Source: Streptomyces sp. A3M-1-3 (lineage in GTDB: Bacteria > Actinomycetota > Actinomycetes > Streptomycetales > Streptomycetaceae). From it: 64,000 bases of DNA. The stretch covers positions 1-64,000 of the forward strand of contig NZ_JANAVP010000012.1 in NCBI RefSeq assembly GCF_024213665.1, given 5' to 3'. The notes below the pieces were generated by a model. That model ran no database searches. It worked only from the letters and a program-made list of their open reading frames with translations, and had not been told where the DNA came from. Positions 1 through 64,000 of this stretch are shown in pieces; position 1 is the stretch's first letter, and each line of letters begins with the position of its first letter. Both the position numbers and the translations under genes were made by a program.

Positions 1-213
1 CCGAGACGGAGCGAGCGGAGCGAGTGCAGTGCACCAGCCGCCGCTCGCTGATCCGGCCTGATCGACCGGACACCCCCTAGCACCTCGGCCGCGGGATTTT
101 CGGACTGTCGCTCGAACGCGGGTATTCTCCCGGTCTCTTTACCTACTTGGCCCGGGTTCTTCGTTAGTGTCCTCCCTGGATTGTGTTGGTGATGATCGGA
201 GTTGGGGACATTG

Positions 214-1533
214 GTGGCTTCTCCTGGTGACGGCGAGAACGCAGCCCGTGAGGGGTATTACCCCGATCCGTCGATTCCCGGCTATGTCCGGTACTGGAAC
301 GGTGCCGCCTGGGTGCCCGGAACGAGCCGCCCCGCACCGGCCGGGGGTGCGAGCGCGGGGCCGCCGCGGCCCGCCGCCCCCGCGCACGAGGAGACCGGGC
401 CGGTCTTCCTCGACGAGGAGCCGGAGCAGGCGTCGGCGTCCCCGTCCGGGCCGGACGACCTGCACGGCAGCCGTCCGGAACCGGCTTCCGCGTGGCAGGC
501 CGACACCTCGCGGCAGACCGGTTTCGGCGGCGACCTGGACAGCCGCGTCTCCTGGGGCGCGCCCGCGCAGGACCCCCGTTCCCCGGCGGCCCCGGCCGGG
601 GAGGCGGACCCGAGCGGCGGCGCGCTGCCGGGCATGCGGGCACCGGGCGGCGCGTCCGCCCGTACGAGCCGTACGGACGGCACGATGTCCATCCGCGCCA
701 CAGCCCCGGCCACCGGCACACCGCCGCGGCCCGGGCCCGCTCAGCAACAGCAACAGCAGCAGCACGCCGTACCGGCCCAGGCCCAGGCCCAGCCGCAGGC
801 GCCGGTTCAGCCCCAGCCCGTGGCGCCGGCGCCCCAGCAGCCCGTACCGCCGCAGCAGGCCGCCGCGCCCGAGCCGGCTCCGGCGCCGGCTCCGGCGACC
901 CCGCTCTCGTCCGGGCAGGGCGGCGGCGCCGCGTCCTGGCCGCAGCAGGTGCACCAGCTCGCCCGCTCCGCCGAGGCCGAGCAGCAGCCGGTGACGCCGT
1001 GGAAGCCGCCCGTCAGTGACCCGTTCCAGCGGATGGCCGCGGCCCAGGCAGCCGCCCGGCCCGCCGGTCTCGGCAAGCGGCTGGCGGCGCGGCTCATCGA
1101 CTCGGTGATGCTCGGCGCGGTTGTCGGTGCCGTCGCCGTACCGCTGCTCACGAGGGCGGTCGAACACATCGACGACAAGGTCGACGCGGCCAAGCTGTCC
1201 GGGGAGACGGTCACCGTCTGGCTGATCGACGGGACCACCGCCGGGTACCTCGGGATCGTGCTCGGCGCCCTGCTCGTCTTCGGTGTCCTCTACGAGGCGC
1301 TGCCGACCGCCAAGTGGGGCCGCACCCTCGGCAAGAAGGTCTGCGGTGTACAGGTGCGGGACATCGAGTCGCACGAACCCCCGTCGTTCGGCGCGGCCTT
1401 GCGCCGCTGGCTGGTGTACGGGCTGCTCGGCGCGCTCGCCATCGGTGTCGTCAATGTGCTGTGGTGCCTGGTGGACCGCCCGTGGCGGCAGTGCTGGCAC
1501 GACAAGGCGGCCCGTACGTTCGTGGCGGGCTGA
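214..1533 (+). CDS. RDD family membrane protein with DUF2510-like N-terminus
   Basis: About 439 aa. The N-terminus carries a short DUF2510-like motif (GYYPDPSIPG followed by RYWNGAAW). A long Pro/Ala/Gln-rich disordered linker follows, including a run of Gln near residue 180. The C-terminal 170 residues form an RDD domain: GLGKRLAARLIDSV opens the first membrane segment, then two more hydrophobic segments, then GRTLGKKVCGVQV and a final DKAARTFV. RDD proteins are polytopic membrane proteins of poorly defined function. I chose the GTG at 214 because GGGGA lies just upstream; TTG at 202 or 211 is possible. A second RDD gene follows in the same direction, so the two look like an ancestral duplication. 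The 200 bp before the gene show no other gene. Confidence 0.85.
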   Translation: MASPGDGENAAREGYYPDPSIPGYVRYWNGAAWVPGTSRPAPAGGASAGPPRPAAPAHEETGPVFLDEEPEQASASPSGPDDLHGSRPEPASAWQADTSRQTGFGGDLDSRVSWGAPAQDPRSPAAPAGEADPSGGALPGMRAPGGASARTSRTDGTMSIRATAPATGTPPRPGPAQQQQQQQHAVPAQAQAQPQAPVQPQPVAPAPQQPVPPQQAAAPEPAPAPAPATPLSSGQGGGAASWPQQVHQLARSAEAEQQPVTPWKPPVSDPFQRMAAAQAAARPAGLGKRLAARLIDSVMLGAVVGAVAVPLLTRAVEHIDDKVDAAKLSGETVTVWLIDGTTAGYLGIVLGALLVFGVLYEALPTAKWGRTLGKKVCGVQVRDIESHEPPSFGAALRRWLVYGLLGALAIGVVNVLWCLVDRPWRQCWHDKAARTFVAG

Positions 1534-1616
1534 CACCCGGCGGCCCGGCGGCGCCGGTTCCCCCGAACGGCGCGCATCCGTTGCGGCGCGCCCCCGGGCG
1601 CGGTCGACTTACGGCC

Positions 1617-2318
1617 ATGAGTACCGAACCGCCGCCGCCCGGCCCGCCGCCCGACGACGACCCGTTTCTCAAGAAGCCGCCGCCCGACCAGCCGCCCCCG
1701 GCCGGCGGTTCTCCGTACGACACCCCGCCCGGCTCCCAGGGCCCGCCGGGTCCCGGGTCTCCGTACGGCAGCGGCGGTGGCACGCCGCCTCCGCCGTACG
1801 ACCCCTACGGCGGCGGGGGAGGGTACGGCCCGCCCGATCCGCTCGCCGGGATGCCGCCGCTCGCCGATTTCGGCAAGCGGCTCGTGGCCCGCATCATCGA
1901 CGCGCTCATCATCGCCATCCCGCTGGGCCTGATCCAGATCCCGTTCGGCAGCCGCTTCACCGTGGACAGGGGCGAGGACGCCTCGGACGTGTTCGTCGAC
2001 TCGTACAGCGGCGGGGGCCTGATCTGGACGCTGATCGCGATCGTGGCCTTCATCGGCTACGACACCCTGATGGTGAAGACGTCAGGGCAGACCGTCGGCA
2101 AGAAGCTGCTGAAGCTGCGCGTGGCGATGCTCAACGACGGAACCACCCCGGACACCAGCGCGTCGCTGATGCGCGCCACGGTGCTGTGGCTGCCCGCACT
2201 GCTCTGCTGCCCATGTATCTGGCAGATCGTGCTCGCCATCACGATCGTGATGGACAAGCCGTACAAACAGGGCCTGCACGACAAGGCGGGCAAGACGGTG
2301 GTGGTCACCACCGACTAG
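1617..2318 (+). CDS. RDD family membrane protein (second copy)
   Basis: 233 aa. An N-terminal Pro/Gly/Tyr-rich tail of about 75 residues precedes an RDD domain that begins FGKRLVARIIDALI. Three hydrophobic segments follow, with GQTVGKKLLKLRVAM between segments two and three and DKAGKTVVV at the end, which is the usual family layout. The ATG at 1617 marks the change from non-coding to proline-rich coding sequence. The gene lies about 80 bp after the preceding RDD gene and may be cotranscribed with it. Function is unknown beyond membrane location. Confidence 0.85.
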   Translation: MSTEPPPPGPPPDDDPFLKKPPPDQPPPAGGSPYDTPPGSQGPPGPGSPYGSGGGTPPPPYDPYGGGGGYGPPDPLAGMPPLADFGKRLVARIIDALIIAIPLGLIQIPFGSRFTVDRGEDASDVFVDSYSGGGLIWTLIAIVAFIGYDTLMVKTSGQTVGKKLLKLRVAMLNDGTTPDTSASLMRATVLWLPALLCCPCIWQIVLAITIVMDKPYKQGLHDKAGKTVVVTTD

Positions 2319-2341
2319 GCGCCACCAGCGGGGTGCCGGGC

Positions 2342-2608
2342 TCAGCGGTGCAGTGAATGCTCGGGTTCCGGTACTCGCGCGGCGGGCGCGCCCGACGGTA
2401 CGGACGCACGGTTCGAACGAACCGTGCGTGCCGTCTTTTTGGGCGCGGGCACTATCACCGCGACGACGACACCGAGTGCGAGGGCTGCCGCCGAGATGAC
2501 CGCGACCCCGAGTCCTGTGCTCGTCTGCGAGAGCAGCAGCATGACGATGGTGGAGGCGATGACGGTGGCCGAACCGTAAGCGAGTTGTGCGGCAGTCGGA
2601 CGCGGCAT
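2342..2608 (-). CDS. Small integral membrane protein, hypothetical
   Basis: 88 aa, convergent with the second RDD gene. The ATG at 2608 is preceded by GAGGA at a suitable distance. Two closely spaced hydrophobic segments are visible (LAYGSATVIASTIVMLLL and a following Ala/Val/Leu stretch), then a basic, Ala/Pro-rich cytoplasmic tail. I do not recognise a family. The hydrophobic pattern and good ribosome binding site support a real two-helix membrane protein. Confidence 0.6.
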   Translation of the reverse strand: MPRPTAAQLAYGSATVIASTIVMLLLSQTSTGLGVAVISAAALALGVVVAVIVPAPKKTARTVRSNRASVPSGAPAARVPEPEHSLHR

Positions 2609-3030
2609 GGCGTGATCCGTCCTCGAAGGCAACGAACAGCGAATGGGCAGTCGGCTCAACTCGGTCGCACTGTCAAGCGACTCTACGACGGTGGATGCCC
2701 GAGGGGAACCGCCAGTAAGCGTGACCTAACCCACGGTGCCGGAGCATGGGGGGCGCACGGAGTCATTCGCCGTCCCAACAGGCGGGATGGGCGCGCCGGT
2801 CGGCGGTGCCCGGGACCAGCCCGGCGTCGGCGCCGGCGGTATCCGATCGGGTCCGACGACGTCCGGATTCCGGAATCGGTCCCCCACGTAGTGCAGTTGG
2901 TCTGTTCAAGTCAAGGTCTGTCTTTTCTCTCGTAACTCCGGTCGAATGTCGTCACTTGAGACGCGTGCCGCGCCGGAACCCCTCACCCTTAGGTCCGTGC
3001 CCTTGCGGCCGCGGGAGGGGAACACATCAA
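2609..3030. other. Intergenic region, divergent promoters
   Basis: 422 bp between the divergent small membrane gene and the secreted protease gene; no convincing gene is seen. It contains a perfect 12-bp palindrome GATTCCGGAATC at 2866-2877, a candidate operator, and the SD sequence GGGAGGGG just before the GTG at 3031. Confidence 0.45.
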
Positions 3031-5433
3031 GTGACCAGTACGAGGAGAGCGATCAAGGCTGCCGCCGTGGTGGTCACCATGGCCGCGTGCGCCGCCACGG
3101 CGTCCACGTTCGCCACGGCACAGGCCGACGACAAGGCACCGGGAGCCGCCGCGGTTGACCGCCACGACCCGGCTGCCGTGAAGAAGGGGCACGTCGAGCA
3201 CGATCTCGAAGGCCCCTTCAGCAAGCAGCAGGAGGAGCAGCGCGAAGCCGCGCTCGAGCAGGTCCTCGCGGGCGACCTGAAGGTGGAGAAGCGCGGCGCG
3301 TCCCAGGTGGTCAGGCTGGACGACCGCAAGTACGTCGAGCTCGGCCGCGAGAAGACCGACAAGATCTTCACGATCCTGGTGGAGTTCGGCGACAAGGTCG
3401 ACGACACCACGATGTTCGACCCGGACGGCCCCGACGGCCCCAAGCCGCCGGCGAAGAAGTACGGCGGCGAGCCCGGCCCGCTGCGCAACCAGATAGCCCA
3501 GCCCGACCGTGCCAAGGACAACAGCACGGCCTGGCAGAAGGACTACAACCGCGAGCACTTCCAGGAGCTCTACTTCGGTACGGGCAAGGGCAAGCACTCG
3601 CTCAAGACGTACTACGAGAAGACCTCCGCGGGCCGCTACTCGGTCGACGGTGAAGTCTCCGACTGGGTCAGGGTCGACTACAACGAGGCCCGTTACGGCT
3701 CCAACTACTGCGGCCAGTCCAACTGCGCCAACGTGTGGGACACCGTCCGCGACGGTGTGACCGCCTGGGCCGCGGCGCAGAAGGCGGCCGGCAAGACCGA
3801 CGCCCAGATCAAGGCGCAGCTCGCCGCGTACGACCAGTGGGACCGCTACGACTTCGACGCCGACGGCAACTTCAACGAGTCCGACGGCTACATCGACCAC
3901 TTCCAGATCGTGCACGCCGGCGAGGACGAGTCCGCGGGCGGCGGCGCCCAGGCCACCAACGCCCTGTGGGCGCACCGCTGGTACGCGTACGGCACCAACG
4001 CGGGCAAGACCGGCCCCGCGAACAACAAGGCCGGCGGCACCCAGATCGGCGAGACCGGCATCTGGGTCGGCGACTACACCATGCAGCCCGAGAACGGCGG
4101 CCTCGGTGTCTTCGCCCATGAGTACGGCCACGACCTCGGTCTGCCGGACCTCTACGACACCACCGGCGGCGCCGAGAACTCGGTCGGCTTCTGGTCCCTG
4201 ATGTCGGCGGGCTCCTGGCTCGGCACCGGCAAGGACTCCATCGGCGACCTGCCCGGCGACATGACCGCGTGGGACAAGCTCCAGCTGGGCTGGCTCGACT
4301 ACGACAAGGCCAAGGCCGCGACGAAGTCGACCCACAAGCTGGGCGTCTCCGCGTACAACACCAAGAACAAGCAGGCGCTCGTCGTCGAGCTGCCGAAGAA
4401 GCCGGTCACCACGACTGTCGTGAAGCCCGTCGAGGGCTCCAAGCAGTGGTGGAGCGACATGGGTGACGACCTCAAGAACACCCTCACCCGGTCCGTCGAC
4501 CTCACCGGCAAGTCCAAGGCCTCCCTGGAGCTTCAGGGCTGGTACGACATCGAGGCCGAGTACGACTACCTGTACACCGAGGTCTCCACCGACGGCGGCG
4601 CCAACTGGACGGCCGTCGACGGCACGGCCGACGGCAAGGCGCTCCCGCGCGACGCCGCCGACAACCCGGCCCTGACCGATGTCTCGGGCGCCTGGAAGAA
4701 GCTCGTCTACCCGCTGGACGCCTACGCGGGCAACAAGGTCGACGTCCGCTTCCGCTACCAGACGGACGGCGGCGCGGGCGGCAAGGGCTTCACCGCCGAC
4801 GCCATCACCGTCACCGCCGACGGCTCGCCGCTCTTCACGGACGGCGCCGAGGGCGACGACGACGGCTGGACCGCGAAGGGCTTCTCGCGTATCGGTGAGT
4901 CCTTCACGCAGGAGTACCCGCAGTACTACCTGGCCGAGAACCGTCAGTACGTGTCGTACGACAAGACGCTGAAGGTCGGCCCGTACAACTTCGGGTTCGC
5001 CCCCGCCCGTCCCGACTGGGTCGAGCACTACCCGTACCAGAACGGCCTGATGGTCTGGCTGTGGGACACCTCCCAGAAGGACAACAACGTCAGCGCCCAC
5101 CCGGGACACGGCCTGGTCCTGCCGGTCGACGCGCACGCCAAGCCGCTGAAGTGGGCGGACGGCACGCTGATGCGCAACAAGATCCAGCCCTTCGACGCGC
5201 CGTTCGGCCGGTACGCCACGGACAGCTTCACGCTGCACAGCGCCGGCCGGCCGGTGCGGGTGAAGGCGCAGAAGGGCAACCCGGTCTTCGACGACCGCAA
5301 GGGGACGTACTGGTACGCGGAGAACCCGACCGGAAGCGTTCAGGTTCCTGACACCAACACCCGGATCGTGATCGTCAAGGAGCCCAAGAGCGGCCAGACG
5401 ATCACTGTGAAGGTCGGTCCGTCGACCAAATAG
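3031..5433 (+). CDS. Secreted M6 family metalloprotease (immune inhibitor A-like)
   Basis: 800 aa. The GTG at 3031 follows a strong GGGAGGGG site and opens a signal peptide (basic TRRAIK, then a hydrophobic core, cleavage near residue 33 at ATAQA). The zinc-protease motif HEYGHDLGLPD lies at residues 363-373 (H363, E364, H367, D373), matching HExxHxxGxxD of M6 peptidases. The C-terminal half is rich in beta-sandwich-like sequence as in InhA proteins. It is an exported protease, probably for extracellular protein degradation in late growth. Family calls are firm; the natural substrate is unknown. A hairpin that could end transcription follows at 5463-5490. Confidence 0.93.
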   Translation: MTSTRRAIKAAAVVVTMAACAATASTFATAQADDKAPGAAAVDRHDPAAVKKGHVEHDLEGPFSKQQEEQREAALEQVLAGDLKVEKRGASQVVRLDDRKYVELGREKTDKIFTILVEFGDKVDDTTMFDPDGPDGPKPPAKKYGGEPGPLRNQIAQPDRAKDNSTAWQKDYNREHFQELYFGTGKGKHSLKTYYEKTSAGRYSVDGEVSDWVRVDYNEARYGSNYCGQSNCANVWDTVRDGVTAWAAAQKAAGKTDAQIKAQLAAYDQWDRYDFDADGNFNESDGYIDHFQIVHAGEDESAGGGAQATNALWAHRWYAYGTNAGKTGPANNKAGGTQIGETGIWVGDYTMQPENGGLGVFAHEYGHDLGLPDLYDTTGGAENSVGFWSLMSAGSWLGTGKDSIGDLPGDMTAWDKLQLGWLDYDKAKAATKSTHKLGVSAYNTKNKQALVVELPKKPVTTTVVKPVEGSKQWWSDMGDDLKNTLTRSVDLTGKSKASLELQGWYDIEAEYDYLYTEVSTDGGANWTAVDGTADGKALPRDAADNPALTDVSGAWKKLVYPLDAYAGNKVDVRFRYQTDGGAGGKGFTADAITVTADGSPLFTDGAEGDDDGWTAKGFSRIGESFTQEYPQYYLAENRQYVSYDKTLKVGPYNFGFAPARPDWVEHYPYQNGLMVWLWDTSQKDNNVSAHPGHGLVLPVDAHAKPLKWADGTLMRNKIQPFDAPFGRYATDSFTLHSAGRPVRVKAQKGNPVFDDRKGTYWYAENPTGSVQVPDTNTRIVIVKEPKSGQTITVKVGPSTK

Positions 5434-5462
5434 TTCGTAACATCGCAGGTCAGCGCATGATC

Positions 5463-5490
5463 GGCCGTCGCCCTCTAGCGGGCGGCGGCC
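5463..5490 (+). terminator. Hairpin terminator after the M6 protease gene
   Basis: A GGCCGTCGCC stem pairs with GGCGGCGGCC across a short loop (one G-U pair), 30 bp past the stop codon. There is no T-run, which is common for terminators in high-GC actinomycetes. Confidence 0.55.
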
Positions 5491-5569
5491 GTTCGCGTTT
5501 AGATGCGTCCTACGAACTGCTTATTGACAGCAAGTCGACAGTGGCGTCTCACGGGGGAGCTGGACGGTC

Positions 5570-5896
5570 ATGGCCGGTGGAGGTTTCAGCAAGCTGCCGA
5601 ACGGCAGAGTGGTGGTCGCGCTCACGCTTCCGCGGCCCACGTACGACGGCGGGACCTCCGGCCCGGACGGCGACGGACCGGTGCGCGTCCTGGTCCACGC
5701 GGCCAACCGCGCCCGCGCCCTGACCCGGCTGCGCAATCTGGGCCTGCGCGCGGTCTACCTCCGCGGCAACGCGGAACCGCCCACCCCGGACGAGGTCACG
5801 GCGGTCCTGCACCACCCGGACGGCCTGCTCTGGCGGGGCGCCCCGCAGGACGCGGAAGAACTCTGGCACCCGATACGAGCACTGCTCCGCAGCTGA
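5570..5896 (+). CDS. Conserved hypothetical protein, 108 aa
   Basis: 108 aa, soluble, no signal or membrane segment. It starts at an ATG preceded by GGGGGAG. The middle reads like a small alpha/beta domain (VRVLVHAANRARALTRLRNLGLRAVYLRG) and the C-terminus is helical. No catalytic motif is visible and I cannot assign a family. Coding bias is strong (third-position G/C), which supports expression. Confidence 0.65.
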   Translation: MAGGGFSKLPNGRVVVALTLPRPTYDGGTSGPDGDGPVRVLVHAANRARALTRLRNLGLRAVYLRGNAEPPTPDEVTAVLHHPDGLLWRGAPQDAEELWHPIRALLRS

Positions 5897-5978
5897 CCTC
5901 TCACCCGCACGGGTGGCCCTGGTGGCGTGGCCGCGGATGAGGCCGCTTGCTGGTACGGGGGGAGAAAGCGAGCGGTCC

Positions 5979-6629
5979 ATGGCGTCGAACGAGCAGCGCC
6001 TGCAGACCCCCCGGGCGGCAGGGGTGGTGGGGATCGCCTTCGCGCTGTTGACCACGGCTGCGATCGTGCTGGTCCGGGTGGCGCTGCCCGAAGGGGCGGA
6101 GGCCGACACGTCCCGCGACCCCTCGCAACAGGAGGCGCTGCGCACGGCGCTCGGACTCGTACCGTTCGCCGGCATCTTCTTCCTCTGGTTCATGGGCGCG
6201 CTGCGCTCGCAGGCCGGTGAGCGGGAGGACAGGTTCATCGCCACCGTGTTCCTGGGCAGCGGCCTGCTCTTCGTGGCCACACTCTTCGGGGCCGCCGCAG
6301 CCGCCGGCAGTGTGCTGGACACTGCCGGGGCGGGTACGGGGCAGCCGCCCGGGGGCTTCGGGGAGCACTTCGCGTACACCCTGATGACGACCTACTCGAT
6401 GCGGATGGCCGCCGTATTCGCCTTCACGACCTCGGCCATCGGGCACCGCCTCGGCTTCTTTCCGCGCCCGCTCACCGTTCTGGGCTACCTCGTCGGCCTG
6501 ACACTGCTCTTCCTCGGGCCGAGCATTCCCTGGTCCGAACTGGTCTTTCCGTGCTGGTCCCTGATCGTGAGCGTTCACATTCTCCGGGCGGGCTTCCGGT
6601 CCCGCCCGAGCCCCCTCGGTGTCACATGA
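5979..6629 (+). CDS. Multi-pass membrane protein, hypothetical
   Basis: 216 aa starting at ATG 5979 behind GGGGGGAG. About five hydrophobic segments are visible: residues about 14-35, 60-75, 90-110, 140-155 and 165-200, with short loops. No catalytic or transporter signature is seen. It precedes the ferredoxin/P450 operon by about 100 bp in the same orientation but uses a separate ribosome binding site, so a functional link is uncertain. Confidence 0.75.
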   Translation: MASNEQRLQTPRAAGVVGIAFALLTTAAIVLVRVALPEGAEADTSRDPSQQEALRTALGLVPFAGIFFLWFMGALRSQAGEREDRFIATVFLGSGLLFVATLFGAAAAAGSVLDTAGAGTGQPPGGFGEHFAYTLMTTYSMRMAAVFAFTTSAIGHRLGFFPRPLTVLGYLVGLTLLFLGPSIPWSELVFPCWSLIVSVHILRAGFRSRPSPLGVT

Positions 6630-6725
6630 CCGTCACACCTTCGGCCCACCACGACGAGCGTGGGCGCGCCTGCTCTCCCATGCTGGCGCCGAGGAATGAC
6701 CAGTCCATGGGAAGGACCGATCCTG

Positions 6726-6956
6726 GTGAGGCTTGTCGTCGATCTCAACCGCTGCCAGGGGTACGCGCAGTGCGCGTTCCTCGCCCCCGATGTCTTCGCC
6801 ATGCATGGTGAAGAGGGCCTGTTGTACAACCCACAGGCCGACGAAGCACAGCGGGACAACGTGGCACGAGCCGTCGCCGCGTGCCCGGTAGGGGCCATCC
6901 TCCTCGACGAGCTCGACGAAGCCGCGCCGGCGCAGGGGATGTCCCGTGCACAGTGA
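6726..6956 (+). CDS. 3Fe-4S type ferredoxin
   Basis: 76 aa. The GTG at 6726 is preceded by GGAAGGA at 9 bp; an ATG 30 bp upstream lacks such a site. Cysteines lie in CQGYAQC near the N-terminus and in CPVGAI near the C-terminus, the three-cysteine spacing (C-x5-C ... C-P) of single-cluster actinomycete ferredoxins that feed P450s. It is likely a one-electron carrier between the reductase and the P450 encoded next, with which it forms an operon (11-bp overlap with the reductase gene). Confidence 0.9.
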   Translation: MRLVVDLNRCQGYAQCAFLAPDVFAMHGEEGLLYNPQADEAQRDNVARAVAACPVGAILLDELDEAAPAQGMSRAQ

Positions 6957-8340
6957 CGGATTCGTGAAATGGCTCAAACGCGAAGGGCGCATCGTGATCG
7001 TGGGCGCCTCCCTCGCCGGTCTCAGAGCCGCGGAAACCCTGCGGGAGGAGGGCTTCGCCGGCTCGCTCACGCTGATCGGCGACGAACCCTACGAGCCGTA
7101 CGACCGGCCCCCGCTGTCCAAACAGGTCCTCCTGGGCAAGGCGACCGCCGAACACACCGCCCTGCCCCGCCGCCGGAATCTGGACGCACAGTGGCGGCTC
7201 GGGGTCGCGGCCACCGGGCTGGACATGGCGGCCAGGCGGGTACGGCTGGCCGACGGCGACGAGGTGGAGTACGACCGGCTGCTCATCGCGACGGGCGTAC
7301 GGGCGCGACCCTGGCCGAACGAGAGCGAAGCGGAGCTCGACAGTGTCTTCGTCCTGCGCACGCGCGACGACGCGGCCGCCCTGCACCGGCGGCTGGCGGA
7401 CGGACCCCGCCGAGTGCTGGTGATCGGCGCCGGTTTCACCGGCTCTGAGATCGCCTCCGCCTGCCGGGAGCGCGAGCTTCCGGTCACCGTCGCGGAACGG
7501 GCGGCTGCGCCCCTGGTCGGCGCGCTCGGTGGCGTCGTAGGCGAGGTGGCCGCCGATTTGCAGCGCGAAAACGGAGTGGACCTGCGCTGCGGCATCATGG
7601 TCACCGGGCTGGAGGGCGACTCGGCGCGACGGGTCCGCGCCGCCCATCTGTCCGACGGCGCCACCATCGAGACGGACGTGGTCGTCGTCTCGCTCGGCGC
7701 CACCCGCAACACCGAATGGCTCGCGGGATCCGGCCTCGGCGCCGGCCCCCGCGGCATCGCCTGCGACGCCGGCTGCCGGGCCTTCGACATCAGGGGCATC
7801 GTCACCGACGACATCTTCGTGGCCGGCGATGTGGCACGCTCCCCGCACGCGCTGTTCGGCTATCAGTTCCTGTCCCTCGAACACTGGGGCAACGCCGTCG
7901 CACAGGCCGAGACCGCCGCGCACAACATGCTGAGCGAGAGCGTGGACCGCCGCCCGCACCTGTGGGTGCCGGCCTTCTGGTCCTCACAGTTCGGGGTGAA
8001 CATCAAGTCCGTGGGCGTCCCGTCCATGGGCGAGGAGATCCTCGTCGCACAGGGCTCGCTCGCCGAGCGCCGGTTCACCGGTGTGTACGGATACCAGGGG
8101 CGCGTCATCGCGGCCGTCACCTTCGACCAGACGCGGTGGCTGCAGTTCTACCAGCAGCTCATCGAGACGACGGCGCCGTTCCCGCCGCCGTTCCTCACCG
8201 TGGACCGCCGCCCCGAGGGCCGGCGCCCGGTCCCGGCAGGCTTCCCGGACCCCTCGGTCCCCACCCACGGTCCGACCATCACCCTCAGCGGCTATTCGCC
8301 GGCCGACCGGCGGATCACCTTCACCCCCGCCCGGTCATGA
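6946..8340 (+). CDS. FAD-dependent ferredoxin reductase
   Basis: 464 aa. It starts at GTG 6946, overlapping the ferredoxin gene, with AGGGG just upstream. IVIVGASLAGLRAAETL is the N-terminal dinucleotide (FAD) fold, YEPYDRPPLSK is the signature of oxygenase-coupled NADH-ferredoxin reductases, VLVIGAGFTGSEIA is the second (NAD(P)H) Rossmann motif, and IFVAGDVA is the C-terminal FAD-binding motif. It should pass electrons from NAD(P)H to the adjacent ferredoxin. It is somewhat longer than the usual 400-420 aa because of a C-terminal extension rich in Pro and Arg. Confidence 0.93.
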   Translation: MHSDGFVKWLKREGRIVIVGASLAGLRAAETLREEGFAGSLTLIGDEPYEPYDRPPLSKQVLLGKATAEHTALPRRRNLDAQWRLGVAATGLDMAARRVRLADGDEVEYDRLLIATGVRARPWPNESEAELDSVFVLRTRDDAAALHRRLADGPRRVLVIGAGFTGSEIASACRERELPVTVAERAAAPLVGALGGVVGEVAADLQRENGVDLRCGIMVTGLEGDSARRVRAAHLSDGATIETDVVVVSLGATRNTEWLAGSGLGAGPRGIACDAGCRAFDIRGIVTDDIFVAGDVARSPHALFGYQFLSLEHWGNAVAQAETAAHNMLSESVDRRPHLWVPAFWSSQFGVNIKSVGVPSMGEEILVAQGSLAERRFTGVYGYQGRVIAAVTFDQTRWLQFYQQLIETTAPFPPPFLTVDRRPEGRRPVPAGFPDPSVPTHGPTITLSGYSPADRRITFTPARS

Positions 8341-8365
8341 CCTCCCACGCACACGAGGATCCCTC

Positions 8366-9613
8366 ATGACGCAAGCCATGCTCCTGCGGCAGATCTTGGA
8401 CTACGCCAACCGCGCGGACCCGTATCCCCTCTACGCCGAGCTCCGCAAGACGCCGGTGGTCCATGAGGGAGACGGCCCGTACGTCGTCAGCACCTACTTC
8501 GAGATCCAGAACCTCCTGCACGACCCGCGGATCAGCTCCGACGCCCGCAATCTCACGGCGCAGGTCGGCGACGAGCTGTCCCAGGGGGAGGAGGGGACGA
8601 CGCTGCCGCCCAGTTTCCTGAAGCTCGATCCGCCGGAGCACGACCGGCTGCGCCGTATGACGAACCGTCCCTTCGGCCCACCCCACAGCCCCCGCCGGGT
8701 CGACGCCATGCGCGGTGAACTCGCCGCGATCGTGTCCGGCCTCATCGACGGTCTCGTGGACGGGGGCAGCGACGGGGGCCGGATCGATCTCGTCGACCAG
8801 TTCTCCTACCCCTTTCCGGTGACCGTGATCTGCCGACTGCTCGGGGTGCCGCGCGAGGACGAGGCGCGGTTCCACACCTGGGCGGACACCCTCGCCGCCA
8901 GCCTGGACCCGTCCCCGGACGAGGACCCCACCGAGCGCAACCGCATCGCGACTCAGGCCCGGACCGAGCTCGGCATGTACCTGGCCGGACTGATCGAGGA
9001 ACGCCGCAAGGCACCCGGCGACGACATGCTCTCCGAGCTGGCGACCGCCCAGGGACCGGACGGGGCGATGACCACCATGGAGTTGCTCAGCACCGCGGCC
9101 CTCCTGCTGATCGCCGGCCACGAGACGACCGTCAATCTCATCACCAACGGCATGCTCACCCTGCTGCGCCACCCGGACGCTCTCCAGCGGCTGCGAAACG
9201 AACCGCGCCTGTCCGTCCCGATCGTGGAGGAGCTGCTGCGCTACGAGCCTCCGGTGCAGCTGGTGCCGCAGCGCACCACTCTCGCGGACATCGAGGTCGG
9301 CGGTGTCACCATCCCCAAGGGGGCATCGCTCTGGCTCGTCCTGGCCTCAGGCAACCGGGACCCGAAGCGTTTCACCGACCCCGACCGGTTCGACCCGGAC
9401 CGCAAGGACATCCAGCACCTCGGCTTCGGCAGCGGCATCCACAGTTGCTTCGGCGCGCCGCTCGCCCGGCTGGAGGCGCAGCTCGCACTGACCGAACTGG
9501 CGCGCAGGCTCGACAACCCCCGTCTGGTCGAAGACCCGCCCCCCTACCGGCAGAACGCGGTCCTGCGCGGCCCCCGCCACCTGAACATCACCTGCGACGG
9601 CCTCCGCCCCTGA
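8366..9613 (+). CDS. Cytochrome P450
   Basis: 415 aa, class I bacterial P450. The start at ATG 8366 follows GAGGA; it is 26 bp after the reductase gene. I-helix oxygen-binding motif AGHETT at residues 250-255, ExxR at E289-R292, and heme-binding FGSGIHSCFGAPLA with the axial cysteine at 361. An N-terminal ADPYPLYAEL opening is typical of CYP105/107/147-type enzymes; from memory it resembles CYP147, but this is not checked. With its own ferredoxin and reductase it forms a self-sufficient redox chain. The substrate is unknown and no biosynthetic genes are adjacent. Confidence 0.93.
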   Translation: MTQAMLLRQILDYANRADPYPLYAELRKTPVVHEGDGPYVVSTYFEIQNLLHDPRISSDARNLTAQVGDELSQGEEGTTLPPSFLKLDPPEHDRLRRMTNRPFGPPHSPRRVDAMRGELAAIVSGLIDGLVDGGSDGGRIDLVDQFSYPFPVTVICRLLGVPREDEARFHTWADTLAASLDPSPDEDPTERNRIATQARTELGMYLAGLIEERRKAPGDDMLSELATAQGPDGAMTTMELLSTAALLLIAGHETTVNLITNGMLTLLRHPDALQRLRNEPRLSVPIVEELLRYEPPVQLVPQRTTLADIEVGGVTIPKGASLWLVLASGNRDPKRFTDPDRFDPDRKDIQHLGFGSGIHSCFGAPLARLEAQLALTELARRLDNPRLVEDPPPYRQNAVLRGPRHLNITCDGLRP

Positions 9614-9642
9614 GGTGCCGCCGACCCGCGGAAGTCAGCCTG

Positions 9643-10236
9643 TCAGACCACCGGCTTGCCGGAGAGCTCCACGCCCGCCTCGCGCAGCTCCTCCAGTGCC
9701 CGCCCCGTCGTGTGTTCCGCGACGCCCGCGGTGAGGTCGAGCAGTACGTGCGTGGCGAAGCCCTCGCGCACCGCGTCCAGGGCCGTGGCGCGGACGCAGT
9801 GGTCGGTGGCGATGCCGACCACGTCCACCTCGGTGACCTCGCGGGCGCGCAGCCAGTCGGCCAGGGTGGTGCCGTTCTCGTCGAGGCCCTCGAAGCCGCT
9901 GTACGCCGCCGCGTACGCGCCCTTGTCGAAGACCGCGGCGATCGCGCCGGAGGCGACGGCCGGGGCGAAGTTCGGGTGGAATCCGACCCCTTCCGTGCCG
10001 GCCACGCAGTGCACCGGCCAGGAGCGCTCGAAGTCCGGGATCGCCGGGGGGAGGGCGAAGTGGTCGCCCGGATCGATGTGGTGGTCGCGGGTCGCGACGA
10101 CATGGCGGTAGCAGGCGGGAGCCTGCCCGATCAGGTCGGTGATGGCCGCGGCGACATCTGCACCCCCCGTGACCGCGAGGCTGCCGCCCTCGCAGAAGTC
10201 GTTCTGAACGTCGACGACGATCAAGGCGCGGTGCAT
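9643..10236 (-). CDS. pncA: Nicotinamidase (isochorismatase family)
   Basis: 197 aa. IVVDVQNDFCEGG opens the fold with the catalytic aspartate. ATRDHHIDPGDHF supplies metal-binding residues, and the catalytic cysteine sits in VVGIATDHCVRATALDA. The gene should convert nicotinamide to nicotinate for NAD salvage. The ATG at 10236 is preceded by GAAGGA. It is separated from pncB, the next salvage enzyme on the same strand, by 0.6 kb of repeat sequence, so coexpression from one transcript is possible but unproven. Confidence 0.93.
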   Translation of the reverse strand: MHRALIVVDVQNDFCEGGSLAVTGGADVAAAITDLIGQAPACYRHVVATRDHHIDPGDHFALPPAIPDFERSWPVHCVAGTEGVGFHPNFAPAVASGAIAAVFDKGAYAAAYSGFEGLDENGTTLADWLRAREVTEVDVVGIATDHCVRATALDAVREGFATHVLLDLTAGVAEHTTGRALEELREAGVELSGKPVV

Positions 10237-10369
10237 GGCGGGCTTCCTTCGACTGGAGAATGCGGCGGATGCGGATGCGAGTGCGGGATGCGGTGCGGCG
10301 AAGGGGCGGGGGCGCACGGGGGAGCCGGTCCCCCGAGCGTAGAGCCTCCGGAAGACACAGGGGAGAGGG

Positions 10370-10730
10370 CGCCGCCTCTGGGCGGCGGGCGCCCACTTGT
10401 GCGGGGGTCCGGCCGTTCGGGGGCGCGGTGGCGGCGGAGCCGGCCAGCGCCATGGGGCCCGCGGCGCAGGGCGTCCGTCCACCGGGTGCGGCCTGCAGGC
10501 ACGGCGAGGTCTTCCCGCGCCGCCTCTGGGCGGCGGGGCGCCCACTTGTGCGGGGGTCTGGCCGTTCGGGGGCGCGGTGGTGGCGGAGCCGGCCAGCGCC
10601 ATGGGGCCCGCGGCCGCAGGGCGTCCGTCCGCCGGGTGCGGCCTGCAGGCACTGCGAGGTCTTCCCGCGCCGCCTCTGGGCGGCGGGGCGCCCACTTGTG
10701 CGGGGGTCCGGCCGTTCTGGGCCGGCGCGG
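10370..10730. repeat. Direct repeats of about 150 bp between pncB and pncA
   Basis: A GC-rich unit starting CGCCGCCTCTGGGCGGCG recurs at about 10370, 10518 and 10668 (spacings 148 and 150 bp). The first two units are complete and about 95% alike; the third diverges after about 50 bp. Each unit begins with a short hairpin (GCCGCCTCTGGGCGGC). All frames are open because of composition; I see no gene. The full gene-free stretch is 10237-10850. Confidence 0.8.
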
Positions 10731-10850
10731 TGGCCGCGTCACCCCATGGCGGCCGCGGCCTTTCCGCGCCGCAATGCGGGGCCCCATGGGCAGGCAGGTG
10801 CTCCGGGATCCGGCCTGGCGGAGCCGGCCGCTCCGCGCCGCCTCGCTCAT

Positions 10851-12179
10851 TCACGCGTACTCCGTAGGGATGACCGCCTCCCCCCGGGACAGCTGCATCG
10901 CCGACATCGGCAGGCCCGCGCGGGCCGCCTCGTGCCGGTCGCGGGCCGCCTCCAGTGGCTCCCGGGCAACCACCTCGCCGCCTTTGAGCAACTCCACCAG
11001 CAGCTGGCGGCCGGCCAGCTCGGCCGGTACCGGGCCGGTGCCGACGACCTCCGCCTCGGCGACCCCGTCCGCGTCCGTCCGCCGGGCGGCCCACTTCCGG
11101 CCGCCGACCGAGGTCTTCCCGCCCAGCGACTTCTTCGCCACCGGCACCAGCGGGGCCTTCGGCTCGGCCGACTCCGCGCGGGCAACCAGCTTGTAGACCA
11201 TCGAGCAGGTGGGGTGACCGCTGCCGGTGACCAGCTGCGTTCCCACGCCGTACGCGTCCACCGGCGCCGCCGCCAGTGAGGCGATCGCGTACTCGTCGAG
11301 GTCCGAGGTCACCACGATCCTCGTCCCGGTCGCGCCCAGCTCGTCGAGCTGCTGCCGCACCCGGTGCGCGACGAGCAGCAGGTCCCCCGAGTCGATGCGT
11401 ACCGCACCGAGGCCGGTCCCGGCGATCTCCACCGCCGTACGGACCGCCTCGGCCACGTCGTACGTGTCCACCAGCAGCGTCGTGCCGCTGCCCAGCGAGG
11501 CGACCTGTGCGGTGAACGCGTCCCGCTCGGTGTCGTGCAGCAGGGTGAAAGCGTGCGCGCTGGTGCCGACGGTCGGAATCCCGTACCGGAAGCCCGCCGC
11601 CAGGTCCGAGGTGGAGGCGAAGCCGCCTACGTACGCGGCACGCGCGGCGGCGACGGCCGCCAGCTCGTGCGTGCGCCTGGCGCCCATCTCGATGAGCGGC
11701 CGGCCGCCCGCGGCTGCGGACATCCGGGAGGCCGCCGCCGCGATGGCCGAGTCGTGGTTGAGGATGGACAGGATCACGGTCTCCAGCAGCACGCACTCGC
11801 CGAAGCTGCCTTCGACCCGCAGGATCGGCGAGCCGGGGAAGTACACCTCCCCCTCCGGGTAGCCCCAGATGTCCCCGCTGAACCGGTAGCCGGCCAGCCA
11901 GTCCAGCGTGGGCGCGTCCACGATCGCCTGCTCCCGCAGGAACTCCAGGACCCCGCCGTCGAAGCGGAAGTTCTCCACGGCGTCCAGCACCCGGCCTATG
12001 CCCGCGACGACCCCGTAGCGGCGGCCGTCGGGCAGTCTGCGGGTGAAGACCTCGAAGACGGACCGGCGGTCCGCGGTGCCCGACTTCAGGGCTGCCCGCA
12101 GCATCGTGAGCTCGTACTGGTCCGTGAAGAGCGCTGTCGAGGGAACATCCACCGGCAGGCCCAGGTCCGCAGTGTTCAT
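10851..12179 (-). CDS. pncB: Nicotinate phosphoribosyltransferase
   Basis: 442 aa. [13 protein letters not shown] near the N-terminus is characteristic of the family, followed by [19 protein letters not shown]. The substrate-binding core includes EMGARRTHE and GTSAHAF, and IRIDSGDL is the conserved phosphate-site motif. It makes nicotinate mononucleotide from nicotinate and PRPP. I chose the ATG at 12179; an in-frame ATG at 12200 would place the start inside the 31-bp palindrome and add seven residues. With pncA this is the nicotinamide-to-NAD salvage branch. Confidence 0.93.
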
Positions 12180-12193
12180 GGCAAGGATGCTAC

Positions 12194-12224
12194 CGCACAT
12201 CTCGTCAAACTGACGAGATGTGCG
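12194..12224. promoter_or_regulatory. Perfect 31-bp inverted repeat, probable operator
   Basis: Two 14-bp arms (CGCACATCTCGTCA and its exact complement) flank the spacer AAC. It lies in the 80-bp divergent gap between pncB and clpS, 15 bp upstream of the pncB start. The length and perfection suggest a repressor site, or a hairpin, controlling pncB and possibly clpS. An NAD-responsive regulator would make sense for pncB, but the sequence is not one I can assign. Confidence 0.75.
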
Positions 12225-12259
12225 AGCCGTTTGTGCGATGGGCCCCTCCCAGTGGCAGC

Positions 12260-12574
12260 ATGGGACAAGTGAGTGTTGCTCCCGTAGAGATCGAACGCAC
12301 CGAGTCGGCCGAAGAGACCTTTGCGGTACCCGAGCCGGACGTCCCGTGGGTCACACTCGTCCACAACGACCCGGTCAACCTCATGAGCTATGTGACGTAC
12401 GTCTTCCAGGCCTACTTCGGCTACTCCAAGGACAAGGCGCACAAGCTCATGCTGGACGTCCACCACAAGGGCCGGGCGGTCGTCTCCAGCGGCTCCCGCG
12501 AGGAGATGGAGCGCGACGTGCAGGCAATGCACGGGTACGGCCTCTGGGCGACCCTCTCGCAGGACCGCGGCTGA
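12260..12574 (+). CDS. clpS: ATP-dependent Clp protease adaptor ClpS
   Basis: 104 aa. The ClpS core is clear: [20 protein letters not shown] (N-degron-binding face and conserved asparagine/aspartate), [23 protein letters not shown], and the ClpA/C-contact end [16 protein letters not shown]. ClpS delivers N-end-rule substrates to ClpC/ClpA-ClpP. The ATG at 12260 and the GTG at 12269 are both possible; GGGA lies 5 bp before the GTG. The stop codon overlaps the start of the DUF2017 gene. Confidence 0.93.
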
Positions 12575-13182
12575 TGGCGGCACACCCCGGCACCTTCGTG
12601 CCGCTGAAGGGCGGCGGCGCCGCCGTGGCCCTGGACGAGGTCGAGATCTCGATCCTGCGCTCCCTCGCCGTACAGCTCCTCGAACTCATCGGACCCGGCG
12701 ACGCGCCCGCGGACGGCGAGGACCCGCTGGCCGCGCTCTTCGCCGAGGGCCCGAGCGAGCCGCCGTCCGACCCGGCGCTGGCCCGCCTCTTCCCCGACGC
12801 GTACGGCGGTCCCGACGCCGCCCATGAAGAGGCGGACGAGGAGCTGCGCGCCCGCTCCGCCGAGTTCCGCCGCTTCACGGAGAACGACCTGCGCGCCCGC
12901 AAGCGCGAGGACGCCCTCGCGATGGTCCGCACGCTGGACGCGCTCACCGCGGGCGGCGACGGCGGGGCCGTACTGGAGCTGACCGAGGACGACTCGCGGC
13001 GGTGGCTCGGCGCCCTGAACGATCTGCGGCTGGCGATCGGCGCCCGGCTGGAGGTCACCGACGAGGACGAGAACGACGAGCTGTACCGGCTGCCGGACGA
13101 CGATCCGCGCAAGCCGATGGTGATGGCGTACCTCTGGCTCGGCGGGCTCCAGGAAACCCTGGTCGACACCCTGCTCCCCTGA
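12574..13182 (+). CDS. DUF2017 domain protein
   Basis: 202 aa, acidic and soluble. ATG at 12574 overlaps the clpS stop (TGATG), indicating translational coupling. The N-terminus has VALDEVEISILRSLAVQLLELI, the usual DUF2017 opening, and the C-terminus has MAYLWLGGLQETLVDTL. DUF2017 genes regularly follow clpS in actinobacteria. Its biochemical role is unknown; the pairing suggests a function connected with Clp proteolysis. Confidence 0.88.
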   Translation: MAAHPGTFVPLKGGGAAVALDEVEISILRSLAVQLLELIGPGDAPADGEDPLAALFAEGPSEPPSDPALARLFPDAYGGPDAAHEEADEELRARSAEFRRFTENDLRARKREDALAMVRTLDALTAGGDGGAVLELTEDDSRRWLGALNDLRLAIGARLEVTDEDENDELYRLPDDDPRKPMVMAYLWLGGLQETLVDTLLP

Positions 13183-13520
13183 ATCCCTTATGGCCTGACT
13201 TGTCGGGATATATCGATCAACGTGTTCGCTCAACGGACGCTCAAATCCGGATAACGATCATGTCACTGTGATCACTTCTTTTGCTGCGCCTAGGGACTTT
13301 TGTCCGCTTCTTCCTGTGGTGTGCACCACATCGGTCCCCGTGGATCACTGTTGCGAGCGTGATAAATCTTCACGACCGCTGACGGGACGCCACCCATGTC
13401 CCGCAGGGGCGCTTGGGCCGGCAGACCGCCGGCGTGCAACTCCATCCACATCCGGGGGGATCGAGGACCCGATCCGTCGCCACAAGGGCACGGACCGGCA
13501 TGGAGAAAGGGCGCACCACC
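13183..13520. other. Intergenic promoter region of the amino-acid permease
   Basis: 338 bp without a gene. It is locally AT-richer (13200-13320), as expected for promoters. It holds an 8-bp palindrome GTGATCAC at 13268-13275 and the inverted repeat listed separately at 13316-13329. Confidence 0.5.
13316..13329. promoter_or_regulatory. Inverted repeat GTGGTGTGCACCAC upstream of permease
   Basis: Perfect 6-bp arms around TG, about 190 bp before the permease start. The core TGGTGTGCACCA differs at two positions from the DasR/GntR-type core TGGTCTACACCA found three times in this window, so a GntR-family regulator is a reasonable guess. Confidence 0.4.
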
Positions 13521-14969
13521 ATGACCTCAGTGCAGGTCGACAAGCATCACGACGGCAATGAGGCCGCAGGCGGCACTCCCGAAGAGGGATACGAACGCGG
13601 ACTCGGCAGCCGCCAGGTCCAGATGATCGCGATCGGCGGCGCCATCGGCGTCGGTCTCTTCATGGGCGCCGGGGCCAACATCGCCAAGGCCGGCCCCAGC
13701 ATCATCCTCATGTACGCCCTCGCGGGCGTCGTGATCTTCTTCATCATGCGGGCGCTCGGCGAGCTGCTCCTCTACCGGCCGGTCTCGGGCTCCTTCGCGG
13801 AGTACGCCCGAGAGTTCCTCGGCCCGTTCTTCGGCTTCGTCACCGGCTGGACGTACTGGCTCATGTGGGTCGTCACCGGTATGGCCGAGCTGACCGCCGC
13901 GGCCATCTATGTGCACTTCTGGTTCCCCGAAATCCCGCAATGGGTCAGCGCCCTGGTCTTCCTGGTGGTGCTCTTCGGCGTCAACCTGATCTCGGTCAAG
14001 ATCTTCGGCGAGGTCGAGTTCTGGTTCTCGATGGTCAAGGTCACCGCGATCATCGGCATGATCGTGATCGGTCTCGGCGTCCTCACGCTCGGCTTCTCCG
14101 ACGCCGGTGACACCGCCGCCGCCTCCAACCTCTGGGCGCACGACGGCATCTTCCCGAACGGCATCGGCTCCAGCCTGATGACCCTGCAGGGCGTCATGTT
14201 CGCCTACCTCGCCGTCGAGCTCGTCGGCGTCACCGCGGGCGAGTCCGAGAACCCGGAGAAGACGCTCCCCAAGGCCATCAACACGCTGCCCTGGCGCATC
14301 ATCGTCTTCTACGTCGGCGCGCTCCTCGTCATCCTCTCCGTGGTCAAGTGGACCGAGTTCTCGGCGGGCCAGAGCCCCTTCGTCCACGCCTTCGAGAAGA
14401 TCGGCATCCCGCTCGCCGCCGGCATCGTCAACTTCGTCGTCCTCACCGCGGCGCTGTCGTCCTGCAACTCCGGCATGTACTCCACCGGCCGCATGCTGCG
14501 CGACCTCGCCGCCAACAGCGAGGCCCCCAAGGCCTTCGGCAAGCTCAACGCGCGCCGCACCCCCGCCATCGGCATCGCCGTCTCCGTCGCCCTCATGGGC
14601 ATCGGCGTGATCCTCAACTACGTCGTCCCCGAGAAGGCCTTCGGGTACGTCGTCTCGGTGGCCACCGCGGCCGGCATCTGGACCTGGATGATGATCCTGG
14701 TCAGCCACATCCGCTACCGCCGCGCGGTCGACGCGGGCCGGCTGCCCGCCTCGTCCTTCCCGGCGCCGGGCGGTGCGAAGTTCAGCTGGGTCGCGCTGAT
14801 CTTCCTGGTCTTCGTGACCGGCATGATCGCGTACGACAAGGACGCGCGCGTCTCCCTGATCGTGGCTGCCGTCTGGGCCGTCGGCCTGGCCATCGGCTGG
14901 GCGATCCTGAAGAGCCGCAACCCGCAGATCGCGGACCGTACGCCGCAGTACGAGAGCGTCTCGAAGTAA
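13521..14969 (+). CDS. Amino acid permease (APC superfamily)
   Basis: 482 aa with about 12 membrane segments. RGLGSRQVQMIAIGGAIGVGLFMGAG is the conserved first helix and glycine-rich substrate motif of the AAT subfamily (CycA, GabP and AnsP relatives), and GVTAGESENPEKTLPKAI is the conserved intracellular loop. It should import an amino acid by proton symport; the sequence does not fix which one (D-alanine/serine/glycine, GABA or asparagine types are alternatives). ATG 13521 follows GAAAGG. A hairpin at 14993-15029 closes the unit. Confidence 0.88.
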   Translation: MTSVQVDKHHDGNEAAGGTPEEGYERGLGSRQVQMIAIGGAIGVGLFMGAGANIAKAGPSIILMYALAGVVIFFIMRALGELLLYRPVSGSFAEYAREFLGPFFGFVTGWTYWLMWVVTGMAELTAAAIYVHFWFPEIPQWVSALVFLVVLFGVNLISVKIFGEVEFWFSMVKVTAIIGMIVIGLGVLTLGFSDAGDTAAASNLWAHDGIFPNGIGSSLMTLQGVMFAYLAVELVGVTAGESENPEKTLPKAINTLPWRIIVFYVGALLVILSVVKWTEFSAGQSPFVHAFEKIGIPLAAGIVNFVVLTAALSSCNSGMYSTGRMLRDLAANSEAPKAFGKLNARRTPAIGIAVSVALMGIGVILNYVVPEKAFGYVVSVATAAGIWTWMMILVSHIRYRRAVDAGRLPASSFPAPGGAKFSWVALIFLVFVTGMIAYDKDARVSLIVAAVWAVGLAIGWAILKSRNPQIADRTPQYESVSK

Positions 14970-14992
14970 CGCCTCGAGGTAACGCGTCTCAC

Positions 14993-15029
14993 CAGATGGC
15001 CTCCGGATCTCAGACCCGGGGGCCATCTG
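14993..15029 (+). terminator. Hairpin terminator after the permease gene
   Basis: CAGATGGCC pairs perfectly with GGCCATCTG across a 19-nt loop that can itself pair partly. It lies 24 bp after the stop codon and ends 15 bp before the mec start codon. Confidence 0.6.
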
Positions 15030-15044
15030 CTTATCCTCGTGCCC

Positions 15045-15467
15045 ATGCTCACCATCACCCAGGCCCTGCACGACGCCATCGTCGCCCACGCCCGTGAGGA
15101 CCACCCCGACGAGGCGTGCGGCGTGGTCGCCGGCCCGGCGGGCACCGGGCGCCCCGAGCGGTTCATCCCGATGCTGAACGCCGCCCGCTCGCCCACGTTC
15201 TACGAGTTCGACTCGGCCGACCTCCTCAAGCTCTACCGCGAGATGGACGACCGGGACGAAGAGCCCGTGGTCATCTACCACTCGCACACCGCGACCGAGG
15301 CTTACCCGTCCCGCACGGACATCTCGTACGCCAACGAGCCGGGCGCGCACTATGTGCTGGTATCCACCGCCGACACGGACGAGGCCGGGCCCTTCCAGTT
15401 CCGCTCGTTCCGCATCGTGGACGGCGTCATCACAGAGGAAGACGTCAAGGTCGTCGAGACGTACTGA
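15045..15467 (+). CDS. mec: CysO-cysteine peptidase-like M67 (JAMM) metalloprotease
   Basis: 140 aa. The JAMM zinc motif is visible: HSHTATEAYPSRTD (H-S-H-x7-S-x2-D), with the upstream catalytic glutamate in HPDEACGVV. In mycobacteria Mec releases cysteine from the CysO-cysteine adduct made by CysM. The same three genes occur here, in order mec, cysO, cysM, which supports the role; a decayed transporter remnant separates mec from cysO. Start ATG 15045. Confidence 0.88.
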   Translation: MLTITQALHDAIVAHAREDHPDEACGVVAGPAGTGRPERFIPMLNAARSPTFYEFDSADLLKLYREMDDRDEEPVVIYHSHTATEAYPSRTDISYANEPGAHYVLVSTADTDEAGPFQFRSFRIVDGVITEEDVKVVETY

Positions 15468-15524
15468 CGGCCCGTCTGCCACACTCAGCGCCGACAACAA
15501 GGCGGCAGGACCCAGGAAGCCGTG

Positions 15525-16490
15525 CGAATCCGGCACGGTCCCGCCCGGCGCCTCCGCCGGCGCGGTCGCCGTCATCGTCCTCGGCATCGGCGCCGGGATC
15601 GCCACCACCGTGGCGATCCCCGCCGCCGCCTTCGCCGTAGCCCTCGCCCGAGGCGGAGGCACGATGACCACCGGGCGCCCGGTCATGGCCGGGTCGCCGT
15701 CCGTACGGTCGCCGCCCCGCAGGACATCCCGGTCGGCGTACTGACCGCACTCACCGGCGGGCCGTCCTTCCTCGTCGACTCCGTCGACCTGACCGCCGCC
15801 CCCGGCGAGACCGTCGGCATCGTCGGCTCCAACGGCAGCGGCAAGACCACCCTGCTGCGCTGCGTGTACGGCACGCTGCGCCCCACCGGCGGCCGGGTCC
15901 TCCTGGACCTGGACGACCTGAGCACCCTTTCCCCCAAGTCCAGGGCACGCAAGATCGGGTGCGTCCCGCAGGACGGGCGCGCGGGCTTCGAGCTGACCGT
16001 GCGCGACATCGTCGCGATGGGCCGTTCCCCGCACAAGAATTTCTGGGCGCCGGACACGGCCGACGACCACGCTGTGGTACGCCCTGGCCCGCATCGGCAT
16101 CAGCGCCCTCGCCGACCGCGCCCTCGCCGCCCTCTCCGGCGGCGAACGCCGGCGCGCCCTGGTCGCCCGCGCCCTCGTACAGCAGCCCGCCCTCGCCGTC
16201 CTCGACGAACCGACCAACCACCTCGACATCCTCTACCAGCTCGAAACCCCTCTCCCTGGTAAGGGACTTGGGGCACCACCAACCTGCTCGCCCTGCACGA
16301 TCTGAACCTGGCCGCGTACTACCGCCACCGGCTGTACGTCCTCGACGGCGGCCGCATCGTGGCCTCTGGCGCCCCGAAGCAGGTCCTCGCCGAGGACCTG
16401 CTCCCCGCCGTCCACGGCGTAACAGCCGAGGCCAGCACCCATCCCGTCACCGGCGCTCCGACCGTCGTCCACCTCCCGCCGTCCGCCTGA
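15525..16490 (+). pseudogene. Decayed siderophore ABC transporter remnant (FecCD tail plus FecE-type ATPase)
   Basis: In one frame (about 15540-15700) the sequence reads GASAGAVAVIVLGIGA and VAIPAAAFA, like a piece of a FecCD permease. From about 15740 an ATPase follows in another frame: GIVGSNGSGKTTLLR (Walker A) and GCVPQDGR (Q loop). At about 16075 the frame shifts, giving [16 protein letters not shown] and [12 protein letters not shown] (signature and Walker B). The frame shifts again near 16245 and 16270, then reads [19 protein letters not shown] and ends at the stop at 16488-16490. Three frameshifts and the missing permease body mean no functional product. The family would import ferric siderophores. 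Confidence 0.85.
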
Positions 16491-16559
16491 CGAACAGCTT
16501 CGGTCCACCATGCGAGATCACATTCCGGGCCCCGGACAGGGAATCGATACGATGACCGC

Positions 16560-16670
16560 ATGGTTTCCCACGACGTGAGCGACAAGACGCCGAGCACCCC
16601 GCTGCTCGTAGCGCGCCTGCACGTCGACCTGTGCCGACTGGCCAGCGCCATCTGTCCGCGTACGGCCTGA
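16560..16670 (+). CDS. Putative cysteine-responsive leader peptide
   Basis: 36 aa starting at ATG 16560 and ending at TGA 16668. The C-terminal part LHVDLCRLASAICPR has two cysteine codons and matches from memory the short actinobacterial leader peptides placed before sulfur-assimilation genes. It lies 115 bp upstream of cysO. Such peptides are thought to act as attenuators: when cysteine is scarce the ribosome stalls at the Cys codons and downstream expression rises. No good ribosome binding site is seen, so the transcript may be leaderless. Confidence 0.75.
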   Translation: MVSHDVSDKTPSTPLLVARLHVDLCRLASAICPRTA

Positions 16671-18020
<1,350 letters not shown>

Positions 18021-18072
18021 CGCGTCACACGTCCTGCTACCGGCGGCGTGGGGTGGTGGGGCGGCACAGCCC

Positions 18073-18140
18073 CTCACCCCGCTCACCCCGTCCCGCTCAC
18101 CCCGTCCCGCTCACCCCGCCCCGCTCGTCCCGTTCATCCC
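18073..18140. repeat. Short tandem repeat, 12-bp unit
   Basis: A CCGCTCACCCCG-like unit is repeated about five times, the last copies degenerate, in the gap between cysM and the convergent PemK-like gene, reaching its stop codon. Confidence 0.7.
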
Positions 18141-18622
18141 GCCAGGTGACGGACCTGGTCCCACAGGGTGGGGTCCACCGGGCCGACCCGGCGCCTGAAC
18201 TCCCACAGCGGAACATCCCGCAGCTCACCCGTCTCCAGGAAGCTCGGGCGCCCCTGCGGGTCGCCCACCACCCCCGGCGGCAACGCGATCACGCCCGGCC
18301 GCTCGTCGTGGTACCTGCTGGTGATCTTCGCGACGCGGCTGGACCCACCGCGCACCGACAGCACCAGGCACGGCCGGTCCTTCGCCCCCGGCCCGTCCTC
18401 GTACGGCACGGCCGCCCACCAGATCTCGCCCGGCTGCGGCGTGCGCTGCGGCATGCGCAGCGGCTTGCGCTGAGGCGCCCGTACCGGACCGCCGGGACCG
18501 CGGGGACGACCCGGCCGCCCGGGCGGCCGGGCCCGGCCACCGGGCCGGCGCAGGCCCGCGACCACGGCGACCAGCGCCACGGCCACCGCCGCGGCCAGCG
18601 CGGGCCACCAGGACGTATCCAT
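18134..18622 (-). CDS. Membrane-anchored PemK/MazF-like protein
   Basis: 162 aa starting at ATG 18622. An N-terminal hydrophobic helix (about residues 5-24) is followed by an Arg/Pro/Gly-rich linker. A C-terminal PemK/MazF-like barrel follows: PQPGEIWWAAVPYEDG, AKDRPCLVLSV and VAKITSRY. MazF relatives are mRNA endoribonucleases, but no antitoxin gene is adjacent and toxic activity is uncertain. The gene is divergent from the metallo-hydrolase gene. Confidence 0.8.
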   Translation of the reverse strand: MDTSWWPALAAAVAVALVAVVAGLRRPGGRARPPGRPGRPRGPGGPVRAPQRKPLRMPQRTPQPGEIWWAAVPYEDGPGAKDRPCLVLSVRGGSSRVAKITSRYHDERPGVIALPPGVVGDPQGRPSFLETGELRDVPLWEFRRRVGPVDPTLWDQVRHLAG

Positions 18623-18799
18623 GCCCCGAAGGTACCGGCGCCCGCGCCGTACGGCGCGACGGCCGCCCGAACCGGTGACAGAGCAGGTGAGTTCCCCCAC
18701 AACGGTCCGCCGTGGAGGAGCGACCAGACCTTTCGCGCCTTACGCTCGACGCACCGCACGACCCCTGCCGCGCGCCTCGTCCACGGAGGTTCCTGCTCC

Positions 18800-19552
18800 A
18801 TGAAGCTCACCGTCGTCGGTTGCTCGGGTTCGTTCCCGTCTGCGGATTCGGCCTGCTCGAGCTACCTCGTCGAGGCCGACGGCTTCCGGCTGCTCCTCGA
18901 CATGGGCAACGGCGCCCTCGGCGAGCTGCAGCGCCACATCGGTCTCTACGACCTCGACGCCGTCTTCCTCAGCCATCTGCACGCGGACCACTGCATCGAC
19001 ATGTGCGCGTACTTCGTGGCCCGCTACTACCGCCACGACGGCGGGCGCTGCGACGCCCTCCCCGTCTACGGCCCGGAAGGCACCGAGCAGCGCCTCACCA
19101 CCGCGTACGAGGACGTGCCCGACGAGAAGTCGATGAGCGAGGTCTTCGACTTCCGCACCCTCAAGCCCGGCTCCTTCGCGCTGGGCCCCTTCCAGGTCCG
19201 TACGGAGAGGGTCCGCCACCCGGTCGAGGCATTCGGCATCCGGATCGAGCACGACGGCAAGTCCCTCACGTACTCCGGCGACACCGGAGTCAGCGACTCC
19301 CTGAACGAACTGGCCGCCGAGGCGGACCTGTTCCTGTGCGAGGCGTCCTTCACGCACGGCAAGGAAGACATCCCCGACCTGCACCTCAACGGCCGCGAGG
19401 CGGGCGAGCAGGCGCAGCGCGCGAACGTCGGCCGACTCGTACTGACGCACATCCCGCCATGGACGGACGGCAGCCGGAACCTCGAAGACGCGCAGGCGAT
19501 GTACGACGGGCCGTCCGAGCTGGCCCGCGCCGGGGCGACGTACCAGATCTGA
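18800..19552 (+). CDS. MBL fold metallo-hydrolase
   Basis: 250 aa. The metallo-beta-lactamase motif SHLHADHCIDM (HxHxDH) lies near residue 60, the next metal ligands are in VRHPVEAFGIRIE and TYSGDTG, and the final histidine in LTHIPPW. The layout resembles the RNase Z/phosphodiesterase branch. The ATG at 18800 follows ACGGAGG. The substrate is unknown. A strong two-way terminator separates it from nagE2. Confidence 0.9.
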   Translation: MKLTVVGCSGSFPSADSACSSYLVEADGFRLLLDMGNGALGELQRHIGLYDLDAVFLSHLHADHCIDMCAYFVARYYRHDGGRCDALPVYGPEGTEQRLTTAYEDVPDEKSMSEVFDFRTLKPGSFALGPFQVRTERVRHPVEAFGIRIEHDGKSLTYSGDTGVSDSLNELAAEADLFLCEASFTHGKEDIPDLHLNGREAGEQAQRANVGRLVLTHIPPWTDGSRNLEDAQAMYDGPSELARAGATYQI

Positions 19553-19574
19553 CCCTGGGGTCAGCCCGTACGCC

Positions 19575-19611
19575 GAAGCCTCCACCTCTCGTACCGACAG
19601 GTGGAGGCTTC
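19575..19611. terminator. Bidirectional terminator
   Basis: Perfect 13-bp arms (GAAGCCTCCACCT and its complement) with an 11-nt loop, located between the convergent metallo-hydrolase and nagE2 genes. Confidence 0.85.
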
Positions 19612-19640
19612 AGTGTTCCGGGATCAGCCGGGAAGGACGA

Positions 19641-20891
19641 TCAGGCCTTGGTGAGGTCCTCGATCTCCTCCTCCGGCTCGCGGCCCGGGGTGGGGAGGTT
19701 GAACTTGACGATCGCGAAGCGGAAGACGATGTAGTAGATCGCCGCGAACGCGAGACCGATCGGGATGATCATCCAGGGCTTGGTCGCCAGGCCCCAGTTC
19801 AGTACGTAGTCGATCGCACCGGCCGAGAAGCTGAAGCCGTGGTGCACCCCCAACGCCCAGGTCACCGCCATCGAGATGGCGGTCAGCACCGCGTGGATCG
19901 CGTACAGGACCGGCGCGATGAACATGAACGCGAACTCGATCGGCTCGGTGATGCCGGTGACGAAGGACGTCAGCGCGAGCGACATCATCATGCCGAGGAC
20001 GGCCTTGCGGCGCTCGGGGCGGGCGCAGTGGGCGATCGCCAGGGCGGCGGCCGGCAGCGCGAACATCATGATCGGGAAGAAGCCGGACATGAACTGGCCG
20101 GCGGTGGGGTCACCGTGGAAGAAGCGCGGCAGGTCGCCGTGCCACATCGTGCCGGCGGAGTCCTTGAAGGAGCCGATCTCCTGCCAGGCGACGGTGTTGA
20201 CGAACTGGTGCATACCGATGGGCAGTAGCGCACGGTTGATCACACCGAAGATGCCGGCACCGACGGCGCCCAGGCCGGTCATCCACTCGCCGAAGCTGGT
20301 GATGACGGCGCCGATGGGCTCCCAGACCAGGCCGAAGAGAACACCCATCGCGGTGCCGACGAAGGCCATGAGGATCGGGACGAGGCGGCGGCCGTTGAAG
20401 AAGCCGAGCCAGTCGACCAGCTTGGTGCGGTGGTAGCGCTGCCAGATCACGGCGGCCAGCAGACCCATGACGATGCCGCCGAACACCTTGGGGTCGTTGT
20501 AGGTCGCCGCGACGTCCGCGCCCGCCTGGACCTTGGCCTCACTGACGGGGAACGCGGTCAGCACGTTCTTGTAGACCAGGAAGCCGACGAGCGCGGCGAG
20601 CGCGGTGGAGCCGTCCGCCTTCTTGGCGAAGCCGATGGCGATGCCTATGCAGAACAGGAGCGGCAGGTTCGCGAACACGGCGTCACCCGCCGTGGCGAAC
20701 ACCGCGGCGACCTTGTTCCAGCCGAGGCCGTTCTTGCCGAAGACATCGTCCTGACCGAGGCGGAGCAGAATGCCCGCGGCCGGCAGGACTGCGATGGGCA
20801 GCTGCAGGCTACGGCCGATCTTCTGCAGATTCTGGAACAGCCCGGAACCCCGCTTCTTCGCGGGTGCCGCCGTGGTGGTGGCCGTACTCAT
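19641..20891 (-). CDS. nagE2: PTS transporter EIIC, N-acetylglucosamine type
   Basis: 416 aa, polytopic. QLPIAVLPAAGILLRLG starts the first membrane segment. FAKKADGSTALAALVGFLVY, ILPIGMHQFVN-type sequence (here LLPIGMHQFVN) and TGITEPIEFAFMF are conserved EIIC motifs, the last including the sugar-binding glutamate. There is no fused EIIB domain, so it works with the separate NagF. Start ATG 20891 follows GGAGGA. Two DasR-type operators lie 55-90 bp upstream. In streptomycetes NagE2 is the main GlcNAc permease linking chitin breakdown to development. Confidence 0.92.
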   Translation of the reverse strand: MSTATTTAAPAKKRGSGLFQNLQKIGRSLQLPIAVLPAAGILLRLGQDDVFGKNGLGWNKVAAVFATAGDAVFANLPLLFCIGIAIGFAKKADGSTALAALVGFLVYKNVLTAFPVSEAKVQAGADVAATYNDPKVFGGIVMGLLAAVIWQRYHRTKLVDWLGFFNGRRLVPILMAFVGTAMGVLFGLVWEPIGAVITSFGEWMTGLGAVGAGIFGVINRALLPIGMHQFVNTVAWQEIGSFKDSAGTMWHGDLPRFFHGDPTAGQFMSGFFPIMMFALPAAALAIAHCARPERRKAVLGMMMSLALTSFVTGITEPIEFAFMFIAPVLYAIHAVLTAISMAVTWALGVHHGFSFSAGAIDYVLNWGLATKPWMIIPIGLAFAAIYYIVFRFAIVKFNLPTPGREPEEEIEDLTKA

Positions 20892-20946
20892 GTCTTCCTC
20901 CATGGGCTCCGGTGCTGCCAGGGGACATGAGGGAGGGGGCAGCATC

Positions 20947-20979
20947 AGTGGTCTACACCACTCGGTGGTGTAGACCAGT
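20947..20979. promoter_or_regulatory. Two DasR-responsive elements (dre) upstream of nagE2
   Basis: AGTGGTCTACACCACT at 20947-20962 and GGTGGTGTAGACCAGT at 20964-20979 both fit the published dre consensus (ACTGGTCTAGACCACT type). They are arranged in tandem with centres 17 bp apart, so two DasR dimers could bind side by side. Confidence 0.88.
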
Positions 20980-21050
20980 TCTAGCATGTGAAGGAGGGAT
21001 AAGGAACCCTCGATTCCGTGGTTCGGAACACACGGGACACGCACGGCAAA

Positions 21051-21078
21051 GCCCCCGGACCGGGAGGGGTCCGAGGGC
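21051..21078 (-). terminator. Hairpin terminator after nagE1
   Basis: GCCCCCGGACC pairs with GGTCCGAGGGC with one mismatch. It lies 24 bp after the nagE1 stop on the minus strand and before the nagE2 operators. Confidence 0.6.
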
Positions 21079-21101
21079 CTGGGTGACTGGGTGCGCGAAC
21101 G

Positions 21102-22367
21102 CTACGGCCTGGTGACGTCCTGCGCGACCTCCCCCTCCACCTCCTTGGGCTCGCGGCCGGGCGTGGGGATGTCGAACCTGGTGATCACAAAGCGGAAGAC
21201 CGCGTAGTACACGACGGCGAATCCCAGACCGATCGGGATGATCAGCCACGGTTTCGTGTCGAGATGCCAGTTGACGACGTAGTCGATGAGACCGGCCGAG
21301 AAGCTGAAGCCCGCATGCACCCCGAGCGCCCAAGTGATCGCCATCGACGCGCCCGTCAGCAGCGCGTGGATGCCGTACAGCAGCGGCGCCGCGAACATGA
21401 AGGAGAACTCGATCGGCTCGGTCACGCCCGTGACGAACGAGGTGAGACCGACCGAGAACATCAGTCCCGCCACCTCCTTGCGGCGCTCGGGACGGGCGCA
21501 GTGCGCGATGGCAAGTGCGGCCGCCGGAAGCCCGAACATCATGATCGGGAAGAACCCCGACATGAACTGACCCGCCGTGGGGTCCTCGGCGAAGAACCGC
21601 GTCAGATCTCCCTGCACGACCTTGCCGTCCTCGCCCCTGAACTCACCCGCCTGGAACCAGAAGAAGGTGTTCAGGAACTGGTGCATGCCGATCGGGATGA
21701 GCAGCCGGTTGGCCACACCGAAGATGCCCGCGCCCCAGGCTCCCAGATCGATCAGGTGCTTGGAGAACCAGTTCAGCGCATCGCCCACCGGCTCCCACAG
21801 CAGTCCGAACAGCACGCCGAGGATGACGCAGACGAACGCCATGATGATCGGCACCAGCCGGCGGCCGTTGAAGAACCCGAGCCAGTCGACCAGCTTGGTG
21901 CGGTGGTAGCGCTGCCAGATCGTGGCAGTCAGCAGACCGATCAGGATGCCGCCGAGAACCCCGGGATTCTGTGGCTCCCCCTCCGGGAGCACCTCGGTGA
22001 CCGAGCCCTCGACGGGAAACGCCTCCAGAACGCTGCTGTAGACAAGGAAGCCGACGACGGCCGCCAGGGCGGTCGAACCGTCCGCCTTCTTCGCGAAGCC
22101 GATCGCGACGCCGATGCAGAACAGCAGCGGCAGTCCGAACCTCCCGTCCAGGATCGCGGTCCCGCCCGCCAGGAGGACCTTGGTCGTCTTGTCCCAGAAC
22201 GCGCCGTGCAGATAGGCGTCGAACAGGTTGCCCAGACTCACGAGCAGGCCCGCGGCCGGCAGCACCGCCACCGGGAGCTGGAGGCTTCGTCCGACCTTCT
22301 GGAGCCCCTGGAACAGGCCGCCCCACCACCTCCGCTGCGGCGCTGCCGCAGTGCTGCTCGCGCTCAT
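21102..22367 (-). CDS. nagE1: PTS transporter EIIC, N-acetylglucosamine type (paralogue)
   Basis: 421 aa, clearly homologous to the neighbouring nagE2 along its whole length. The same motifs are present: QLPVAVLPAAGLLVSLG, FAKKADGSTALAAVVGFLVY, LIPIGMHQFLN and TGVTEPIEFSFMF. It differs most in the loop around residues 140-160. ATG 22367 follows GGGAGGA. A single dre lies 40 bp upstream, in the gap shared with the divergent nagF, so both are probably repressed by DasR. The naming follows the S. coelicolor arrangement from memory. Confidence 0.88.
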   Translation of the reverse strand: MSASSTAAAPQRRWWGGLFQGLQKVGRSLQLPVAVLPAAGLLVSLGNLFDAYLHGAFWDKTTKVLLAGGTAILDGRFGLPLLFCIGVAIGFAKKADGSTALAAVVGFLVYSSVLEAFPVEGSVTEVLPEGEPQNPGVLGGILIGLLTATIWQRYHRTKLVDWLGFFNGRRLVPIIMAFVCVILGVLFGLLWEPVGDALNWFSKHLIDLGAWGAGIFGVANRLLIPIGMHQFLNTFFWFQAGEFRGEDGKVVQGDLTRFFAEDPTAGQFMSGFFPIMMFGLPAAALAIAHCARPERRKEVAGLMFSVGLTSFVTGVTEPIEFSFMFAAPLLYGIHALLTGASMAITWALGVHAGFSFSAGLIDYVVNWHLDTKPWLIIPIGLGFAVVYYAVFRFVITRFDIPTPGREPKEVEGEVAQDVTRP

Positions 22368-22406
22368 CGGCGTCCTCCCGAACAGGCGGTTTGGCGGTTG
22401 GCGCAC

Positions 22407-22422
22407 ACTGGTGTAGACCAGT
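22407..22422. promoter_or_regulatory. DasR-responsive element (dre) between nagE1 and nagF
   Basis: ACTGGTGTAGACCAGT, a near-perfect palindrome fitting the dre consensus, 40 bp upstream of nagE1 and 184 bp upstream of nagF. Confidence 0.85.
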
Positions 22423-22605
22423 TGCGGTACGGTCCCGGAGGGCGGCCGGAGGGCAGGCAACCGGTGATCGTCATCATTCGACACAAGCCCGACGCCCGCC
22501 CGTGAAGATGGGCCAACCGTGCGTTACCGTGACAAAGCGGACCAACGCTGGGCCGAGACAGCGCTCTTTGGCAGCGCTCTTTGAAAAGCAAGCAGGGAGA
22601 AATAC

Positions 22606-22839
22606 ATGGCCACCAAGGCTGAGAAGATCGTCGCCGGGCTCGGCGGGCTCGACAACATCGAAGAGATCGAGGGCTGCATCACCCGCCTCCGCACCGAAGT
22701 CGTCGACCCCTCCCTCGTCGACGAAGCAGCGCTCAAGGCCGCCGGCGCCCACGGCGTCGTCAAGATGGGCACCGCGATCCAGGTCGTCATCGGCACCGAC
22801 GCCGACCCCATCGCCGCCGACATCGAAGACATGATGTGA
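22606..22839 (+). CDS. nagF: PTS EIIB component, N-acetylglucosamine type
   Basis: 77 aa, a free-standing EIIB domain. The phosphorylation cysteine is C24 in EIEGCITRLRTEV, and KAAGAHGVVKMGTAIQVVIG is the conserved end of the domain. It passes phosphate from EIIA (Crr) to the sugar carried by NagE1/NagE2. ATG 22606 follows CAGGGAG. The leader contains a direct repeat (CAGCGCTCTTTG at 22559 and 22572). Confidence 0.92.
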   Translation: MATKAEKIVAGLGGLDNIEEIEGCITRLRTEVVDPSLVDEAALKAAGAHGVVKMGTAIQVVIGTDADPIAADIEDMM

Positions 22840-22886
22840 GCTGACACCCGCTCACACCCGCCGGCCCCGCCACCACCCGCACAACG

Positions 22887-22945
22887 CCGGCATCCGGCCC
22901 CAGGCATCCGGCATCCGGCACCCCGCATCCCGCACCCCGCACCCC
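22887..22945. repeat. Degenerate 7-bp tandem repeats upstream of rph
   Basis: Units of the form GGCATCC / GGCACCC / CGCATCC repeat about eight times in the 180-bp gap between nagF and rph. No gene is seen there. Confidence 0.65.
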
Positions 22946-23019
22946 CGAAGGCCCCGTACCGGCCCGCCCCCCCGGCACCGGCACGGGGCCTGCGCGCACC
23001 AGCCGCTAGGCTCGGCCCC

Positions 23020-23745
<726 letters not shown>

Positions 23746-23849
23746 CCAAGCAACCGGATACGCCATCGCCGGCGTCATCACACACACGGGCGTACGGGCC
23801 AAACCGTGCGCCCGTCCGCACAGCCCGCACCCTGGGGAGGGACCGTTCC

Positions 23850-24239
23850 ATGGCCTCGCGCCGCCGACGTAACGCCGCACTCGCAGCAGCCGCCGCACTC
23901 ATCGCCATTCCCACCGCCATCGGCTGCAGTGCCATCGACAAGGCATTCGACTGCGCCCAGACCGCCGTCGCCATCACCGACAGCGTCAACGACCTCCAGC
24001 AGGCCGTCTCCAACGCGGGCAACAGCCCGCAGGAGGCCAAGGAGGCCCTCGACCAGATCGAGAAGAACCTGGGCGACCTCGGCGACAAGACCGACAACGC
24101 CGACGTCGGCAAGGCCGTCGACGACCTCACCACCGGCGTGAAGAACGTCCGCGACGCCATCGAGACCGGCGACGCCACCCCGGACATCACCCCGGTCACC
24201 GACGCCGCCTCCGAACTGACCAACGTCTGCTCGCCCTGA
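23850..24239 (+). CDS. Small secreted lipoprotein, hypothetical
   Basis: 129 aa. ATG 23850 follows GGGGAGGG. RRRRN, a hydrophobic core and the lipobox-like AIGC (Cys at about residue 26) indicate a type II signal peptide. The mature part is short, acidic and predicted helical, with the repeated pattern of an amphipathic coiled protein (DSVNDLQQAVSNA, EALDQIEKNLGDLGDK). No enzyme motif. It sits between rph and rdgB with 22 bp to rdgB, suggesting one operon. Confidence 0.8.
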   Translation: MASRRRRNAALAAAAALIAIPTAIGCSAIDKAFDCAQTAVAITDSVNDLQQAVSNAGNSPQEAKEALDQIEKNLGDLGDKTDNADVGKAVDDLTTGVKNVRDAIETGDATPDITPVTDAASELTNVCSP

Positions 24240-24261
24240 CCCACCCCCGATAATCGGTGGC

Positions 24262-24864
24262 ATGACCCGCCTGATCCTCGCCACCCGCAACGCGGGCAAA
24301 ATCACCGAACTCCACGCCATCCTGTCCGCCGCCGGCCTGCCCCACGAGCTGGTCGGCGCGGACGCCTACCCCCACATCCCGGACGTCAAGGAAACCGGCG
24401 TCACCTTCGCCGAGAACGCCCTCCTCAAGGCCCACACCCTCGCCCGCGCCACCGGCCTCCCCGCCATCGCGGACGACTCGGGCCTCTGCGTCGACGTACT
24501 GAACGGCGCCCCCGGCATCTTCTCCGCCCGCTGGGCCGGGCAGCACGGCGACGACCGCGCCAACCTCAACCTGCTCCTGGCCCAGCTCTCGGACATCGAC
24601 GACGCCCACCGGGGCGCCCACTTCGCCTGCGCGGCGGCGCTGGCCCTCCCGGACGGCACGGAAAGGGTGGTCGAAGGCCACCTCGCGGGCACCCTCCGCC
24701 ACACCCCATCAGGAACGGGAGGCTTCGGCTACGACCCGATCCTGCAACCGGACGGCGAAACGCGCACCTGCGCGGAGCTGACCCCGGACGAGAAGAACGC
24801 GATCAGCCACAGGGGCAAGGCGTTCCGGGCGCTGGTCCCGGTGGTACGGGAGCTGCTGGGCTGA
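24262..24864 (+). CDS. rdgB: RdgB/HAM1 non-canonical purine NTP pyrophosphatase
   Basis: 200 aa. LATRNAGKITEL is the N-terminal substrate loop (T/SxNxxK), TFAENALLKAHTLA and ADDSGLCVDVLNGAPGIFSARW supply the metal-binding acids, and GGFGYDPIL and SHRGKA are the conserved C-terminal motifs. It hydrolyses ITP/XTP to prevent their incorporation into nucleic acids. A strong terminator follows. Confidence 0.96.
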   Translation: MTRLILATRNAGKITELHAILSAAGLPHELVGADAYPHIPDVKETGVTFAENALLKAHTLARATGLPAIADDSGLCVDVLNGAPGIFSARWAGQHGDDRANLNLLLAQLSDIDDAHRGAHFACAAALALPDGTERVVEGHLAGTLRHTPSGTGGFGYDPILQPDGETRTCAELTPDEKNAISHRGKAFRALVPVVRELLG

Positions 24865-24873
24865 CGTACGCCG

Positions 24874-24900
24874 AAGGGCCGCCCCACCGGGGCGGCCCTT
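24874..24900. terminator. Bidirectional terminator after rdgB
   Basis: Perfect 12-bp arms (AAGGGCCGCCCC and its complement) with the loop ACC, followed by CTTCTT. It ends 9 bp from the convergent tRNA gene and can serve both. Confidence 0.88.
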
Positions 24901-24908
24901 CTTCTATG

Positions 24909-24993
24909 TGCGGCCGGTGGGATTCGAACCCACACGGGATTTCTCCCACGGCGTTCTAAGCGCCGCTCGGCTGCCTGGTTACGACACGGCCGC
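24909..24993 (-). tRNA. tRNA-Leu (anticodon UAG)
   Basis: On the minus strand a 7-bp acceptor stem (GCGGCCG with CGGCCGC), an anticodon arm CGGCG-CTTAGAA-CGCCG giving anticodon UAG, a long class II variable arm (GGGAGAAATCCC) and the T arm GTGGGTTCGAATCCCAC are all present. Discriminator A at 24909; CCA is not encoded. It reads CUA, a rare codon in this genome type. The downstream neighbour on the same side is a probably acquired ATPase gene. Confidence 0.95.
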
Positions 24994-25046
24994 AAGCCGC
25001 CAACCATGGTACCCGTCCGACAGTCGGCGGAGCTCGCAATTGTGGG

Positions 25047-26516
25047 TCAGTCTCCCGCGTACAACCTGTTCAGGTCGACCAGTTCGACGTCCGAGCGATC
25101 ATCCGCGGTCTGCCTGAGCGCGTCGCTGAAACCAGAGCGGGCAAAGAGCAGAAGCTTGGGCAGCGTGCCGACTTTGGTGCTCGGCAGGAGTCCCCGGAGG
25201 TGTTCCAAGCGCTGCAAGTGCGGCAGATCCATGGGTGTGGCGGTGCCCTTGGCTTCGCCGATGGCCGTGACGCGGTCGGCGTTGAATGGCAGGGATTCGG
25301 TGACCACCACGTCGATCTCGTGGCCGCGTTTGTGCTCGCGGCAGGGCATCTCCGTGGGTCGCACCACGGTGGCCTTACCACCCAAGGTGGCTTCCGCTGC
25401 GTGCTCGGCGCACCACTGGCGGGCGAGGTCCTCGAAGTGAGGACCGTAGATCCTTGCGGCGATCGTGTCGGCGTTGTCGGCCCACACCTGGTCGGCCCGG
25501 CCGATCACGAGTTCGGGTTCGTGCCGCTGGATGAGGAGCTGGTGCAGGCGGACCACGGGTTCAGCGACCCTGAAGACACTGCGTCTCTCGCGAAGTGCGT
25601 CGTCCGTCTGCTCAAGCAGTCCGATGTCCTGGAGCCCCGCGAGCAGATGGGCCAGCGCGCTGCTGGGGCGCCCGAGAGTGGCGGCGATTTCGGACCGCCT
25701 GTGCTGGCCACTGCTCACGGCTGTGAGCACAGAGGCGTATGACGTGGGATCGGCGATGGAGGGCTCTTCGCGTAGCAGCAGGCTTCCTTCGCGGAACATG
25801 GCGGAGGCCGGGTTGAGTAGTCGGCGTTGTACCCAGCCGTCGAAGTCATCGACGGAAACAGGGCCCGCCCCTCCGCACATCTCCTTGTACGCGGGAGTGC
25901 CGCCGACCAGGGCGTTGAGCCTGAACGCGAGTTCGGGTTCCGTTGCCACACCCCAGAAGGCGGCGGCTTCCCGGTAGCGGAACGGACGTACGACCAGCTC
26001 AAGGCTGGCCCGACCTCGCAAAGGTGCGCCGCCGCTGAGGAGCTGGGCCATCGTGGTGAGGGCGCTGCCGCACAGGATGAGCCGGGTGCGGGTGTGTTCC
26101 TTGGCGTGGCTGAGCGGGCTCAAGGCTTGTTGCAGGTAAGACGGTAGCGCTGGGGTCGCGGCGACGAGGTAAGGGAACTCGTCAATGACGACTGGGAGTT
26201 CGCTCTCTTCTCCGATGCGGAGGATCTCGTCAAGCGCTTCGCGCCAGTCCGCAAACAGCACAGGCCGCCGTATGCCGCGGTACTCCGCGTAGGCGCGTCC
26301 CAGGTCAGCGAGATTCTGCGCCTCGCTCTGCTGTGTCGCAGCGAACAGGAAACCACCGGTCTCCCGTGCGAGCAGCTCGAGCATCAGAGTCTTGCCTTGC
26401 CGTCGCCGCCCGTAGACCAGCCCCAGCGTGGCCCCGGGCTGGGCGGAACCTGTGAACTCGCTGAGAGCGCCCCATTCGGTATCCCGGGCGAAGAGCCGCT
26501 GCGGTTTTGCGCTCAT
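25047..26516 (-). CDS. AAA ATPase, archaeal-type with DUF234-like C-terminus
   Basis: 489 aa from ATG 26516 (GGAGGG upstream). Walker A is GRRRQGKT near residue 40, Walker B is LPVVIDEFPYL near 115, with sensor-like RLILCGSALTTM. A winged-helix region (RRSEIAATLGRPSSALAHLLAGLQDIGLL) follows. The C-terminus (FEDLARQWCAEHA, EIDVVV, AIGEAKGT) resembles the PD-(D/E)XK-like DUF234 domain. Such ATPase/DUF234 proteins are scattered among archaea and bacteria; their role is unknown. Codon use is less GC-biased than in neighbours, and the gene lies between a tRNA gene and an AT-rich palindrome, which suggests horizontal transfer. Confidence 0.85.
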   Translation of the reverse strand: MSAKPQRLFARDTEWGALSEFTGSAQPGATLGLVYGRRRQGKTLMLELLARETGGFLFAATQQSEAQNLADLGRAYAEYRGIRRPVLFADWREALDEILRIGEESELPVVIDEFPYLVAATPALPSYLQQALSPLSHAKEHTRTRLILCGSALTTMAQLLSGGAPLRGRASLELVVRPFRYREAAAFWGVATEPELAFRLNALVGGTPAYKEMCGGAGPVSVDDFDGWVQRRLLNPASAMFREGSLLLREEPSIADPTSYASVLTAVSSGQHRRSEIAATLGRPSSALAHLLAGLQDIGLLEQTDDALRERRSVFRVAEPVVRLHQLLIQRHEPELVIGRADQVWADNADTIAARIYGPHFEDLARQWCAEHAAEATLGGKATVVRPTEMPCREHKRGHEIDVVVTESLPFNADRVTAIGEAKGTATPMDLPHLQRLEHLRGLLPSTKVGTLPKLLLFARSGFSDALRQTADDRSDVELVDLNRLYAGD

Positions 26517-26530
26517 GCGCACCCTCCGAA

Positions 26531-26571
26531 GGAATGATAGGTGTGGCTATCATAGCTGCACCTATCATTCC
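26531..26571. promoter_or_regulatory. 41-bp AT-rich near-perfect palindrome
   Basis: Outer arms GGAATGATAGGTG (26531-26543) and its exact complement (26559-26571) share one centre (26551) with an inner palindrome GCTATCATAGC (26546-26556). Only two of 20 positions fail to pair. It lies 15 bp upstream of the DUF234-type ATPase gene and 15 bp after bcp. It could be an operator for the ATPase gene or a terminator for bcp; the nested symmetry and AT-richness favour an operator. Confidence 0.75.
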
Positions 26572-26585
26572 TGCCCGGATATATC

Positions 26586-27053
26586 TCAGATGGCCAGGTC
26601 CTTGATGATCTTGGCTACGTGGCCCGTCGCCTTCACGTTGTACAGCGCCCGCTCCACCTTGCCCTCCTCGTCCACGATCACTGTCGAGCGGATCACGCCC
26701 GTCACCGTCTTGCCGTACAGCTTCTTCTCGCCGAAGGCTCCGTACGCCGTGAGTACCCCCTTGGCGGGGTCGCCCAGCAGCGTGACCTTCAGGTCCTCCT
26801 TCTCGCGGAACTTCGCGAGCTTCTCCGGCTTGTCCGGGGACACGCCGATCACGTCGTAGCCCGCGCCCGCCAGCACCTCCAGGTTGTCCGTGAAGTCGCA
26901 CGCCTGCTTGGTGCAGCCGGGGGTCAGGGCGGCCGGGTAGAAGTAGACGATGACCTTGCGGCCCTTGTGGTCCGCGAGCGAGACGTCGTTGCCGTCGGCG
27001 TCGGGCAGGGTGAAGGCGGGGGCGGTGTCGCCGGGCTGGAGTCGCTCGCTCAT
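26586..27053 (-). CDS. bcp: Thioredoxin-dependent thiol peroxidase (Bcp/PrxQ)
   Basis: 155 aa from ATG 27053 behind GAGGAG. The peroxiredoxin motif is YPAALTPGCTKQACDF with peroxidatic C47 and resolving C52 (PrxQ spacing C-x4-C). GVSPDKPEKLAKFREK is also conserved. Ala-Ala replaces the more common Lys-Asp after the proline. It reduces hydroperoxides using thioredoxin in the cytoplasm. Confidence 0.94.
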   Translation of the reverse strand: MSERLQPGDTAPAFTLPDADGNDVSLADHKGRKVIVYFYPAALTPGCTKQACDFTDNLEVLAGAGYDVIGVSPDKPEKLAKFREKEDLKVTLLGDPAKGVLTAYGAFGEKKLYGKTVTGVIRSTVIVDEEGKVERALYNVKATGHVAKIIKDLAI

Positions 27054-27193
27054 CAAGGTCTCCTCGGTAGGTCGGTAGGGGGGACGGGCGTACGGCATCG
27101 AGCGTAATAGGGGTGCCGTGGGGTGCGATGCGTCCGAAGCTGACAGACTGTCGAGCAAGGACTTACGAAACATACGACGACGGAGGCAGCGCG

Positions 27194-27514
27194 GTGTCGG
27201 ATGCCAGGACCCCTGCGCAGATCGAGGCGGACATCATCCGCAGGCGCGACCAGCTTGCCGGGACGCTCGACGAGATCGGGATGCGTATGCACCCCAGGAC
27301 GATCATCGGGGACGCCAAGGCGAGGGTCGCTTCGACAGTGGACCAGACCGCCGGGCGGGCTTTCGTCGCCGTGAACCGGACCGTCACCGACGTGCGCGGC
27401 AAGCTCGTGTCGGACAACGGCGCGCCGCGGCTGGAGCGGATCGTGCCGGTGGCGCTGGTGGTCGTGGGTGTCGTGGGGCTGCTGGCCTTCTCGGCGCGGC
27501 GCAGGCGGGGATGA
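27194..27514 (+). CDS. DUF3618 family protein
   Basis: 106 aa. GTG 27194 follows GGAGG. ARTPAQIEADIIRRRDQLAGTLDEIGMRMHP is the DUF3618 signature. A middle helix and one C-terminal membrane segment (VPVALVVVGVVGLLAF) followed by RRRRG indicate a tail-anchored protein. Function unknown; the gene is divergent from bcp, as in other actinomycetes. Confidence 0.88.
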   Translation: MSDARTPAQIEADIIRRRDQLAGTLDEIGMRMHPRTIIGDAKARVASTVDQTAGRAFVAVNRTVTDVRGKLVSDNGAPRLERIVPVALVVVGVVGLLAFSARRRRG

Positions 27515-27569
27515 CGCTCCGGTGACCCTCAGGGGTGCGCCGGGCGTCCGGGAAGGTAGGTTCGGTGGG

Positions 27570-27911
27570 GTGAGCGAGAACACCACCCACGACAAGCTGC
27601 CCATCCGGATGCTGCACGACCGTGTGCTGGTCCGGTCCGACATCCCCGAGGGCGAGCGGCGGTCGGGCGGCGGGATTCTGATCCCTGCGACCGCGGCGGT
27701 GGGCCGGCGGCTGGCCTGGGCCGCGGTGGTCGCGGTCGGGCAGAACGTACGGACCGTGGAGCCGGGGGACCGGGTGCTGTACGACCCGGAGGACCGGGCC
27801 GAGGTCGAGGTGCGGGGCGTGGCGTACGTACTGATGCGGGAGCGCGATCTGCACGCGGTGGCGGCGGAGCGGCTGGAGGGGTCGGAGGACTCGACCGGGT
27901 TGTACCTGTAG
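27570..27911 (+). CDS. GroES-family co-chaperone-like protein
   Basis: 113 aa from GTG 27570. IRMLHDRVLVRSDIPEGERRSGGGILIPATA matches the GroES barrel and mobile loop, and VEPGDRVLYDPEDRAEVEVRGVAYVLMRERDLHAV matches its second half. It is a stand-alone paralogue, with no groEL nearby, and its N- and C-terminal extensions differ from the main GroES. Its chaperonin activity is unproven. Confidence 0.88.
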   Translation: MSENTTHDKLPIRMLHDRVLVRSDIPEGERRSGGGILIPATAAVGRRLAWAAVVAVGQNVRTVEPGDRVLYDPEDRAEVEVRGVAYVLMRERDLHAVAAERLEGSEDSTGLYL

Positions 27912-27972
27912 TAGATGGGCTGGTGACTGGCGTCACCGGCCCTCTTGCTGCCCGTTTGCTACGGTTGGGGGA

Positions 27973-28015
27973 ACCCGACGAGACGCGCCGTACCGGGCTT
28001 CGCAAAGACGACGCA
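27973..28015 (+). ncRNA. Probable guanidine-III riboswitch upstream of sugE/gdx
   Basis: The sequence contains, in order, a P1 stem CCCG/CGGG (27974-27977 with 27994-27997), the conserved ACGAG, GCGCCGT at 27985-27991 and AAGACGACGC ending at 28014. The GCGCCGT and ACGACGC segments can form the pseudoknot with six of seven pairs. This is the order and spacing I remember for the Thermobifida guanidine-III (ykkC-III) aptamer. It lies 32 bp before the ATG of a guanidine-exporter-type gene. The 7-mer CGAGACG (27979-27985) is complementary to CGTCTCG (28029-28035) next to the SD, offering a translational switch. Confidence 0.75.
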
Positions 28016-28046
28016 CCCCGTGTTTCCACGTCTCGGAGGTGCCGTC

Positions 28047-28367
28047 ATGGCCTGGGTTGTTCTTCTTGTCGCCGGTCTGCTCGAGGTCGGCTGGTCGATC
28101 GGTATGAAGTACACCGACGGGTTCACCCGTCTCTGGCCGAGTGTGTTCACCGGCCTCGGCATTGTCGCGAGCATGTTGCTGCTGTCGCACGCCGCGAAGA
28201 CGCTGCCGATCGGTACGGCCTATGGCGTCTGGGTGGGTATCGGTGCGGCCGGTGCGGCGGTGCTCGGCATGGTGGTGCTCGGTGAGCCGGCCACCGCCGC
28301 GCGGATCTTCTTCGTCTGTCTGCTGCTGGTCGCCGTGGTGGGTCTGAAGGCGACCTCCGGCCACTAG
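28047..28367 (+). CDS. sugE: SMR family guanidinium exporter (SugE/Gdx-like)
   Basis: 106 aa, four membrane helices. MAWVVLLVAGLLEVGWSIGMKYTDGFTRL contains the essential glutamate (E13) and the WSIGMKYT motif of the SugE/Gdx subtype, distinguishing it from EmrE-type drug pumps. LPIGTAYGVWVGIGAAGAAVLGM is the conserved third helix region. Gdx exporters expel guanidinium in exchange for protons, and the riboswitch candidate upstream fits this substrate. ATG 28047 follows CGGAGGT. Confidence 0.92.
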   Translation: MAWVVLLVAGLLEVGWSIGMKYTDGFTRLWPSVFTGLGIVASMLLLSHAAKTLPIGTAYGVWVGIGAAGAAVLGMVVLGEPATAARIFFVCLLLVAVVGLKATSGH

Positions 28368-28373
28368 ACGATG

Positions 28374-28832
28374 AGTTCAAGGTTGAGTAGTCGTAGGCGG
28401 TGAGGAGCGGTGGATCGGTGCGCCGGTCTTTTCGTTGTGCCGGAAGGCGATCGGCAGGCCGCCGAGAGTGCAGACCAAGTGCAGGCGGAGGCCCCAGAAG
28501 TAGCGCGAGTGGCTGGCGCAGTAGCCGCATTGGGCCCATCCGGCCGGTCGGAGCGCTTGGCGGTCTCCCGGGAGCGGCCGCACTCCACGGCGGTGGAGTC
28601 GACCACCCAGACGTCGTCGCTCCACAGCGTGGTGTCCGCGGCCGGCTCCCCGATGTACGTGCCGGACAAGGTCGGCGGCGTGCCGCAGGCGCTTGTTGCA
28701 GCCTTTTTGTCAGCTCAGTCGCGGGGAGATCCCGACCTTCGGCCGCCAGGGTGCGAGCTGCGGCAAAGCGTTCAACAGGTCGTCAGTCTTCATGCACAGT
28801 GCCCTGGCGAGGGTGTCCGGTTCGGTCGTCAC
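28374..28832 (-). pseudogene. Degenerate IS982-like transposase remnant
   Basis: Reading the minus strand from GTG 28832: TTEPDTLARALCMKTDDLL and QLAPWRPKVGISPRLS, then a stop near 28716. CNKRLRHAADLVRH follows in another frame, then LWSDDVWVVDSTAVECGRSRET and, after a frameshift near 28555, CGYCASHSRYFWGLRLHL. These are ordered pieces of one IS982-type transposase. The segment after PRLS is deleted and the 3' end is missing past about 28440. No terminal repeats were identified. The element is dead. Confidence 0.8.
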
Positions 28833-28851
28833 AAATTGGCAGTAGACGAGG

Positions 28852-29334
28852 TCACCGGTCCCGCGTTCGTCCACGGACGGGCAACCCCCTCAGGCGCGTC
28901 GTCTGCTCTTCTTGGACCCGGCGGGCCGTCTCCAGGAAGTCGATGATCACGGCGACCTGCTCCTCGCCATAGCGCCGGAGCGCCAACATCCCCGCCTCAC
29001 CGATGGGCCCGTACACCTCGCGCTCAGCGGCGCGGGCAGCCTCGGTGGCGGCGACCAGAACCCGCCGCCGGTTGGCGGCGTCCCGGCTGCGGGTGACGAA
29101 GCCCGCTCGTTCGAGGCGGTCGATGGCGGTTGTCGTCGCCGCCGGGCTGAGCTTGGCAGCAGTGGTGAGCTCTCCGGCCGACATCGGCTCTTTGGCCAGG
29201 ACCAGATCCAGGCAGCGCAGGTCGGTGCGGTTCAGTCCCAGCATGGCCGCGGCCGCCTCGTCGAAGGCGTCGAAGCTCTGCTGGAGCATCCTCATCTGCA
29301 GGGCGACCTCGCCCATGGCCCTATCTTTCGACAT
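28852..29334 (-). CDS. MarR family transcriptional regulator
   Basis: 160 aa. The winged helix-turn-helix is clear: MSAGELTTAAKLSPAATTTAIDRLERAGFVTRSRDAANRR, with the DxRxx wing. The ATG at 29334 lies inside an inverted repeat that probably is its own operator; the ATG at 29316 is an alternative start. It is divergent from the SnoaL-like gene and likely represses both. Inducer unknown. Confidence 0.88.
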   Translation of the reverse strand: MSKDRAMGEVALQMRMLQQSFDAFDEAAAAMLGLNRTDLRCLDLVLAKEPMSAGELTTAAKLSPAATTTAIDRLERAGFVTRSRDAANRRRVLVAATEAARAAEREVYGPIGEAGMLALRRYGEEQVAVIIDFLETARRVQEEQTTRLRGLPVRGRTRDR

Positions 29335-29372
29335 TCGAAGCTTTCTGTTAGCGTAAGATTCGACAGTCGAAA
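29326..29372. promoter_or_regulatory. Paired MarR-type operators in divergent promoter
   Basis: Two related palindromes, TTCGACATTCGAA (near 29328-29340) and TTCGACAGTCGAA (near 29359-29371), flank an AT-richer spacer containing TAAGAT, a candidate -10 for the rightward gene. The arrangement suggests autoregulation by the adjacent MarR protein. Confidence 0.65.
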
Positions 29373-29392
29373 TGATAGCTCAGGAGGACGCC

Positions 29393-29914
29393 ATGCCCAC
29401 CAGTGACGAGCAGATCACGGAGTTGTTCGAACAGTTCATGCACGCGTGGACCGACAATGACGCCGCCGCCTTCGGTGCCTGCTTCACCGCCGACGCCGAC
29501 TACGTCTCCTACGACGGCACCCACGCGACCGGCCGCCCGGCCCTCCAGGACAACCACGACCGGCTCTTCCGCGGGGTGCTGGCCGGCTCGGCACTCGTCG
29601 GCGAACCGGAGGCGATCCGCCACATCACCCCTGATGTCGCCGTCGTTCACGGCACGGCATCGGTGCTGATGCCCTGGCGGTCCAAGCTGCCCAAACGGCG
29701 CCTCTCCCGGCAGACTCTCGTGGTCGTCCGCACCGAGCAGGGCTGGCGGATCTCCGCCATCCACAACGGTCGCGTCCGGCCGGTGACCATCCCCGACCCC
29801 GGCGCCTTCCCGTCCCGCATGTCACAGGCGATGAGCAGGATCGGCCGACGCCTGGGCATCGGCCGCCCCGCCCCCGGCACCCCGCGGACCACCACACCCG
29901 CGACGCAGACCTGA
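29393..29914 (+). CDS. SgcJ/EcaC-type SnoaL-like protein
   Basis: 173 aa. The NTF2/SnoaL-like cone fold is suggested by EQITELFEQFMHAWTDNDAAAFGACFTADADYVSYDGTHATGR and by QTLVVVRTEQGWRISAIHNGRV. The family includes oxidoreductase-like and isomerase-like proteins, often of unknown substrate. A basic Pro/Thr-rich tail follows. ATG 29393 follows CAGGAGG. Control by the divergent MarR is likely. Confidence 0.82.
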   Translation: MPTSDEQITELFEQFMHAWTDNDAAAFGACFTADADYVSYDGTHATGRPALQDNHDRLFRGVLAGSALVGEPEAIRHITPDVAVVHGTASVLMPWRSKLPKRRLSRQTLVVVRTEQGWRISAIHNGRVRPVTIPDPGAFPSRMSQAMSRIGRRLGIGRPAPGTPRTTTPATQT

Positions 29915-30030
29915 CACGCGAGGCACCGCTCGGCCTGCACCCGGCCACCCGTGGTGCACCGCAGCGAGCCCAGCAGTGCTGGCGGAAGTCCTCGTCCGCA
30001 ACCAGCCCTTGGACTCATTCATCCAGGGGT

Positions 30031-32508
30031 TCAACGGTTTCGGGGGCGGGTGCCCTGGGCGCCGGTGGTGTCCGTGGCCCCGCCCCCGTCCGTTGCGCCC
30101 CCCTCGGTGGCGCCTCCGGTGTCAGCGGCGCCGCCGTCGGTCGCGCCGCCGCCGTCCGTCGCACCCCCGTCCGTGGTGCCGCCCCCGTTGGTCGTACCGC
30201 CCCCGTCCGTGGTGCCTCCGTTGGTCGTTCCTCCGGTGGCGCCCCCGGTGTCGGTCGTGCCGCCACCGGTGGTGCCGCCCTGAGTCTGGCCGCCCTGCGT
30301 GGGACCCCCTTGCGTCTGGCCACCCTGAGACTGGCCGCCCTGCGTGGGTCCGCCCTGGGTCCGGCCGCCCTGGTCCTGGCCCTGGGTTTCGCGGTCGCGG
30401 GGCTCCCACGTGTCCGGGTCCTCGTCCTGGTCCTCCGGGCTGCGGATCTCGTCCGCGCCTGCCTGGACGTCCAGGTCGAAGTCGACGCGGTCGCTGCCCT
30501 CCAGCGCGTTCTTCGTGTACTCGGCCCAGATCCGGGCCGGGAAGCCGCCGCCGTTGATGCGGGCTTCGCCGAGCGTCCCGTACAGCGGCAGGAGTTTGCC
30601 GGTGTCGGGGTCCTGGCCCATCACCGCGACGACGGTGGCGAGGTCGGGGGTGTAGCCGGCGAACCAGGCGGCGCGGTCCTCCTCGGCGGTGCCGGTCTTG
30701 CCGGCGGCGGGGCGGCCGGCGGCGAGGGCGGCGGTGCCGGTGCCGTTCTGGACGACGGTCCGCAGGACGGAGGTGGTGGTGTCGGCGGCCTCGCGCGTCA
30801 CCATGCGCACGCTGTCCTGCGGGGGGAGTTCGAGGGCGGTGCCGTCCTTGGTGATCTTCTCGACCATGGAGTACGTGACGCGTTCGCCGTGGTTGGCGAG
30901 GGTGGCGTACGCCTGGGTCATGTCGAGGACGCTTGCCTGCGCGGTGCCGAGCGCGATGGAGGGGACGGCGTCCATGGCCGGGGTGTCCTCGGGGATGCCG
31001 AGGTCGACGGCGGTCTGTTCGACCCTGTCGGGGCCGACGTCGGCCGCCATCTGTGCGTAGACGGAGTTGACGGACTTGTCGGTGGCGGTGCGGACGGTGA
31101 TCGGCCCGTACGAGACGTCGTCCTCGTTCGCCGGGGCGTAGCCGGCGCGGCCGTCCAGGCCTTGGACGGGGCGCTTGTTGGTGCCGTCGTAGACGGTGTT
31201 GGGGGTGATCCGCCGGCCGTCCTGGGTCGAGGAGCGGTTCTCGACGGCCGAGGTGAGGACGAACGGCTTGAACGTGGAGCCGACCTGGTAGTCGCGGCGG
31301 GTGGCGTTGTTGACGTACTGCCGGGTGTAGTCGAAGCCGCCGTACATGGCGACGACCTTGCCGGTCTCGGGGTCGATGGAGGCGCCGCCGGCCCGGACGA
31401 TGCGGTCCTTCTTGCGGTCCTTGTCGATTGCGCTGACGAGTTCCTCGTCGACCGCCTCGACGAAGTCGTTCTGCCGTGTCTTGTCGATGGTGGTGGTGAT
31501 GCGGTAGCCGCCGGAGGCGAGTGTCTTCTCGTCGATGATGCCGTGGGTGGTGAGGTAGTCCCTGACGGCTTCGACGAGGTAGCCGCGCTGTCCGGACATG
31601 CCGGAGGGTGCCTTGGCCGTGCCGGGGACGGGGAACTTCATGGTGGCGCGGTCGGCGGGGGTGAGCCACTTCTCCTTGACCATGCCGTTGAGGACGTAGT
31701 TCCAGCGGTTGACGGCCTTGGCCTTGTTCTGGGGGTGGGCGACGACGTCGTACGCGCTGGGGGCGTTGAGGAGCGCGGCGAGGTACGCGCCTTCGGCGGT
31801 GGTGAGGGTGCGGGCGTCCTTGGCGTAGTACGCCTGGGAGGCGGCCTGGATGCCGTAGGCGTTGCGGCCGAAGTAACTGGTGTTCAGGTAGCCCTCGAGG
31901 ATGGAGTCCTTGCTCTCCTCGCGGCCGAGTTTGACCGCGATGAAGAACTCCTTGGCCTTGCGGGTGACGGTCTGTTCCTGGCCGAGGTAGTAGTTCTTCA
32001 CGTACTGCTGGGTGATGGTGGAGCCGGACTGCTTGCCCTTGCCGGTGACGGTGTTCCAGGCGGCGCGGACCATGGCCTGGGGGTCGACGGCCCGTTCGGA
32101 GTAGAAGTCGCGGTCCTCGGCGGAGAGCACGGCCTGCTGGACGGTTCTGGGCACCTCGGCGAGTTTGATGTTCTGCCGGTTGACCTCGCCGTCGCGGGCG
32201 AGTGGGGAGCCGTCGGCGTAGAGGTAGACGTTGTTCTGGGCGGTGGCGGCGGCGTTGGCGGGTGGGATGGGAACCAGGAGGTAGCCGATGACGAGGCCGC
32301 CGACGATGAGGAGAGCGAGCAGCAGGAAGGTGCTGAGGACCATCCGCCAGGTGGGGAGGAGGCGGCGGAGGCCGGTGCGCTGGGGGCGGGGCTTCTTTCC
32401 GGCCTTTCCGGGCTGCGCGGGACCGTGTGCCGTCGCGGGGGCGGCGGGGGCGGCGGGGGCCGCGGGGTCCCGGGGGGTCCAGCCCTGCTTGTGTTGCTCG
32501 TCGCTCAT
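30031..32508 (-). CDS. Class A penicillin-binding protein (transglycosylase/transpeptidase)
   Basis: 825 aa. A cytoplasmic Pro/Ala-rich tail precedes one membrane segment (about residues 57-78). The GT51 glycosyltransferase domain has SAEDRDFYSE and GGSTITQQ-type motif (here GSTITQQYVKNYYLG). The transpeptidase domain has the SxxK motif in GSTFKPF, SVN in DKSVNSVYAQM and KTGTA. The last 130 residues are a Thr/Gly/Gln tail (TQGG, then GGTT-type repeats), probably a cell-wall-spanning extension. It polymerises and cross-links peptidoglycan outside the membrane. It is transcribed alone, divergent from the permease gene. Confidence 0.94.
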   Translation of the reverse strand: MSDEQHKQGWTPRDPAAPAAPAAPATAHGPAQPGKAGKKPRPQRTGLRRLLPTWRMVLSTFLLLALLIVGGLVIGYLLVPIPPANAAATAQNNVYLYADGSPLARDGEVNRQNIKLAEVPRTVQQAVLSAEDRDFYSERAVDPQAMVRAAWNTVTGKGKQSGSTITQQYVKNYYLGQEQTVTRKAKEFFIAVKLGREESKDSILEGYLNTSYFGRNAYGIQAASQAYYAKDARTLTTAEGAYLAALLNAPSAYDVVAHPQNKAKAVNRWNYVLNGMVKEKWLTPADRATMKFPVPGTAKAPSGMSGQRGYLVEAVRDYLTTHGIIDEKTLASGGYRITTTIDKTRQNDFVEAVDEELVSAIDKDRKKDRIVRAGGASIDPETGKVVAMYGGFDYTRQYVNNATRRDYQVGSTFKPFVLTSAVENRSSTQDGRRITPNTVYDGTNKRPVQGLDGRAGYAPANEDDVSYGPITVRTATDKSVNSVYAQMAADVGPDRVEQTAVDLGIPEDTPAMDAVPSIALGTAQASVLDMTQAYATLANHGERVTYSMVEKITKDGTALELPPQDSVRMVTREAADTTTSVLRTVVQNGTGTAALAAGRPAAGKTGTAEEDRAAWFAGYTPDLATVVAVMGQDPDTGKLLPLYGTLGEARINGGGFPARIWAEYTKNALEGSDRVDFDLDVQAGADEIRSPEDQDEDPDTWEPRDRETQGQDQGGRTQGGPTQGGQSQGGQTQGGPTQGGQTQGGTTGGGTTDTGGATGGTTNGGTTDGGGTTNGGGTTDGGATDGGGATDGGAADTGGATEGGATDGGGATDTTGAQGTRPRNR

Positions 32509-32714
32509 GTCTGTAGTGACTCCTCGGTCGCGTCCGGTGGTTCACTCTCCGGACGCAACGGTGTCGTAACGGGCGATTGGCGCAGTACGCCCGTTTAACC
32601 GATGAAACATCCTCGCATGCCGGTTGCTGGTTGCCGGTTATTCGGTCGCGGCGTCCCGGCCCGCCGGGCCAGGGTCGTGCGCTTTGGTGCTCGGCGGCGG
32701 AGGAGTGGTCTGGC

Positions 32715-33515
32715 GTGCGGGTGTACGCGGTCGTCGCGGCGGGCGGTTTCCGACGGTATGCGACGTACGGGACGGCGACGGCGGCCGGGGTGTTCACCAA
32801 CACCGTGTTCGGCTTCATCCTCGCGTACACGTTCATCGCGCTGTGGCAGGAGCGTCCTGGGCTGGGCGGCTACGACCAGGCGCAGGCGCTGACGTTCGTC
32901 TGGGTGAGCCAGGGGCTGCTGTCCGCGGCGGCGCTGATCGGCGGCGGTTTCCACGAGGAGTTGCAGGAGCGGATCCGTACCGGTGACATCGCGGTGGATC
33001 TGTACCGGCCGGCGGACCTTCAGTTGTGGTGGATGGCGAGCGATCTGGGGCGGGCGGCGTTCCAGCTGCTGGGCCGGGGTGTCGTGCCGCTTGCGGCGGG
33101 CGCGGTCTGCTTCCGGCTCGCGCTCCCTTCCGACCCGGTGGTGTGGCTGCTGTTCCTGGTCTCCGTGTGGCTGGGGATCGTGGTCAGCTTCGCGGTCCGC
33201 TTCCTGGTCGGGCTGTGCGCGTTCTGGCTGCTGGACGGGGCCGGCGTGAACATGATCGCCCTCCTTCTGTCCATCTTCTTCTCCGGCATGCTTCTGCCGC
33301 TCACCGTCTTCCCGGGCGCGTTCGGCGAGCTGGCCCGGGCGCTGCCGTGGGCGGCGATGCTCCAGGTGCCGATGGACGTGCTGCTGGGCCGGCACACCGG
33401 CTGGGCGGTGGCGGGGGCGCTGGGCTTCCAACCGGCGTGGGGGGTTGCGCTGCTGGGCGTGGGCCGGCTGCTGCAGGCCGTGGCGACCCGGAAGGTGGTG
33501 GTGCAGGGTGGCTGA
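32715..33515 (+). CDS. ABC-2 type transporter permease, isolated
   Basis: 266 aa, six hydrophobic segments. RRYATYGTATAAGVFTNTVFGFI and RTGDIAVDLYRPADLQLWW are typical of the DUF990-like ABC-2 permease pair in streptomycetes. GTG 32715 follows GGAGGA. Normally a second permease and an ATPase follow. Here only a short, soon-stopped reading frame starts at GTG 33510 and no ATPase is present, so the transporter seems incomplete at this locus. Confidence 0.85.
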   Translation: MRVYAVVAAGGFRRYATYGTATAAGVFTNTVFGFILAYTFIALWQERPGLGGYDQAQALTFVWVSQGLLSAAALIGGGFHEELQERIRTGDIAVDLYRPADLQLWWMASDLGRAAFQLLGRGVVPLAAGAVCFRLALPSDPVVWLLFLVSVWLGIVVSFAVRFLVGLCAFWLLDGAGVNMIALLLSIFFSGMLLPLTVFPGAFGELARALPWAAMLQVPMDVLLGRHTGWAVAGALGFQPAWGVALLGVGRLLQAVATRKVVVQGG

Positions 33516-33619
33516 CCGCCTCCCATCGCGAAGATGTACGCGGAGCGGTCGGGCGCGTAGCCCGCACGGTTGCGCGCGTGCTGACCGGCCTCGTCCTCGA
33601 CCGCACGCTGGGGGAACCC
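33516..33619. other. Junction between isolated permease and truncated hydrolase
   Basis: Short stretch where the expected second permease and ATPase genes and the catalytic part of the convergent SGNH hydrolase are all missing. Reading frames close quickly in every frame. It is a candidate deletion scar. Confidence 0.45.
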
Positions 33620-34324
33620 TCAGGTGTACGCGTCCGCGCCGGTGACCTGCGTATGGTCGCCGGCTGCCGCGTACGAGGTCTGGCGGGCCCGCGGGTGGTA
33701 CGTGACGGGGCCGGCCGGGGCCGCCGACCGCGGCGCGTAGGTGCTGACCAGTACATCGGCGTCGGCCGGTACGGGCAGGCGGGCGGCGTCGCTGGTGATC
33801 TCGCCACCCGCCGGGATGGTGACACCGGGGGAGCCGCCGAAGGTGAGCGGGTGCAGGGTGCCGGGCGCGGCGGCGGGTCTTTTGCGGGGGTCGGGGGCGG
33901 CGGCCAGGGCGATCGAGGCGTGGCCGATACGCAGCGGGCGTACGCCGAAGAGGTTCGAGAGGGTGACCCGGACGCGGCTGCCGCCGATGCTGGTGTGGAT
34001 GACGTTGCGGAACGTACGCCCGGCGTGGCCCGCGCCGTTCGTTCCCGCGCCGTTCGTTCCCGTGCCGTGCGTTCCCGTGCCGTGCGTTCCCGTGCCGTGC
34101 GTTCCCGTGCCGTGCGTCCCCGACTCCGCGGCGGCGGGGGACGCGGACCAGGTGCCGACCCAGAGGGCGCGCGGGTGGGCGGCGGGGCGGTCCTGGCTGC
34201 CCGAGGCGCCGGAGACGCCCATGAACACGCCGGCGGAGACGAGAGCGGCCACGAGCAGCAGCGTGGCGAGCACGACACTGCCTCGGCGCGAGCGCGAGTG
34301 CGTGCTCATGCGGTGCTGGGTCAT
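33620..34324 (-). pseudogene. Truncated SGNH/GDSL hydrolase, N-terminal part only
   Basis: About 234 aa. A basic start and membrane segment (VVLATLLLVAALVSAGVFMG) act as signal anchor. The conserved N-terminal jelly-roll part of secreted GDSL esterases follows: LWVGTWSASP, FRNVIHTSIGGSRVRVTLSN, PLTFGGSPGVTIPAGGEITSD and DVLVSTYAP. The frame ends at 33620 before the catalytic GDS-I-T block and the rest of the hydrolase, roughly half the usual length. A GTHGT repeat interrupts it. No ribosome binding site is evident. A C-terminal deletion is the simplest explanation. Confidence 0.75.
34032..34121. repeat. 15-bp tandem repeat inside truncated hydrolase
   Basis: Six units of GTGCCGTGCGTTCCC or close variants. 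On the minus strand they encode repeated GTHGT/GTNGA pentapeptides. Confidence 0.9.
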
Positions 34325-34474
34325 CCGAGGGGGGTACCTCTCCGCCGGCCGGGGGTTCGTCCTGCGAGTTCGTCCCGCGAGTTCGTCCTGCAAGACGCCG
34401 GGAACTCGTGGCGCGTTCCAGGAGTCGGTCAGGTAGGGACAATGCGTACGAGGACCGTCGGACGGGTGGAGTGG

Positions 34475-35791
34475 ATGGAACGTACAAAAGCGGTAAAAGC
34501 AGACATCAGGCAGTCTGCCCCGCTCGGCGCTTTCTCATACAGCCCCGCCGACGAGGAGAAGTTCCGTGGCGTCCGCCGTATGAAGACGACGGCGACCGGG
34601 CTCCTGCTCCTGGTCGCGCTCGTGTACGTACTGGCCAAGTGGGCGCAGAACGCGGGCGCAGGGGGCTGGACGGGCTATGTCGCCGCGGCCGCGGAAGCCG
34701 GCATGGTCGGCGCGATGGCCGACTGGTTCGCGGTCACCGCGCTGTTCCGGCACCCGCTGGGCGTACCCATCCCGCACACCGCGATCATCCCGACCAAGAA
34801 GGATCAGCTGGGCGTCACCCTGGGGGGTTTCGTCGGGGAGAACTTCCTCTCCTCCGACGTCGTACGGGCCCGGCTGCACGCCATCGGCATCGGAGCCCGG
34901 CTCGGCGCCTGGCTGGCGGAACCGGCGCACGCCGACCGGGTGACGGCTGAGCTGTCCACGGCGCTGCGCGGCGCGCTGACCGTGCTGCGCGACGCGGACG
35001 TGCAGGCGGTGGTCGGCGAGGCCATCAACCGGCGGGCGGACGCCGCCGAGATCGCCCCGGGCCTCGGAAAGGCCCTGGAGCGGATCGTCGCGGACGGCGG
35101 TCACCGCGAGATGGTGGACCTGGTGTGCGTCAAGGCCAACGACTGGCTGGTCCTGCACGGCGATTCGGTGATGGACGCGGTGCAGGGCGGGGCTCCGGGC
35201 TGGACGCCGCGCTTCGTCGACAGGAAGGTCGGCGAGCGCGTCTACAAGGAGCTGCTGCGCTTCCTCACCGAGATGCGGGACATGCCGGAGCATCCGGCGC
35301 GCGGGGCGCTCGACCGTTTCTTCGCCGACTTCGCCGCCGATCTGCAGTCGGACACGGACACCCGGGTGCGGGTGGAGCGACTGAAGTCCGAGATCCTTGG
35401 CCGCAGCGAGGTGCAGGACGTGATCGCGTCCGCCTGGGCCTCCGTACGAGCGATGATCATCTCGGCGGCGGAGGACGAGCGGAGCGAGCTGCGGCTACGG
35501 GTGCGGGCGTCCCTGCTCTCCCTGGGGACCCGGCTGGCGACGGACGGCCGGCTCCAGTCGAAGGTGGACGGGTGGCTGGAGGGCGCCGCGGTGTACGTGG
35601 TGACGACGTACCGCGACGAGATCACGTCCCTGATCACCGACACGGTGGCGGGCTGGGACGCGGAGCACACCTCGCGCAAGATCGAGGCGCACATCGGGCG
35701 GGACCTGCAGTTCATCCGGATCAACGGCACGGTGGTGGGCGCGCTGGTCGGACTGCTGATCTATACGGTGTCGCGGGCGCTGGGCGCGTAG
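34475..35791 (+). CDS. DUF445 family membrane protein
   Basis: 438 aa from ATG 34475 (GGTGGAG upstream); ATG 34442 is an in-frame alternative. One N-terminal membrane segment, then AAAEAGMVGAMADWFAVTALFRHPLGVPIPHTAIIPTKKDQLG-type sequence (this block, residues about 75-120, is the DUF445 hallmark). A long helical soluble region follows and a last membrane helix lies at the C-terminus (GALVGLLIYTVSRALG). Known relatives include E. coli YjiN; function unclear. Confidence 0.88.
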   Translation: MERTKAVKADIRQSAPLGAFSYSPADEEKFRGVRRMKTTATGLLLLVALVYVLAKWAQNAGAGGWTGYVAAAAEAGMVGAMADWFAVTALFRHPLGVPIPHTAIIPTKKDQLGVTLGGFVGENFLSSDVVRARLHAIGIGARLGAWLAEPAHADRVTAELSTALRGALTVLRDADVQAVVGEAINRRADAAEIAPGLGKALERIVADGGHREMVDLVCVKANDWLVLHGDSVMDAVQGGAPGWTPRFVDRKVGERVYKELLRFLTEMRDMPEHPARGALDRFFADFAADLQSDTDTRVRVERLKSEILGRSEVQDVIASAWASVRAMIISAAEDERSELRLRVRASLLSLGTRLATDGRLQSKVDGWLEGAAVYVVTTYRDEITSLITDTVAGWDAEHTSRKIEAHIGRDLQFIRINGTVVGALVGLLIYTVSRALGA

Positions 35792-35841
35792 GGGCGCCGG
35801 GGGCGCGTACGGAAGTCCGTACACGCCCCGGCGCCGCCCGC

Positions 35842-35880
35842 AATCGGCGTGTGTAATCGGCGTCCGTAATCGGCGTCCGC
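35842..35880. repeat. 13-bp tandem repeat, three copies
   Basis: AATCGGCGTCCGT-type unit, three copies (first with GTGTGT end), between the convergent DUF445 and VOC genes. Confidence 0.8.
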
Positions 35881-35887
35881 AGTCGGC

Positions 35888-36319
35888 TCAGCGCTCGGAC
35901 AGTGGCGCCGGCGCCTCCTGGACGCACCAGCTGTTGCCGTCCGGGTCCTTGAAGAACATGAAGGAGTTCCACTCCTCGCCCTTGCCGTCCTCCCAGCCGG
36001 TCGCGCCGACGTGCTGGACCGCCGAAACCGGGACCGAGCGGGCCGCCAGTTCCTTGTGAGCCGCGGCGATGTCCGTGACGCACAGCTGGAGGCCGTGGAG
36101 CGTGCCCGGCGTCATGCCCGGTTGGTCCGGGTGCGGCGGCATGCCGCTCAGCAGGGCGATCGAGCAGCGGGAACCCGGCGGGGTCAGCTGGATGATCCGC
36201 ATGCCGGGCGCCACTTCCGAGTCGGTGTCGACCTGGAAACCGCAGGCATCGGCATAGAAGGTCTTCGAACGGTCCAGGTCCGTGACCGGGACCGGCACGA
36301 CCTCAAGGGTCAGGTCCAT
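35888..36319 (-). CDS. VOC family protein (glyoxalase/bleomycin resistance fold)
   Basis: 143 aa. Two babbab repeats: VVPVPVTDLDRSKTFYADACGF in the first and LQLCVTDIAAAHKELAARS with FFKDPDGNSWCVQE in the second. Metal-binding residues are partly conserved. Substrate unknown. ATG 36319 follows GAGGAG. Confidence 0.88.
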   Translation of the reverse strand: MDLTLEVVPVPVTDLDRSKTFYADACGFQVDTDSEVAPGMRIIQLTPPGSRCSIALLSGMPPHPDQPGMTPGTLHGLQLCVTDIAAAHKELAARSVPVSAVQHVGATGWEDGKGEEWNSFMFFKDPDGNSWCVQEAPAPLSER

Positions 36320-36543
36320 CAGGGGCTCCTCTACTCGGTTACTCGGTCCGCTTTGTCGACGACCTCCTGATTGTGACGGAGGTTACGCGCCTTGCGCGCG
36401 TGCGGGCGGCCGTCCGGGTCGGACGGGGCCGTACGAAAGTCGGAATTGCCTCACAACCTCCGTATCGGTAGACCAACCACCCAGAAGGCCAACTCCGCGT
36501 ACATTCGGGGCCAGAAGGAGACAGGAACCGAGGAGCCACCCAA

Positions 36544-37080
36544 GTGATCTGCTACGGACCGACCGTCCTGGATCTGGCCGACGAGCTGGTCGAGGCGTAC
36601 ACCGAAGTCTTCTCCGCGCCCCCGTGGAACGAGAACGAAGAAACCATTCGCCACTTCGCCGCCCGCCTCCAGACGGACGCCCGGCGCCCCGGCTTCCGTA
36701 CCGCGCTCGCCCAGTCCACGTCCGGCGTCGACGGATTCGCGACGGCCTGGCTGACCAAGGACCCCTTCCCGGCCGATCGCGCGTACGACAAGGTCGCGGC
36801 CCAACTCGGCCCGCAGCGCACCAAGGAGCTCCTCCTCGGCGCCCTGGAGGTCGACGAACTGGCCGTCCGCCGGCACGCCCGCGCCCAGGGCACGGGCCGC
36901 GGCCTCCTCGCGGAACTGACGGCGGACGCACCCGACGCCCGCGCCTGGCTGCTGACGGCGCGCAAGGCGAGGAAGACGGTGGCGACCTACCGCCGCCTTG
37001 GCTGGCACGAGGTGCTCCCGCTCCCCGGCACGGAGAACGAGGTCATCGTCTTCCTCGCGCCGCACCACCCGTCGGCGTAG
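36544..37080 (+). CDS. GNAT family acetyltransferase
   Basis: 178 aa. GTG 36544 follows GAGGAG. The GNAT core is seen in LEVDELAVRRHARAQGTGRGLLAELT (acetyl-CoA loop: Q/RxxGxG/A) and KTVATYRRLGWHEVLPLPG. N-terminal EVFSAPPWNEN is typical of this subgroup. Acceptor substrate unknown. The 3' end of this gene is present again in decayed form at 41040-41135, on the other side of the peptide-modification operon. Confidence 0.88.
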   Translation: MICYGPTVLDLADELVEAYTEVFSAPPWNENEETIRHFAARLQTDARRPGFRTALAQSTSGVDGFATAWLTKDPFPADRAYDKVAAQLGPQRTKELLLGALEVDELAVRRHARAQGTGRGLLAELTADAPDARAWLLTARKARKTVATYRRLGWHEVLPLPGTENEVIVFLAPHHPSA

Positions 37081-37090
37081 CTGTTCCTCG

Positions 37091-37150
37091 GCGTCAACGC
37101 AGCTTGTCCGAAGCGGTGTTGACGCGATCCGAATCCGTGACTGATTATCA
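37091..37150 (+). promoter_or_regulatory. Inverted repeat and promoter of the peptide-modification operon
   Basis: GCGTCAAC (37091-37098) and GTTGACGC (37118-37125) form 8-bp perfect arms. The right arm contains TTGACG, and GATTAT follows 18 bp later, giving a plausible sigma-70-type promoter with the dyad over the -35. The dyad could instead be the terminator of the GNAT gene. Confidence 0.55.
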
Positions 37151-37201
37151 CGCGAGGTACGTCAAGGAGAGTTGAGCGCCATGAGGTCAAAGGAGAGCTC
37201 T

Positions 37202-37315
37202 ATGAGTGGAACGGCCAAGACCGGCAGCACGACTCCGCGCAGCGCCACAACGATCAAGATCCGGCGCCTCGACAGGAAAGAGACCACGGGCGACAGCAAC
37301 TCAACCGGTTCCTGA
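37202..37315 (+). CDS. Short peptide, candidate RiPP precursor
   Basis: 37 aa from ATG 37202 behind AAAGGAGAG; an in-frame ATG at 37181, itself behind AAGGAGA, would give 44 aa. The peptide is Thr/Ser-rich, with a basic middle (IKIRRLDRKE) and a C-terminus TTGDSNSTGS. There is no cysteine and no hydrophobic segment. It sits 13 bp before an M14 peptidase gene that is chained by 4-bp overlaps to ThiF-like and M50 genes. A short Ser/Thr-rich peptide at the head of such an operon is what a RiPP precursor looks like: IKIRRLD would be the leader recognition part and the tail the core. This is inference; expression is not shown. Confidence 0.65.
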   Translation: MSGTAKTGSTTPRSATTIKIRRLDRKETTGDSNSTGS

Positions 37316-37328
37316 AGAACGGACCACA

Positions 37329-38669
37329 GTGTTCTGTCGCTACCCCACTGTCGATGAACTGACCGCCCGTGCAGCGGCCCTGGCACAGGCGCACCCGGAC
37401 CGGACGGTCCTGCGCCGGATCGGCTCCTCCCGCGCGGGGGAGCCGATTCAGCTGCTCTCCATGGGGCGGGGGAGCAGGCATGTTCTGGTGGTCGCCGGGC
37501 CGCACGCCAATGAACCGGTCGGCGGCGCGACCGCGTTGCGGCTGGCACAGCACATCGCCCGGGCCGCCCGAGCGGCCGGCCCGACCGACACGACGTGGCA
37601 CTTCCTGCTCTGCCTCGATCCCGACGGCGCCCGCCGCAACGAACGCTGGCTCCGCGGCCCGATGACCCTGTCCCACCACTACCGGCACTTCTTCCGCCCC
37701 GGCTTCGCCGGACAGCCCGAGTGGCTGCCCGCGGACCCCGGGGCGGAACTGTCCCCGGAGACCCGCGCCCTGCTCGATCTGCAGGACGAACTGCGGCCCA
37801 TGCTGCAGTGCTCGCTGCACGGCGTGGACGTGGGCGGCAGCTTCGTCCAGACCACCCGAAGCCTGCCGGGCCTCCCCGACCACCTCGCCCGGTCCGCGGC
37901 GGACCTCAGGATTCCGCTCGAGCTCGGACCGTACGACGCCTTCTTCTGGCCCAGCCCCGGGCCCGGGGTCTACCAGATGCCGCAGCCCCGGGAGACCGAC
38001 CAGTTCGCTTCACTCCCCGCGGCGACCGCCACCTCCACCTGGTTCCATCCCGATCGCTACGGCACGGTCACCGCGGTGATCGAAGCGCCGATGTGGGGCG
38101 CCGACGAGGTGGCAATCACCGCTGCGCACCCCGACGTCCACGGCGCCCTGGAGACCATCAGCCATACGCTCCGCCGGGACGCACAGCTGCTGGCCGGCCT
38201 GCTCGAGCGGGTGCGCCCCGTTCTCCCCGACACGGCCGGCCCGGTGCTGGCGCCGATCGACGAGTACCTCGCGGTGTGCCCCAGCCTCGCGGACGAGTGG
38301 GCTCCGGCGGCGGCTCTCGGCGAGACCGGCGGCCTGCCGCCGCTGAACCGGGCGCGGATCATGGCGCTCCGGATCGCCGCACGCCGACTGATCGTGCGCA
38401 CGGCGGGGCTGCTGCACCAGCTGGTCGCCGCCGGGAGTGAGCCCGTCCACGAGGTCCGGGCCACTCTGGAGAGGTTCCTCACCCAGCGGTGCGACGCGTT
38501 CGAGGCCGACTGCGGGGCCCGCTGGATCCCGGTCAGTGACCAGGCGGAGCACCAGTTCAGGGTCGTACTGGCCGCATTCCGGCTGGCCGCCCAGTCGGCG
38601 GATCAGCATTCCGGAAGCGACGCCGCACTGGACGGGCGGCTCAGGGAGCCGGGGAGGGTGCGGGGGTGA
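37329..38669 (+). CDS. M14 family zinc carboxypeptidase
   Basis: 446 aa from GTG 37329. The M14 zinc motif is AGPHANEPVGG (H59, E62) with the third ligand H164 in CSLHGVD, and a likely catalytic glutamate E252 in AVIEAPMWG. LLCLDPDGARRNERW is also typical. There is no signal peptide, so it should act in the cytoplasm. In its operon context it may trim the C-terminus of the short peptide, but this is inferred. The C-terminal 150 residues are helical and not needed for the M14 fold. It overlaps the ThiF-like gene by 4 bp. Confidence 0.88.
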   Translation: MFCRYPTVDELTARAAALAQAHPDRTVLRRIGSSRAGEPIQLLSMGRGSRHVLVVAGPHANEPVGGATALRLAQHIARAARAAGPTDTTWHFLLCLDPDGARRNERWLRGPMTLSHHYRHFFRPGFAGQPEWLPADPGAELSPETRALLDLQDELRPMLQCSLHGVDVGGSFVQTTRSLPGLPDHLARSAADLRIPLELGPYDAFFWPSPGPGVYQMPQPRETDQFASLPAATATSTWFHPDRYGTVTAVIEAPMWGADEVAITAAHPDVHGALETISHTLRRDAQLLAGLLERVRPVLPDTAGPVLAPIDEYLAVCPSLADEWAPAAALGETGGLPPLNRARIMALRIAARRLIVRTAGLLHQLVAAGSEPVHEVRATLERFLTQRCDAFEADCGARWIPVSDQAEHQFRVVLAAFRLAAQSADQHSGSDAALDGRLREPGRVRG

Positions 38670-39811
38670 GGCGAGCCGGGGACCAGGTCTCTGTAGCCGG
38701 GCTGCTGCGGCCACGGGTGAAGCCCGAACACCGGGCGTACCGGACCGTGGACGGCAACGTCCGGATCGGGAGCGTGGTCTACGGAATCGGGGCCGAGGTC
38801 GCCGACCCCGACGGCTGGATCTGGACACTCACCGAGGCACTCGACGGCACCCGCACCCCGGACGGGACGGTCGACAACGTGCTCGCCCGTCATCCGGACG
38901 TCGGGTACCGGTCTGTGCTGGAGGCGATGGACGATCTGTACGAGGCCGGATTTCTGGACGACGCCGGGGCGGCGCTGCCGGACGGGCTCACCGAGGACGA
39001 CCGCACACGCTACGGTCGCGGGGCTGACCTGCTGCGCTGGATGGACTTATCACCACGCGCGACGAGCTGGGAACTGCAGGCACGGCTGCGATCGGCCCGG
39101 GTGCTGCTGCTCGGACTCGGTGGCACCGGCGGTTTCGCAGCTCAGGGGCTGGTCGCGTCGGGCGTGGGCTTGATGCACTGTGTGGACGGCGATGTCGTGG
39201 AGCTGTCCAATCTCAACCGGCAGCCCCTCTACCGCGAGACCGACATCGGCAGACCCAAGGCGGAAGCCGCCCGAGCGGCCCTGCGGGCGCTCAACTCGCA
39301 GGTGACGGTAACCGCCGAACGTCGCGAAGTACACGGACCCGACGACCTCGCCGCGCTTCTTGTGCCCGGCTATGACCTCCTGTTGCTCTGCGCCGACCGG
39401 CCGCCCGAAATCCGCCGCTGGGCGAACCGCACCTGTCTCGCGGCGCGGCTTCCCTGGCTCGATGCCGGCTACCGCGGCCCATTGGTCACGGTCGGGGTCC
39501 ATGTTCCCGGCAGCGGGGCGTGCTGGGAGTGCCACCGTGCCGACGACGCCGACCGGCGCGATCTCCGCCTCGGTCCCGGTCAGGACGCGGAAGTCGCGTC
39601 GCCCCGGATGGACTGGAATCCGGTCAACGCGGTGACGGCGGGGCTCTCCGGCACCTTGCTGGTTCACGCGGCGATCGCGCTGCTCACGGGCGTGCCGGAG
39701 ATACGGCCCGGATTCCGCTTCGGTCTCAACCTGATGGCGTTCGCCGAACCGGCGGAAGAACGGTACGGCCGCCGCGCGAACTGTCCAGCCTGCGGGACGC
39801 CGCCGGCGTGA
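38666..39811 (+). CDS. ThiF/E1-like adenylyltransferase with N-terminal recognition-like domain
   Basis: 381 aa from GTG 38666 (GTGA overlap). Residues 1-100 resemble the small winged-helix domains that bind RiPP leader peptides in TOMM-type ThiF proteins (LRPRVKP, VVYGIGAEVADPDGWIWTLTEALDG). The E1 domain has the ATP loop GLGGTGG (150-156), LNRQ with R185, and K198. Two CxxC pairs (C286/C289, C373/C376) can hold the structural zinc. It should adenylate a carboxylate, plausibly the C-terminus or an acidic residue of the peptide. Cysteine 242 in LLLCADRPP is in the usual substrate region. Confidence 0.87.
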   Translation: MRRAGDQVSVAGLLRPRVKPEHRAYRTVDGNVRIGSVVYGIGAEVADPDGWIWTLTEALDGTRTPDGTVDNVLARHPDVGYRSVLEAMDDLYEAGFLDDAGAALPDGLTEDDRTRYGRGADLLRWMDLSPRATSWELQARLRSARVLLLGLGGTGGFAAQGLVASGVGLMHCVDGDVVELSNLNRQPLYRETDIGRPKAEAARAALRALNSQVTVTAERREVHGPDDLAALLVPGYDLLLLCADRPPEIRRWANRTCLAARLPWLDAGYRGPLVTVGVHVPGSGACWECHRADDADRRDLRLGPGQDAEVASPRMDWNPVNAVTAGLSGTLLVHAAIALLTGVPEIRPGFRFGLNLMAFAEPAEERYGRRANCPACGTPPA

Positions 39812-41016
39812 AGACTGTGCGCCTGTACCCGCTTGCCCGTAGGCCGGACGGTGACGAATGGATCGTCGGGCGGGTGGACACCGGCGATTTCGTGGCCCTG
39901 CCGTGGACGGGCGCCAGAGCCGTCGAACTGCTGGATAAGAGAATGAGCCCGGACGATGTCGCCCGACAACTGCGCGCCGAGACGGGAGAGGACGTCGATG
40001 TCGTCCAGTTCGTCGAGGAGCTGACGGCACTGGGATACGTGGCCGAGATCGACGGCTGCCCGGTGGCGTCGCCGAAACCGCGGCGAGTCACCTGGCCATG
40101 GCTGCGGCCGCACCACATCCGATGGGTACTGAGCCCGCTGACAGCCCTCTCCCTTCTCGCACTTGTCGCCGCGGCGGTGGGTGTTCTGGTCCGTGACCCC
40201 GGCCTGTTTCCCGGTTACCGAGCTCTGCTGTGGAGCCCGCACGGAAGCCTGGTGATCGGCTTCGGCGCGGCCGTCGGCTGGGCGCTCATCCTTCTTCACG
40301 AGGCCGCGCATCTGGTGACTGCACGGGCGGCCGGCGTCCCGGCGGGCATCAGCCTCGGCACGCGGCTGCAATTCCTGGTCGCGCAGACAGACATGAGCGG
40401 CATCGAGCTCGCCCCTCGCCGCCACAGGCTGACCGCCTATCTGGCCGGGATCGCCGTCAATCTGGGCGTCGCGTCGAGTGCCCTGCTCGGTCTGGCAGCC
40501 ACCCCGCCCGGCGGCACGCCCCACCGGATGCTGGCTGCGATCGTCCTACTGGCGCTGCTGCCGCTGCCCTTTCAGTGCATGGTGTTCATGCGGACCGATG
40601 TGTACTTCGTGCTTCAGGATCTGACGGGCTGCCGCGATCTGTACGGGGACGGCACGGAGTATGCCTGCTATACGGCCCGACGCCTGCGCTGCGTATTCCT
40701 GCGCGGGAGACCAGCACCGGCCGATCCGAGCCTGCGTCTGCCGGCGCCCGAGCGCCGTGCCGTCCGTCTCTACAGCGCTGTTCTCGTCGTCGGCACCGCG
40801 CTGTGCCTGACTGTCCTCGCCGTCGTCACACTCCCGGCGGATCTCGCTCTGCTCGCCCGTGCCGCCGGGCGACTCGCGCCAGGGCACTCCTGGACGGAAC
40901 GACTGGAAGCGGCTGCCGTTCTCGCCGCGCTCGGCGGGATCCAGGTGCTGTGGGCCGTCACCTGGTACAGGAGGAGGCGCGGCCGGCGGAAGGACCGGGT
41001 GCGGCGGCAGGTGTGA
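39808..41016 (+). CDS. M50 membrane metalloprotease with PqqD-like N-terminus
   Basis: 402 aa from GTG 39808 (GTGA overlap). Residues 1-85 form a PqqD-like domain (ARAVELLDKRMSPDDVARQLRAETGEDVDVVQFVEELTALGY region). Membrane helices begin near 108. The zinc motif is HEAAH at 164-168, inside a helix, as in site-2 proteases, and the likely third ligand is D264 in MRTDVYFVLQDL. About six helices in total. In RiPP systems similar proteins remove leaders or act in export; here it is the only membrane component of the operon. The product's route out of the cell is not otherwise encoded. Confidence 0.85.
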   Translation: MKTVRLYPLARRPDGDEWIVGRVDTGDFVALPWTGARAVELLDKRMSPDDVARQLRAETGEDVDVVQFVEELTALGYVAEIDGCPVASPKPRRVTWPWLRPHHIRWVLSPLTALSLLALVAAAVGVLVRDPGLFPGYRALLWSPHGSLVIGFGAAVGWALILLHEAAHLVTARAAGVPAGISLGTRLQFLVAQTDMSGIELAPRRHRLTAYLAGIAVNLGVASSALLGLAATPPGGTPHRMLAAIVLLALLPLPFQCMVFMRTDVYFVLQDLTGCRDLYGDGTEYACYTARRLRCVFLRGRPAPADPSLRLPAPERRAVRLYSAVLVVGTALCLTVLAVVTLPADLALLARAAGRLAPGHSWTERLEAAAVLAALGGIQVLWAVTWYRRRRGRRKDRVRRQV

Positions 41017-41039
41017 CCCATCACCGCCCGCACTGTACG

Positions 41040-41135
41040 TATGTATCGCCGCCTCGGCCGGTGGCACCGTTCCCCGGCGCGCAGCGCGAGGTCATCGTCT
41101 CCTTCACACCAAACCACCCGCCGGTGCAAGGGTGA
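41040..41135 (+). pseudogene. Decayed copy of the GNAT gene 3' end
   Basis: The DNA matches the last 95 bp of the GNAT gene ending at 37080 (TATCGCCGCCTCGGC for TACCGCCGCCTTGGC; both share CGAGGTCATCGTCT). Frameshifts split the reading (YRRLG in one frame, REVIVSFTPNHPP in another). It brackets the 3.9-kb peptide-modification operon on the right. Confidence 0.7.
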
Positions 41136-41163
41136 TCGAACTCTCCGCGGGCATCACCGGAAC

Positions 41164-42147
41164 ATGATCGACAGACTCGACCGTCTCGCCCGCAGGCAGC
41201 TCAACCTGGCGACGTACCACCAACTGGCTACCGCCGGTATCCCCTCCGGCACCATCACGGGCCGCGCCCGGCCAGGCGGACCATGGCAACGCCTCCTGCC
41301 ACGCGTCTACTTACTCCAAACCGGCCCACCGACCCGCCACCAACGGGCCCTGTCCGCAGTCCTCTACGCGGCCGCCCCGTCCACGGACCCGCTCGCCGGC
41401 ACGACGGCGGCACTGACCGGCGGCGCTGCCCTGACGCTCCTCGGCGTACGGGGAGCGTCGGCCACGCCGGTGGACGTCCTGGTCAACGCCCCGCGTACGG
41501 TCACGAACAAGGGGTACGTACGCACCCTCAGCACCCGCCGCTGGCCACCCACCATCACCGTCTCGGGCATCCCGAGCACCCGCCCGATCCGCGCCGCGGC
41601 CGACTTCGCGGCCCGCACCGACGACGCGGACACGCTCCGCTCGGTACTGGCGAGCGTCGTCCAGTCGGGCTGGTGCCACCCCGTGGACCTGCACCAGGAA
41701 TTACGGTCGGCCCGGGCCCTTGCCAACCCGGCGGTACGGGACGCGGCGTCGGAACTCCTCGCAGGAGTCCGCTCGATCGCGGAGGGCCAGGCGCGCGACG
41801 CGCTCAGCTCGGCGGCCATCCCGGACCCCCTCTGGAACCCCCGACTATTCACGGTGGAAGGGGAGTTCCTGGCCACACCGGACGGATACTGGCCGGAGGC
41901 AGGGGTCGTACTGGAGATCGACTCGGCTGAGTACCACTACAGCCGCGAGGGCTGGCAGGCCACCCTGCGCCGCCGCCTACGCCTGGAGTCCCACGGCCTC
42001 CTGGTGGTGAGCGCAACCCCAGCGATGGTCCGGGACACGCCGGGGCAGGTGATCGCGGCAATCAGAGCAATGCTGAACCTGGGCCAAGCCCGCCGGGAGC
42101 CTCTACGCCTGGTGGTCCGGGCCCAGTCGCAGGGGCGGTTGTGGTAG
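41164..42147 (+). CDS. AbiEi-like wHTH / DUF559-type nuclease-fold protein
   Basis: 327 aa. The N-terminus (ARRQLNLATYHQLATAGIPSGTITGRARPGGPWQRLLPRVYLL) resembles the AbiEi antitoxin winged helix. The C-terminus (GYWPEAGVVLEIDSAEYHYSREGW) resembles the DUF559/Vsr-like nuclease fold, with a possible D/E...E-x-D site. Such proteins are common, often as solitary genes, in actinobacteria; no AbiEii toxin partner is adjacent. Role unknown; a defence role is possible. Confidence 0.78.
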   Translation: MIDRLDRLARRQLNLATYHQLATAGIPSGTITGRARPGGPWQRLLPRVYLLQTGPPTRHQRALSAVLYAAAPSTDPLAGTTAALTGGAALTLLGVRGASATPVDVLVNAPRTVTNKGYVRTLSTRRWPPTITVSGIPSTRPIRAAADFAARTDDADTLRSVLASVVQSGWCHPVDLHQELRSARALANPAVRDAASELLAGVRSIAEGQARDALSSAAIPDPLWNPRLFTVEGEFLATPDGYWPEAGVVLEIDSAEYHYSREGWQATLRRRLRLESHGLLVVSATPAMVRDTPGQVIAAIRAMLNLGQARREPLRLVVRAQSQGRLW

Positions 42148-42936
42148 CGGGGGTGCGGATGCCGGGGGCGAGGGGTGCGGGGTAACCCGTGGCCGCCCGC
42201 TTTGAGAGTTTGGCGGGACACGGCTCACTGTAAAGGGCGCTCCCTGCGGTCGCGTCGCTGCGCGATTCCGCTTCGCTGCACCCTTGACAGTGTGCCGTGT
42301 CCCGCTACTGCGGATGAGTGTCGGGCGGCCCCGGGGAGCGGGGCCAGGCACATCAGCTGCTCGGGCGCCGGGCTTTGTTCAGTGGCCGCCGGCTGGTGGG
42401 TGGGCAAGACGCGCGGCAGGTCGGGGAGGGGCCCCGGCCCCGGCTCAGCGGCCGACGGCCGTCTGATGTCCCACCACAACGCCCAACCCGACGTGAGACG
42501 ACACCAAGCGGCTGAGGGGGTCCACAGGAGGGCGCTAAACTCCGGCAAAACGGACACGATCGCGGCCCCTGAGGCCACCTGATGCCGATTGATGTCGTCA
42601 TACCTCGGCCCCACCGGCCTGACGGCCCATGAGCCGGGCCGCGCCCCGCAATTACGCTCCGGCCTGCGGCCGCTGAGCAAGCTCGGCCGCCTGAAGCGGC
42701 TGCGCCGCTTGAAAGCCCACCACCCAGCGGCCGCTGAGCCGGTGCCCTGGCCATCCCCGACCTGCGGCGTGCCTTGTCCCCGCCCACCGGCCTGCGGCCG
42801 GCAACGGACCCGGGCCAGCAGCCGGTCGATCCCGGGGCCCCGCCCCGGGCGGCCCCCACCCGAGCGACTTGCTACCGGACACGGCATACCGCCCCGACTT
42901 CCCGCCAGGGCGGTCTCCTGGCCGGCGTGGCGTCCG
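42148..42936. repeat. Large palindromic intergenic repeat region
   Basis: 789 bp without a convincing gene. About 42291-42470 resembles the reverse complement of about 42720-42900: GTGCCGTGTCC pairs with GGACACGGCAT, and GGCAGGTCGGGGA with TCCCCGACCTGCGG, plus CGGCTCAGCGGCCG with CGGCCGCTGAGCCG. The arms are imperfect, each about 180 bp, with a 250-bp centre. It looks like a mobile or structured repeat of the kind interspersed in Streptomyces genomes. Confidence 0.6.
42213..42305. repeat. 25-bp inverted repeat with 43-bp loop
   Basis: Left arm 42213-42237 (GCGGGACACGGCTCACTGTA...) and right arm 42281-42305 pair at 23 of 25 positions. The loop contains CGCGTCGCTGCGCGATTCCG. It could be an ncRNA hairpin, a terminator or the end of a small transposable repeat. 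Confidence 0.8.
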
Positions 42937-43146
42937 CTACAACTGGTCGTCTCGAAGCGCCCCGACAAAGGCACTCCAGGCAACCCCACCGAAGCTGAGC
43001 CGCGGCCCGCCCGGCCGCTTCGAGTCACGCACGGCGGTGACGCCGGGCAGGAAGGCGGCCTCGACGCACTCGCCACCCGAACCGTTGCTGTAGCTGCTCT
43101 TTCGCCACTCACTGTGGGGTCGTATGGGGTGGTGTGTCGTGCTCAT
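42937..43146 (-). CDS. DUF397 domain protein
   Basis: 69 aa. EWRKSSYSNGSGGECVEAAFLPGVTAVRDSKRPGGP is the DUF397 core and W-S-AFV the usual end. It overlaps the XRE regulator gene by 4 bp. DUF397 proteins act with the adjacent XRE regulator in bld/whi-like developmental control or as small toxin-like partners. Confidence 0.93.
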   Translation of the reverse strand: MSTTHHPIRPHSEWRKSSYSNGSGGECVEAAFLPGVTAVRDSKRPGGPRLSFGGVAWSAFVGALRDDQL

Positions 43147-43991
43147 CGGGAGAACTCCTCCAGTACACGCTTGATCAACAAGGTCGATCGCGGCGGGCTC
43201 GACGCGATGGCCCGAAGGTTGTCGAATGCCTTCGTGTACTGGCCGACGTCGTCCGGTGTCTCCAAGTACATGGCGTCGGTCAGCCCGTCCCGGTAGACGA
43301 CATCGGGGTCTTCTTGCTCGGGGAAGCTGAGGAGAGTGAAGGCGCCAGTCGCCGGATACGTGCCCGCGTTGAAAGGCAGCACCTGCAACGTCACGTTCTT
43401 CAACCCGCCCACGGCCAGCATATGTTCGAGTTGAGCAAGCATGAGTTTCGAGTCGCCGATGATGTGCCGCAGGACGCTTTCGTGCACGATGACCCAGAGG
43501 TCGGGCGGTGCCTCACCAGTGAGCAGCGCCTGACGCTCCATGCGTACGTTCACAGCTCGCTCGAGGTCCGCGGCTGACAGTTGGTTGGATGCCCGGTGGA
43601 GCTCTGCGGCGTACTCGGCTGTCTGTATCAGACCGGGAACGAACTCGCACTGATACTGGCGAAGGCTCGATGCGTCCTGTTCTAGGCCGACGTAGACGGA
43701 GAACCATGGAGGTACTCCTGTCCCGTGGGCATGCCACCAACCGCGGACCTTTGAGTCTTTGGCCAGCTTCTTGAGAAACTCTCGCAACTCGTCGGCCGTG
43801 GCGTAGAACCGGCAGAGTGCGTCGACATCGGACGGTTGGACGCGTCCGCTCCCTGTCTCTAGGCGATTGACCTTGGACCCGCTCCAGTCCAGGGCCTCGC
43901 CCACCTGGTTGCAGGTGAGCCTGTGGTCCTCGCGAAGCTTCTTGAGCTCGATCGCCAGTCGCCGGCGACGGGCGGTAGGTGAACCTGCCAC
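43143..43991 (-). CDS. XRE family regulator with DUF5753 domain
   Basis: 282 aa. The N-terminal helix-turn-helix is RRLAIELKKLREDHRLTCNQVGEALDWSGSKVNRLETG. The remaining 190 residues are the DUF5753 sensor domain (LEQDASSLRQYQCEFVPGLIQTAEYA, MERQALL, PFNAGTYPATGAFTLLSFP). These proteins are numerous in Streptomyces, and some control development or antibiotic production. It is divergent from an ATPase gene that completes the usual trio. Confidence 0.93.
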   Translation of the reverse strand: MAGSPTARRRRLAIELKKLREDHRLTCNQVGEALDWSGSKVNRLETGSGRVQPSDVDALCRFYATADELREFLKKLAKDSKVRGWWHAHGTGVPPWFSVYVGLEQDASSLRQYQCEFVPGLIQTAEYAAELHRASNQLSAADLERAVNVRMERQALLTGEAPPDLWVIVHESVLRHIIGDSKLMLAQLEHMLAVGGLKNVTLQVLPFNAGTYPATGAFTLLSFPEQEDPDVVYRDGLTDAMYLETPDDVGQYTKAFDNLRAIASSPPRSTLLIKRVLEEFSR

Positions 43992-44191
43992 CTCAACCTC
44001 TTTTGCTGTAGCGGGTGTTCAGTCTGACCGGAAGAAGGCTCCTTGGACAATCACTCGATGGAGCGAATCCCATCGTGCACATTGCATGACGGGATGGGAG
44101 CCAGTCATGATTGCGTCTACCGCGACAGTGAGTCACCGATGGCCAGCGTGTGGTGACTGGTGACGTAGCCTGCTAACTAGAAGGGCGAGGC

Positions 44192-44842
44192 ATGGACTTT
44201 GACCACTGCATGCCACGGAAGCCGTGGGAACTCCCTTTCATGGCCCAACCTGAAGAGGTGGCCGGCCTCCGTCGGATCATGCGTATGCATCTCCAACTGT
44301 GGGGGCTATCGGCGCTTGTCGACGCGGCGCAGCTTTGTGTCACCGAACTGGTGACCAACACCATCACGCATGTGGGCGCCGGGACCCCCACCACTCTGGC
44401 TGTGTCCATGAATGGGACTCACCTGCGTATCGAGGTCCACGACCCGTGCACGCGTGAGCTGCCCACGCTTCTCGCTGTGGAACAGGACTCAGAGTGCGGC
44501 CGAGGGATAACTCTGGTGGACGCGGTCGCGGACCGCTGGGGAGTCGTGCTGCGTGCAGACTCAAAGGTCACCTGGTGTGAACTCGACGCGGAAGTGACCG
44601 CTCCGCACGGTGAAACGGAACCAGTCCGTTTCAGCCGAGCGGAGGCGCTGCTCGGGATCTACGGCACGGCGAAGCCTCCGTGGGTGAACACTCGCACCCC
44701 GCTCAGCATGGCCACCGCAGAAGAGGCGGCAATCGAGGTGATTACCGATCTTCTCCACTGGCTGCGCGCTCGCGGCTGTGACCCCGACACGTCGCTTGAT
44801 CGGGCACAGATGCGCTTCGAGGCAGAGCTCAAAGCGGGTTGA
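44192..44842 (+). CDS. Anti-sigma factor-like ATP-binding protein (HATPase)
   Basis: 216 aa. The GHKL-type N box is CVTELVTNTITHVGAGTPTTL and the G1/G2 boxes are VHDPCTRELP and DSECGRGITLVDAVADRWGV. The family resembles RsbW/SpoIIAB anti-sigma kinases without the kinase proof. A 75-residue C-terminal extension is helical. It is divergent from the XRE/DUF397 pair, the standard arrangement. Confidence 0.9.
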   Translation: MDFDHCMPRKPWELPFMAQPEEVAGLRRIMRMHLQLWGLSALVDAAQLCVTELVTNTITHVGAGTPTTLAVSMNGTHLRIEVHDPCTRELPTLLAVEQDSECGRGITLVDAVADRWGVVLRADSKVTWCELDAEVTAPHGETEPVRFSRAEALLGIYGTAKPPWVNTRTPLSMATAEEAAIEVITDLLHWLRARGCDPDTSLDRAQMRFEAELKAG

Positions 44843-44854
44843 GGCGTACGTGCG

Positions 44855-45775
44855 TCACGCTCGATGCTCCCATGCCGCACGCGGCGGCTCGCTTGCCTGA
44901 TAGCCGCTGCTCGAGGGCCAGATGGTCTGTATGGCGAGCGCGGCGCACAGATCCTGGAGATCCTTGCGTGGCTGTGTCGGGACGAGTATGGCGAGCGACG
45001 GGGTGGGATTCAGGAACCGCTGGTAGTCGAAGAGCTGCCCTATTGCCATGCGGATCGCCTCGCGAGTGGCGTTCGCCTTGGCCTCGACCAACACATTGGC
45101 GGTGGCATCGAACAGGTCGGTGTAGAGCGCGTTCCGTTCTCCGGCGGGGGTTATCTCCTTGCGGATAACGGCGTGCCCGCGGGCGCGGAGATGAGCCTCG
45201 TAGTTCGCTACAAGGAAAGCTTCGCGCCGTTCTGCGACGGTCGGATTCGAGCGGCTTGTGACCTCACTGCGCTCGGTGTGATGTTGTTCGACATCAACGT
45301 CGCGTACCACTGTTTTGGCGATAGGCGTGTGCTCTAGCTTCGGCAGGCGCGAACTCGAGACGAGGAGAGGCCTCAGCCGAAACATGATCACGGTTCGGGG
45401 CTCTCCGAGGGTATCCCGAGCCTCGATTCGGTACCAGGGATCCTCTGTCTCGAGTTCGAACTCCCCGCGGTACGCGACCACGCCAGTCCTGATGCCCTCG
45501 AACAGATGCAGCGCCCGGCCATCGGCGACATGGTTCAGGATGGTCTTGTTGCCCTGCACCATCTCCTGATCGCCCTGTTGCCCTTCGCCGGTGTAGTGGT
45601 AGAGCCCGTCGGCTCCCCAGCCGTCGCTGTAGCCGTGCTGCCGGCCTTTGGAATGGTCTGTGAACAGCATCACGATGGGGGAGGAACGCGACGGACTGAT
45701 CCCTCCGTAGCGTCTGCCGCCGTATTGCGCGTGCATCGCCTGTCGGTTCAGTTCCTGCCCCATGACTATGTCCAA
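44855..45775 (-). CDS. Putative modification-dependent restriction endonuclease (SRA-like plus PD-(D/E)XK)
   Basis: 306 aa. The N-terminal half has the SRA/YDG-like pattern of ScoMcrA-type enzymes: QHGYSDGWGADGLYHYTGEG, GDQEMVQGNKTI and ALHLFEG. The C-terminal half has a nuclease-like core: VANYEAHLRARGHAVIRKEI, LYTDLFDATANVLVEAKANATREAI (D...E-x-K). The combination suggests cleavage of modified (methylated or phosphorothioated) DNA. TTG 45775 (AGGGGT upstream) or ATG 45763 may be the start. No methylase is adjacent, as expected for type IV enzymes. Codon use is less GC-biased, suggesting transfer. Confidence 0.75.
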   Translation of the reverse strand: MDIVMGQELNRQAMHAQYGGRRYGGISPSRSSPIVMLFTDHSKGRQHGYSDGWGADGLYHYTGEGQQGDQEMVQGNKTILNHVADGRALHLFEGIRTGVVAYRGEFELETEDPWYRIEARDTLGEPRTVIMFRLRPLLVSSSRLPKLEHTPIAKTVVRDVDVEQHHTERSEVTSRSNPTVAERREAFLVANYEAHLRARGHAVIRKEITPAGERNALYTDLFDATANVLVEAKANATREAIRMAIGQLFDYQRFLNPTPSLAILVPTQPRKDLQDLCAALAIQTIWPSSSGYQASEPPRAAWEHRA

Positions 45776-45863
45776 GATGACCCCTAGATCGCTCCAGTTG
45801 AATGAGCGTGAAGGGTATCGATTCGAACGGGGGGCCGGGAATAGAGCTAGCTGCGAGAGGGCC

Positions 45864-46871
45864 TCACGCGTGCGTCGGGCTCCCGTGACAGTCCTTGTAG
45901 ATCCGTCCCGATCCGCACCAGCACACGTCGCTTCGTTCCGGGGGCCACGGGGTGGCCTTGCCTCGGGCTGCCAGGGTTGTGGCGTATTCCGCCAGTAGCG
46001 TTGTTGATTCCGGGGAGGTCTTTTCCGAGGCTGCGAAGGCTTCGTACGACGGGACTGACCCCGTCACGATGCCCAGGTTCGGGGTGCCCGAGGCCGCTAG
46101 TTCGCGTAGGGCGGTCTCGATTTGGGTCAGGTGGGCCTCGTGGGAGGGGTACTCCGTGGTCAGGGACGGGTAGGCCGTGACGAGTTCGGTGAGTTCCTCG
46201 GTCGGCCAGTGCAGCACCGCCACCGGGAACGGGCGGGACAGGGCCGCTCGGCGTTCGCCCAACTCCGCTCGCAGGCGCGCGATTTCCGCGCGGAGTTCGG
46301 CCGGGTTGTCCGAGCCCAGGGCCCAGACGCGCTTGGGGTCGTGGAGTTCGTCCAGCGGGATCGGGCCCGTGTGGTGGGTGTCGGCGACCATGTCCCACTC
46401 GTCGTGCGGGGTGCCGGCGAGGCGGCGGACGCGGTGGCGGCCGGTGAGGAGTGCGTGGGCCGCGTACGTGATCGGCTCGTCGGCGTGGATCAGCAGGTGC
46501 GCGCCCTCGGTGAAGCATTCGTCGGCCGCCTGGAGCTCGTCGTGGCATTCGAGGGTTTCCGCGATGATCTCCCAGGGCGCCGCCTCGCGCGGGGCCGCGG
46601 CGCGGATGCCGTCGATCAGCGCGCGGGCCTCCGCCTCGTGGCCGTACTCCCAGAGGTTCGCGGCCTGGAGTGCTTTGACGCGGTACGGGTTCGACGGGCC
46701 GGCGGCGAGCAGACGGTCGTAGATCGTCGTCGCCCGCGCGCGCTCGTCCGCCAGCTCAAAGTGGGCTGCGGCTTGGAGGAGCAGCTGTTCGTTGTCCTCG
46801 GGATACCGCTCGGCGGTACGCAGCAGGCGCTCGGCTTCGGCGATGTGATCGGCAGGCGTGTCGGGGCGCAT
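45864..46871 (-). CDS. SEC-C motif protein with TPR-like N-terminus
   Basis: 335 aa. The C-terminus carries the zinc-binding SEC-C motif CWCGSGRIYKDCHG. The first 150 residues have helical repeats resembling TPRs (AERLLRTAERYPEDNEQLLLQAAAHFELADERARATTIYDRLLAAGP region). ATG 46871 or GTG 46880 starts the protein. Function unknown; SEC-C domains often mediate protein or nucleic acid contacts. Confidence 0.82.
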   Translation of the reverse strand: MRPDTPADHIAEAERLLRTAERYPEDNEQLLLQAAAHFELADERARATTIYDRLLAAGPSNPYRVKALQAANLWEYGHEAEARALIDGIRAAAPREAAPWEIIAETLECHDELQAADECFTEGAHLLIHADEPITYAAHALLTGRHRVRRLAGTPHDEWDMVADTHHTGPIPLDELHDPKRVWALGSDNPAELRAEIARLRAELGERRAALSRPFPVAVLHWPTEELTELVTAYPSLTTEYPSHEAHLTQIETALRELAASGTPNLGIVTGSVPSYEAFAASEKTSPESTTLLAEYATTLAARGKATPWPPERSDVCWCGSGRIYKDCHGSPTHA

Positions 46872-46992
46872 GATGCACACCGTACTGCTGTACGGGGGTG
46901 TGGGGACTGGTTCCTCGACGGCGCGGGTTGTCGGTGGCCTGGAGAGTTGTCCGGGGACCCTTTATTGTGCGGGCCGGCGGACGGAGGGGACC

Positions 46993-47784
46993 GTGCGGGA
47001 GCCGATGGCGGTGGTGGTGCAGGGGGCCGGGCGGAGGCGGGCGGTCCTGGCGCGCGGGCTGTGGGCCGGGGGCGAGGTGGCGGTGACCCTCGGGGTGGTG
47101 CTGCTTCTTCTCGTCGTGCACCAGCTGTGGTGGACCAACCGGGAGGCGCGGGAGGGGGCCGAGCGACAGGTTCAGGCGCTGGAGCGGGAGTGGGAACAGC
47201 CTCCTGAGGACCGGCCTGCGGAGGAGGGGCCTCGGGGAGAGGTGCCTGAGGAGCTGGTGGCTGTGCCCGAGGGGCCGGTTGCCGAGGAGAGCGAACGGGC
47301 CGTCGCGCGGCCGAAGCCGCGGGCGCCGCGGTGGGACCAGGCGTACGCCGTGCTCAGGATTCCGCGGCTCGGGGTGGCCGCGCCCGTCGCGCAGGGAGTG
47401 GGGAAGCGGGGCGTCCTCGACAAGGGGTACGTCGGGCACTATCCGGGGACCGCCCAGCCCGGGCAGGCCGGGAACTTTGCGGTGGCCGGGCACCGTAATA
47501 CACATGGAGAGCCGTTCCGGTACATCAACCGGCTGCGGGTGGGTGATGAGCTGCGGGTGGAGACGCGGGTAGGGCGGTTCACGTATGTCGTCGACCGGAC
47601 GCTGGAGCAGACGTCCGCGCGGGACGGCGGCGTGATCGCGCCGGTTCCTCGGAGTGTGGTGAAGCCGGCGTACGGCTACCGGAAGCTCGGGTACTACATC
47701 ACGCTGACCACCTGCACGCCGGAGTTCTCCTCGAAGTACCGACTGGTGGTGTGGGGGAAGCTCAAGTCCGTCGAGCGCCGGTAG
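46993..47784 (+). CDS. Class E sortase
   Basis: 263 aa from GTG 46993 (GGAGGGG upstream); ATG 47005 is an alternative. One N-terminal membrane helix (VTLGVVLLLLVVHQLWW), then an acidic linker. The catalytic domain has WDQAYAVLRIPRLGVAAPVAQGV, the catalytic histidine in VAGHRNTHGEPFRYI, cysteine in TLTTCTPEFSSKYRLVVWG and arginine in KYR. Class E sortases attach proteins with LAXTG signals to peptidoglycan; such a protein is encoded at 53474. Confidence 0.92.
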   Translation: MREPMAVVVQGAGRRRAVLARGLWAGGEVAVTLGVVLLLLVVHQLWWTNREAREGAERQVQALEREWEQPPEDRPAEEGPRGEVPEELVAVPEGPVAEESERAVARPKPRAPRWDQAYAVLRIPRLGVAAPVAQGVGKRGVLDKGYVGHYPGTAQPGQAGNFAVAGHRNTHGEPFRYINRLRVGDELRVETRVGRFTYVVDRTLEQTSARDGGVIAPVPRSVVKPAYGYRKLGYYITLTTCTPEFSSKYRLVVWGKLKSVERR

Positions 47785-47870
47785 CCGGTGGGCCGATCCC
47801 CGTTGTCAGTGCGCGGAGTTAGTATCGAAATCGCTCGCGCTTGCGGGCGCGGACGGGAGAGGGGGACTGC

Positions 47871-48182
47871 ATGCGGGGAACCAGAGCGAGCGCGGTGCGT
47901 ATGCAACTCGGCCTGCTTCTCTTCGTTGTTGCTGAGCTGCTCGTGAGCCAGAGCGGTCTGGCCGGTGCTGTCGCGCTCGCCGCCACCGCCGCTGCCGGAG
48001 CCGCGCTGCTCGCCTGCGCGGTGATCGCCGCCCGCTGTGCGGCGCCGGTCCCGCCGACGCGAATACGGACCGCGATACGGGACCGGGAGCGGCGCACCGC
48101 CTTCCTGCCGCAGCGCGATCCCGACGCTTCGGGGCGCCCGCGCCCCAGGGCGCCCGGCCGTCTCGTCCCGACGGCCGCGTAG
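47871..48182 (+). CDS. DUF6412-like small membrane protein
   Basis: 103 aa. ATG 47871 follows GAGAGGGGG. Two membrane segments (LGLLLFVVAELLVSQSGLAGAVALAATAAAG region) precede a basic Arg/Pro tail containing RDRERRTAFLPQRDPDASGRPRPRAPG. It sits directly before the YidC-like gene, a pairing I have seen in other streptomycetes. Function unknown. Confidence 0.78.
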   Translation: MRGTRASAVRMQLGLLLFVVAELLVSQSGLAGAVALAATAAAGAALLACAVIAARCAAPVPPTRIRTAIRDRERRTAFLPQRDPDASGRPRPRAPGRLVPTAA

Positions 48183-48291
48183 GGGCGCGCACTTCACGTA
48201 CGACGCGTGGTTTCTCCCTTTTGTGGCTTGTCACGCCGATATCTGACCTTTTCGGTATTTCGGTTCGACGAGACCCCTCGGAGGGTTTTCC

Positions 48292-49035
48292 ATGTCCGTT
48301 TTCGCCATTCTTGTCGCGCAGCTGGCCGGGCTGCTCGACCCGGTCTTCGCTGCTTCCGCCACCGCCGCGGCGATCGTGCTGTTCACGATGCTCGTACGGG
48401 TCGCCATGCACCCGCTCACCCGAGCGGCCGTCCGCGGTGAGAAGGCGCGGGCGGCGCTCGCGCCGCAGCTGGCCGCGCTGCGGGGCAAGTACGGCCGGCC
48501 CAAGGACGCCGACCGGCTGCAAAAGGCCGTGCTCGAACTGCACGCGGAGGCGAAGGTTCCGCCGCTGGGCGGCTGCCTGCCGATGCTGGTGCAGCTGCCC
48601 GTGTTCTTCGTGATGTACCAGATCTTCTCGTCCTCGCGGATAGGCGGCGAGGTCAACGAGCTGCTCGGGCAGAAGCTGGGCGCCGCGCCGCTCGGCGGCC
48701 GCTGGTTCGATGCGCTCGGCGAGGGTGGGGTGTTCGGGGCGCAGGGGCTGGTGTTCCTGGGGCTGTTCGCGGCGATCGCGGCGGTGGCGACGTGGACCTT
48801 CCTGCGGGCCCGCCGTCGCAGCGCCGACTCCGTCGCTGCGATACCGGCAACGCCCGGCATGCAGGGGCTGACCCGCGTCCTGCCGCTGCTCACGTTCGGG
48901 ACGCTGATCACGGCGGCTGTCGTGCCGCTCGCAGCGGGCCTCTATCTGCTGACGACCACGGCCTGGACGGCGGCCGAGCGGGCCTGGCTGTACCGCGACG
49001 GGACCACCGCTCCGGTCGCCGCTACCGCCGGGTAA
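48292..49035 (+). CDS. YidC/Oxa1-family membrane insertase, second paralogue
   Basis: 247 aa, five membrane helices. IVLFTMLVRVAMHPLTRAAVRGEKARAALAPQLAALRGKYG region and GGCLPMLVQLPVFFVMYQIFS are the YidC/Oxa1 core, with the conserved arginine in the second helix region. It lacks the oriC-region context of the housekeeping yidC and is shorter, so it is probably an accessory insertase. It probably works with the preceding small membrane protein. Confidence 0.88.
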   Translation: MSVFAILVAQLAGLLDPVFAASATAAAIVLFTMLVRVAMHPLTRAAVRGEKARAALAPQLAALRGKYGRPKDADRLQKAVLELHAEAKVPPLGGCLPMLVQLPVFFVMYQIFSSSRIGGEVNELLGQKLGAAPLGGRWFDALGEGGVFGAQGLVFLGLFAAIAAVATWTFLRARRRSADSVAAIPATPGMQGLTRVLPLLTFGTLITAAVVPLAAGLYLLTTTAWTAAERAWLYRDGTTAPVAATAG

Positions 49036-49168
49036 CGGTCCAGTCTGTGAACAGGGTATTGCGGAGTGGACAGATTCCTTGGAGGATCAGCCAATCCTCC
49101 GATGGCCGCAACCCATCGGCCGGCCCGGGGGCACCCCCGGGTCGACCCTCGACCACGGGAGAATGCCC

Positions 49169-50026
49169 ATGAAGCTGCTGCGTGTCGGCACGGTGGGGGC
49201 CGAGCGCCCCGCACTGCTCGACCAGGACGGAACCCTCCGCGACCTGGCGGGACTTGTCTCGGACATTGACGGCGCACTGCTCGCCGACGGGTCCGCGCTC
49301 GCCCGCATACGGGAAGCGGCGGCGTCCGGCGAGCTGCCGGTGCTCGATGCCGAGGCCCCGCGGATCGGGGCCCCGCTGGGCCGGATCGGCAAGATCGTGT
49401 GCATCGGGCTGAACTACCACGACCATGCGGCGGAGACGGGCGCACAGATACCCGTCGAGCCCATCGTCTTCTTCAAGGCGCCGGACACCGTCGTCGGCCC
49501 CGACGACACCGTGCTGGTGCCGCGCGGCAGCGTGAAGACGGACTGGGAGGTGGAGCTCGCGGTCGTCATCGGCCGTACCGCCCGCTACCTGGACTCGGCC
49601 GAGGACGGCCTCGCGCACGTCGGCGGCTACGCAGTCGCGCATGACGTCTCGGAGCGCGAGTTCCAGATCGAGCGCGGCGGCACCTGGGACAAGGGCAAGA
49701 ACTGCGAGACGTTCAACCCGCTCGGCCCGTGGCTGGTCACCGCCGACGAGGTGCCGGACCCGCAGGCCCTGGGCCTGAAGCTCTGGGTCAACGGCGAGCT
49801 GAAGCAGAGCGGCACGACCGCCGACCAGATCTTCCCGGTCGGTGAAGTGGTCCGTTACGTGAGCCAGTTCATGACGCTCTACCCGGGCGACATCATCAAC
49901 ACCGGCACCCCGGCGGGTGTGGCGATGGGGCAGCCCGAACCCAAGCCGTACCTGCGCTCGGGCGATGTCGTGGAGCTGGAGGTCGAGGGACTCGGCCGCC
50001 AGCGGCAGGAGCTGAAGGACGCGTAG
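49169..50026 (+). CDS. Fumarylacetoacetate hydrolase family protein
   Basis: 285 aa from ATG 49169 (GGGAGA). IVCIGLNYHDHAAETG, IVFFKAPDTVVGPDD, DWEVELAVVIG and NTGTPAGVAMGQ are the FAH-family metal and substrate motifs. Members hydrolyse or decarboxylate dioxo acids, for example acylpyruvates; the exact substrate here is unknown. Confidence 0.93.
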   Translation: MKLLRVGTVGAERPALLDQDGTLRDLAGLVSDIDGALLADGSALARIREAAASGELPVLDAEAPRIGAPLGRIGKIVCIGLNYHDHAAETGAQIPVEPIVFFKAPDTVVGPDDTVLVPRGSVKTDWEVELAVVIGRTARYLDSAEDGLAHVGGYAVAHDVSEREFQIERGGTWDKGKNCETFNPLGPWLVTADEVPDPQALGLKLWVNGELKQSGTTADQIFPVGEVVRYVSQFMTLYPGDIINTGTPAGVAMGQPEPKPYLRSGDVVELEVEGLGRQRQELKDA

Positions 50027-50104
50027 TTCTACCTGCTTTGTCCGTCGTGGTCCTGTGACTGGTCGGTCGGCTGTGCTGTGCCGTCGGCCGGTCGCGCCGG
50101 GGCG

Positions 50105-50614
50105 TCAGGCTGCCGCGAAGCGCTCCAGCGCCTCCACGACCATGGCGTGGTCCTCGGCCTGCGGGAGGCCGGAGACCGTGACCGTGCCGATGACGCCCGC
50201 GCCCTCGACCGCGATCGGGAACGAGCCGCCGTGCGCGGCGAAGTGGTCGGGGTCGAGCCGCGAGGAGTCCTCGAACGTGGTGCCCTTGGCGCGGAAGCGC
50301 GTACCGACGAGGTAGGAGCTTTCGGCGTACCGCTCGACGACCCGGCGCTTGCGGTCGATCCAGGCGTCGTTGTCGGCGGTGCTGCCAGGCAGGGCGGCAT
50401 GGAACAGCTGCTGGGGTCCGCGCGTGATGTCGATCGCGACCGGCGCCGAGCGGTCGAGCGCCAGCTCGACCAGCAGGCTGCCCAGACGCCAGGCGTCTTC
50501 GTATGTGAACCGGGGCAGGACCAGGAGGCGTTCCTGCTCCTCCAGAGTCTTGACGTGCTCGCTTGATTCCGCAGTCAGTTCCACGCTCACTCCCGTGCTT
50601 GTTCCGGCGCTCAT
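50105..50614 (-). CDS. Heme-degrading domain / UPF0303-like protein
   Basis: 169 aa from ATG 50614, overlapping the Gfo/Idh stop by 4 bp. LPRFTYEDAWRLGSLLVELALDRSAPVAIDITR and WIDRKRRVVERYAESSYLVG with SFPIAVEGAGVIGTVTVSGLPQAEDHAMVVEALE match the GlcG/HbpS-like (DUF336) fold. The function is uncertain, as these proteins bind heme or small ligands. It is coupled to the upstream oxidoreductase. Confidence 0.85.
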   Translation of the reverse strand: MSAGTSTGVSVELTAESSEHVKTLEEQERLLVLPRFTYEDAWRLGSLLVELALDRSAPVAIDITRGPQQLFHAALPGSTADNDAWIDRKRRVVERYAESSYLVGTRFRAKGTTFEDSSRLDPDHFAAHGGSFPIAVEGAGVIGTVTVSGLPQAEDHAMVVEALERFAAA

Positions 50615-51717
50615 GCCTTCGGCTCCCGTTCGGCCTGCTCCAGTTCGACCGCGATGCCCTCGCGCGCCGAGCGCCACGCGGCCTCCAGTACGTCCAGCGC
50701 TGCCGCCGCCTCGTGCGCGGTGACGGGAGGCTTTCCGCCGTCGCGTACGGCCGCCGCGACCGCCGCGTAGTACGCCGGGTAGTCGCCCGGCAGCGTCGGT
50801 ACGGGCCGCCCGCCGCCGGTCAGCGGAGACTCGCCGGAACCCACGCGTCCGCGCGCCGCCTCGGGCTCCTCGCCCCACGCGCCGTCGGCGGACGGGCGCT
50901 TGCCCTCGCGCAGGGCCGCCTCCTGGGGGTCGAGGCCGTACTTCACAAACCCCGCCTTCGAGCCCAGCACCCGGAAGCGCGGGCCGAGCTGGGCGGTGGT
51001 GGCGCTGACGTAGAGGTGGGAGCGGACCCCGCCGGCGTGGGTCAGCGCGATGAACGTGTCGTCGTCGGCCTCGGCGCCGGGGCGGCGTACGTCGGCTTCG
51101 GCGTAGACGCGAACGGCGGGCCCGAAGAGCACCAGCGCCTGGTCGACGACATGGCTGCCGAGGTCGTACAGCAGGCCGCCGATCTCCGCCGGGTCGCCCG
51201 ACTCGCGCCAGCCGCCCTTGGGCTCGGGCCGCCAGCGCTCGAAGCGGGACTCGAAGCGCTGGACGTCGCCCAGTTCGCCGTCGGCGATCAGCTGCTGGAG
51301 AGTGAGGAAGTCGTTGTCCCAGCGGCGGTTCTGGAAGACGGACAGCAGCAGCCCGCGCTCGTCCGCCAGGGCGGCCAGCTCGCGCGCCTCGGCGGCGGTG
51401 CCGGCGATCGGCTTGTCCACGACGACCGGCAGACCGGCGCTCAGGGCGGCCCTGGCGATCGGGACATGCGTCTTGTTGGGCGACGCGATGACGATCAGGT
51501 CGAGCTCGTCCGCGCGTGCCCACAGCTCGTCCGGCGACCGGGCGAGGCGGACGCCGGGAACCGCGGCGCGGGCCTGTTCCTGCCGCTCCGGGTTGGAGGT
51601 GACGACCGTGTCGAGGACGAGGCCCTCGGTGGAGGTGATCAGCGGGGCGTGGAAGACGGAGCCCGCCAGGCCGTAGCCCACGAGCCCTGCGCGCAGGGGG
51701 GTACCGGTGGCAGTCAT
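50611..51717 (-). CDS. Gfo/Idh/MocA family oxidoreductase
   Basis: 368 aa. AGLVGYGLAGSVFHAPLI is the N-terminal NAD(P)-binding motif, VDKPIAGTAAEA holds the catalytic lysine (EKP type, here DKP), and GGLLYDLGSHVVDQAL the conserved histidine/aspartate. It is a sugar or polyol dehydrogenase or epimerase of unknown substrate. The divergent ROK regulator makes a sugar role likely. Confidence 0.92.
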   Translation of the reverse strand: MTATGTPLRAGLVGYGLAGSVFHAPLITSTEGLVLDTVVTSNPERQEQARAAVPGVRLARSPDELWARADELDLIVIASPNKTHVPIARAALSAGLPVVVDKPIAGTAAEARELAALADERGLLLSVFQNRRWDNDFLTLQQLIADGELGDVQRFESRFERWRPEPKGGWRESGDPAEIGGLLYDLGSHVVDQALVLFGPAVRVYAEADVRRPGAEADDDTFIALTHAGGVRSHLYVSATTAQLGPRFRVLGSKAGFVKYGLDPQEAALREGKRPSADGAWGEEPEAARGRVGSGESPLTGGGRPVPTLPGDYPAYYAAVAAAVRDGGKPPVTAHEAAAALDVLEAAWRSAREGIAVELEQAEREPKA

Positions 51718-51728
51718 GCCTCACTTAA

Positions 51729-51741
51729 GCAACGCTGTTGC
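51729..51741. promoter_or_regulatory. Inverted repeat in divergent Gfo/Idh-ROK promoter
   Basis: GCAAC-GCT-GTTGC, perfect 5-bp arms, in the 46-bp gap between the two divergent genes. It is a candidate site for the ROK regulator. Confidence 0.5.
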
Positions 51742-51763
51742 CAAAGTGCAAGCGCAGTGGAGA

Positions 51764-53260
51764 ATGGCGTACGTGAACAGGGGAAGCTCAGGGGCCGGGA
51801 CGGCCGGCACAGCCCGCGCGGCCGGGACGACAGGGACGACAGGGACTGCCGGGACGACCGGGACGGCCGGGACTGCCGGGGCGAATCTGCCGTTGCTGCG
51901 CAGCCATAACGCCGCGCTGGTGCTTGACCTGCTGCGTACGGCGGGTACGGCCGGCATCAGCCGGCTCGAACTCGCCGAGCGGACCGGGCTCACCCCGCAG
52001 GCGGTCAGCAAGATCACGGCGCGGCTGCGCGCGGACGGGCTGGCGGCCGAGGCGGGCCGCCGCGCGTCCACCGGCGGGAAGCCGCGCACGGTCCTGCGTC
52101 TGGTCCCGACGGCGGGTCACGCCGTCGGCCTCCACCTGGACCGCGACGAGCTGACCGCGGTCCTCGCTGATCTCTCGGGCACCCCAGTCGCTGCGCGCAC
52201 GGCCCCACTGGCCTTCGGCGCGGGCGCGGAGCGGGTGGTCGAGGCGGCGGCGCGCGAGGTCGAGGCGCTGCTTGCCCAGGTGGCGGGGGAGGGGTCCGGG
52301 CCGACCGCCGACGCCGGGCGGGCGCCGTGGGGCGCCCAGGCCGCCCCGCGCGGGCAAGGCGCCTCGCGCGGGCAAGGCGCCCCGGCCGGGTCGGCCGCCG
52401 ATGCCGGGCGGGGTCCGTCGGGCGGGCTTGCCGGCCTGGGCGGACCGGCTGCCCAGGGCGGGTGGGGCCCGTTGGGCGGGCAAGGCGCCCCGGGCGGGTC
52501 GGCCGCCGAGGCTGGGCAAGCCGCCCAGCGCGCGGGAGCCGCCCCGGGCGGTGTTCGGGGGGTGCTTGGGGTCGGAGTGGCGGTGCCTGGGCCTCTTGAT
52601 CATGTCGGGGGTGTACTGCATCGCGTGACCGGCTTTCCCGCCTGGGACGGGTTTCCGCTGCGCGATGCCCTCGCGCGCCGGCTCGGGCTGCCCGTCGTCC
52701 TGGACAAGGACACCAACGCCGCCGCTCTCGGCCTCGCACTGCGCGGGGTGAGCGGCGGCGCCGCCGGGGACTCGTTCGCGTATCTCCATCTCGGTACGGG
52801 CCTCGGTGCCGGCCTGGTCCTCGGTGGGGCGCTCTACCGAGGGGCCCGCACCGGCGCGGGCGAGTTCGGGCACCAGGTGATCCAGTTGGACGGCCCGCTG
52901 TGCGGTTGCGGCAACCGCGGCTGTGTCGAGGCGCTGTGCCTCGACGCGGTCAGTCGCGGCGACATCGCCGAGGCCGCGCGCGTCCTCGGTGCCGGAGCGG
53001 CGAACCTGGTCGGCCTGCTGGACATCGACCGCGTCCTGCTCGGCGGCCGGACCGTCGACGCCGACGCGGAGCCTTTCGTACGGGGAGTGGCGGACGTACT
53101 CGCCGAACGCGCCCGGCGCGAGGGCGGGCCCGGCGCGGTGCCGGTGCCGGTGGCCGTGGCGCCGGGCGGCGCGCGCGGAGTGGCGGACGGCGCGGCGCAG
53201 TTGGTCCTCGCTTCGGTGTTCGGCCGGGCCGCGGAAGTGGCCTTCCCGGCCCGCCGCTGA
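51764..53260 (+). CDS. ROK family transcriptional regulator
   Basis: 498 aa from ATG 51764. A Thr/Gly/Ala repeat tail precedes the winged helix (GISRLELAERTGLTPQAVSKITARLRADGLAAEA region). The ROK domain has LGVGVAVPGPLD, DKDTNAAALG, the zinc motif CGCGNRGCVEAL and HLGTGLGAGLVLGG. About 90 residues (roughly 170-260) of Ala/Gly/Pro-rich low-complexity sequence interrupt the start of the ROK domain, so the protein is longer than the usual 390-410 aa. It probably senses a sugar and controls the divergent Gfo/Idh gene. Confidence 0.88.
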   Translation: MAYVNRGSSGAGTAGTARAAGTTGTTGTAGTTGTAGTAGANLPLLRSHNAALVLDLLRTAGTAGISRLELAERTGLTPQAVSKITARLRADGLAAEAGRRASTGGKPRTVLRLVPTAGHAVGLHLDRDELTAVLADLSGTPVAARTAPLAFGAGAERVVEAAAREVEALLAQVAGEGSGPTADAGRAPWGAQAAPRGQGASRGQGAPAGSAADAGRGPSGGLAGLGGPAAQGGWGPLGGQGAPGGSAAEAGQAAQRAGAAPGGVRGVLGVGVAVPGPLDHVGGVLHRVTGFPAWDGFPLRDALARRLGLPVVLDKDTNAAALGLALRGVSGGAAGDSFAYLHLGTGLGAGLVLGGALYRGARTGAGEFGHQVIQLDGPLCGCGNRGCVEALCLDAVSRGDIAEAARVLGAGAANLVGLLDIDRVLLGGRTVDADAEPFVRGVADVLAERARREGGPGAVPVPVAVAPGGARGVADGAAQLVLASVFGRAAEVAFPARR

Positions 53261-53473
53261 GTCCGCGGAGCCGGCAGCGGCCGGCAGCGGCCGGCTCGGG
53301 CGCCGGTGGAACTGGACCGTTCGGGGGGAATCGGCGAACGGTTCGGACGTACGGACTCGTGGCGTCCCGGCGCGGACAGGTGCGCGTGGCAGGGTCTCGG
53401 GCCGGACCAGGTCATTTAGTCATCTGGTCCTACAAGCATCCGATATGCGTCCGGCGAGCAGCGAAGGCCCTTC

Positions 53474-54238
53474 ATGCGACTGCCCACTGCCCTTGCCCTT
53501 GGAGTTGCCACAGGCACGATCGCCACAGCGGCGATCGTCCCAGCCGGCCACGCGGCCGCGGCCACCGCCCCCGCAGCCGTCGCCGGTCCAAATCAGCCGC
53601 CCACCTGCGGGGACCCCGCGAGCCGCGAGTTTCCCGTCCGTACCGTGATCCGTGGCGGCCCCGCCACCTACTGGCCCGGCAGCGGCTTCCAGACCTGGCA
53701 GCTGGAGCTGACCAACACCACCGGTCACGTGTGCCGCGGCATCCACCCCGTCGTCGTACTCACCGACCGCGACCGGGTACTGAGGGCCTCCCAGGTCCGG
53801 ATGGAGTTCTTCGACGAGGCCGCCGACCGGCAGCGGCCCGCGACCATGGAGCAGACCGACGAGGACGAGGCCATCGGCGTCTTCGAGGGCGGCACCGCCT
53901 TTCCCGGCTTCACCGTCGAGCCCGGCGGGACGCTCACCGTCGACGTCCGGCTCGCGTTCACCGCCGACGCGCTGCCCAACGAGGTCGTCGCCGAGGCGGC
54001 AGTCGTCCAGCGCAAGGGCGACGACGGCGACTGGGTGGGCGACTCGGCCGACTACCGCTTCGCCATTGCCCCGGCCGACGACGAGCCCGCCGACCCGCCG
54101 GCCGACGGCCTCGCGAGTACGGGTGCGCGTACGGGCGCGGAGGCCGACCGGCTGCGCGGGCTCGGCCTCGTCGCCGGTGGGCTCGTCCTCGGCGGCGGGG
54201 TCCTCGTCGTGGGGTCCCGGCGGCACCGCAGAGGCTGA
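53474..54238 (+). CDS. Secreted protein with LASTG cell-wall sorting signal
   Basis: 254 aa. A signal peptide (about residues 1-30) is followed by an immunoglobulin-like beta domain of about 160 residues with two cysteines (C45, C87). The C-terminus has LASTG (213-217), a hydrophobic helix (LGLVAGGLVLGGGVLVVG) and RRHRRG, a class E sortase-type sorting signal. It is likely anchored to peptidoglycan by the sortase encoded at 46993 or a paralogue. Ligand unknown. Confidence 0.83.
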   Translation: MRLPTALALGVATGTIATAAIVPAGHAAAATAPAAVAGPNQPPTCGDPASREFPVRTVIRGGPATYWPGSGFQTWQLELTNTTGHVCRGIHPVVVLTDRDRVLRASQVRMEFFDEAADRQRPATMEQTDEDEAIGVFEGGTAFPGFTVEPGGTLTVDVRLAFTADALPNEVVAEAAVVQRKGDDGDWVGDSADYRFAIAPADDEPADPPADGLASTGARTGAEADRLRGLGLVAGGLVLGGGVLVVGSRRHRRG

Positions 54239-54240
54239 CC

Positions 54241-54288
54241 GGCCGTACAGTCCCACCCTGGACTGGCCGTACAGTCCCACCGTGGACT
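54241..54288 (+). promoter_or_regulatory. 24-bp tandem duplication carrying the GntR promoter
   Basis: GGCCGTACAGTCCCACC recurs twice at a 24-bp period. The second TACAGT (54270-54275) lies 6 bp before the GTG at 54282, a -10 position for a leaderless mRNA; the first TACAGT is at 54246-54251. Confidence 0.6.
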
Positions 54289-55046
54289 ACCCGAACGACC
54301 AGGTCCCTGGCGCACCCATCCGATCCGGCATCCCGGAGCACGGGCGCATCCCCAAGTACTACGCGGTGAAGGCCCGGATCGCCGTACTGCTCGACGAGTT
54401 GGGCGAGGGCGGGCTGCTGCCGACCGAGCGCGATCTCGCCGAGCGGTACGAGGTCGCGCGCGAGACCGTCCGGCAGGCCCTGCGCGAACTCCTGCTGGAG
54501 GGGCGGCTGCGCCGCCACGGGCGCGGCACGGTCGTCGCGGGCCCCAAGCTGGAGCAGCCGCTGTCGCTGGCCAGCTACACCGAGGGGGTACGCCGTCAGG
54601 GCCGTCGCCCCGGACGTAACCTCATCAGCCTCGAACGCTTCCCGTGCCCCGAGGCGCTCGCGCCCGACATCGGGGCCCGGCCGGGCGAGCCGGTCTGGCA
54701 CCTGGAGCGGGTGCTGCTCGCGGACGACGAGCGGGTCGGGCTGGAGAGCACGTACGTCTCGGTGACCCGGGTGCCGCGGCTGGACAGCGAGTTCGAGCCG
54801 GACTCCTCCTTCTACGTCTACCTCCGCGACCGGCTCGGCATCGGCTTCGGCGATGCCGACGAGCGGCTGGAGACCGTACTCGCGACACCGCGCGAGGCGC
54901 TGCTGATCGGCACCCCGCCGGCCCTCCCGATGCTGCTCATCCACCGGCTGTCGCGGGACACGGCGGGCCGGCCGCTGGAGCGGGTGCGCTCGCTGTACCG
55001 GGGTGACCGCTTCAGCTTTACGGCGCATCTGGGGCCGCGTGGCTGA
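54282..55046 (+). CDS. GntR/HutC-subfamily regulator of the phosphonate genes
   Basis: 254 aa from GTG 54282. The helix-turn-helix is LPTERDLAERYEVARETVRQALRELLLEGRL. The C-terminal UTRA effector domain has SLASYTEGVRRQGRRPG, WHLERVLLADDERVGLESTYV and GTPPALPMLLIHRLSRD. There is no SD, so the mRNA is probably leaderless. Position before a phosphonate-uptake and breakdown operon suggests it is the repressor, with a 15-bp motif at 55321 and 61574 as candidate sites. Confidence 0.88.
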   Translation: MDYPNDQVPGAPIRSGIPEHGRIPKYYAVKARIAVLLDELGEGGLLPTERDLAERYEVARETVRQALRELLLEGRLRRHGRGTVVAGPKLEQPLSLASYTEGVRRQGRRPGRNLISLERFPCPEALAPDIGARPGEPVWHLERVLLADDERVGLESTYVSVTRVPRLDSEFEPDSSFYVYLRDRLGIGFGDADERLETVLATPREALLIGTPPALPMLLIHRLSRDTAGRPLERVRSLYRGDRFSFTAHLGPRG

Positions 55047-55246
55047 CCCTGGGCAGGCTGCGCGGCTGACCGCGGGCGGGGCTGGGCGGGTCCGGGCTGG
55101 GGGTCCGGGGGTCGCCCCCCGGGGGATGCGGCACGGCGCATCTGGGGCCGCGTGGCTGACCCTGGGCAGGCTGCGCGGCTGACCGCGGGCGGGGCTGGGC
55201 GGGTCCGGGCTGGGGGTCCGGGGGTTGCCCCCGGGGGATGCGGCAC
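55021..55246. repeat. 113-bp tandem duplication at the GntR gene 3' end
   Basis: The block from 55021 is repeated at 55134 with few differences. The first copy includes the last 26 bp of the regulator gene. The rest of the 364-bp gap (55047-55410) holds only an operator-like motif. Confidence 0.88.
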
Positions 55247-55320
55247 TGCACATCTGGGCAACCAGGGGTAAATCGCCCCTCACGCTGCGCTCAGAAGACA
55301 GCTTTTGATCACGAGAATAT

Positions 55321-55335
55321 AACGGGTCTAGTCCA
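55321..55335. promoter_or_regulatory. Candidate GntR operator upstream of the phosphonate operon
   Basis: AACGGGTCTAGTCCA matches 14 of 15 bases of the motif upstream of the phosphatase gene (61574-61588). Its core GGTCTAGTCC is close to the GTnTAnAC-type sites of HutC-family repressors. Confidence 0.65.
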
Positions 55336-55410
55336 TCCTTGGGGGCCTGTTCACCGTGCCGTTGCCAGGTGGATTTATCCGGGTCACTCGTCCCCACGAG
55401 CGTTGCCGCC

Positions 55411-56547
55411 GTGAGAGTCATTGTCGTCGGAGCCGGCGTAGTGGGAACCATGCACGCCTGGCACGCAGTGGAACGCGGCCACGAGGTCGTCCAGATCGAG
55501 CGCGAGAGCGAGGCGCGCGGCGCCTCACTCCGCAACTTCGGCCAGGTGTGGATCAGCGGCCGCGCGGGCGGGGAGGAGTTGGAGACCGCACTGCGCGCCC
55601 GCGAGCTGTGGGAGGCCATCGGGGCCGAGGTCCCGGAGCTCGGCTTCCGGGCCAACGGCTCGCTGACCGTCGTACGCAACGCCCCCGAACTGGCCGTCGC
55701 CGAGGCCGCGCTGAACCGTCCCGACGCCGCCGCCCGCGGCTACAGGCTCGTCACCGCGGACGAGGCACGCCAGATCAACCCCGCCCTGCGGGGCCTCGCT
55801 TTGAATGGACACGGCGGCGGCGCACTGTGGTGCGAACGCGACGCCGCCGTCGAGCCGCGCACCGCGCAGCTCGCCCTCAGGGCGAAGCTCCTCGCGTCCG
55901 GCCGCTACACCTTCCTCGGGGGGCGCGAGGTCCGCGAGGTGATCGGCGAGCGCGCGGTCCGGGACGACCACGGCGACGTACACAGCGGTGACGCCGTCGT
56001 CCTCTGTACGGGCGCGTCGCTCGGCGGCCTCGTCCGCGAGCTCGTCCCCGACCTGCCGGTACGCCGCGTCCGGCTGCAGATGATGCAGACCGATCCGCTC
56101 GGGGAGCCGCTGACGACATCCGTCGCCGACGCCGACAGCTTCCGGTACTACCCGGCGTACGCGAGCGAGGCGCTCGACGCGCTGAACGACGGGCAGCCGC
56201 AGGCGCCGACCGCCGCCCAGCACAAGATGCAGCTGCTCATGGTGCAGAGGAAGGACGGCGGGCTGACCATCGGCGACACCCACGAGTACGACCACCCCTT
56301 CGCCTTCGACGTACTCGAGGACCCGTACGAGCACCTGGCCGGAGTGGTCGAGTCCTTCCTGGGCCGGCCGCTGCCGAAGATCCGCCGCCGCTGGGCGGGG
56401 GTGTACGCGCAGTGCACCGACAAGAGCCGCGTCGTGCACCGGCAGCAGGTGCGCGAGGGCGTGTGGCTGGTCACCGGGCCCGGCGGGCGCGGCATGACCT
56501 GCTCGCCCGCGATCGCCGAGAAGACCGCCGACGAGCTGGGCTGGTGA
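55411..56547 (+). CDS. TIGR03364-type FAD-dependent oxidoreductase (phosphonate-associated)
   Basis: 378 aa from GTG 55411. VIVVGAGVVGTMHAWHAVERGHEV is the FAD-binding Rossmann motif, SLRNFGQVWISGR is typical of the TIGR03364 family, and VTGPGGRGMTCSPAIAE is the C-terminal FAD loop. The family is related to D-amino-acid oxidases and lies in phosphonate operons, where it may oxidise N-methylated or free aminoethylphosphonate to phosphonoacetaldehyde. This is inference from neighbours. Its stop overlaps the start of the hydrolase gene. Confidence 0.88.
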   Translation: MRVIVVGAGVVGTMHAWHAVERGHEVVQIERESEARGASLRNFGQVWISGRAGGEELETALRARELWEAIGAEVPELGFRANGSLTVVRNAPELAVAEAALNRPDAAARGYRLVTADEARQINPALRGLALNGHGGGALWCERDAAVEPRTAQLALRAKLLASGRYTFLGGREVREVIGERAVRDDHGDVHSGDAVVLCTGASLGGLVRELVPDLPVRRVRLQMMQTDPLGEPLTTSVADADSFRYYPAYASEALDALNDGQPQAPTAAQHKMQLLMVQRKDGGLTIGDTHEYDHPFAFDVLEDPYEHLAGVVESFLGRPLPKIRRRWAGVYAQCTDKSRVVHRQQVREGVWLVTGPGGRGMTCSPAIAEKTADELGW

Positions 56548-57317
56548 GTGACATGAGCAGTGACATGAGCAGCGACATGAGCAGTGACATGACGAATGAG
56601 ATGACCGAAGCGAAGATCAACCTTGTTGTGCTGGACATGGCCGGCACGACCGTCGCCGACGGCGGCCTCGTCGAGCAGGCCTTCTCCCGCGCCGCCGAGG
56701 GGCTGGGCGTCGAACCCGGCTCGCCGGACCACGCCGAGCAGCTCGCGTACGTCCGCGCCACCATGGGCGAATCGAAGATCACCGTCTTCCGGGCGCTCTT
56801 CGGCGAGGAGGAGAAGGCCCAGGCCGCCAACAAGGCATTCGAGCAGGCGTACGCCGAGCTGGTCGACGGCGGGCAGTGCGCGCCCCTCCCGGGCGCGGCC
56901 GAAGCCATCGCGTCCCTGCGCGCCGCAGGCCGCACCGTCGTCCTGACGACCGGCTTCGCCCGGACCACCCAGGACGCCATCCTCGACGCCCTCGGCTGGC
57001 AGGACCTGGCGGACCTCACCCTCTGCCCGGCCGACGCCGGCCGCGGCCGGCCCTACCCGGACATGGTGCTGGCGGCGCTGCTGCGCACCGGAGCCGCCGA
57101 TTCCGTAAGAGAGATCGCCGTCGCCGGCGACACGGCCTACGACATGCTGAGCGGCGCCCGTTCCGGCGCGCGCGTCGTCGCCGGAGTCCTCACCGGGGCA
57201 CACGACGAGCCCACGCTCCGCGACAACGGCGCCACCCACATCCTCGGCTCGGTCGCCGGACTCCCCGATCTGCTCGCGCGGCTGACGCGCGAGGCCGAGC
57301 CCCAGGCGGACCGATGA
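56544..57317 (+). CDS. Phosphonatase-like HAD hydrolase (PhnX-like, TIGR03351 type)
   Basis: 257 aa if started at GTG 56544 (GTGA overlap). LVVLDMAGTTVADGG holds the HAD nucleophile, and TTGFARTT plus AVAGDTAYDMLSGARSGA are motifs II and III. It probably hydrolyses phosphonoacetaldehyde or a related compound. The N-terminus is unusual: the 12-bp unit GACATGAGCAGT repeats four times and encodes several in-frame starts (56544, 56553, 56565, 56577, 56589, 56601). The folded domain begins after the last of these. Confidence 0.88.
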   Translation: MSDMSSDMSSDMSSDMTNEMTEAKINLVVLDMAGTTVADGGLVEQAFSRAAEGLGVEPGSPDHAEQLAYVRATMGESKITVFRALFGEEEKAQAANKAFEQAYAELVDGGQCAPLPGAAEAIASLRAAGRTVVLTTGFARTTQDAILDALGWQDLADLTLCPADAGRGRPYPDMVLAALLRTGAADSVREIAVAGDTAYDMLSGARSGARVVAGVLTGAHDEPTLRDNGATHILGSVAGLPDLLARLTREAEPQADR

Positions 57318-58375
57318 CCAGCGGGATCCGCTTCGAGCAGGTCACCGTCGCGTACGGCGGGAACGTCGTGCTGGATGCGCTCGACCTCACCGTCGAGCCC
57401 GGCGAGGTCATGGCCCTCCTCGGGCCCTCCGGCTCGGGCAAGACCACCGCGCTGCGGGCCGTCGCCGGTTTCGTACAGCCCCGCTCCGGGCGCGTCCTCA
57501 TCGGCGGCCGGGACGTCACCGGGCTGCCGCCGCACCGGCGGGGCATCGGGATGGTCGTCCAGCAGTACGCGCTCTTCCCGCACATGCGGGTCGAGGACAA
57601 CGTGGCCTTCGGCCTCAAGGCGCAGAAGGCACCCAAGGGCGAGATCCCGGGGCGGGTCGCCGAGGCCCTGGAGATGACCGGCATGGCCGCCTACGCCAAG
57701 CGCTATCCGCGCGAGCTCTCCGGCGGCCAGCAGCAGCGCGTCGCCATCGCGCGGGCGCTGGCGATCCGGCCCGGCGTGCTGCTCCTCGACGAGCCGCTCT
57801 CCGCGCTCGACGCGCGGTTGCGGTCCGGGATGCTGGCCGAACTCGCGCGGCTGCACCGGGAGCTGCCCGACGTCTCGATCCTGTACGTCACCCACGACCA
57901 GGTCGAGGCGCTCACCCTCGCCGACCGCATCGCGGTCATGGACAAGGCGCGCCTCCAGGACTGCGGCACCCCGCAGGACCTCTACCGGCGCCCGCGCACC
58001 GAGTTCACCGCGTCGTTCGTCGGCAACGCGAACCTGTTGCCGGTGGAGGTCGCCGACGGCGGTGTCCGCTTCGCCGGCCAGGACCTGGCGGTCGCCACCC
58101 CCGATTCCGCGGCGGCCGGTGCGGCGGCCACGCTGTGCGTACGCCCCCACCTGGTCGGGCTCGGCGCGGGCCCCAACCCGCTGCGCGGCACGGTCGCCGA
58201 GGTGCAGTGGCGCGGCTCCACCCACCGGTTGTACGTCGATGTGGCCGGCCACCGCGTCAAGGCGGACCTCCGCGAGCTGCGCCGGACCCCGGCGCTCGGT
58301 GACGAGGTAACCCTGCACTTCGCACCGGAGGACGCGGTGCTGCTGCCTGCGGGAGCGGGGGTGTCCCATGGCTAG
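57314..58375 (+). CDS. ABC transporter ATPase, 2-aminoethylphosphonate type
   Basis: 353 aa, ATGA overlap with the previous gene. Walker A GPSGSGKTT, Q-loop VVQQYALFPHMRVEDNV, signature LSGGQQQRVAIARAL, Walker B LLLDEPLSALDARL and the switch THDQVEALTLADR are complete. A C-terminal TOBE-like domain (NLLPVEVADGGVRF, LRGTVAEVQWRGSTHRLYV) indicates the CUT/MalK-type solute importer class. It powers the two permeases that follow. Confidence 0.94.
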   Translation: MTSGIRFEQVTVAYGGNVVLDALDLTVEPGEVMALLGPSGSGKTTALRAVAGFVQPRSGRVLIGGRDVTGLPPHRRGIGMVVQQYALFPHMRVEDNVAFGLKAQKAPKGEIPGRVAEALEMTGMAAYAKRYPRELSGGQQQRVAIARALAIRPGVLLLDEPLSALDARLRSGMLAELARLHRELPDVSILYVTHDQVEALTLADRIAVMDKARLQDCGTPQDLYRRPRTEFTASFVGNANLLPVEVADGGVRFAGQDLAVATPDSAAAGAAATLCVRPHLVGLGAGPNPLRGTVAEVQWRGSTHRLYVDVAGHRVKADLRELRRTPALGDEVTLHFAPEDAVLLPAGAGVSHG

Positions 58376-59639
58376 CGCGATGTCGCCTGCGGCGGGCGGT
58401 GGGGGGTCCGGCGCGGGTCCCCTGGCGGGGGGCACATCGCCGTCGGCGCCCGCGCGTGCGGACCGTGGGTCGGGTGGTGCGGGTCCCCGGGTGGGTGACG
58501 CCTCGCCAGCGGCGCCCGCGCGTGCGGACCGTGGGCCGGGTGCGGGTCCCCTGGCGGGGGGCACCTCGCCGTCGGCGCCCCCGCCGGACCGGCCTGAGGC
58601 CGGAACTGGGGTGCGCCCGGCCTACGGCCGGGCTGGGGTTCCCACCCGCACCACCTGTGCGGACCGTGGGTCCGGTGCGGGTCCCCTCGCGGGGGGTCAC
58701 TCGCCGTCGGCGCCCGCCCCGGCGACCGACTCCCGCTCCGCGGCCTCGCCCGCCCCGACCACCGTCGGCGGCCCGACGCGGCCCCCGCCCGAGGGGCCCG
58801 GCGGCATCAAGGGTCCGCGCTCGGTGCCGCGTTGGGTTTGGGCGGTGCCGCCCGTTGCTGTTCTCTCGTTGGTCTTTCTCTATCCCCTCGGCCTTGTCGT
58901 CCAGCAGTCCGTCTCGCCCGACGAGGGCGGCACCTCCTTCGCCCCCTACGCCGAGGTCTTCGCGTCCGAGGCGTTCCGGGAGGCGCTCAGTACCACCGTG
59001 TGGCTCGCTGCCGGATCGACGATCGGGTGTCTCGTCCTCGGGTTCGCGCTGGCCCTGGTCATCGCCTTCGTACCGTTCCCCGGCGGGAAGGCCGTCTCGA
59101 AGTTCATCGACGTCTTCCTCTCCTTCCCCTCCTTCCTCATCACGCTCGCGCTGCTGTTCGTCTACGGCACCGTCGGGATGGCGAACGGCGTGTGGACCGA
59201 TCTCACCGGTGCCGCCGACGGGCCGTTCCACTTCCTGACCACACCCTGGGGCGTACTCCTCGCCGAGATCACCTACTTCACGCCGTTCGTGGTGCGGCCG
59301 CTGCTCGCCGCGTTCTCCCAGATCGACACCGCGCAGCTCGAAGTGGCCTCGTCGCTGGGCGCCAAGCCCGCCCGGATCGTCCGGCAGGTGATCCTCCCCG
59401 AGGCGCTGCCCGCCCTCGCGGCCGGCGGCAGCCTCGTCCTCGTGATGTGCCTCAACGAGTTCGGCATCGTCCTCTTCACCGGTGCCAAGGGCGTCACGAC
59501 CCTGCCGATGCTCGTGTACAGCAAGGCGATCCTCGAATCCGACTACCCCGCCGCCTGCGTGGTCGCCGTCGTCAACATCGCGATCTCCGTGGGCCTCTAC
59601 AGCCTCTACCGGGTGGTGAGCCGTCGTGCTGGTGCATAG
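58368..59639 (+). CDS. ABC transporter permease, 2-aminoethylphosphonate type, with repeat-derived N-terminus
   Basis: 423 aa. Six membrane helices start near residue 150. The EAA-like loop is ASSLGAKPARIVRQVILPEALPAL. The first 145 residues are an Ala/Gly/Pro/Ser-rich region encoded by imperfect DNA repeats, absent in most relatives. ATG 58368 overlaps the ATPase gene by 8 bp. An internal start closer to the first helix would give a normal-sized protein, but no strong SD is seen. Confidence 0.9.
   Translation: MASAMSPAAGGGGSGAGPLAGGTSPSAPARADRGSGGAGPRVGDASPAAPARADRGPGAGPLAGGTSPSAPPPDRPEAGTGVRPAYGRAGVPTRTTCADRGSGAGPLAGGHSPSAPAPATDSRSAASPAPTTVGGPTRPPPEGPGGIKGPRSVPRWVWAVPPVAVLSLVFLYPLGLVVQQSVSPDEGGTSFAPYAEVFASEAFREALSTTVWLAAGSTIGCLVLGFALALVIAFVPFPGGKAVSKFIDVFLSFPSFLITLALLFVYGTVGMANGVWTDLTGAADGPFHFLTTPWGVLLAEITYFTPFVVRPLLAAFSQIDTAQLEVASSLGAKPARIVRQVILPEALPALAAGGSLVLVMCLNEFGIVLFTGAKGVTTLPMLVYSKAILESDYPAACVVAVVNIAISVGLYSLYRVVSRRAGA
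58415..58720. repeat. Imperfect GC-rich repeats in the permease 5' end
   Basis: Units sharing GCGGACCGTGGGTC, CGGGTCCCCTGGCGGGG and TCGCCGTCGGCGCCCGC recur at about 58415, 58530 and 58660, with a degenerate copy near 58480. They resemble intergenic GC repeats rather than coding sequence, yet the frame stays open. Confidence 0.75.
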
Positions 59640-60423
59640 CCGCAAGGGCAAGTGGGCAACATGGGCCCTCTTCTTCGCCCTCTTCCTGCCGCTCTTCGCG
59701 CTGCCCCTCCTCGTCATCGTGGCCGCGTCCTTCTCGACCCACTGGTCCGGCGCCTTCCCGTCCGGCCCGACCGCCGAGCACTACGGATCGGCCGTACGCG
59801 GGGACTCCCTCCAGGCCCTGATCACCAGCCTCGTCACCGCCGTGACCGCGAGCCTGCTCGCACTGACCGTCGGCACCTGGGCGGCCCTCGCCGGAGCAGC
59901 CCTGAAAGAGCGCGGGAAGCGAGTCCTGGACGCGCTGTTCATGCTGCCGGTCGCCGTCCCGTCCGTCGTCGTCGGCCTGGCGATCCTCGTCGCCTTCAGC
60001 CGGCCGCCGATGCTGCTCAACGGCACCCGCTGGATCGTGATCCTGGCGCACACCGTGCTGGTCACCGCGTTCGCCCACCAGTCGGTCTCGGCCGCGATCG
60101 TCCGTCTCGACCCGGCGTACGAGCAGGCCGCGGCCGGCCTGGGCGCCCGCCCCTCGTACGTCCTGTGGCGAGTGAGACTCCCGCTCCTGCTGCCGTCCCT
60201 CAACGCGGCCGCCGGGCTCTGCTTCGCCCTCTCCATGGGCGAGCTGAGCGCCACGATGATGCTCTATCCGCCGGACTGGATGCCCCTGCCGGTCCAGATC
60301 TTCACGGCCACCGACCGCGGTTCGCTCTTCACCGGCTCCGCCGTCGCCGTCGTGCTGATGGGCACGACACTGCTGGTCCTGCTCGCCGTCTCCCGTATCC
60401 GTACCAGAGCTTCCTTCCGCTAG
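59626..60423 (+). CDS. ABC transporter permease, 2-aminoethylphosphonate type (second)
   Basis: 265 aa from GTG 59626, overlapping the first permease gene by 14 bp; GTG 59632 is an alternative. Six helices, with the conserved loop AAAGLGARPSYVLWRVRLPLLLPSLNAA. It pairs with the first permease to form the membrane channel. Confidence 0.92.
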   Translation: MLVHSRKGKWATWALFFALFLPLFALPLLVIVAASFSTHWSGAFPSGPTAEHYGSAVRGDSLQALITSLVTAVTASLLALTVGTWAALAGAALKERGKRVLDALFMLPVAVPSVVVGLAILVAFSRPPMLLNGTRWIVILAHTVLVTAFAHQSVSAAIVRLDPAYEQAAAGLGARPSYVLWRVRLPLLLPSLNAAAGLCFALSMGELSATMMLYPPDWMPLPVQIFTATDRGSLFTGSAVAVVLMGTTLLVLLAVSRIRTRASFR

Positions 60424-60437
60424 GAGAACGAAACGTC

Positions 60438-61508
60438 ATGTCCAAGAACCTCAAGCCGATCGCCGCCGTCGCCGGCAGCCTCGCCCTCACCGCCGCCCTC
60501 ACGGCCACCCTCACCGCCTGCGGCGGTACGTCCGCCGCTTCCGACGAGAAGGTCGTCACCGTCTACAGCGCCGACGGCCTCAAGGGCGAGAACGGCGACG
60601 GCTGGTACGACCAGGTCTTCAAGGACTTCGAGAAGAAGACCGGCATCAAGGTGAAGTACGTGGAGGGCGGCTCCGGAGAGATGGTGCAGCGCGCCGTCCG
60701 CGAGAAGTCCAACACCCAGGCCGATGTCCTCGTCACCCTCCCGCCGTTCATCCAGCAGGCCAACAGCAAGGGGCTGCTCCAGGCGTACCGGCCGAAGGGC
60801 TCCGACCAGGTCAACGGCGGCGACAAGGCCGGCGACGGCAAGTGGACCTCGGTCGTGAACAACTACTTCGCGTTCGTCCACAACAAGAAGGAGCTGAAGG
60901 AGGCCCCCCGGACCTGGGAGGAGCTCCTCGACGGCCGCTTCAAGGACAAGCTCCAGTACTCCACGCCCGGTGTCGCGGGCGACGGCACCGCGGTCGTCAT
61001 CAAGGCGATGCACGACTTCGGCGGCAAGGAGCCGGCGATGGAGTACCTGAAGAAGCTCCAGGCCAACAACGTCGGCCCGTCCTCCTCCACCAGCAAGCTC
61101 GCGCCCAAGGTCGACAAGGGCGAGATCCTGGTCGCCAACGGCGATGTCCAGATGAACTTCGCCCAGTCCAAGTCCATGCCGAACCTGGGCATATGGTTCC
61201 CGGCGAAGGACGGCGGCAAGCCCACCACCTTCGCGCTCCCGTACGCGGCGGGCCTGGTCAGCAAGGCTCCGCACAGTGAGAACGGCAAGAAGCTCCTCGA
61301 CTTCATGCTCAGCGAGGACGCGCAGAAGCAGGTCAGCGAGATCGGCGGCGGCTTCCCGGCCCGTACGGACGTCAAGCCCACCGACGCCAACGCCGGCGAA
61401 CTCACCAAGCTGATGAGCGGTGTTGAGGTCTTCGAGCCGGACTGGGCCGACATCGAGAAGAACCTTCCCGCGTACGTCGACGCGTGGAAGTCGGCCACCG
61501 GCAGCTGA
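60438..61508 (+). CDS. ABC transporter substrate-binding lipoprotein, 2-aminoethylphosphonate type
   Basis: 356 aa from ATG 60438 (AGGAGA upstream). Type II signal peptide with lipobox LTAC (Cys about 28). The mature protein starts VVTVYSADGLKGENGDGWYDQVFKDFEKKTGIKVKYVEGGSGEMVQR region, typical of family 1 iron/AEP binding proteins. GFPARTDV near the end is the conserved C-terminal motif. It captures the ligand for the importer encoded just upstream. Confidence 0.92.
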   Translation: MSKNLKPIAAVAGSLALTAALTATLTACGGTSAASDEKVVTVYSADGLKGENGDGWYDQVFKDFEKKTGIKVKYVEGGSGEMVQRAVREKSNTQADVLVTLPPFIQQANSKGLLQAYRPKGSDQVNGGDKAGDGKWTSVVNNYFAFVHNKKELKEAPRTWEELLDGRFKDKLQYSTPGVAGDGTAVVIKAMHDFGGKEPAMEYLKKLQANNVGPSSSTSKLAPKVDKGEILVANGDVQMNFAQSKSMPNLGIWFPAKDGGKPTTFALPYAAGLVSKAPHSENGKKLLDFMLSEDAQKQVSEIGGGFPARTDVKPTDANAGELTKLMSGVEVFEPDWADIEKNLPAYVDAWKSATGS

Positions 61509-61526
61509 CCGGACACCCTGCGGCAA

Positions 61527-61547
61527 CCAGAGCGGTTCAGGCTCTGG
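61527..61547 (+). terminator. Hairpin after the substrate-binding protein gene
   Basis: CCAGAGC pairs with GCTCTGG across a 7-nt loop, 19 bp after the stop. GCTCTGGAC can also pair with GTCCAGAGC at 61584-61592, so the stem may compete with a second fold. Confidence 0.5.
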
Positions 61548-61573
61548 ACAGCGTCGGACAGTGACGCGAAGGT

Positions 61574-61592
61574 AACGGGTCTGGTCCAGAGC
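61574..61592. promoter_or_regulatory. Candidate GntR operator upstream of the phosphatase gene
   Basis: AACGGGTCTGGTCCA (61574-61588) repeats the motif at 55321 with one change. It contains a perfect TCTGG-T-CCAGA palindrome at 61580-61590. The position 60-80 bp before the start fits a promoter site. Confidence 0.65.
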
Positions 61593-61651
61593 GAAACTCG
61601 GCTCCGGACCGGGCCCTCCGCTCTGCCCCCACGATGCCCATGGAGGAATAC

Positions 61652-63217
61652 GTGCAGTCAGCCATGCCCAGACGAGCTATGACCAGACGCGCCGGTCGTA
61701 CGCTGACCGTGGCCGCCGTCGCCACCGCCACCGCCACCGCCCTGCTCGCCGCGACGGTGAGCGCCCAGGCCGCGCCCACCGCCCCGGCGGCAGCCACCGC
61801 CGCGAGCACCGACAAGGTCCTGGTGATCGGGCTCGACGGGGCCAACCTGGACCGGATCAAGGCCGCCAACGCCCCGAATCTCAAGGGCCTGATGGCACAG
61901 GGCCTCACCGCCCAGAGCACCCTGTACGCGCAGCCGATGGCCGCCACCTCGTCCGGGCCCGGCTGGTCCACGATCGCCACCGGCGTCTGGCCCGACAAGC
62001 ACGGGGTGAAGGACAACTCCTTCGCGGGCAAGCAGTTCGGCACGTACCCCGACTTCCTGACCCGGATCGAGAACGCCAACCCGTCGCTGAACACCTACGC
62101 CGCCGCCGACTGGGAGCCCATCACCTCCTCGGACAAGGGCGGCCCGATCTTCTCCGCCGCGATCGACAAGCGGCTGAGTCTCAAGGGCGACGCCAACGGC
62201 TACGACGTCGAGGACCCCAAGATCGCCGCCGCTGCCGCCGACGAGCTGCGGAACCAGAACCCCGACGCCGCCTACGTCTACTTCGGTGAGATCGACATCG
62301 CCGGGCACAACCACGGGGCCGCCGGCCAGCAGTACCTCGACGCGATCGCCCGCAGCGACAAGCACGTCGGTACCGTCCTGAACGCGGTCACCTCGCGCCC
62401 GACGTACGCCCAGGAGAACTGGAAGATCCTGGTCACCACCGACCACGGCCACACCGACGCGGGCGGCCACGGCGGCTCCTCCATCAAGGAGCGCGGCACC
62501 TTCGTCCTCGCCAAGGGCGCCGGCATCCCGGCCGGCTCGGTCCGTCACGACGTACGGCTCGTCGACGTCGCCGCCACCGCCCTCGACCAGGTCGGCGTCT
62601 CGGCCGCCGGACTCGACGGGGTCCCGCTGCGCAGCCCGGACAACGACGCCTTCGACACGGTCCGGCCGAACCTCCAGGCGCGCGTCGACGAGACCGGCAT
62701 CGGATCCGGGGTGAAGGGCTTCACGCACACCGCGCCCACCGGCTGGTCCGTCGACAACTCGAAGATGGGCACGGGCGGCGTCACCGAGTGGCGCGGCTGG
62801 GCCTTCGCGACCGACGAGTTCTGGAGCCAGTCGCAGCGCGACCAGCGGCGCGAACTGAACGTCCGCTCCCGTGACGTCTTCGCCGTCGCCGACTCCGACG
62901 AGTGGGCCGACAAGAGCTTCACCGGTACGTACGACTCCACGCTGGTCAGCCCGAAGTGGGCGGTCACCGGCGGTACTTCGAAGTCGCTGCGCTTCCAGAC
63001 GCACTACCGGCAGGAGGCCGGCCAGAAGGCCGAGGTACTCGTCTCGTACAACGGCGGAACCCCGGCCGTGGTGAAGAGCTACACGGCCGACGCCGTCGCG
63101 AAGTGGGAGTCGATCCCGCTCCAGGTGCCGGCCGGTGCGACCGACGTCCAGGTCCGCTTCCGCTACAGCGGCAGCAACAACTGGTACTGGACCCTCGACA
63201 ACGTGTGGCTCGCCTGA
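61652..63217 (+). CDS. Secreted alkaline phosphatase-superfamily protein
   Basis: 521 aa from GTG 61652, 6 bp after GGAGGA. RRAMTRRAGRTLTVAAVA suggests a Tat or Sec signal peptide ending near SAQA. VLVIGLDGANLDRI, SSGPGWSTIATGVWPDKHGV (catalytic Ser/Thr region), GEIDIAGHNHG and TTDHGHTDAGGHGG carry the metal-binding Asp/His of nucleotide pyrophosphatase/phosphodiesterase enzymes. A C-terminal beta domain follows. It may release phosphate or phosphonate from esters outside the cell, fitting the neighbouring uptake operon. Confidence 0.92.
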   Translation: MQSAMPRRAMTRRAGRTLTVAAVATATATALLAATVSAQAAPTAPAAATAASTDKVLVIGLDGANLDRIKAANAPNLKGLMAQGLTAQSTLYAQPMAATSSGPGWSTIATGVWPDKHGVKDNSFAGKQFGTYPDFLTRIENANPSLNTYAAADWEPITSSDKGGPIFSAAIDKRLSLKGDANGYDVEDPKIAAAAADELRNQNPDAAYVYFGEIDIAGHNHGAAGQQYLDAIARSDKHVGTVLNAVTSRPTYAQENWKILVTTDHGHTDAGGHGGSSIKERGTFVLAKGAGIPAGSVRHDVRLVDVAATALDQVGVSAAGLDGVPLRSPDNDAFDTVRPNLQARVDETGIGSGVKGFTHTAPTGWSVDNSKMGTGGVTEWRGWAFATDEFWSQSQRDQRRELNVRSRDVFAVADSDEWADKSFTGTYDSTLVSPKWAVTGGTSKSLRFQTHYRQEAGQKAEVLVSYNGGTPAVVKSYTADAVAKWESIPLQVPAGATDVQVRFRYSGSNNWYWTLDNVWLA

Positions 63218-63316
63218 TCCGGCAGGTGAGCGCCGGGTGACTGTCCGGGCCGTGGACGGCAGGGCCGTCCACGGCCCGCCCCGGTTACCCTGGGCGCGTC
63301 GGACAGTGGAGCAGTG

Positions 63317-63356
63317 GAGTAGTCGAGTAGTCGAGTAGTCGAGTAGTCGAGTAGTG
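63317..63356. repeat. 8-bp tandem repeat in the leader of the HAD-IIA gene
   Basis: Five consecutive copies of GAGTAGTC, the last ending in G, 27 bp before the gene start. Such a short repeat can change copy number by slippage. Confidence 0.93.
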
Positions 63357-63382
63357 GCCACCGCAGAGCGGAGAACAGTCCA

Positions 63383-64000
63383 GTGGCAGAGCGCAAGCCG
63401 ATCGAATCCTGGCTCACCGACATGGACGGTGTCCTCATCCACGAGGGCATCCCGATCCCGGGGGCCGACGCCTTCATCAAGGCGTTGCGCGAGTCCGGCA
63501 AGCCGTTCCTGGTGCTCACCAACAACTCCATCTACACCCCGCGCGACCTGCACGCCCGGCTGTCCCGGATGGGGCTCGACGTGCCCGTCGAGAACATCTG
63601 GACCTCCGCGCTGGCCACGGCGAAGTTCCTCGACGACCAGCGGCCCGGCGGCACCGCGTACGTCATCGGCGAGGCCGGCCTGACCACGGCCCTGCACGAC
63701 ATCGGCTATGTCCTGACCGACCACGAGCCGGACTATGTGGTGCTGGGCGAGACCCGTACGTACAGCTTCGAGGCCCTCACCAAGGCCATCCGGCTGATCA
63801 ACGCGGGTGCCCGCTTCATCTGCACCAACCCCGACGAGACCGGCCCGAGCCCGGAGGGCCCGCTGCCCGCCACCGGGTCCGTCGCCGCGCTGATCACCAA
63901 GGCGACCGGCAAGGAGCCGTACTTCGCCGGCAAGCCCAACCCGCTGATGATGCGGACCGGCCTGAACGCCATCGGCGCGCACTCCGAGACCAGCGCGATG
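63383..64000 (+). CDS. HAD-IIA family hydrolase (NagD-like), partial
   Basis: The first 206 codons are in the window; the gene runs off the right end. WLTDMDGVLIHEGIPIPGA holds the nucleophile aspartate, FLVLTNNSIYTPRDL is motif II, and YFAGKPNPLMMR is motif III. The C2-type cap lies between. NagD relatives hydrolyse sugar phosphates or nucleotides. GTG 63383 follows GCGGAGA. Confidence 0.92.
   Translation, partial: MAERKPIESWLTDMDGVLIHEGIPIPGADAFIKALRESGKPFLVLTNNSIYTPRDLHARLSRMGLDVPVENIWTSALATAKFLDDQRPGGTAYVIGEAGLTTALHDIGYVLTDHEPDYVVLGETRTYSFEALTKAIRLINAGARFICTNPDETGPSPEGPLPATGSVAALITKATGKEPYFAGKPNPLMMRTGLNAIGAHSETSAM

Follow-up and report, generated by a model that had tools for sequence, protein, structure and literature searches.

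The 64,000-nucleotide stretch of Streptomyces sp. A3M-1-3 analysed here (the window) carries at 37202–41016, on the + strand, a four-gene operon encoding a peptide of 37 (or 44) amino acids, an M14 carboxypeptidase, an RRE-ThiF (E1-like) enzyme and a PqqD-M50 protease (Table 1). The peptide gene ends at a TGA codon (37313–37315), 13 bp before the GTG start of the M14 gene at 37329, and the following genes are joined by GTGA overlaps at 38666–38669 (M14/ThiF) and 39808–39811 (ThiF/M50). An earlier note on this DNA had given the four-gene layout, the gap, both overlaps and two possible peptide starts, all with the right coordinates. The sigma-70-like promoter pattern occurs once in 36900–41300, versus 0.2 ± 0.4 times in shuffles.

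Table 1. Coordinates of the operon features in the window
Feature	Position	Strand	Evidence or remark
Sigma-70-like promoter match, TTGACG-18-GATTAT, weak	37119..37148	+	consensus match only
Shine-Dalgarno AAGGAG before ATG at 37202	37190..37195	+	6-nt spacer; similar layout in L079
Precursor peptide gene, 37 aa, MSGTAKTGSTTPRSATTIKIRRLDRKETTGDSNSTGS	37202..37315	+	motif peptides in 103/117 ThiF loci
Conserved leader block IKIRRLDRKETT	37253..37288	+	column counts over 86 unique cores
Tail GDSNSTGS, presumed core	37289..37312	+	Gly at position -2
M14 zinc carboxypeptidase, 446 aa	37329..38669	+	Pfam PF00246 1e-12, above cut-off
RRE-ThiF (E1-like adenylyltransferase), 381 aa	38666..39811	+	profile matches, model, Foldseek
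RRE (winged helix-turn-helix) part of ThiF protein, about residues 14-100	38705..38965	+	model, relatives
PqqD-M50 (site-2-protease-like) membrane protease, 402 aa	39808..41016	+	Pfam, invariant residues, model pLDDT 93.4
PqqD/RRE-like N-terminal domain of M50 protein, residues 1-82	39808..40053	+	PF05402 1.6e-4

An alternative in-frame start at 37181 would give the 44-aa peptide. The start at 37202 appears better supported, because the frame in L079 (Streptomyces odonnellii), the closest relative of the window locus, has no earlier start and gives the 37-aa form behind its own AAAAGGAG; peptide starts in the relatives are guesses. The earlier note had proposed a RiPP-like operon with a genuine precursor and suggested looking for a conserved short frame before the ThiF gene in related operons. 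A short peptide frame lies near the ThiF gene in 111 of the 117 loci that hold a ThiF relative: 103 by motif (seven of them added by hand, with weak or absent scores), one in L061, and seven in Pseudonocardiaceae, where a different peptide type of ~20 aa was read by eye. The named and unnamed collections overlap, leaving duplicates among the 117 loci; these include the four duplicate ThiF rows that were dropped for the tree, from which the far relatives L077 and L078 were also left out. L062–L066 and L068–L072, which have no ThiF match, were excluded from the peptide counts.

Over six frames of 1,693,351 bases of loci, there are 98 occurrences of the strict motif near ThiF against only two elsewhere, a control that tests location rather than discovery, since the motif was derived from the same loci. 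Of the two matches elsewhere, one lies 18 bases beyond the near zone and is the genuine L079 peptide, whereas the other falls inside the L105 M50 gene. Between the window and L079, the peptide gene has five synonymous changes in 14.8 sites and one non-synonymous change in 45.2, and such a bias between codon positions favours translation. Across 413 pairs the pooled pN/pS is 0.22, a biased figure, as it is confined to non-independent pairs whose proteins are at least 80% alike; the window–L079 pair is better evidence because it was chosen by ThiF similarity. A chance open reading frame was rejected on two grounds, the location control (98:2) and the pattern of codon changes. A DNA-level leader pattern was too loose in the window's own genome, where it matched 81 times, compared with 87 for the reversed control, and was set aside. 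Among ten typed precursors none matched an NCBIfam model and two Pfam matches were weak, far below cut-off; model-based precursor mining would therefore miss the lineage.

The leader type IxIRxLDKxETT with a short Gly/Ser/Asn-rich tail is present in 104 of the 117 ThiF loci, the conserved strand of the leader being the IKIRRLD segment, after which come ETT and then the tail. The seven Pseudonocardiaceae with the other type fall outside this pattern, for which the earlier note had proposed looking in relatives. Across 86 unique cores, Leu6 and Arg or Lys4 are invariant, Ile1 is kept in 78, and Glu10 and Thr11 in 81 each. A claim built on Thr at position 11 or 12 (86/86) was dropped, because only about one core would lack both by chance. 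Position 7 is neither Asp nor Glu in seven cores, and position 10 is Gln in three and Gly in two, these peptides being otherwise normal; as no internal acid is invariant among the motif peptides, only the C-terminal carboxylate is universal. Position 15 is Ser, Lys, Cys or Arg in 69 of the 86 cores, and Gly, Ser or Asn make up 439 of 722 tail residues. The C-terminal residue is Asn in 28 cores and another in 58, and the window peptide has Ser as its last residue and contains no Cys. The smallest motif-form precursors have 24–25 aa. A constant tail length, counted from position 15 onwards, was seen within the Lys subclade but set aside, as its members share ancestry.

The window's ThiF protein matches the Pfam ThiF family at E 1.3e-43, above cut-off, and its profile matches MccB (2.4e-46) and PaaA (1.4e-45). 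The predicted structure (model pLDDT 94) has MccB structures as its top Foldseek matches. Residues G150, G152, G153, G155, R185, K198 and D244 are invariant among 50 aligned proteins, so that the GxGGxG, Arg, Lys and Asp are kept; by analogy these are probable nucleotide-site residues, and R185/K198/D244, matched by hand, are taken as putative counterparts of EnfB R167/K180/D225 (PMC12250964, in part). The two CxxC pairs pointed out earlier are likewise invariant in these 50 proteins. The N-terminal leader-binding-like domain of the earlier note is borne out by PaaA-like_N, matched by 21 of the 50 at E 0.01 (best 3.8e-8; on the window's own protein 0.027, well under cut-off), by an alignment of the ThiF profile to PaaA 5ff5 from profile position 3, and by strands and three helices in winged-helix order in the model. 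PaaA is the one solved structure also aligned over the RRE among the 60 matches listed. Judged by sequence and predicted fold, the protein is of the MccB/PaaA type, RRE included, in agreement with the E1-like adenylating enzyme previously proposed. Filing it as a defence E1 was rejected: 28 PADLOC models matched the ThiF core only (best 9e-15), and the 25 of these listed are all named E1-E2.

The M50 model is helical, with an S2P-type active site of HExxH and a distal Asp ligand. The HEAAH motif recognized earlier is H164-E165-x-x-H168, and H164, E165, H168 and D264 are invariant in 34 aligned M50 proteins. PF02163 is matched by 28 of the 34 at E 0.01, and the M50 match on the window protein is 3.7e-4, under cut-off. 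The PqqD-like N-terminus, also proposed earlier, is supported by PF05402, matched by eight of the 34 at 0.01 (window protein 22.4 bits versus a cut-off of 23.4), and by a Foldseek match to the lasso RRE TbiB1. Foldseek also matched the protein to the site-2 protease 3b4r, with E values of only 0.1–0.14 for these structures.

In the M14 protein, H59, E62, H164 and E252, which we take to be the HxxE, distal His and catalytic Glu of the family, are present in all 51 aligned operon copies, including the window's; a phmmer search against PDB sequences at E 0.01 gave no matches. The M14 match starts 3–141 bp behind the nearest same-strand peptide in 42 of 43 M14 loci with a motif peptide, L074 being the exception, and 14 of 15 fetched stretches with relatives of the operon M14 contain no peptide of the leader motif. 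Among the unique cores, Gly occupies position −2 in 28 of the 30 that have a local M14 and in 21 of the 56 that lack one; within the M14-holding clade the counts are 28 of 30 and 7 of 15. The distribution of M14 over the tree is clustered (8 changes versus a shuffled mean of 34), so the Gly–M14 link is not independent evidence. Some searched genomes whose locus lacks M14 carry it elsewhere (e.g., G359, G183 and G050), as do G178 and G298, yet the tails of the latter two lack Gly at −2; G044, G079, G087 and G367 have no M14, and G352 only a weak fragment. A rule that peptides of loci without M14 already end in Gly was rejected, fitting L054, L055, L061 and L092 but failing in L039, L045, L048, L049, L051 and others. 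By taking off one residue, M14 may expose a glycine before adenylation.

The lineage reaches at least 17 named actinobacterial genera (record titles of the best 80 of 504 matches) and, within the family to which the window belongs, is carried by 45 of 297 sampled genomes, the window's own among them. In a phylum-wide search, strong matches (E below 1e-100) were confined to G000 and G044; the best matches in the other 214 of 216 matching genomes were weaker (8.6e-43 or more), nearly all, among the matches listed, without the RRE part and probably MoeB-like. The four-part set of the earlier note is present in the window but is not fixed: of the 117 ThiF loci, 44 have M14 nearby and 79 have M50, both called only within the fetched stretch around each locus, with stretches ending at a contig edge that include L042, L052, L054, L081, L085, L104, L108, L110, L120, L121, L125, L131 and L147. 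M14 and M50 are missing from many loci, and therefore neither step is general; the constant core is the peptide and the RRE-ThiF enzyme, while M14, M50, DUF6879 and NB-ARC/TPR regulators differ by lineage. Neighbour genes came from a simple caller, with some false antisense open reading frames, and were grouped by single linkage, a handful of the proteins being scanned with Pfam. In these partly identified clusters no exporter cluster at a fixed place was found, an ABC-type ATPase cluster (labelled by eye) was scattered over 15 loci, and no sulfurtransferase or PEARL-like enzyme was noticed. Pfam identified no oxygenase, exporter or radical SAM protein among the three operon enzymes. In two other clades, NB-ARC/TPR regulators adjoin the genes and hint at a part in signalling there.

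On sequence grounds, this is very likely a biosynthetic operon for a RiPP of the RRE-ThiF kind, with a small modified peptide as product; what follows on its chemistry, step order, product and bioactivity is inference. The best reading, held with modest confidence, is an apparently undescribed lineage of ThiF-type RiPPs whose enzyme would adenylate the C-terminal carboxylate of the peptide. The leader strand IKIRRLD would pair with the ThiF protein's RRE. In M14 lineages, the carboxypeptidase would take off the last residue (...STG|S), leaving a peptide that ends in Gly. The ThiF protein with ATP would adenylate the C-terminal carboxylate, and the adenylate would be attacked either by a tail side chain (Ser, Thr, Lys or Cys) or by a small amine; the result would be a small macrocycle or a conjugate at the C-terminus, by analogy with MccB, EnfB and IndF, which act at the C-terminus. 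The PqqD-M50 protease would then bind the same leader at the membrane and cut it off, releasing the product.

A pantocin- or GRC-like activation of a side chain, in which the Glu of ETT is adenylated and closes a ring with Ser, Cys or Lys ~4–6 residues on while the C-terminus merely follows, is an unlikely but serious competitor. Glu10 in 81 of the 86 unique cores speaks for it and against a C-terminal reaction, as do the acids at a comparable place (by eye) in the Pseudonocardiaceae main peptides, Glu in six and Asp in L136; the residues counted above at position 15 also speak for it. GrcB links Glu35 to Cys39, and PaaA works on two Glu residues, Glu16 first (PMC12250964, in part). However, the five otherwise normal peptides with Gln or Gly at position 10 argue against it, as does the second short frame of L136, which has Gln at the Glu place (by eye).

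A microcin C-like Trojan-horse antibiotic, with a nucleotide placed on the peptide C-terminus, seems improbable: the closest solved structures are of MccB, several with MccA, and 28 cores end in Asn, whereas 58, like the window peptide with its Ser, do not, and the partly identified neighbours include no exporter cluster at a fixed place, the ABC-type ATPase cluster being scattered. Similarly improbable is a re-used carrier, like ThiS or the pearlin scaffold, activated at its C-terminus and loaded with sulfur or an amino acid, from which M50 frees a small molecule; the peptide is far too short for a ThiS fold, and the partly identified neighbours revealed no enzyme of the sulfurtransferase or PEARL-like kind. 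In its favour, the tails are Gly-rich, the C-terminal glycine of ThiS is adenylated by ThiF (PMC12250964, in part), and the M50 proteases TglG and TmoG cleave a modified C-terminal amino acid from a substrate peptide (PMC10885120, in part).

A bolder and doubtful possibility is a RiPP class built on ubiquitin-precursor logic in a peptide of ~24–45 residues: a dedicated M14 would strip a masking residue, the E1-like enzyme would adenylate the bared Gly, the tail would close, and the ring would serve as a signal for the neighbouring actinobacterial NB-ARC/TPR regulators. If the best reading of the lineage is right, one pathway would combine E1 chemistry with unmasking by a carboxypeptidase and a membrane protease guided by an RRE. 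The precursors are very short and the enzyme set is small; M14 trimming before E1 activation is a clean biochemical question.

RRE-ThiF RiPPs are already known as a kind, with MccB, PaaA, GrcB, EnfB and IndF (PMC12250964 and PMC12150305, both in part), and their worked examples come from enterobacteria, bacilli and streptococci/enterococci (PMC12250964, in part). The window lineage, apparently undescribed in openly licensed PMC papers, has relatives in many actinobacteria. Enterofaecin (EnfA/EnfB) and IND (IndA/IndF) share with it a short precursor, an RRE-fused ThiF protein and, as proposed here, a C-terminal reaction; the conserved (V/I)RKA motif of the EnfA leader resembles I-R-x-L of the window lineage. 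They differ in their Firmicutes hosts, aromatic C-terminal motifs (WWIVI, NWYFI) where the window has the tail GDSNSTGS, transporters and, in IND, an M16 peptidase; the two main texts mention neither a carboxypeptidase nor M50 (PMC12250964 and PMC12150305, both in part). In pantocin A (PaaP/PaaA), PaaA also aligns over the RRE, and PaaA-like_N is common to the 21 aligned ThiF proteins noted above; its core has two Glu residues, and the 2-oxoglutarate oxygenase PaaB and exporter PaaC (PMC12250964, in part) have no counterparts among the three operon enzymes, the neighbours being partly scanned, whereas the window has E-T-T, with E replaced in 5 of 86 cores. MccB of microcin C7 (MccA/MccB) is the closest solved fold and sequence to the window ThiF protein, yet its target is the C-terminal Asn of MccA (PMC12150305, in part), a residue that ends only the minority of cores counted above. 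GRC thiolactone peptides (GrcA/GrcB) are made by a ring-forming RRE-ThiF enzyme (PMC12250964, in part) but use a precursor Cys and radical SAM partners, neither of which is present in the window peptide or among its three operon enzymes, respectively. Finally, EpeP, TglG and TmoG are membrane M50 proteases that process RiPP precursors (PMC10885120, in part), as proposed here; unlike them, the window M50 protease carries a PqqD/RRE-like N-terminal domain of its own.

The window (positions 1-64000, contig 10 of a 7.1-Mb genome) carries a four-gene operon whose layout, a 13-bp gap followed by two GTGA overlaps, is present as the earlier note described it. The peptide gene does have two possible starts, ATG 37181 yielding 44 residues and ATG 37202 yielding 37. 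The AAGGAG is better positioned for the second, and the 37-aa form is also that of L079, a Streptomyces odonnellii locus that is the closest relative among the best 80 of 504 matches in a named genome collection (ThiF 82% identical); Streptomyces is likewise the closest named relative at the operon locus among these matches. The precursor peptide gene is genuine. In 1.69 Mb searched in six frames, a strict motif occurs 98 times near ThiF versus twice elsewhere, once within an M50 gene and once as the L079 peptide, which counts as far from ThiF because the M14 gene stands between. Similar peptides differ mainly in the third base of the codon (825 differences at position 1, 511 at position 2 and 2111 at position 3, from 413 mutually dependent pairs), and the window and L079 peptides differ by five synonymous changes and one non-synonymous change.

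Relatives were drawn from 394 genomes of the family, plasmid records and the best 80 of 504 matches in the named collection. Of the 394 family genomes, 102 have an M50 relative at E 1e-20. HMM searches placed a ThiF relative in 117 loci, L077 and L078 being far relatives. The motif search returned 116 peptides across 103 of the 117 loci, seven of the entries being hand-entered with weak or absent scores. Ten loci (L041, L043, L044, L048, L073, L096, L107, L120, L144, L146) carry two or three such peptides, and L117 perhaps more than one. The anchor pattern overlooked a peptide in L061, and seven Pseudonocardiaceae loci show, by eye, another short frame close upstream of ThiF, beginning about IEF and 20-24 residues long (36 for L134 if its start is taken as listed). 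About 20 residues is very short for a RiPP precursor. In the other six of the 117, no clear peptide was found (L077, L078, L081 at a contig end, L115, L124 and L152).

The window contains all four proposed parts, yet the set as such is not general. M14 lies near 44 of the 117 ThiF loci, on the strand opposite to ThiF in 42 and on the same strand only in the window and L079; among the 43 M14 loci that also have a motif peptide, the HMM match to M14 starts 3-141 bp behind the nearest same-strand peptide in 42. M50 lies near 79 loci, on the same strand at most 150 bp after ThiF in 71 and placed otherwise in eight. In seven Actinacidiphila-type loci, the fetched stretch contains two copies of M14 and none of M50. 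A DUF6879-cluster gene, named after the cluster's scanned member, occurs in 19 loci, 15 of them from Streptosporangiaceae. In 8 of 11 loci of the Lys-tail clade, M50 is directly followed by a gene of one cluster that encodes 923-1168 aa and begins some 2.3-2.6 kb from where ThiF begins; the three scanned (L057, L060, L151) encode BTAD/NB-ARC/TPR regulators. Seven of eight Pseudonocardiaceae loci have a member of this cluster directly behind ThiF, on the opposite strand, and the three scanned (L114, L134, L136) encode NB-ARC/TPR proteins; L114 has an additional BTAD/NB-ARC/TPR regulator upstream, and in L079 an AAA/TPR protein follows ThiF. Large regulators or STAND-like proteins are thus neighbours in several clades, and the L134 protein, with its PNP_UDP domain, might instead act in conflict or defence. 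No NB-ARC/TPR regulator was seen among the few genes scanned beside the window operon. The core is therefore the peptide plus RRE-ThiF, with other partners varying by lineage. Three further loci (L069, L070, L072) encode more distant PqqD-M50 proteases with no ThiF match found nearby, each followed by a protein of about 730-770 aa that looks TPR-rich by eye.

Features and their positions
Feature	Locus	Positions	Remarks
Four-gene operon: peptide, M14 carboxypeptidase, RRE-ThiF, PqqD-M50 protease	window	37202-41016	plus strand
15-bp tandem repeat	window	34029-34122	6.3 copies, 96% matches; upstream of the operon, not part of it
Precursors of ~20 residues, MIEF.E.....TFS.. type (Pseudonocardiaceae)	L114, L116, L126, L134, L136, L154	~4870-4990	
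Same type	L121	917-979	
Orphan peptide (IVIRPLDKKETTGDSNSQGA core) + M14	L201	around 4922-6262	genome G381
NB-ARC or AAA + TPR neighbour	L057	5501-8671	
Same	L060	5173-8580	
Same	L079	6356-9046	
Same	L114	6096-8231	
Same	L134	6056-8902	
Same	L136	6125-8341	
Same	L151	7315-10707	
DUF6879-cluster gene	L049, L103-L105, L112, L117, L122, L123, L125, L127-L130, L133, L135, L137, L138, L140, L143		after ThiF, peptide or M50; mostly Streptosporangiaceae without M14
ThiF, low-complexity insert mid adenylation domain	L040	8206-9555	
Same	L041	8252-9634	
Same	L044	7747-9567	insert ~215 residues

The enzymes agree with the domain identities first read from them. A profile of 17 ThiF proteins matched MccB (2.4e-46) and PaaA (1.4e-45) in the PDB, both before MoeB and ThiF. 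The PaaA alignment begins at profile position 3 and so includes the RRE, and in an AlphaFold2 model (pLDDT 94), for which MccB structures are the top Foldseek matches, residues 16-99 are predicted to follow an RRE-like strand/helix order, as expected for the proposed leader-binding N-terminus. The nucleotide-site residues and both CxxC pairs are invariant in 50 aligned ThiF proteins. Among 34 aligned M50 proteins, the HEAAH residues H164, E165 and H168, together with D264, are invariant, 28 match the M50 family and eight match PqqD (both at E 0.01), bearing out the PqqD-like N-terminus; Foldseek with the M50 model (pLDDT 93.4) ranked the lasso RRE TbiB1 first and the site-2 protease 3b4r fourth, though only at E 0.1-0.14. 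M14 residues H59, E62, H164 and E252 are conserved in all 51 copies.

By analogy with relatives such as EnfB and IndF, as treated in PMC12250964 and PMC12150305, the pathway would most likely begin with the leader strand binding the RRE. M14 might then trim the peptide as an optional step, the C-terminal carboxylate would be adenylated, a tail side chain or other nucleophile would capture the adenylate, and PqqD-M50 would remove the leader. The choice of carboxylate draws on 86 unique cores, in which position 6 is always Leu, position 4 always Arg or Lys and position 3 always Ile, Val or Phe, with Ile at position 1 in 78 and Thr at position 11 in 81; tails span 6-13 residues, and of the 722 tail residues in total, 439 are Gly, Ser or Asn. 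Activation of a Glu side chain instead of the C-terminus is a less probable but serious alternative: position 10 is Glu in 81 cores and the Pseudonocardiaceae peptides, by eye, have an acid at a comparable place, yet position 10 is Gln in three cores and Gly in two, and none of the acidic positions is invariant. A single carboxylate activated in all peptides would thus most simply be the C-terminal one. A microcin C-like nucleotide conjugate seems improbable, and a carrier peptide marginally more so.

Of 30 unique cores with a local M14, 28 have Gly in the second-to-last position, the two exceptions being L042, already Gly-ended, and L074; of the cores that lack a local M14, 21 of 56 have it. 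Within the M14-holding clade, the figures are 28/30 versus 7/15 (Fisher 0.0009, a test that treats these non-independent rows as independent). These counts are consistent with M14 removing a single residue, which would expose a C-terminal Gly, the residue activated by ThiF in ThiS according to PMC12250964. Against this trimming, loci with M14 group strongly together on the tree (eight changes), about half of the in-clade tails lacking a local M14 retain Gly at that position, and further M14 copies elsewhere in the genomes of such tails do not track the tails. In one genome, peptide and M14 stand together in a 12-kb stretch (L201) in which neither ThiF nor M50 was found, tying M14 to the peptide; this genome has a Lys-tail ThiF system elsewhere. 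Three of the fetched M14 paralogues (L190, L192 and L194), 56-60% identical to the window M14, lie within a recurring gene group that by eye looks like glucan/trehalose metabolism.

None of ten typed precursors matched an NCBIfam model, and two matched Pfam models weakly, with scores far short of the cut-off. Six variants of the peptide motif had no match in openly licensed PMC papers, and the terms "actino", "M50" and "carboxypeptidase" do not occur in the main texts of PMC12250964 and PMC12150305. On these grounds we take the peptide/RRE-ThiF lineage to be undescribed, as far as searches of openly licensed PMC papers, NCBIfam and Pfam reach, and to be a variant of the RRE-ThiF RiPPs, a kind already known (PMC12250964).
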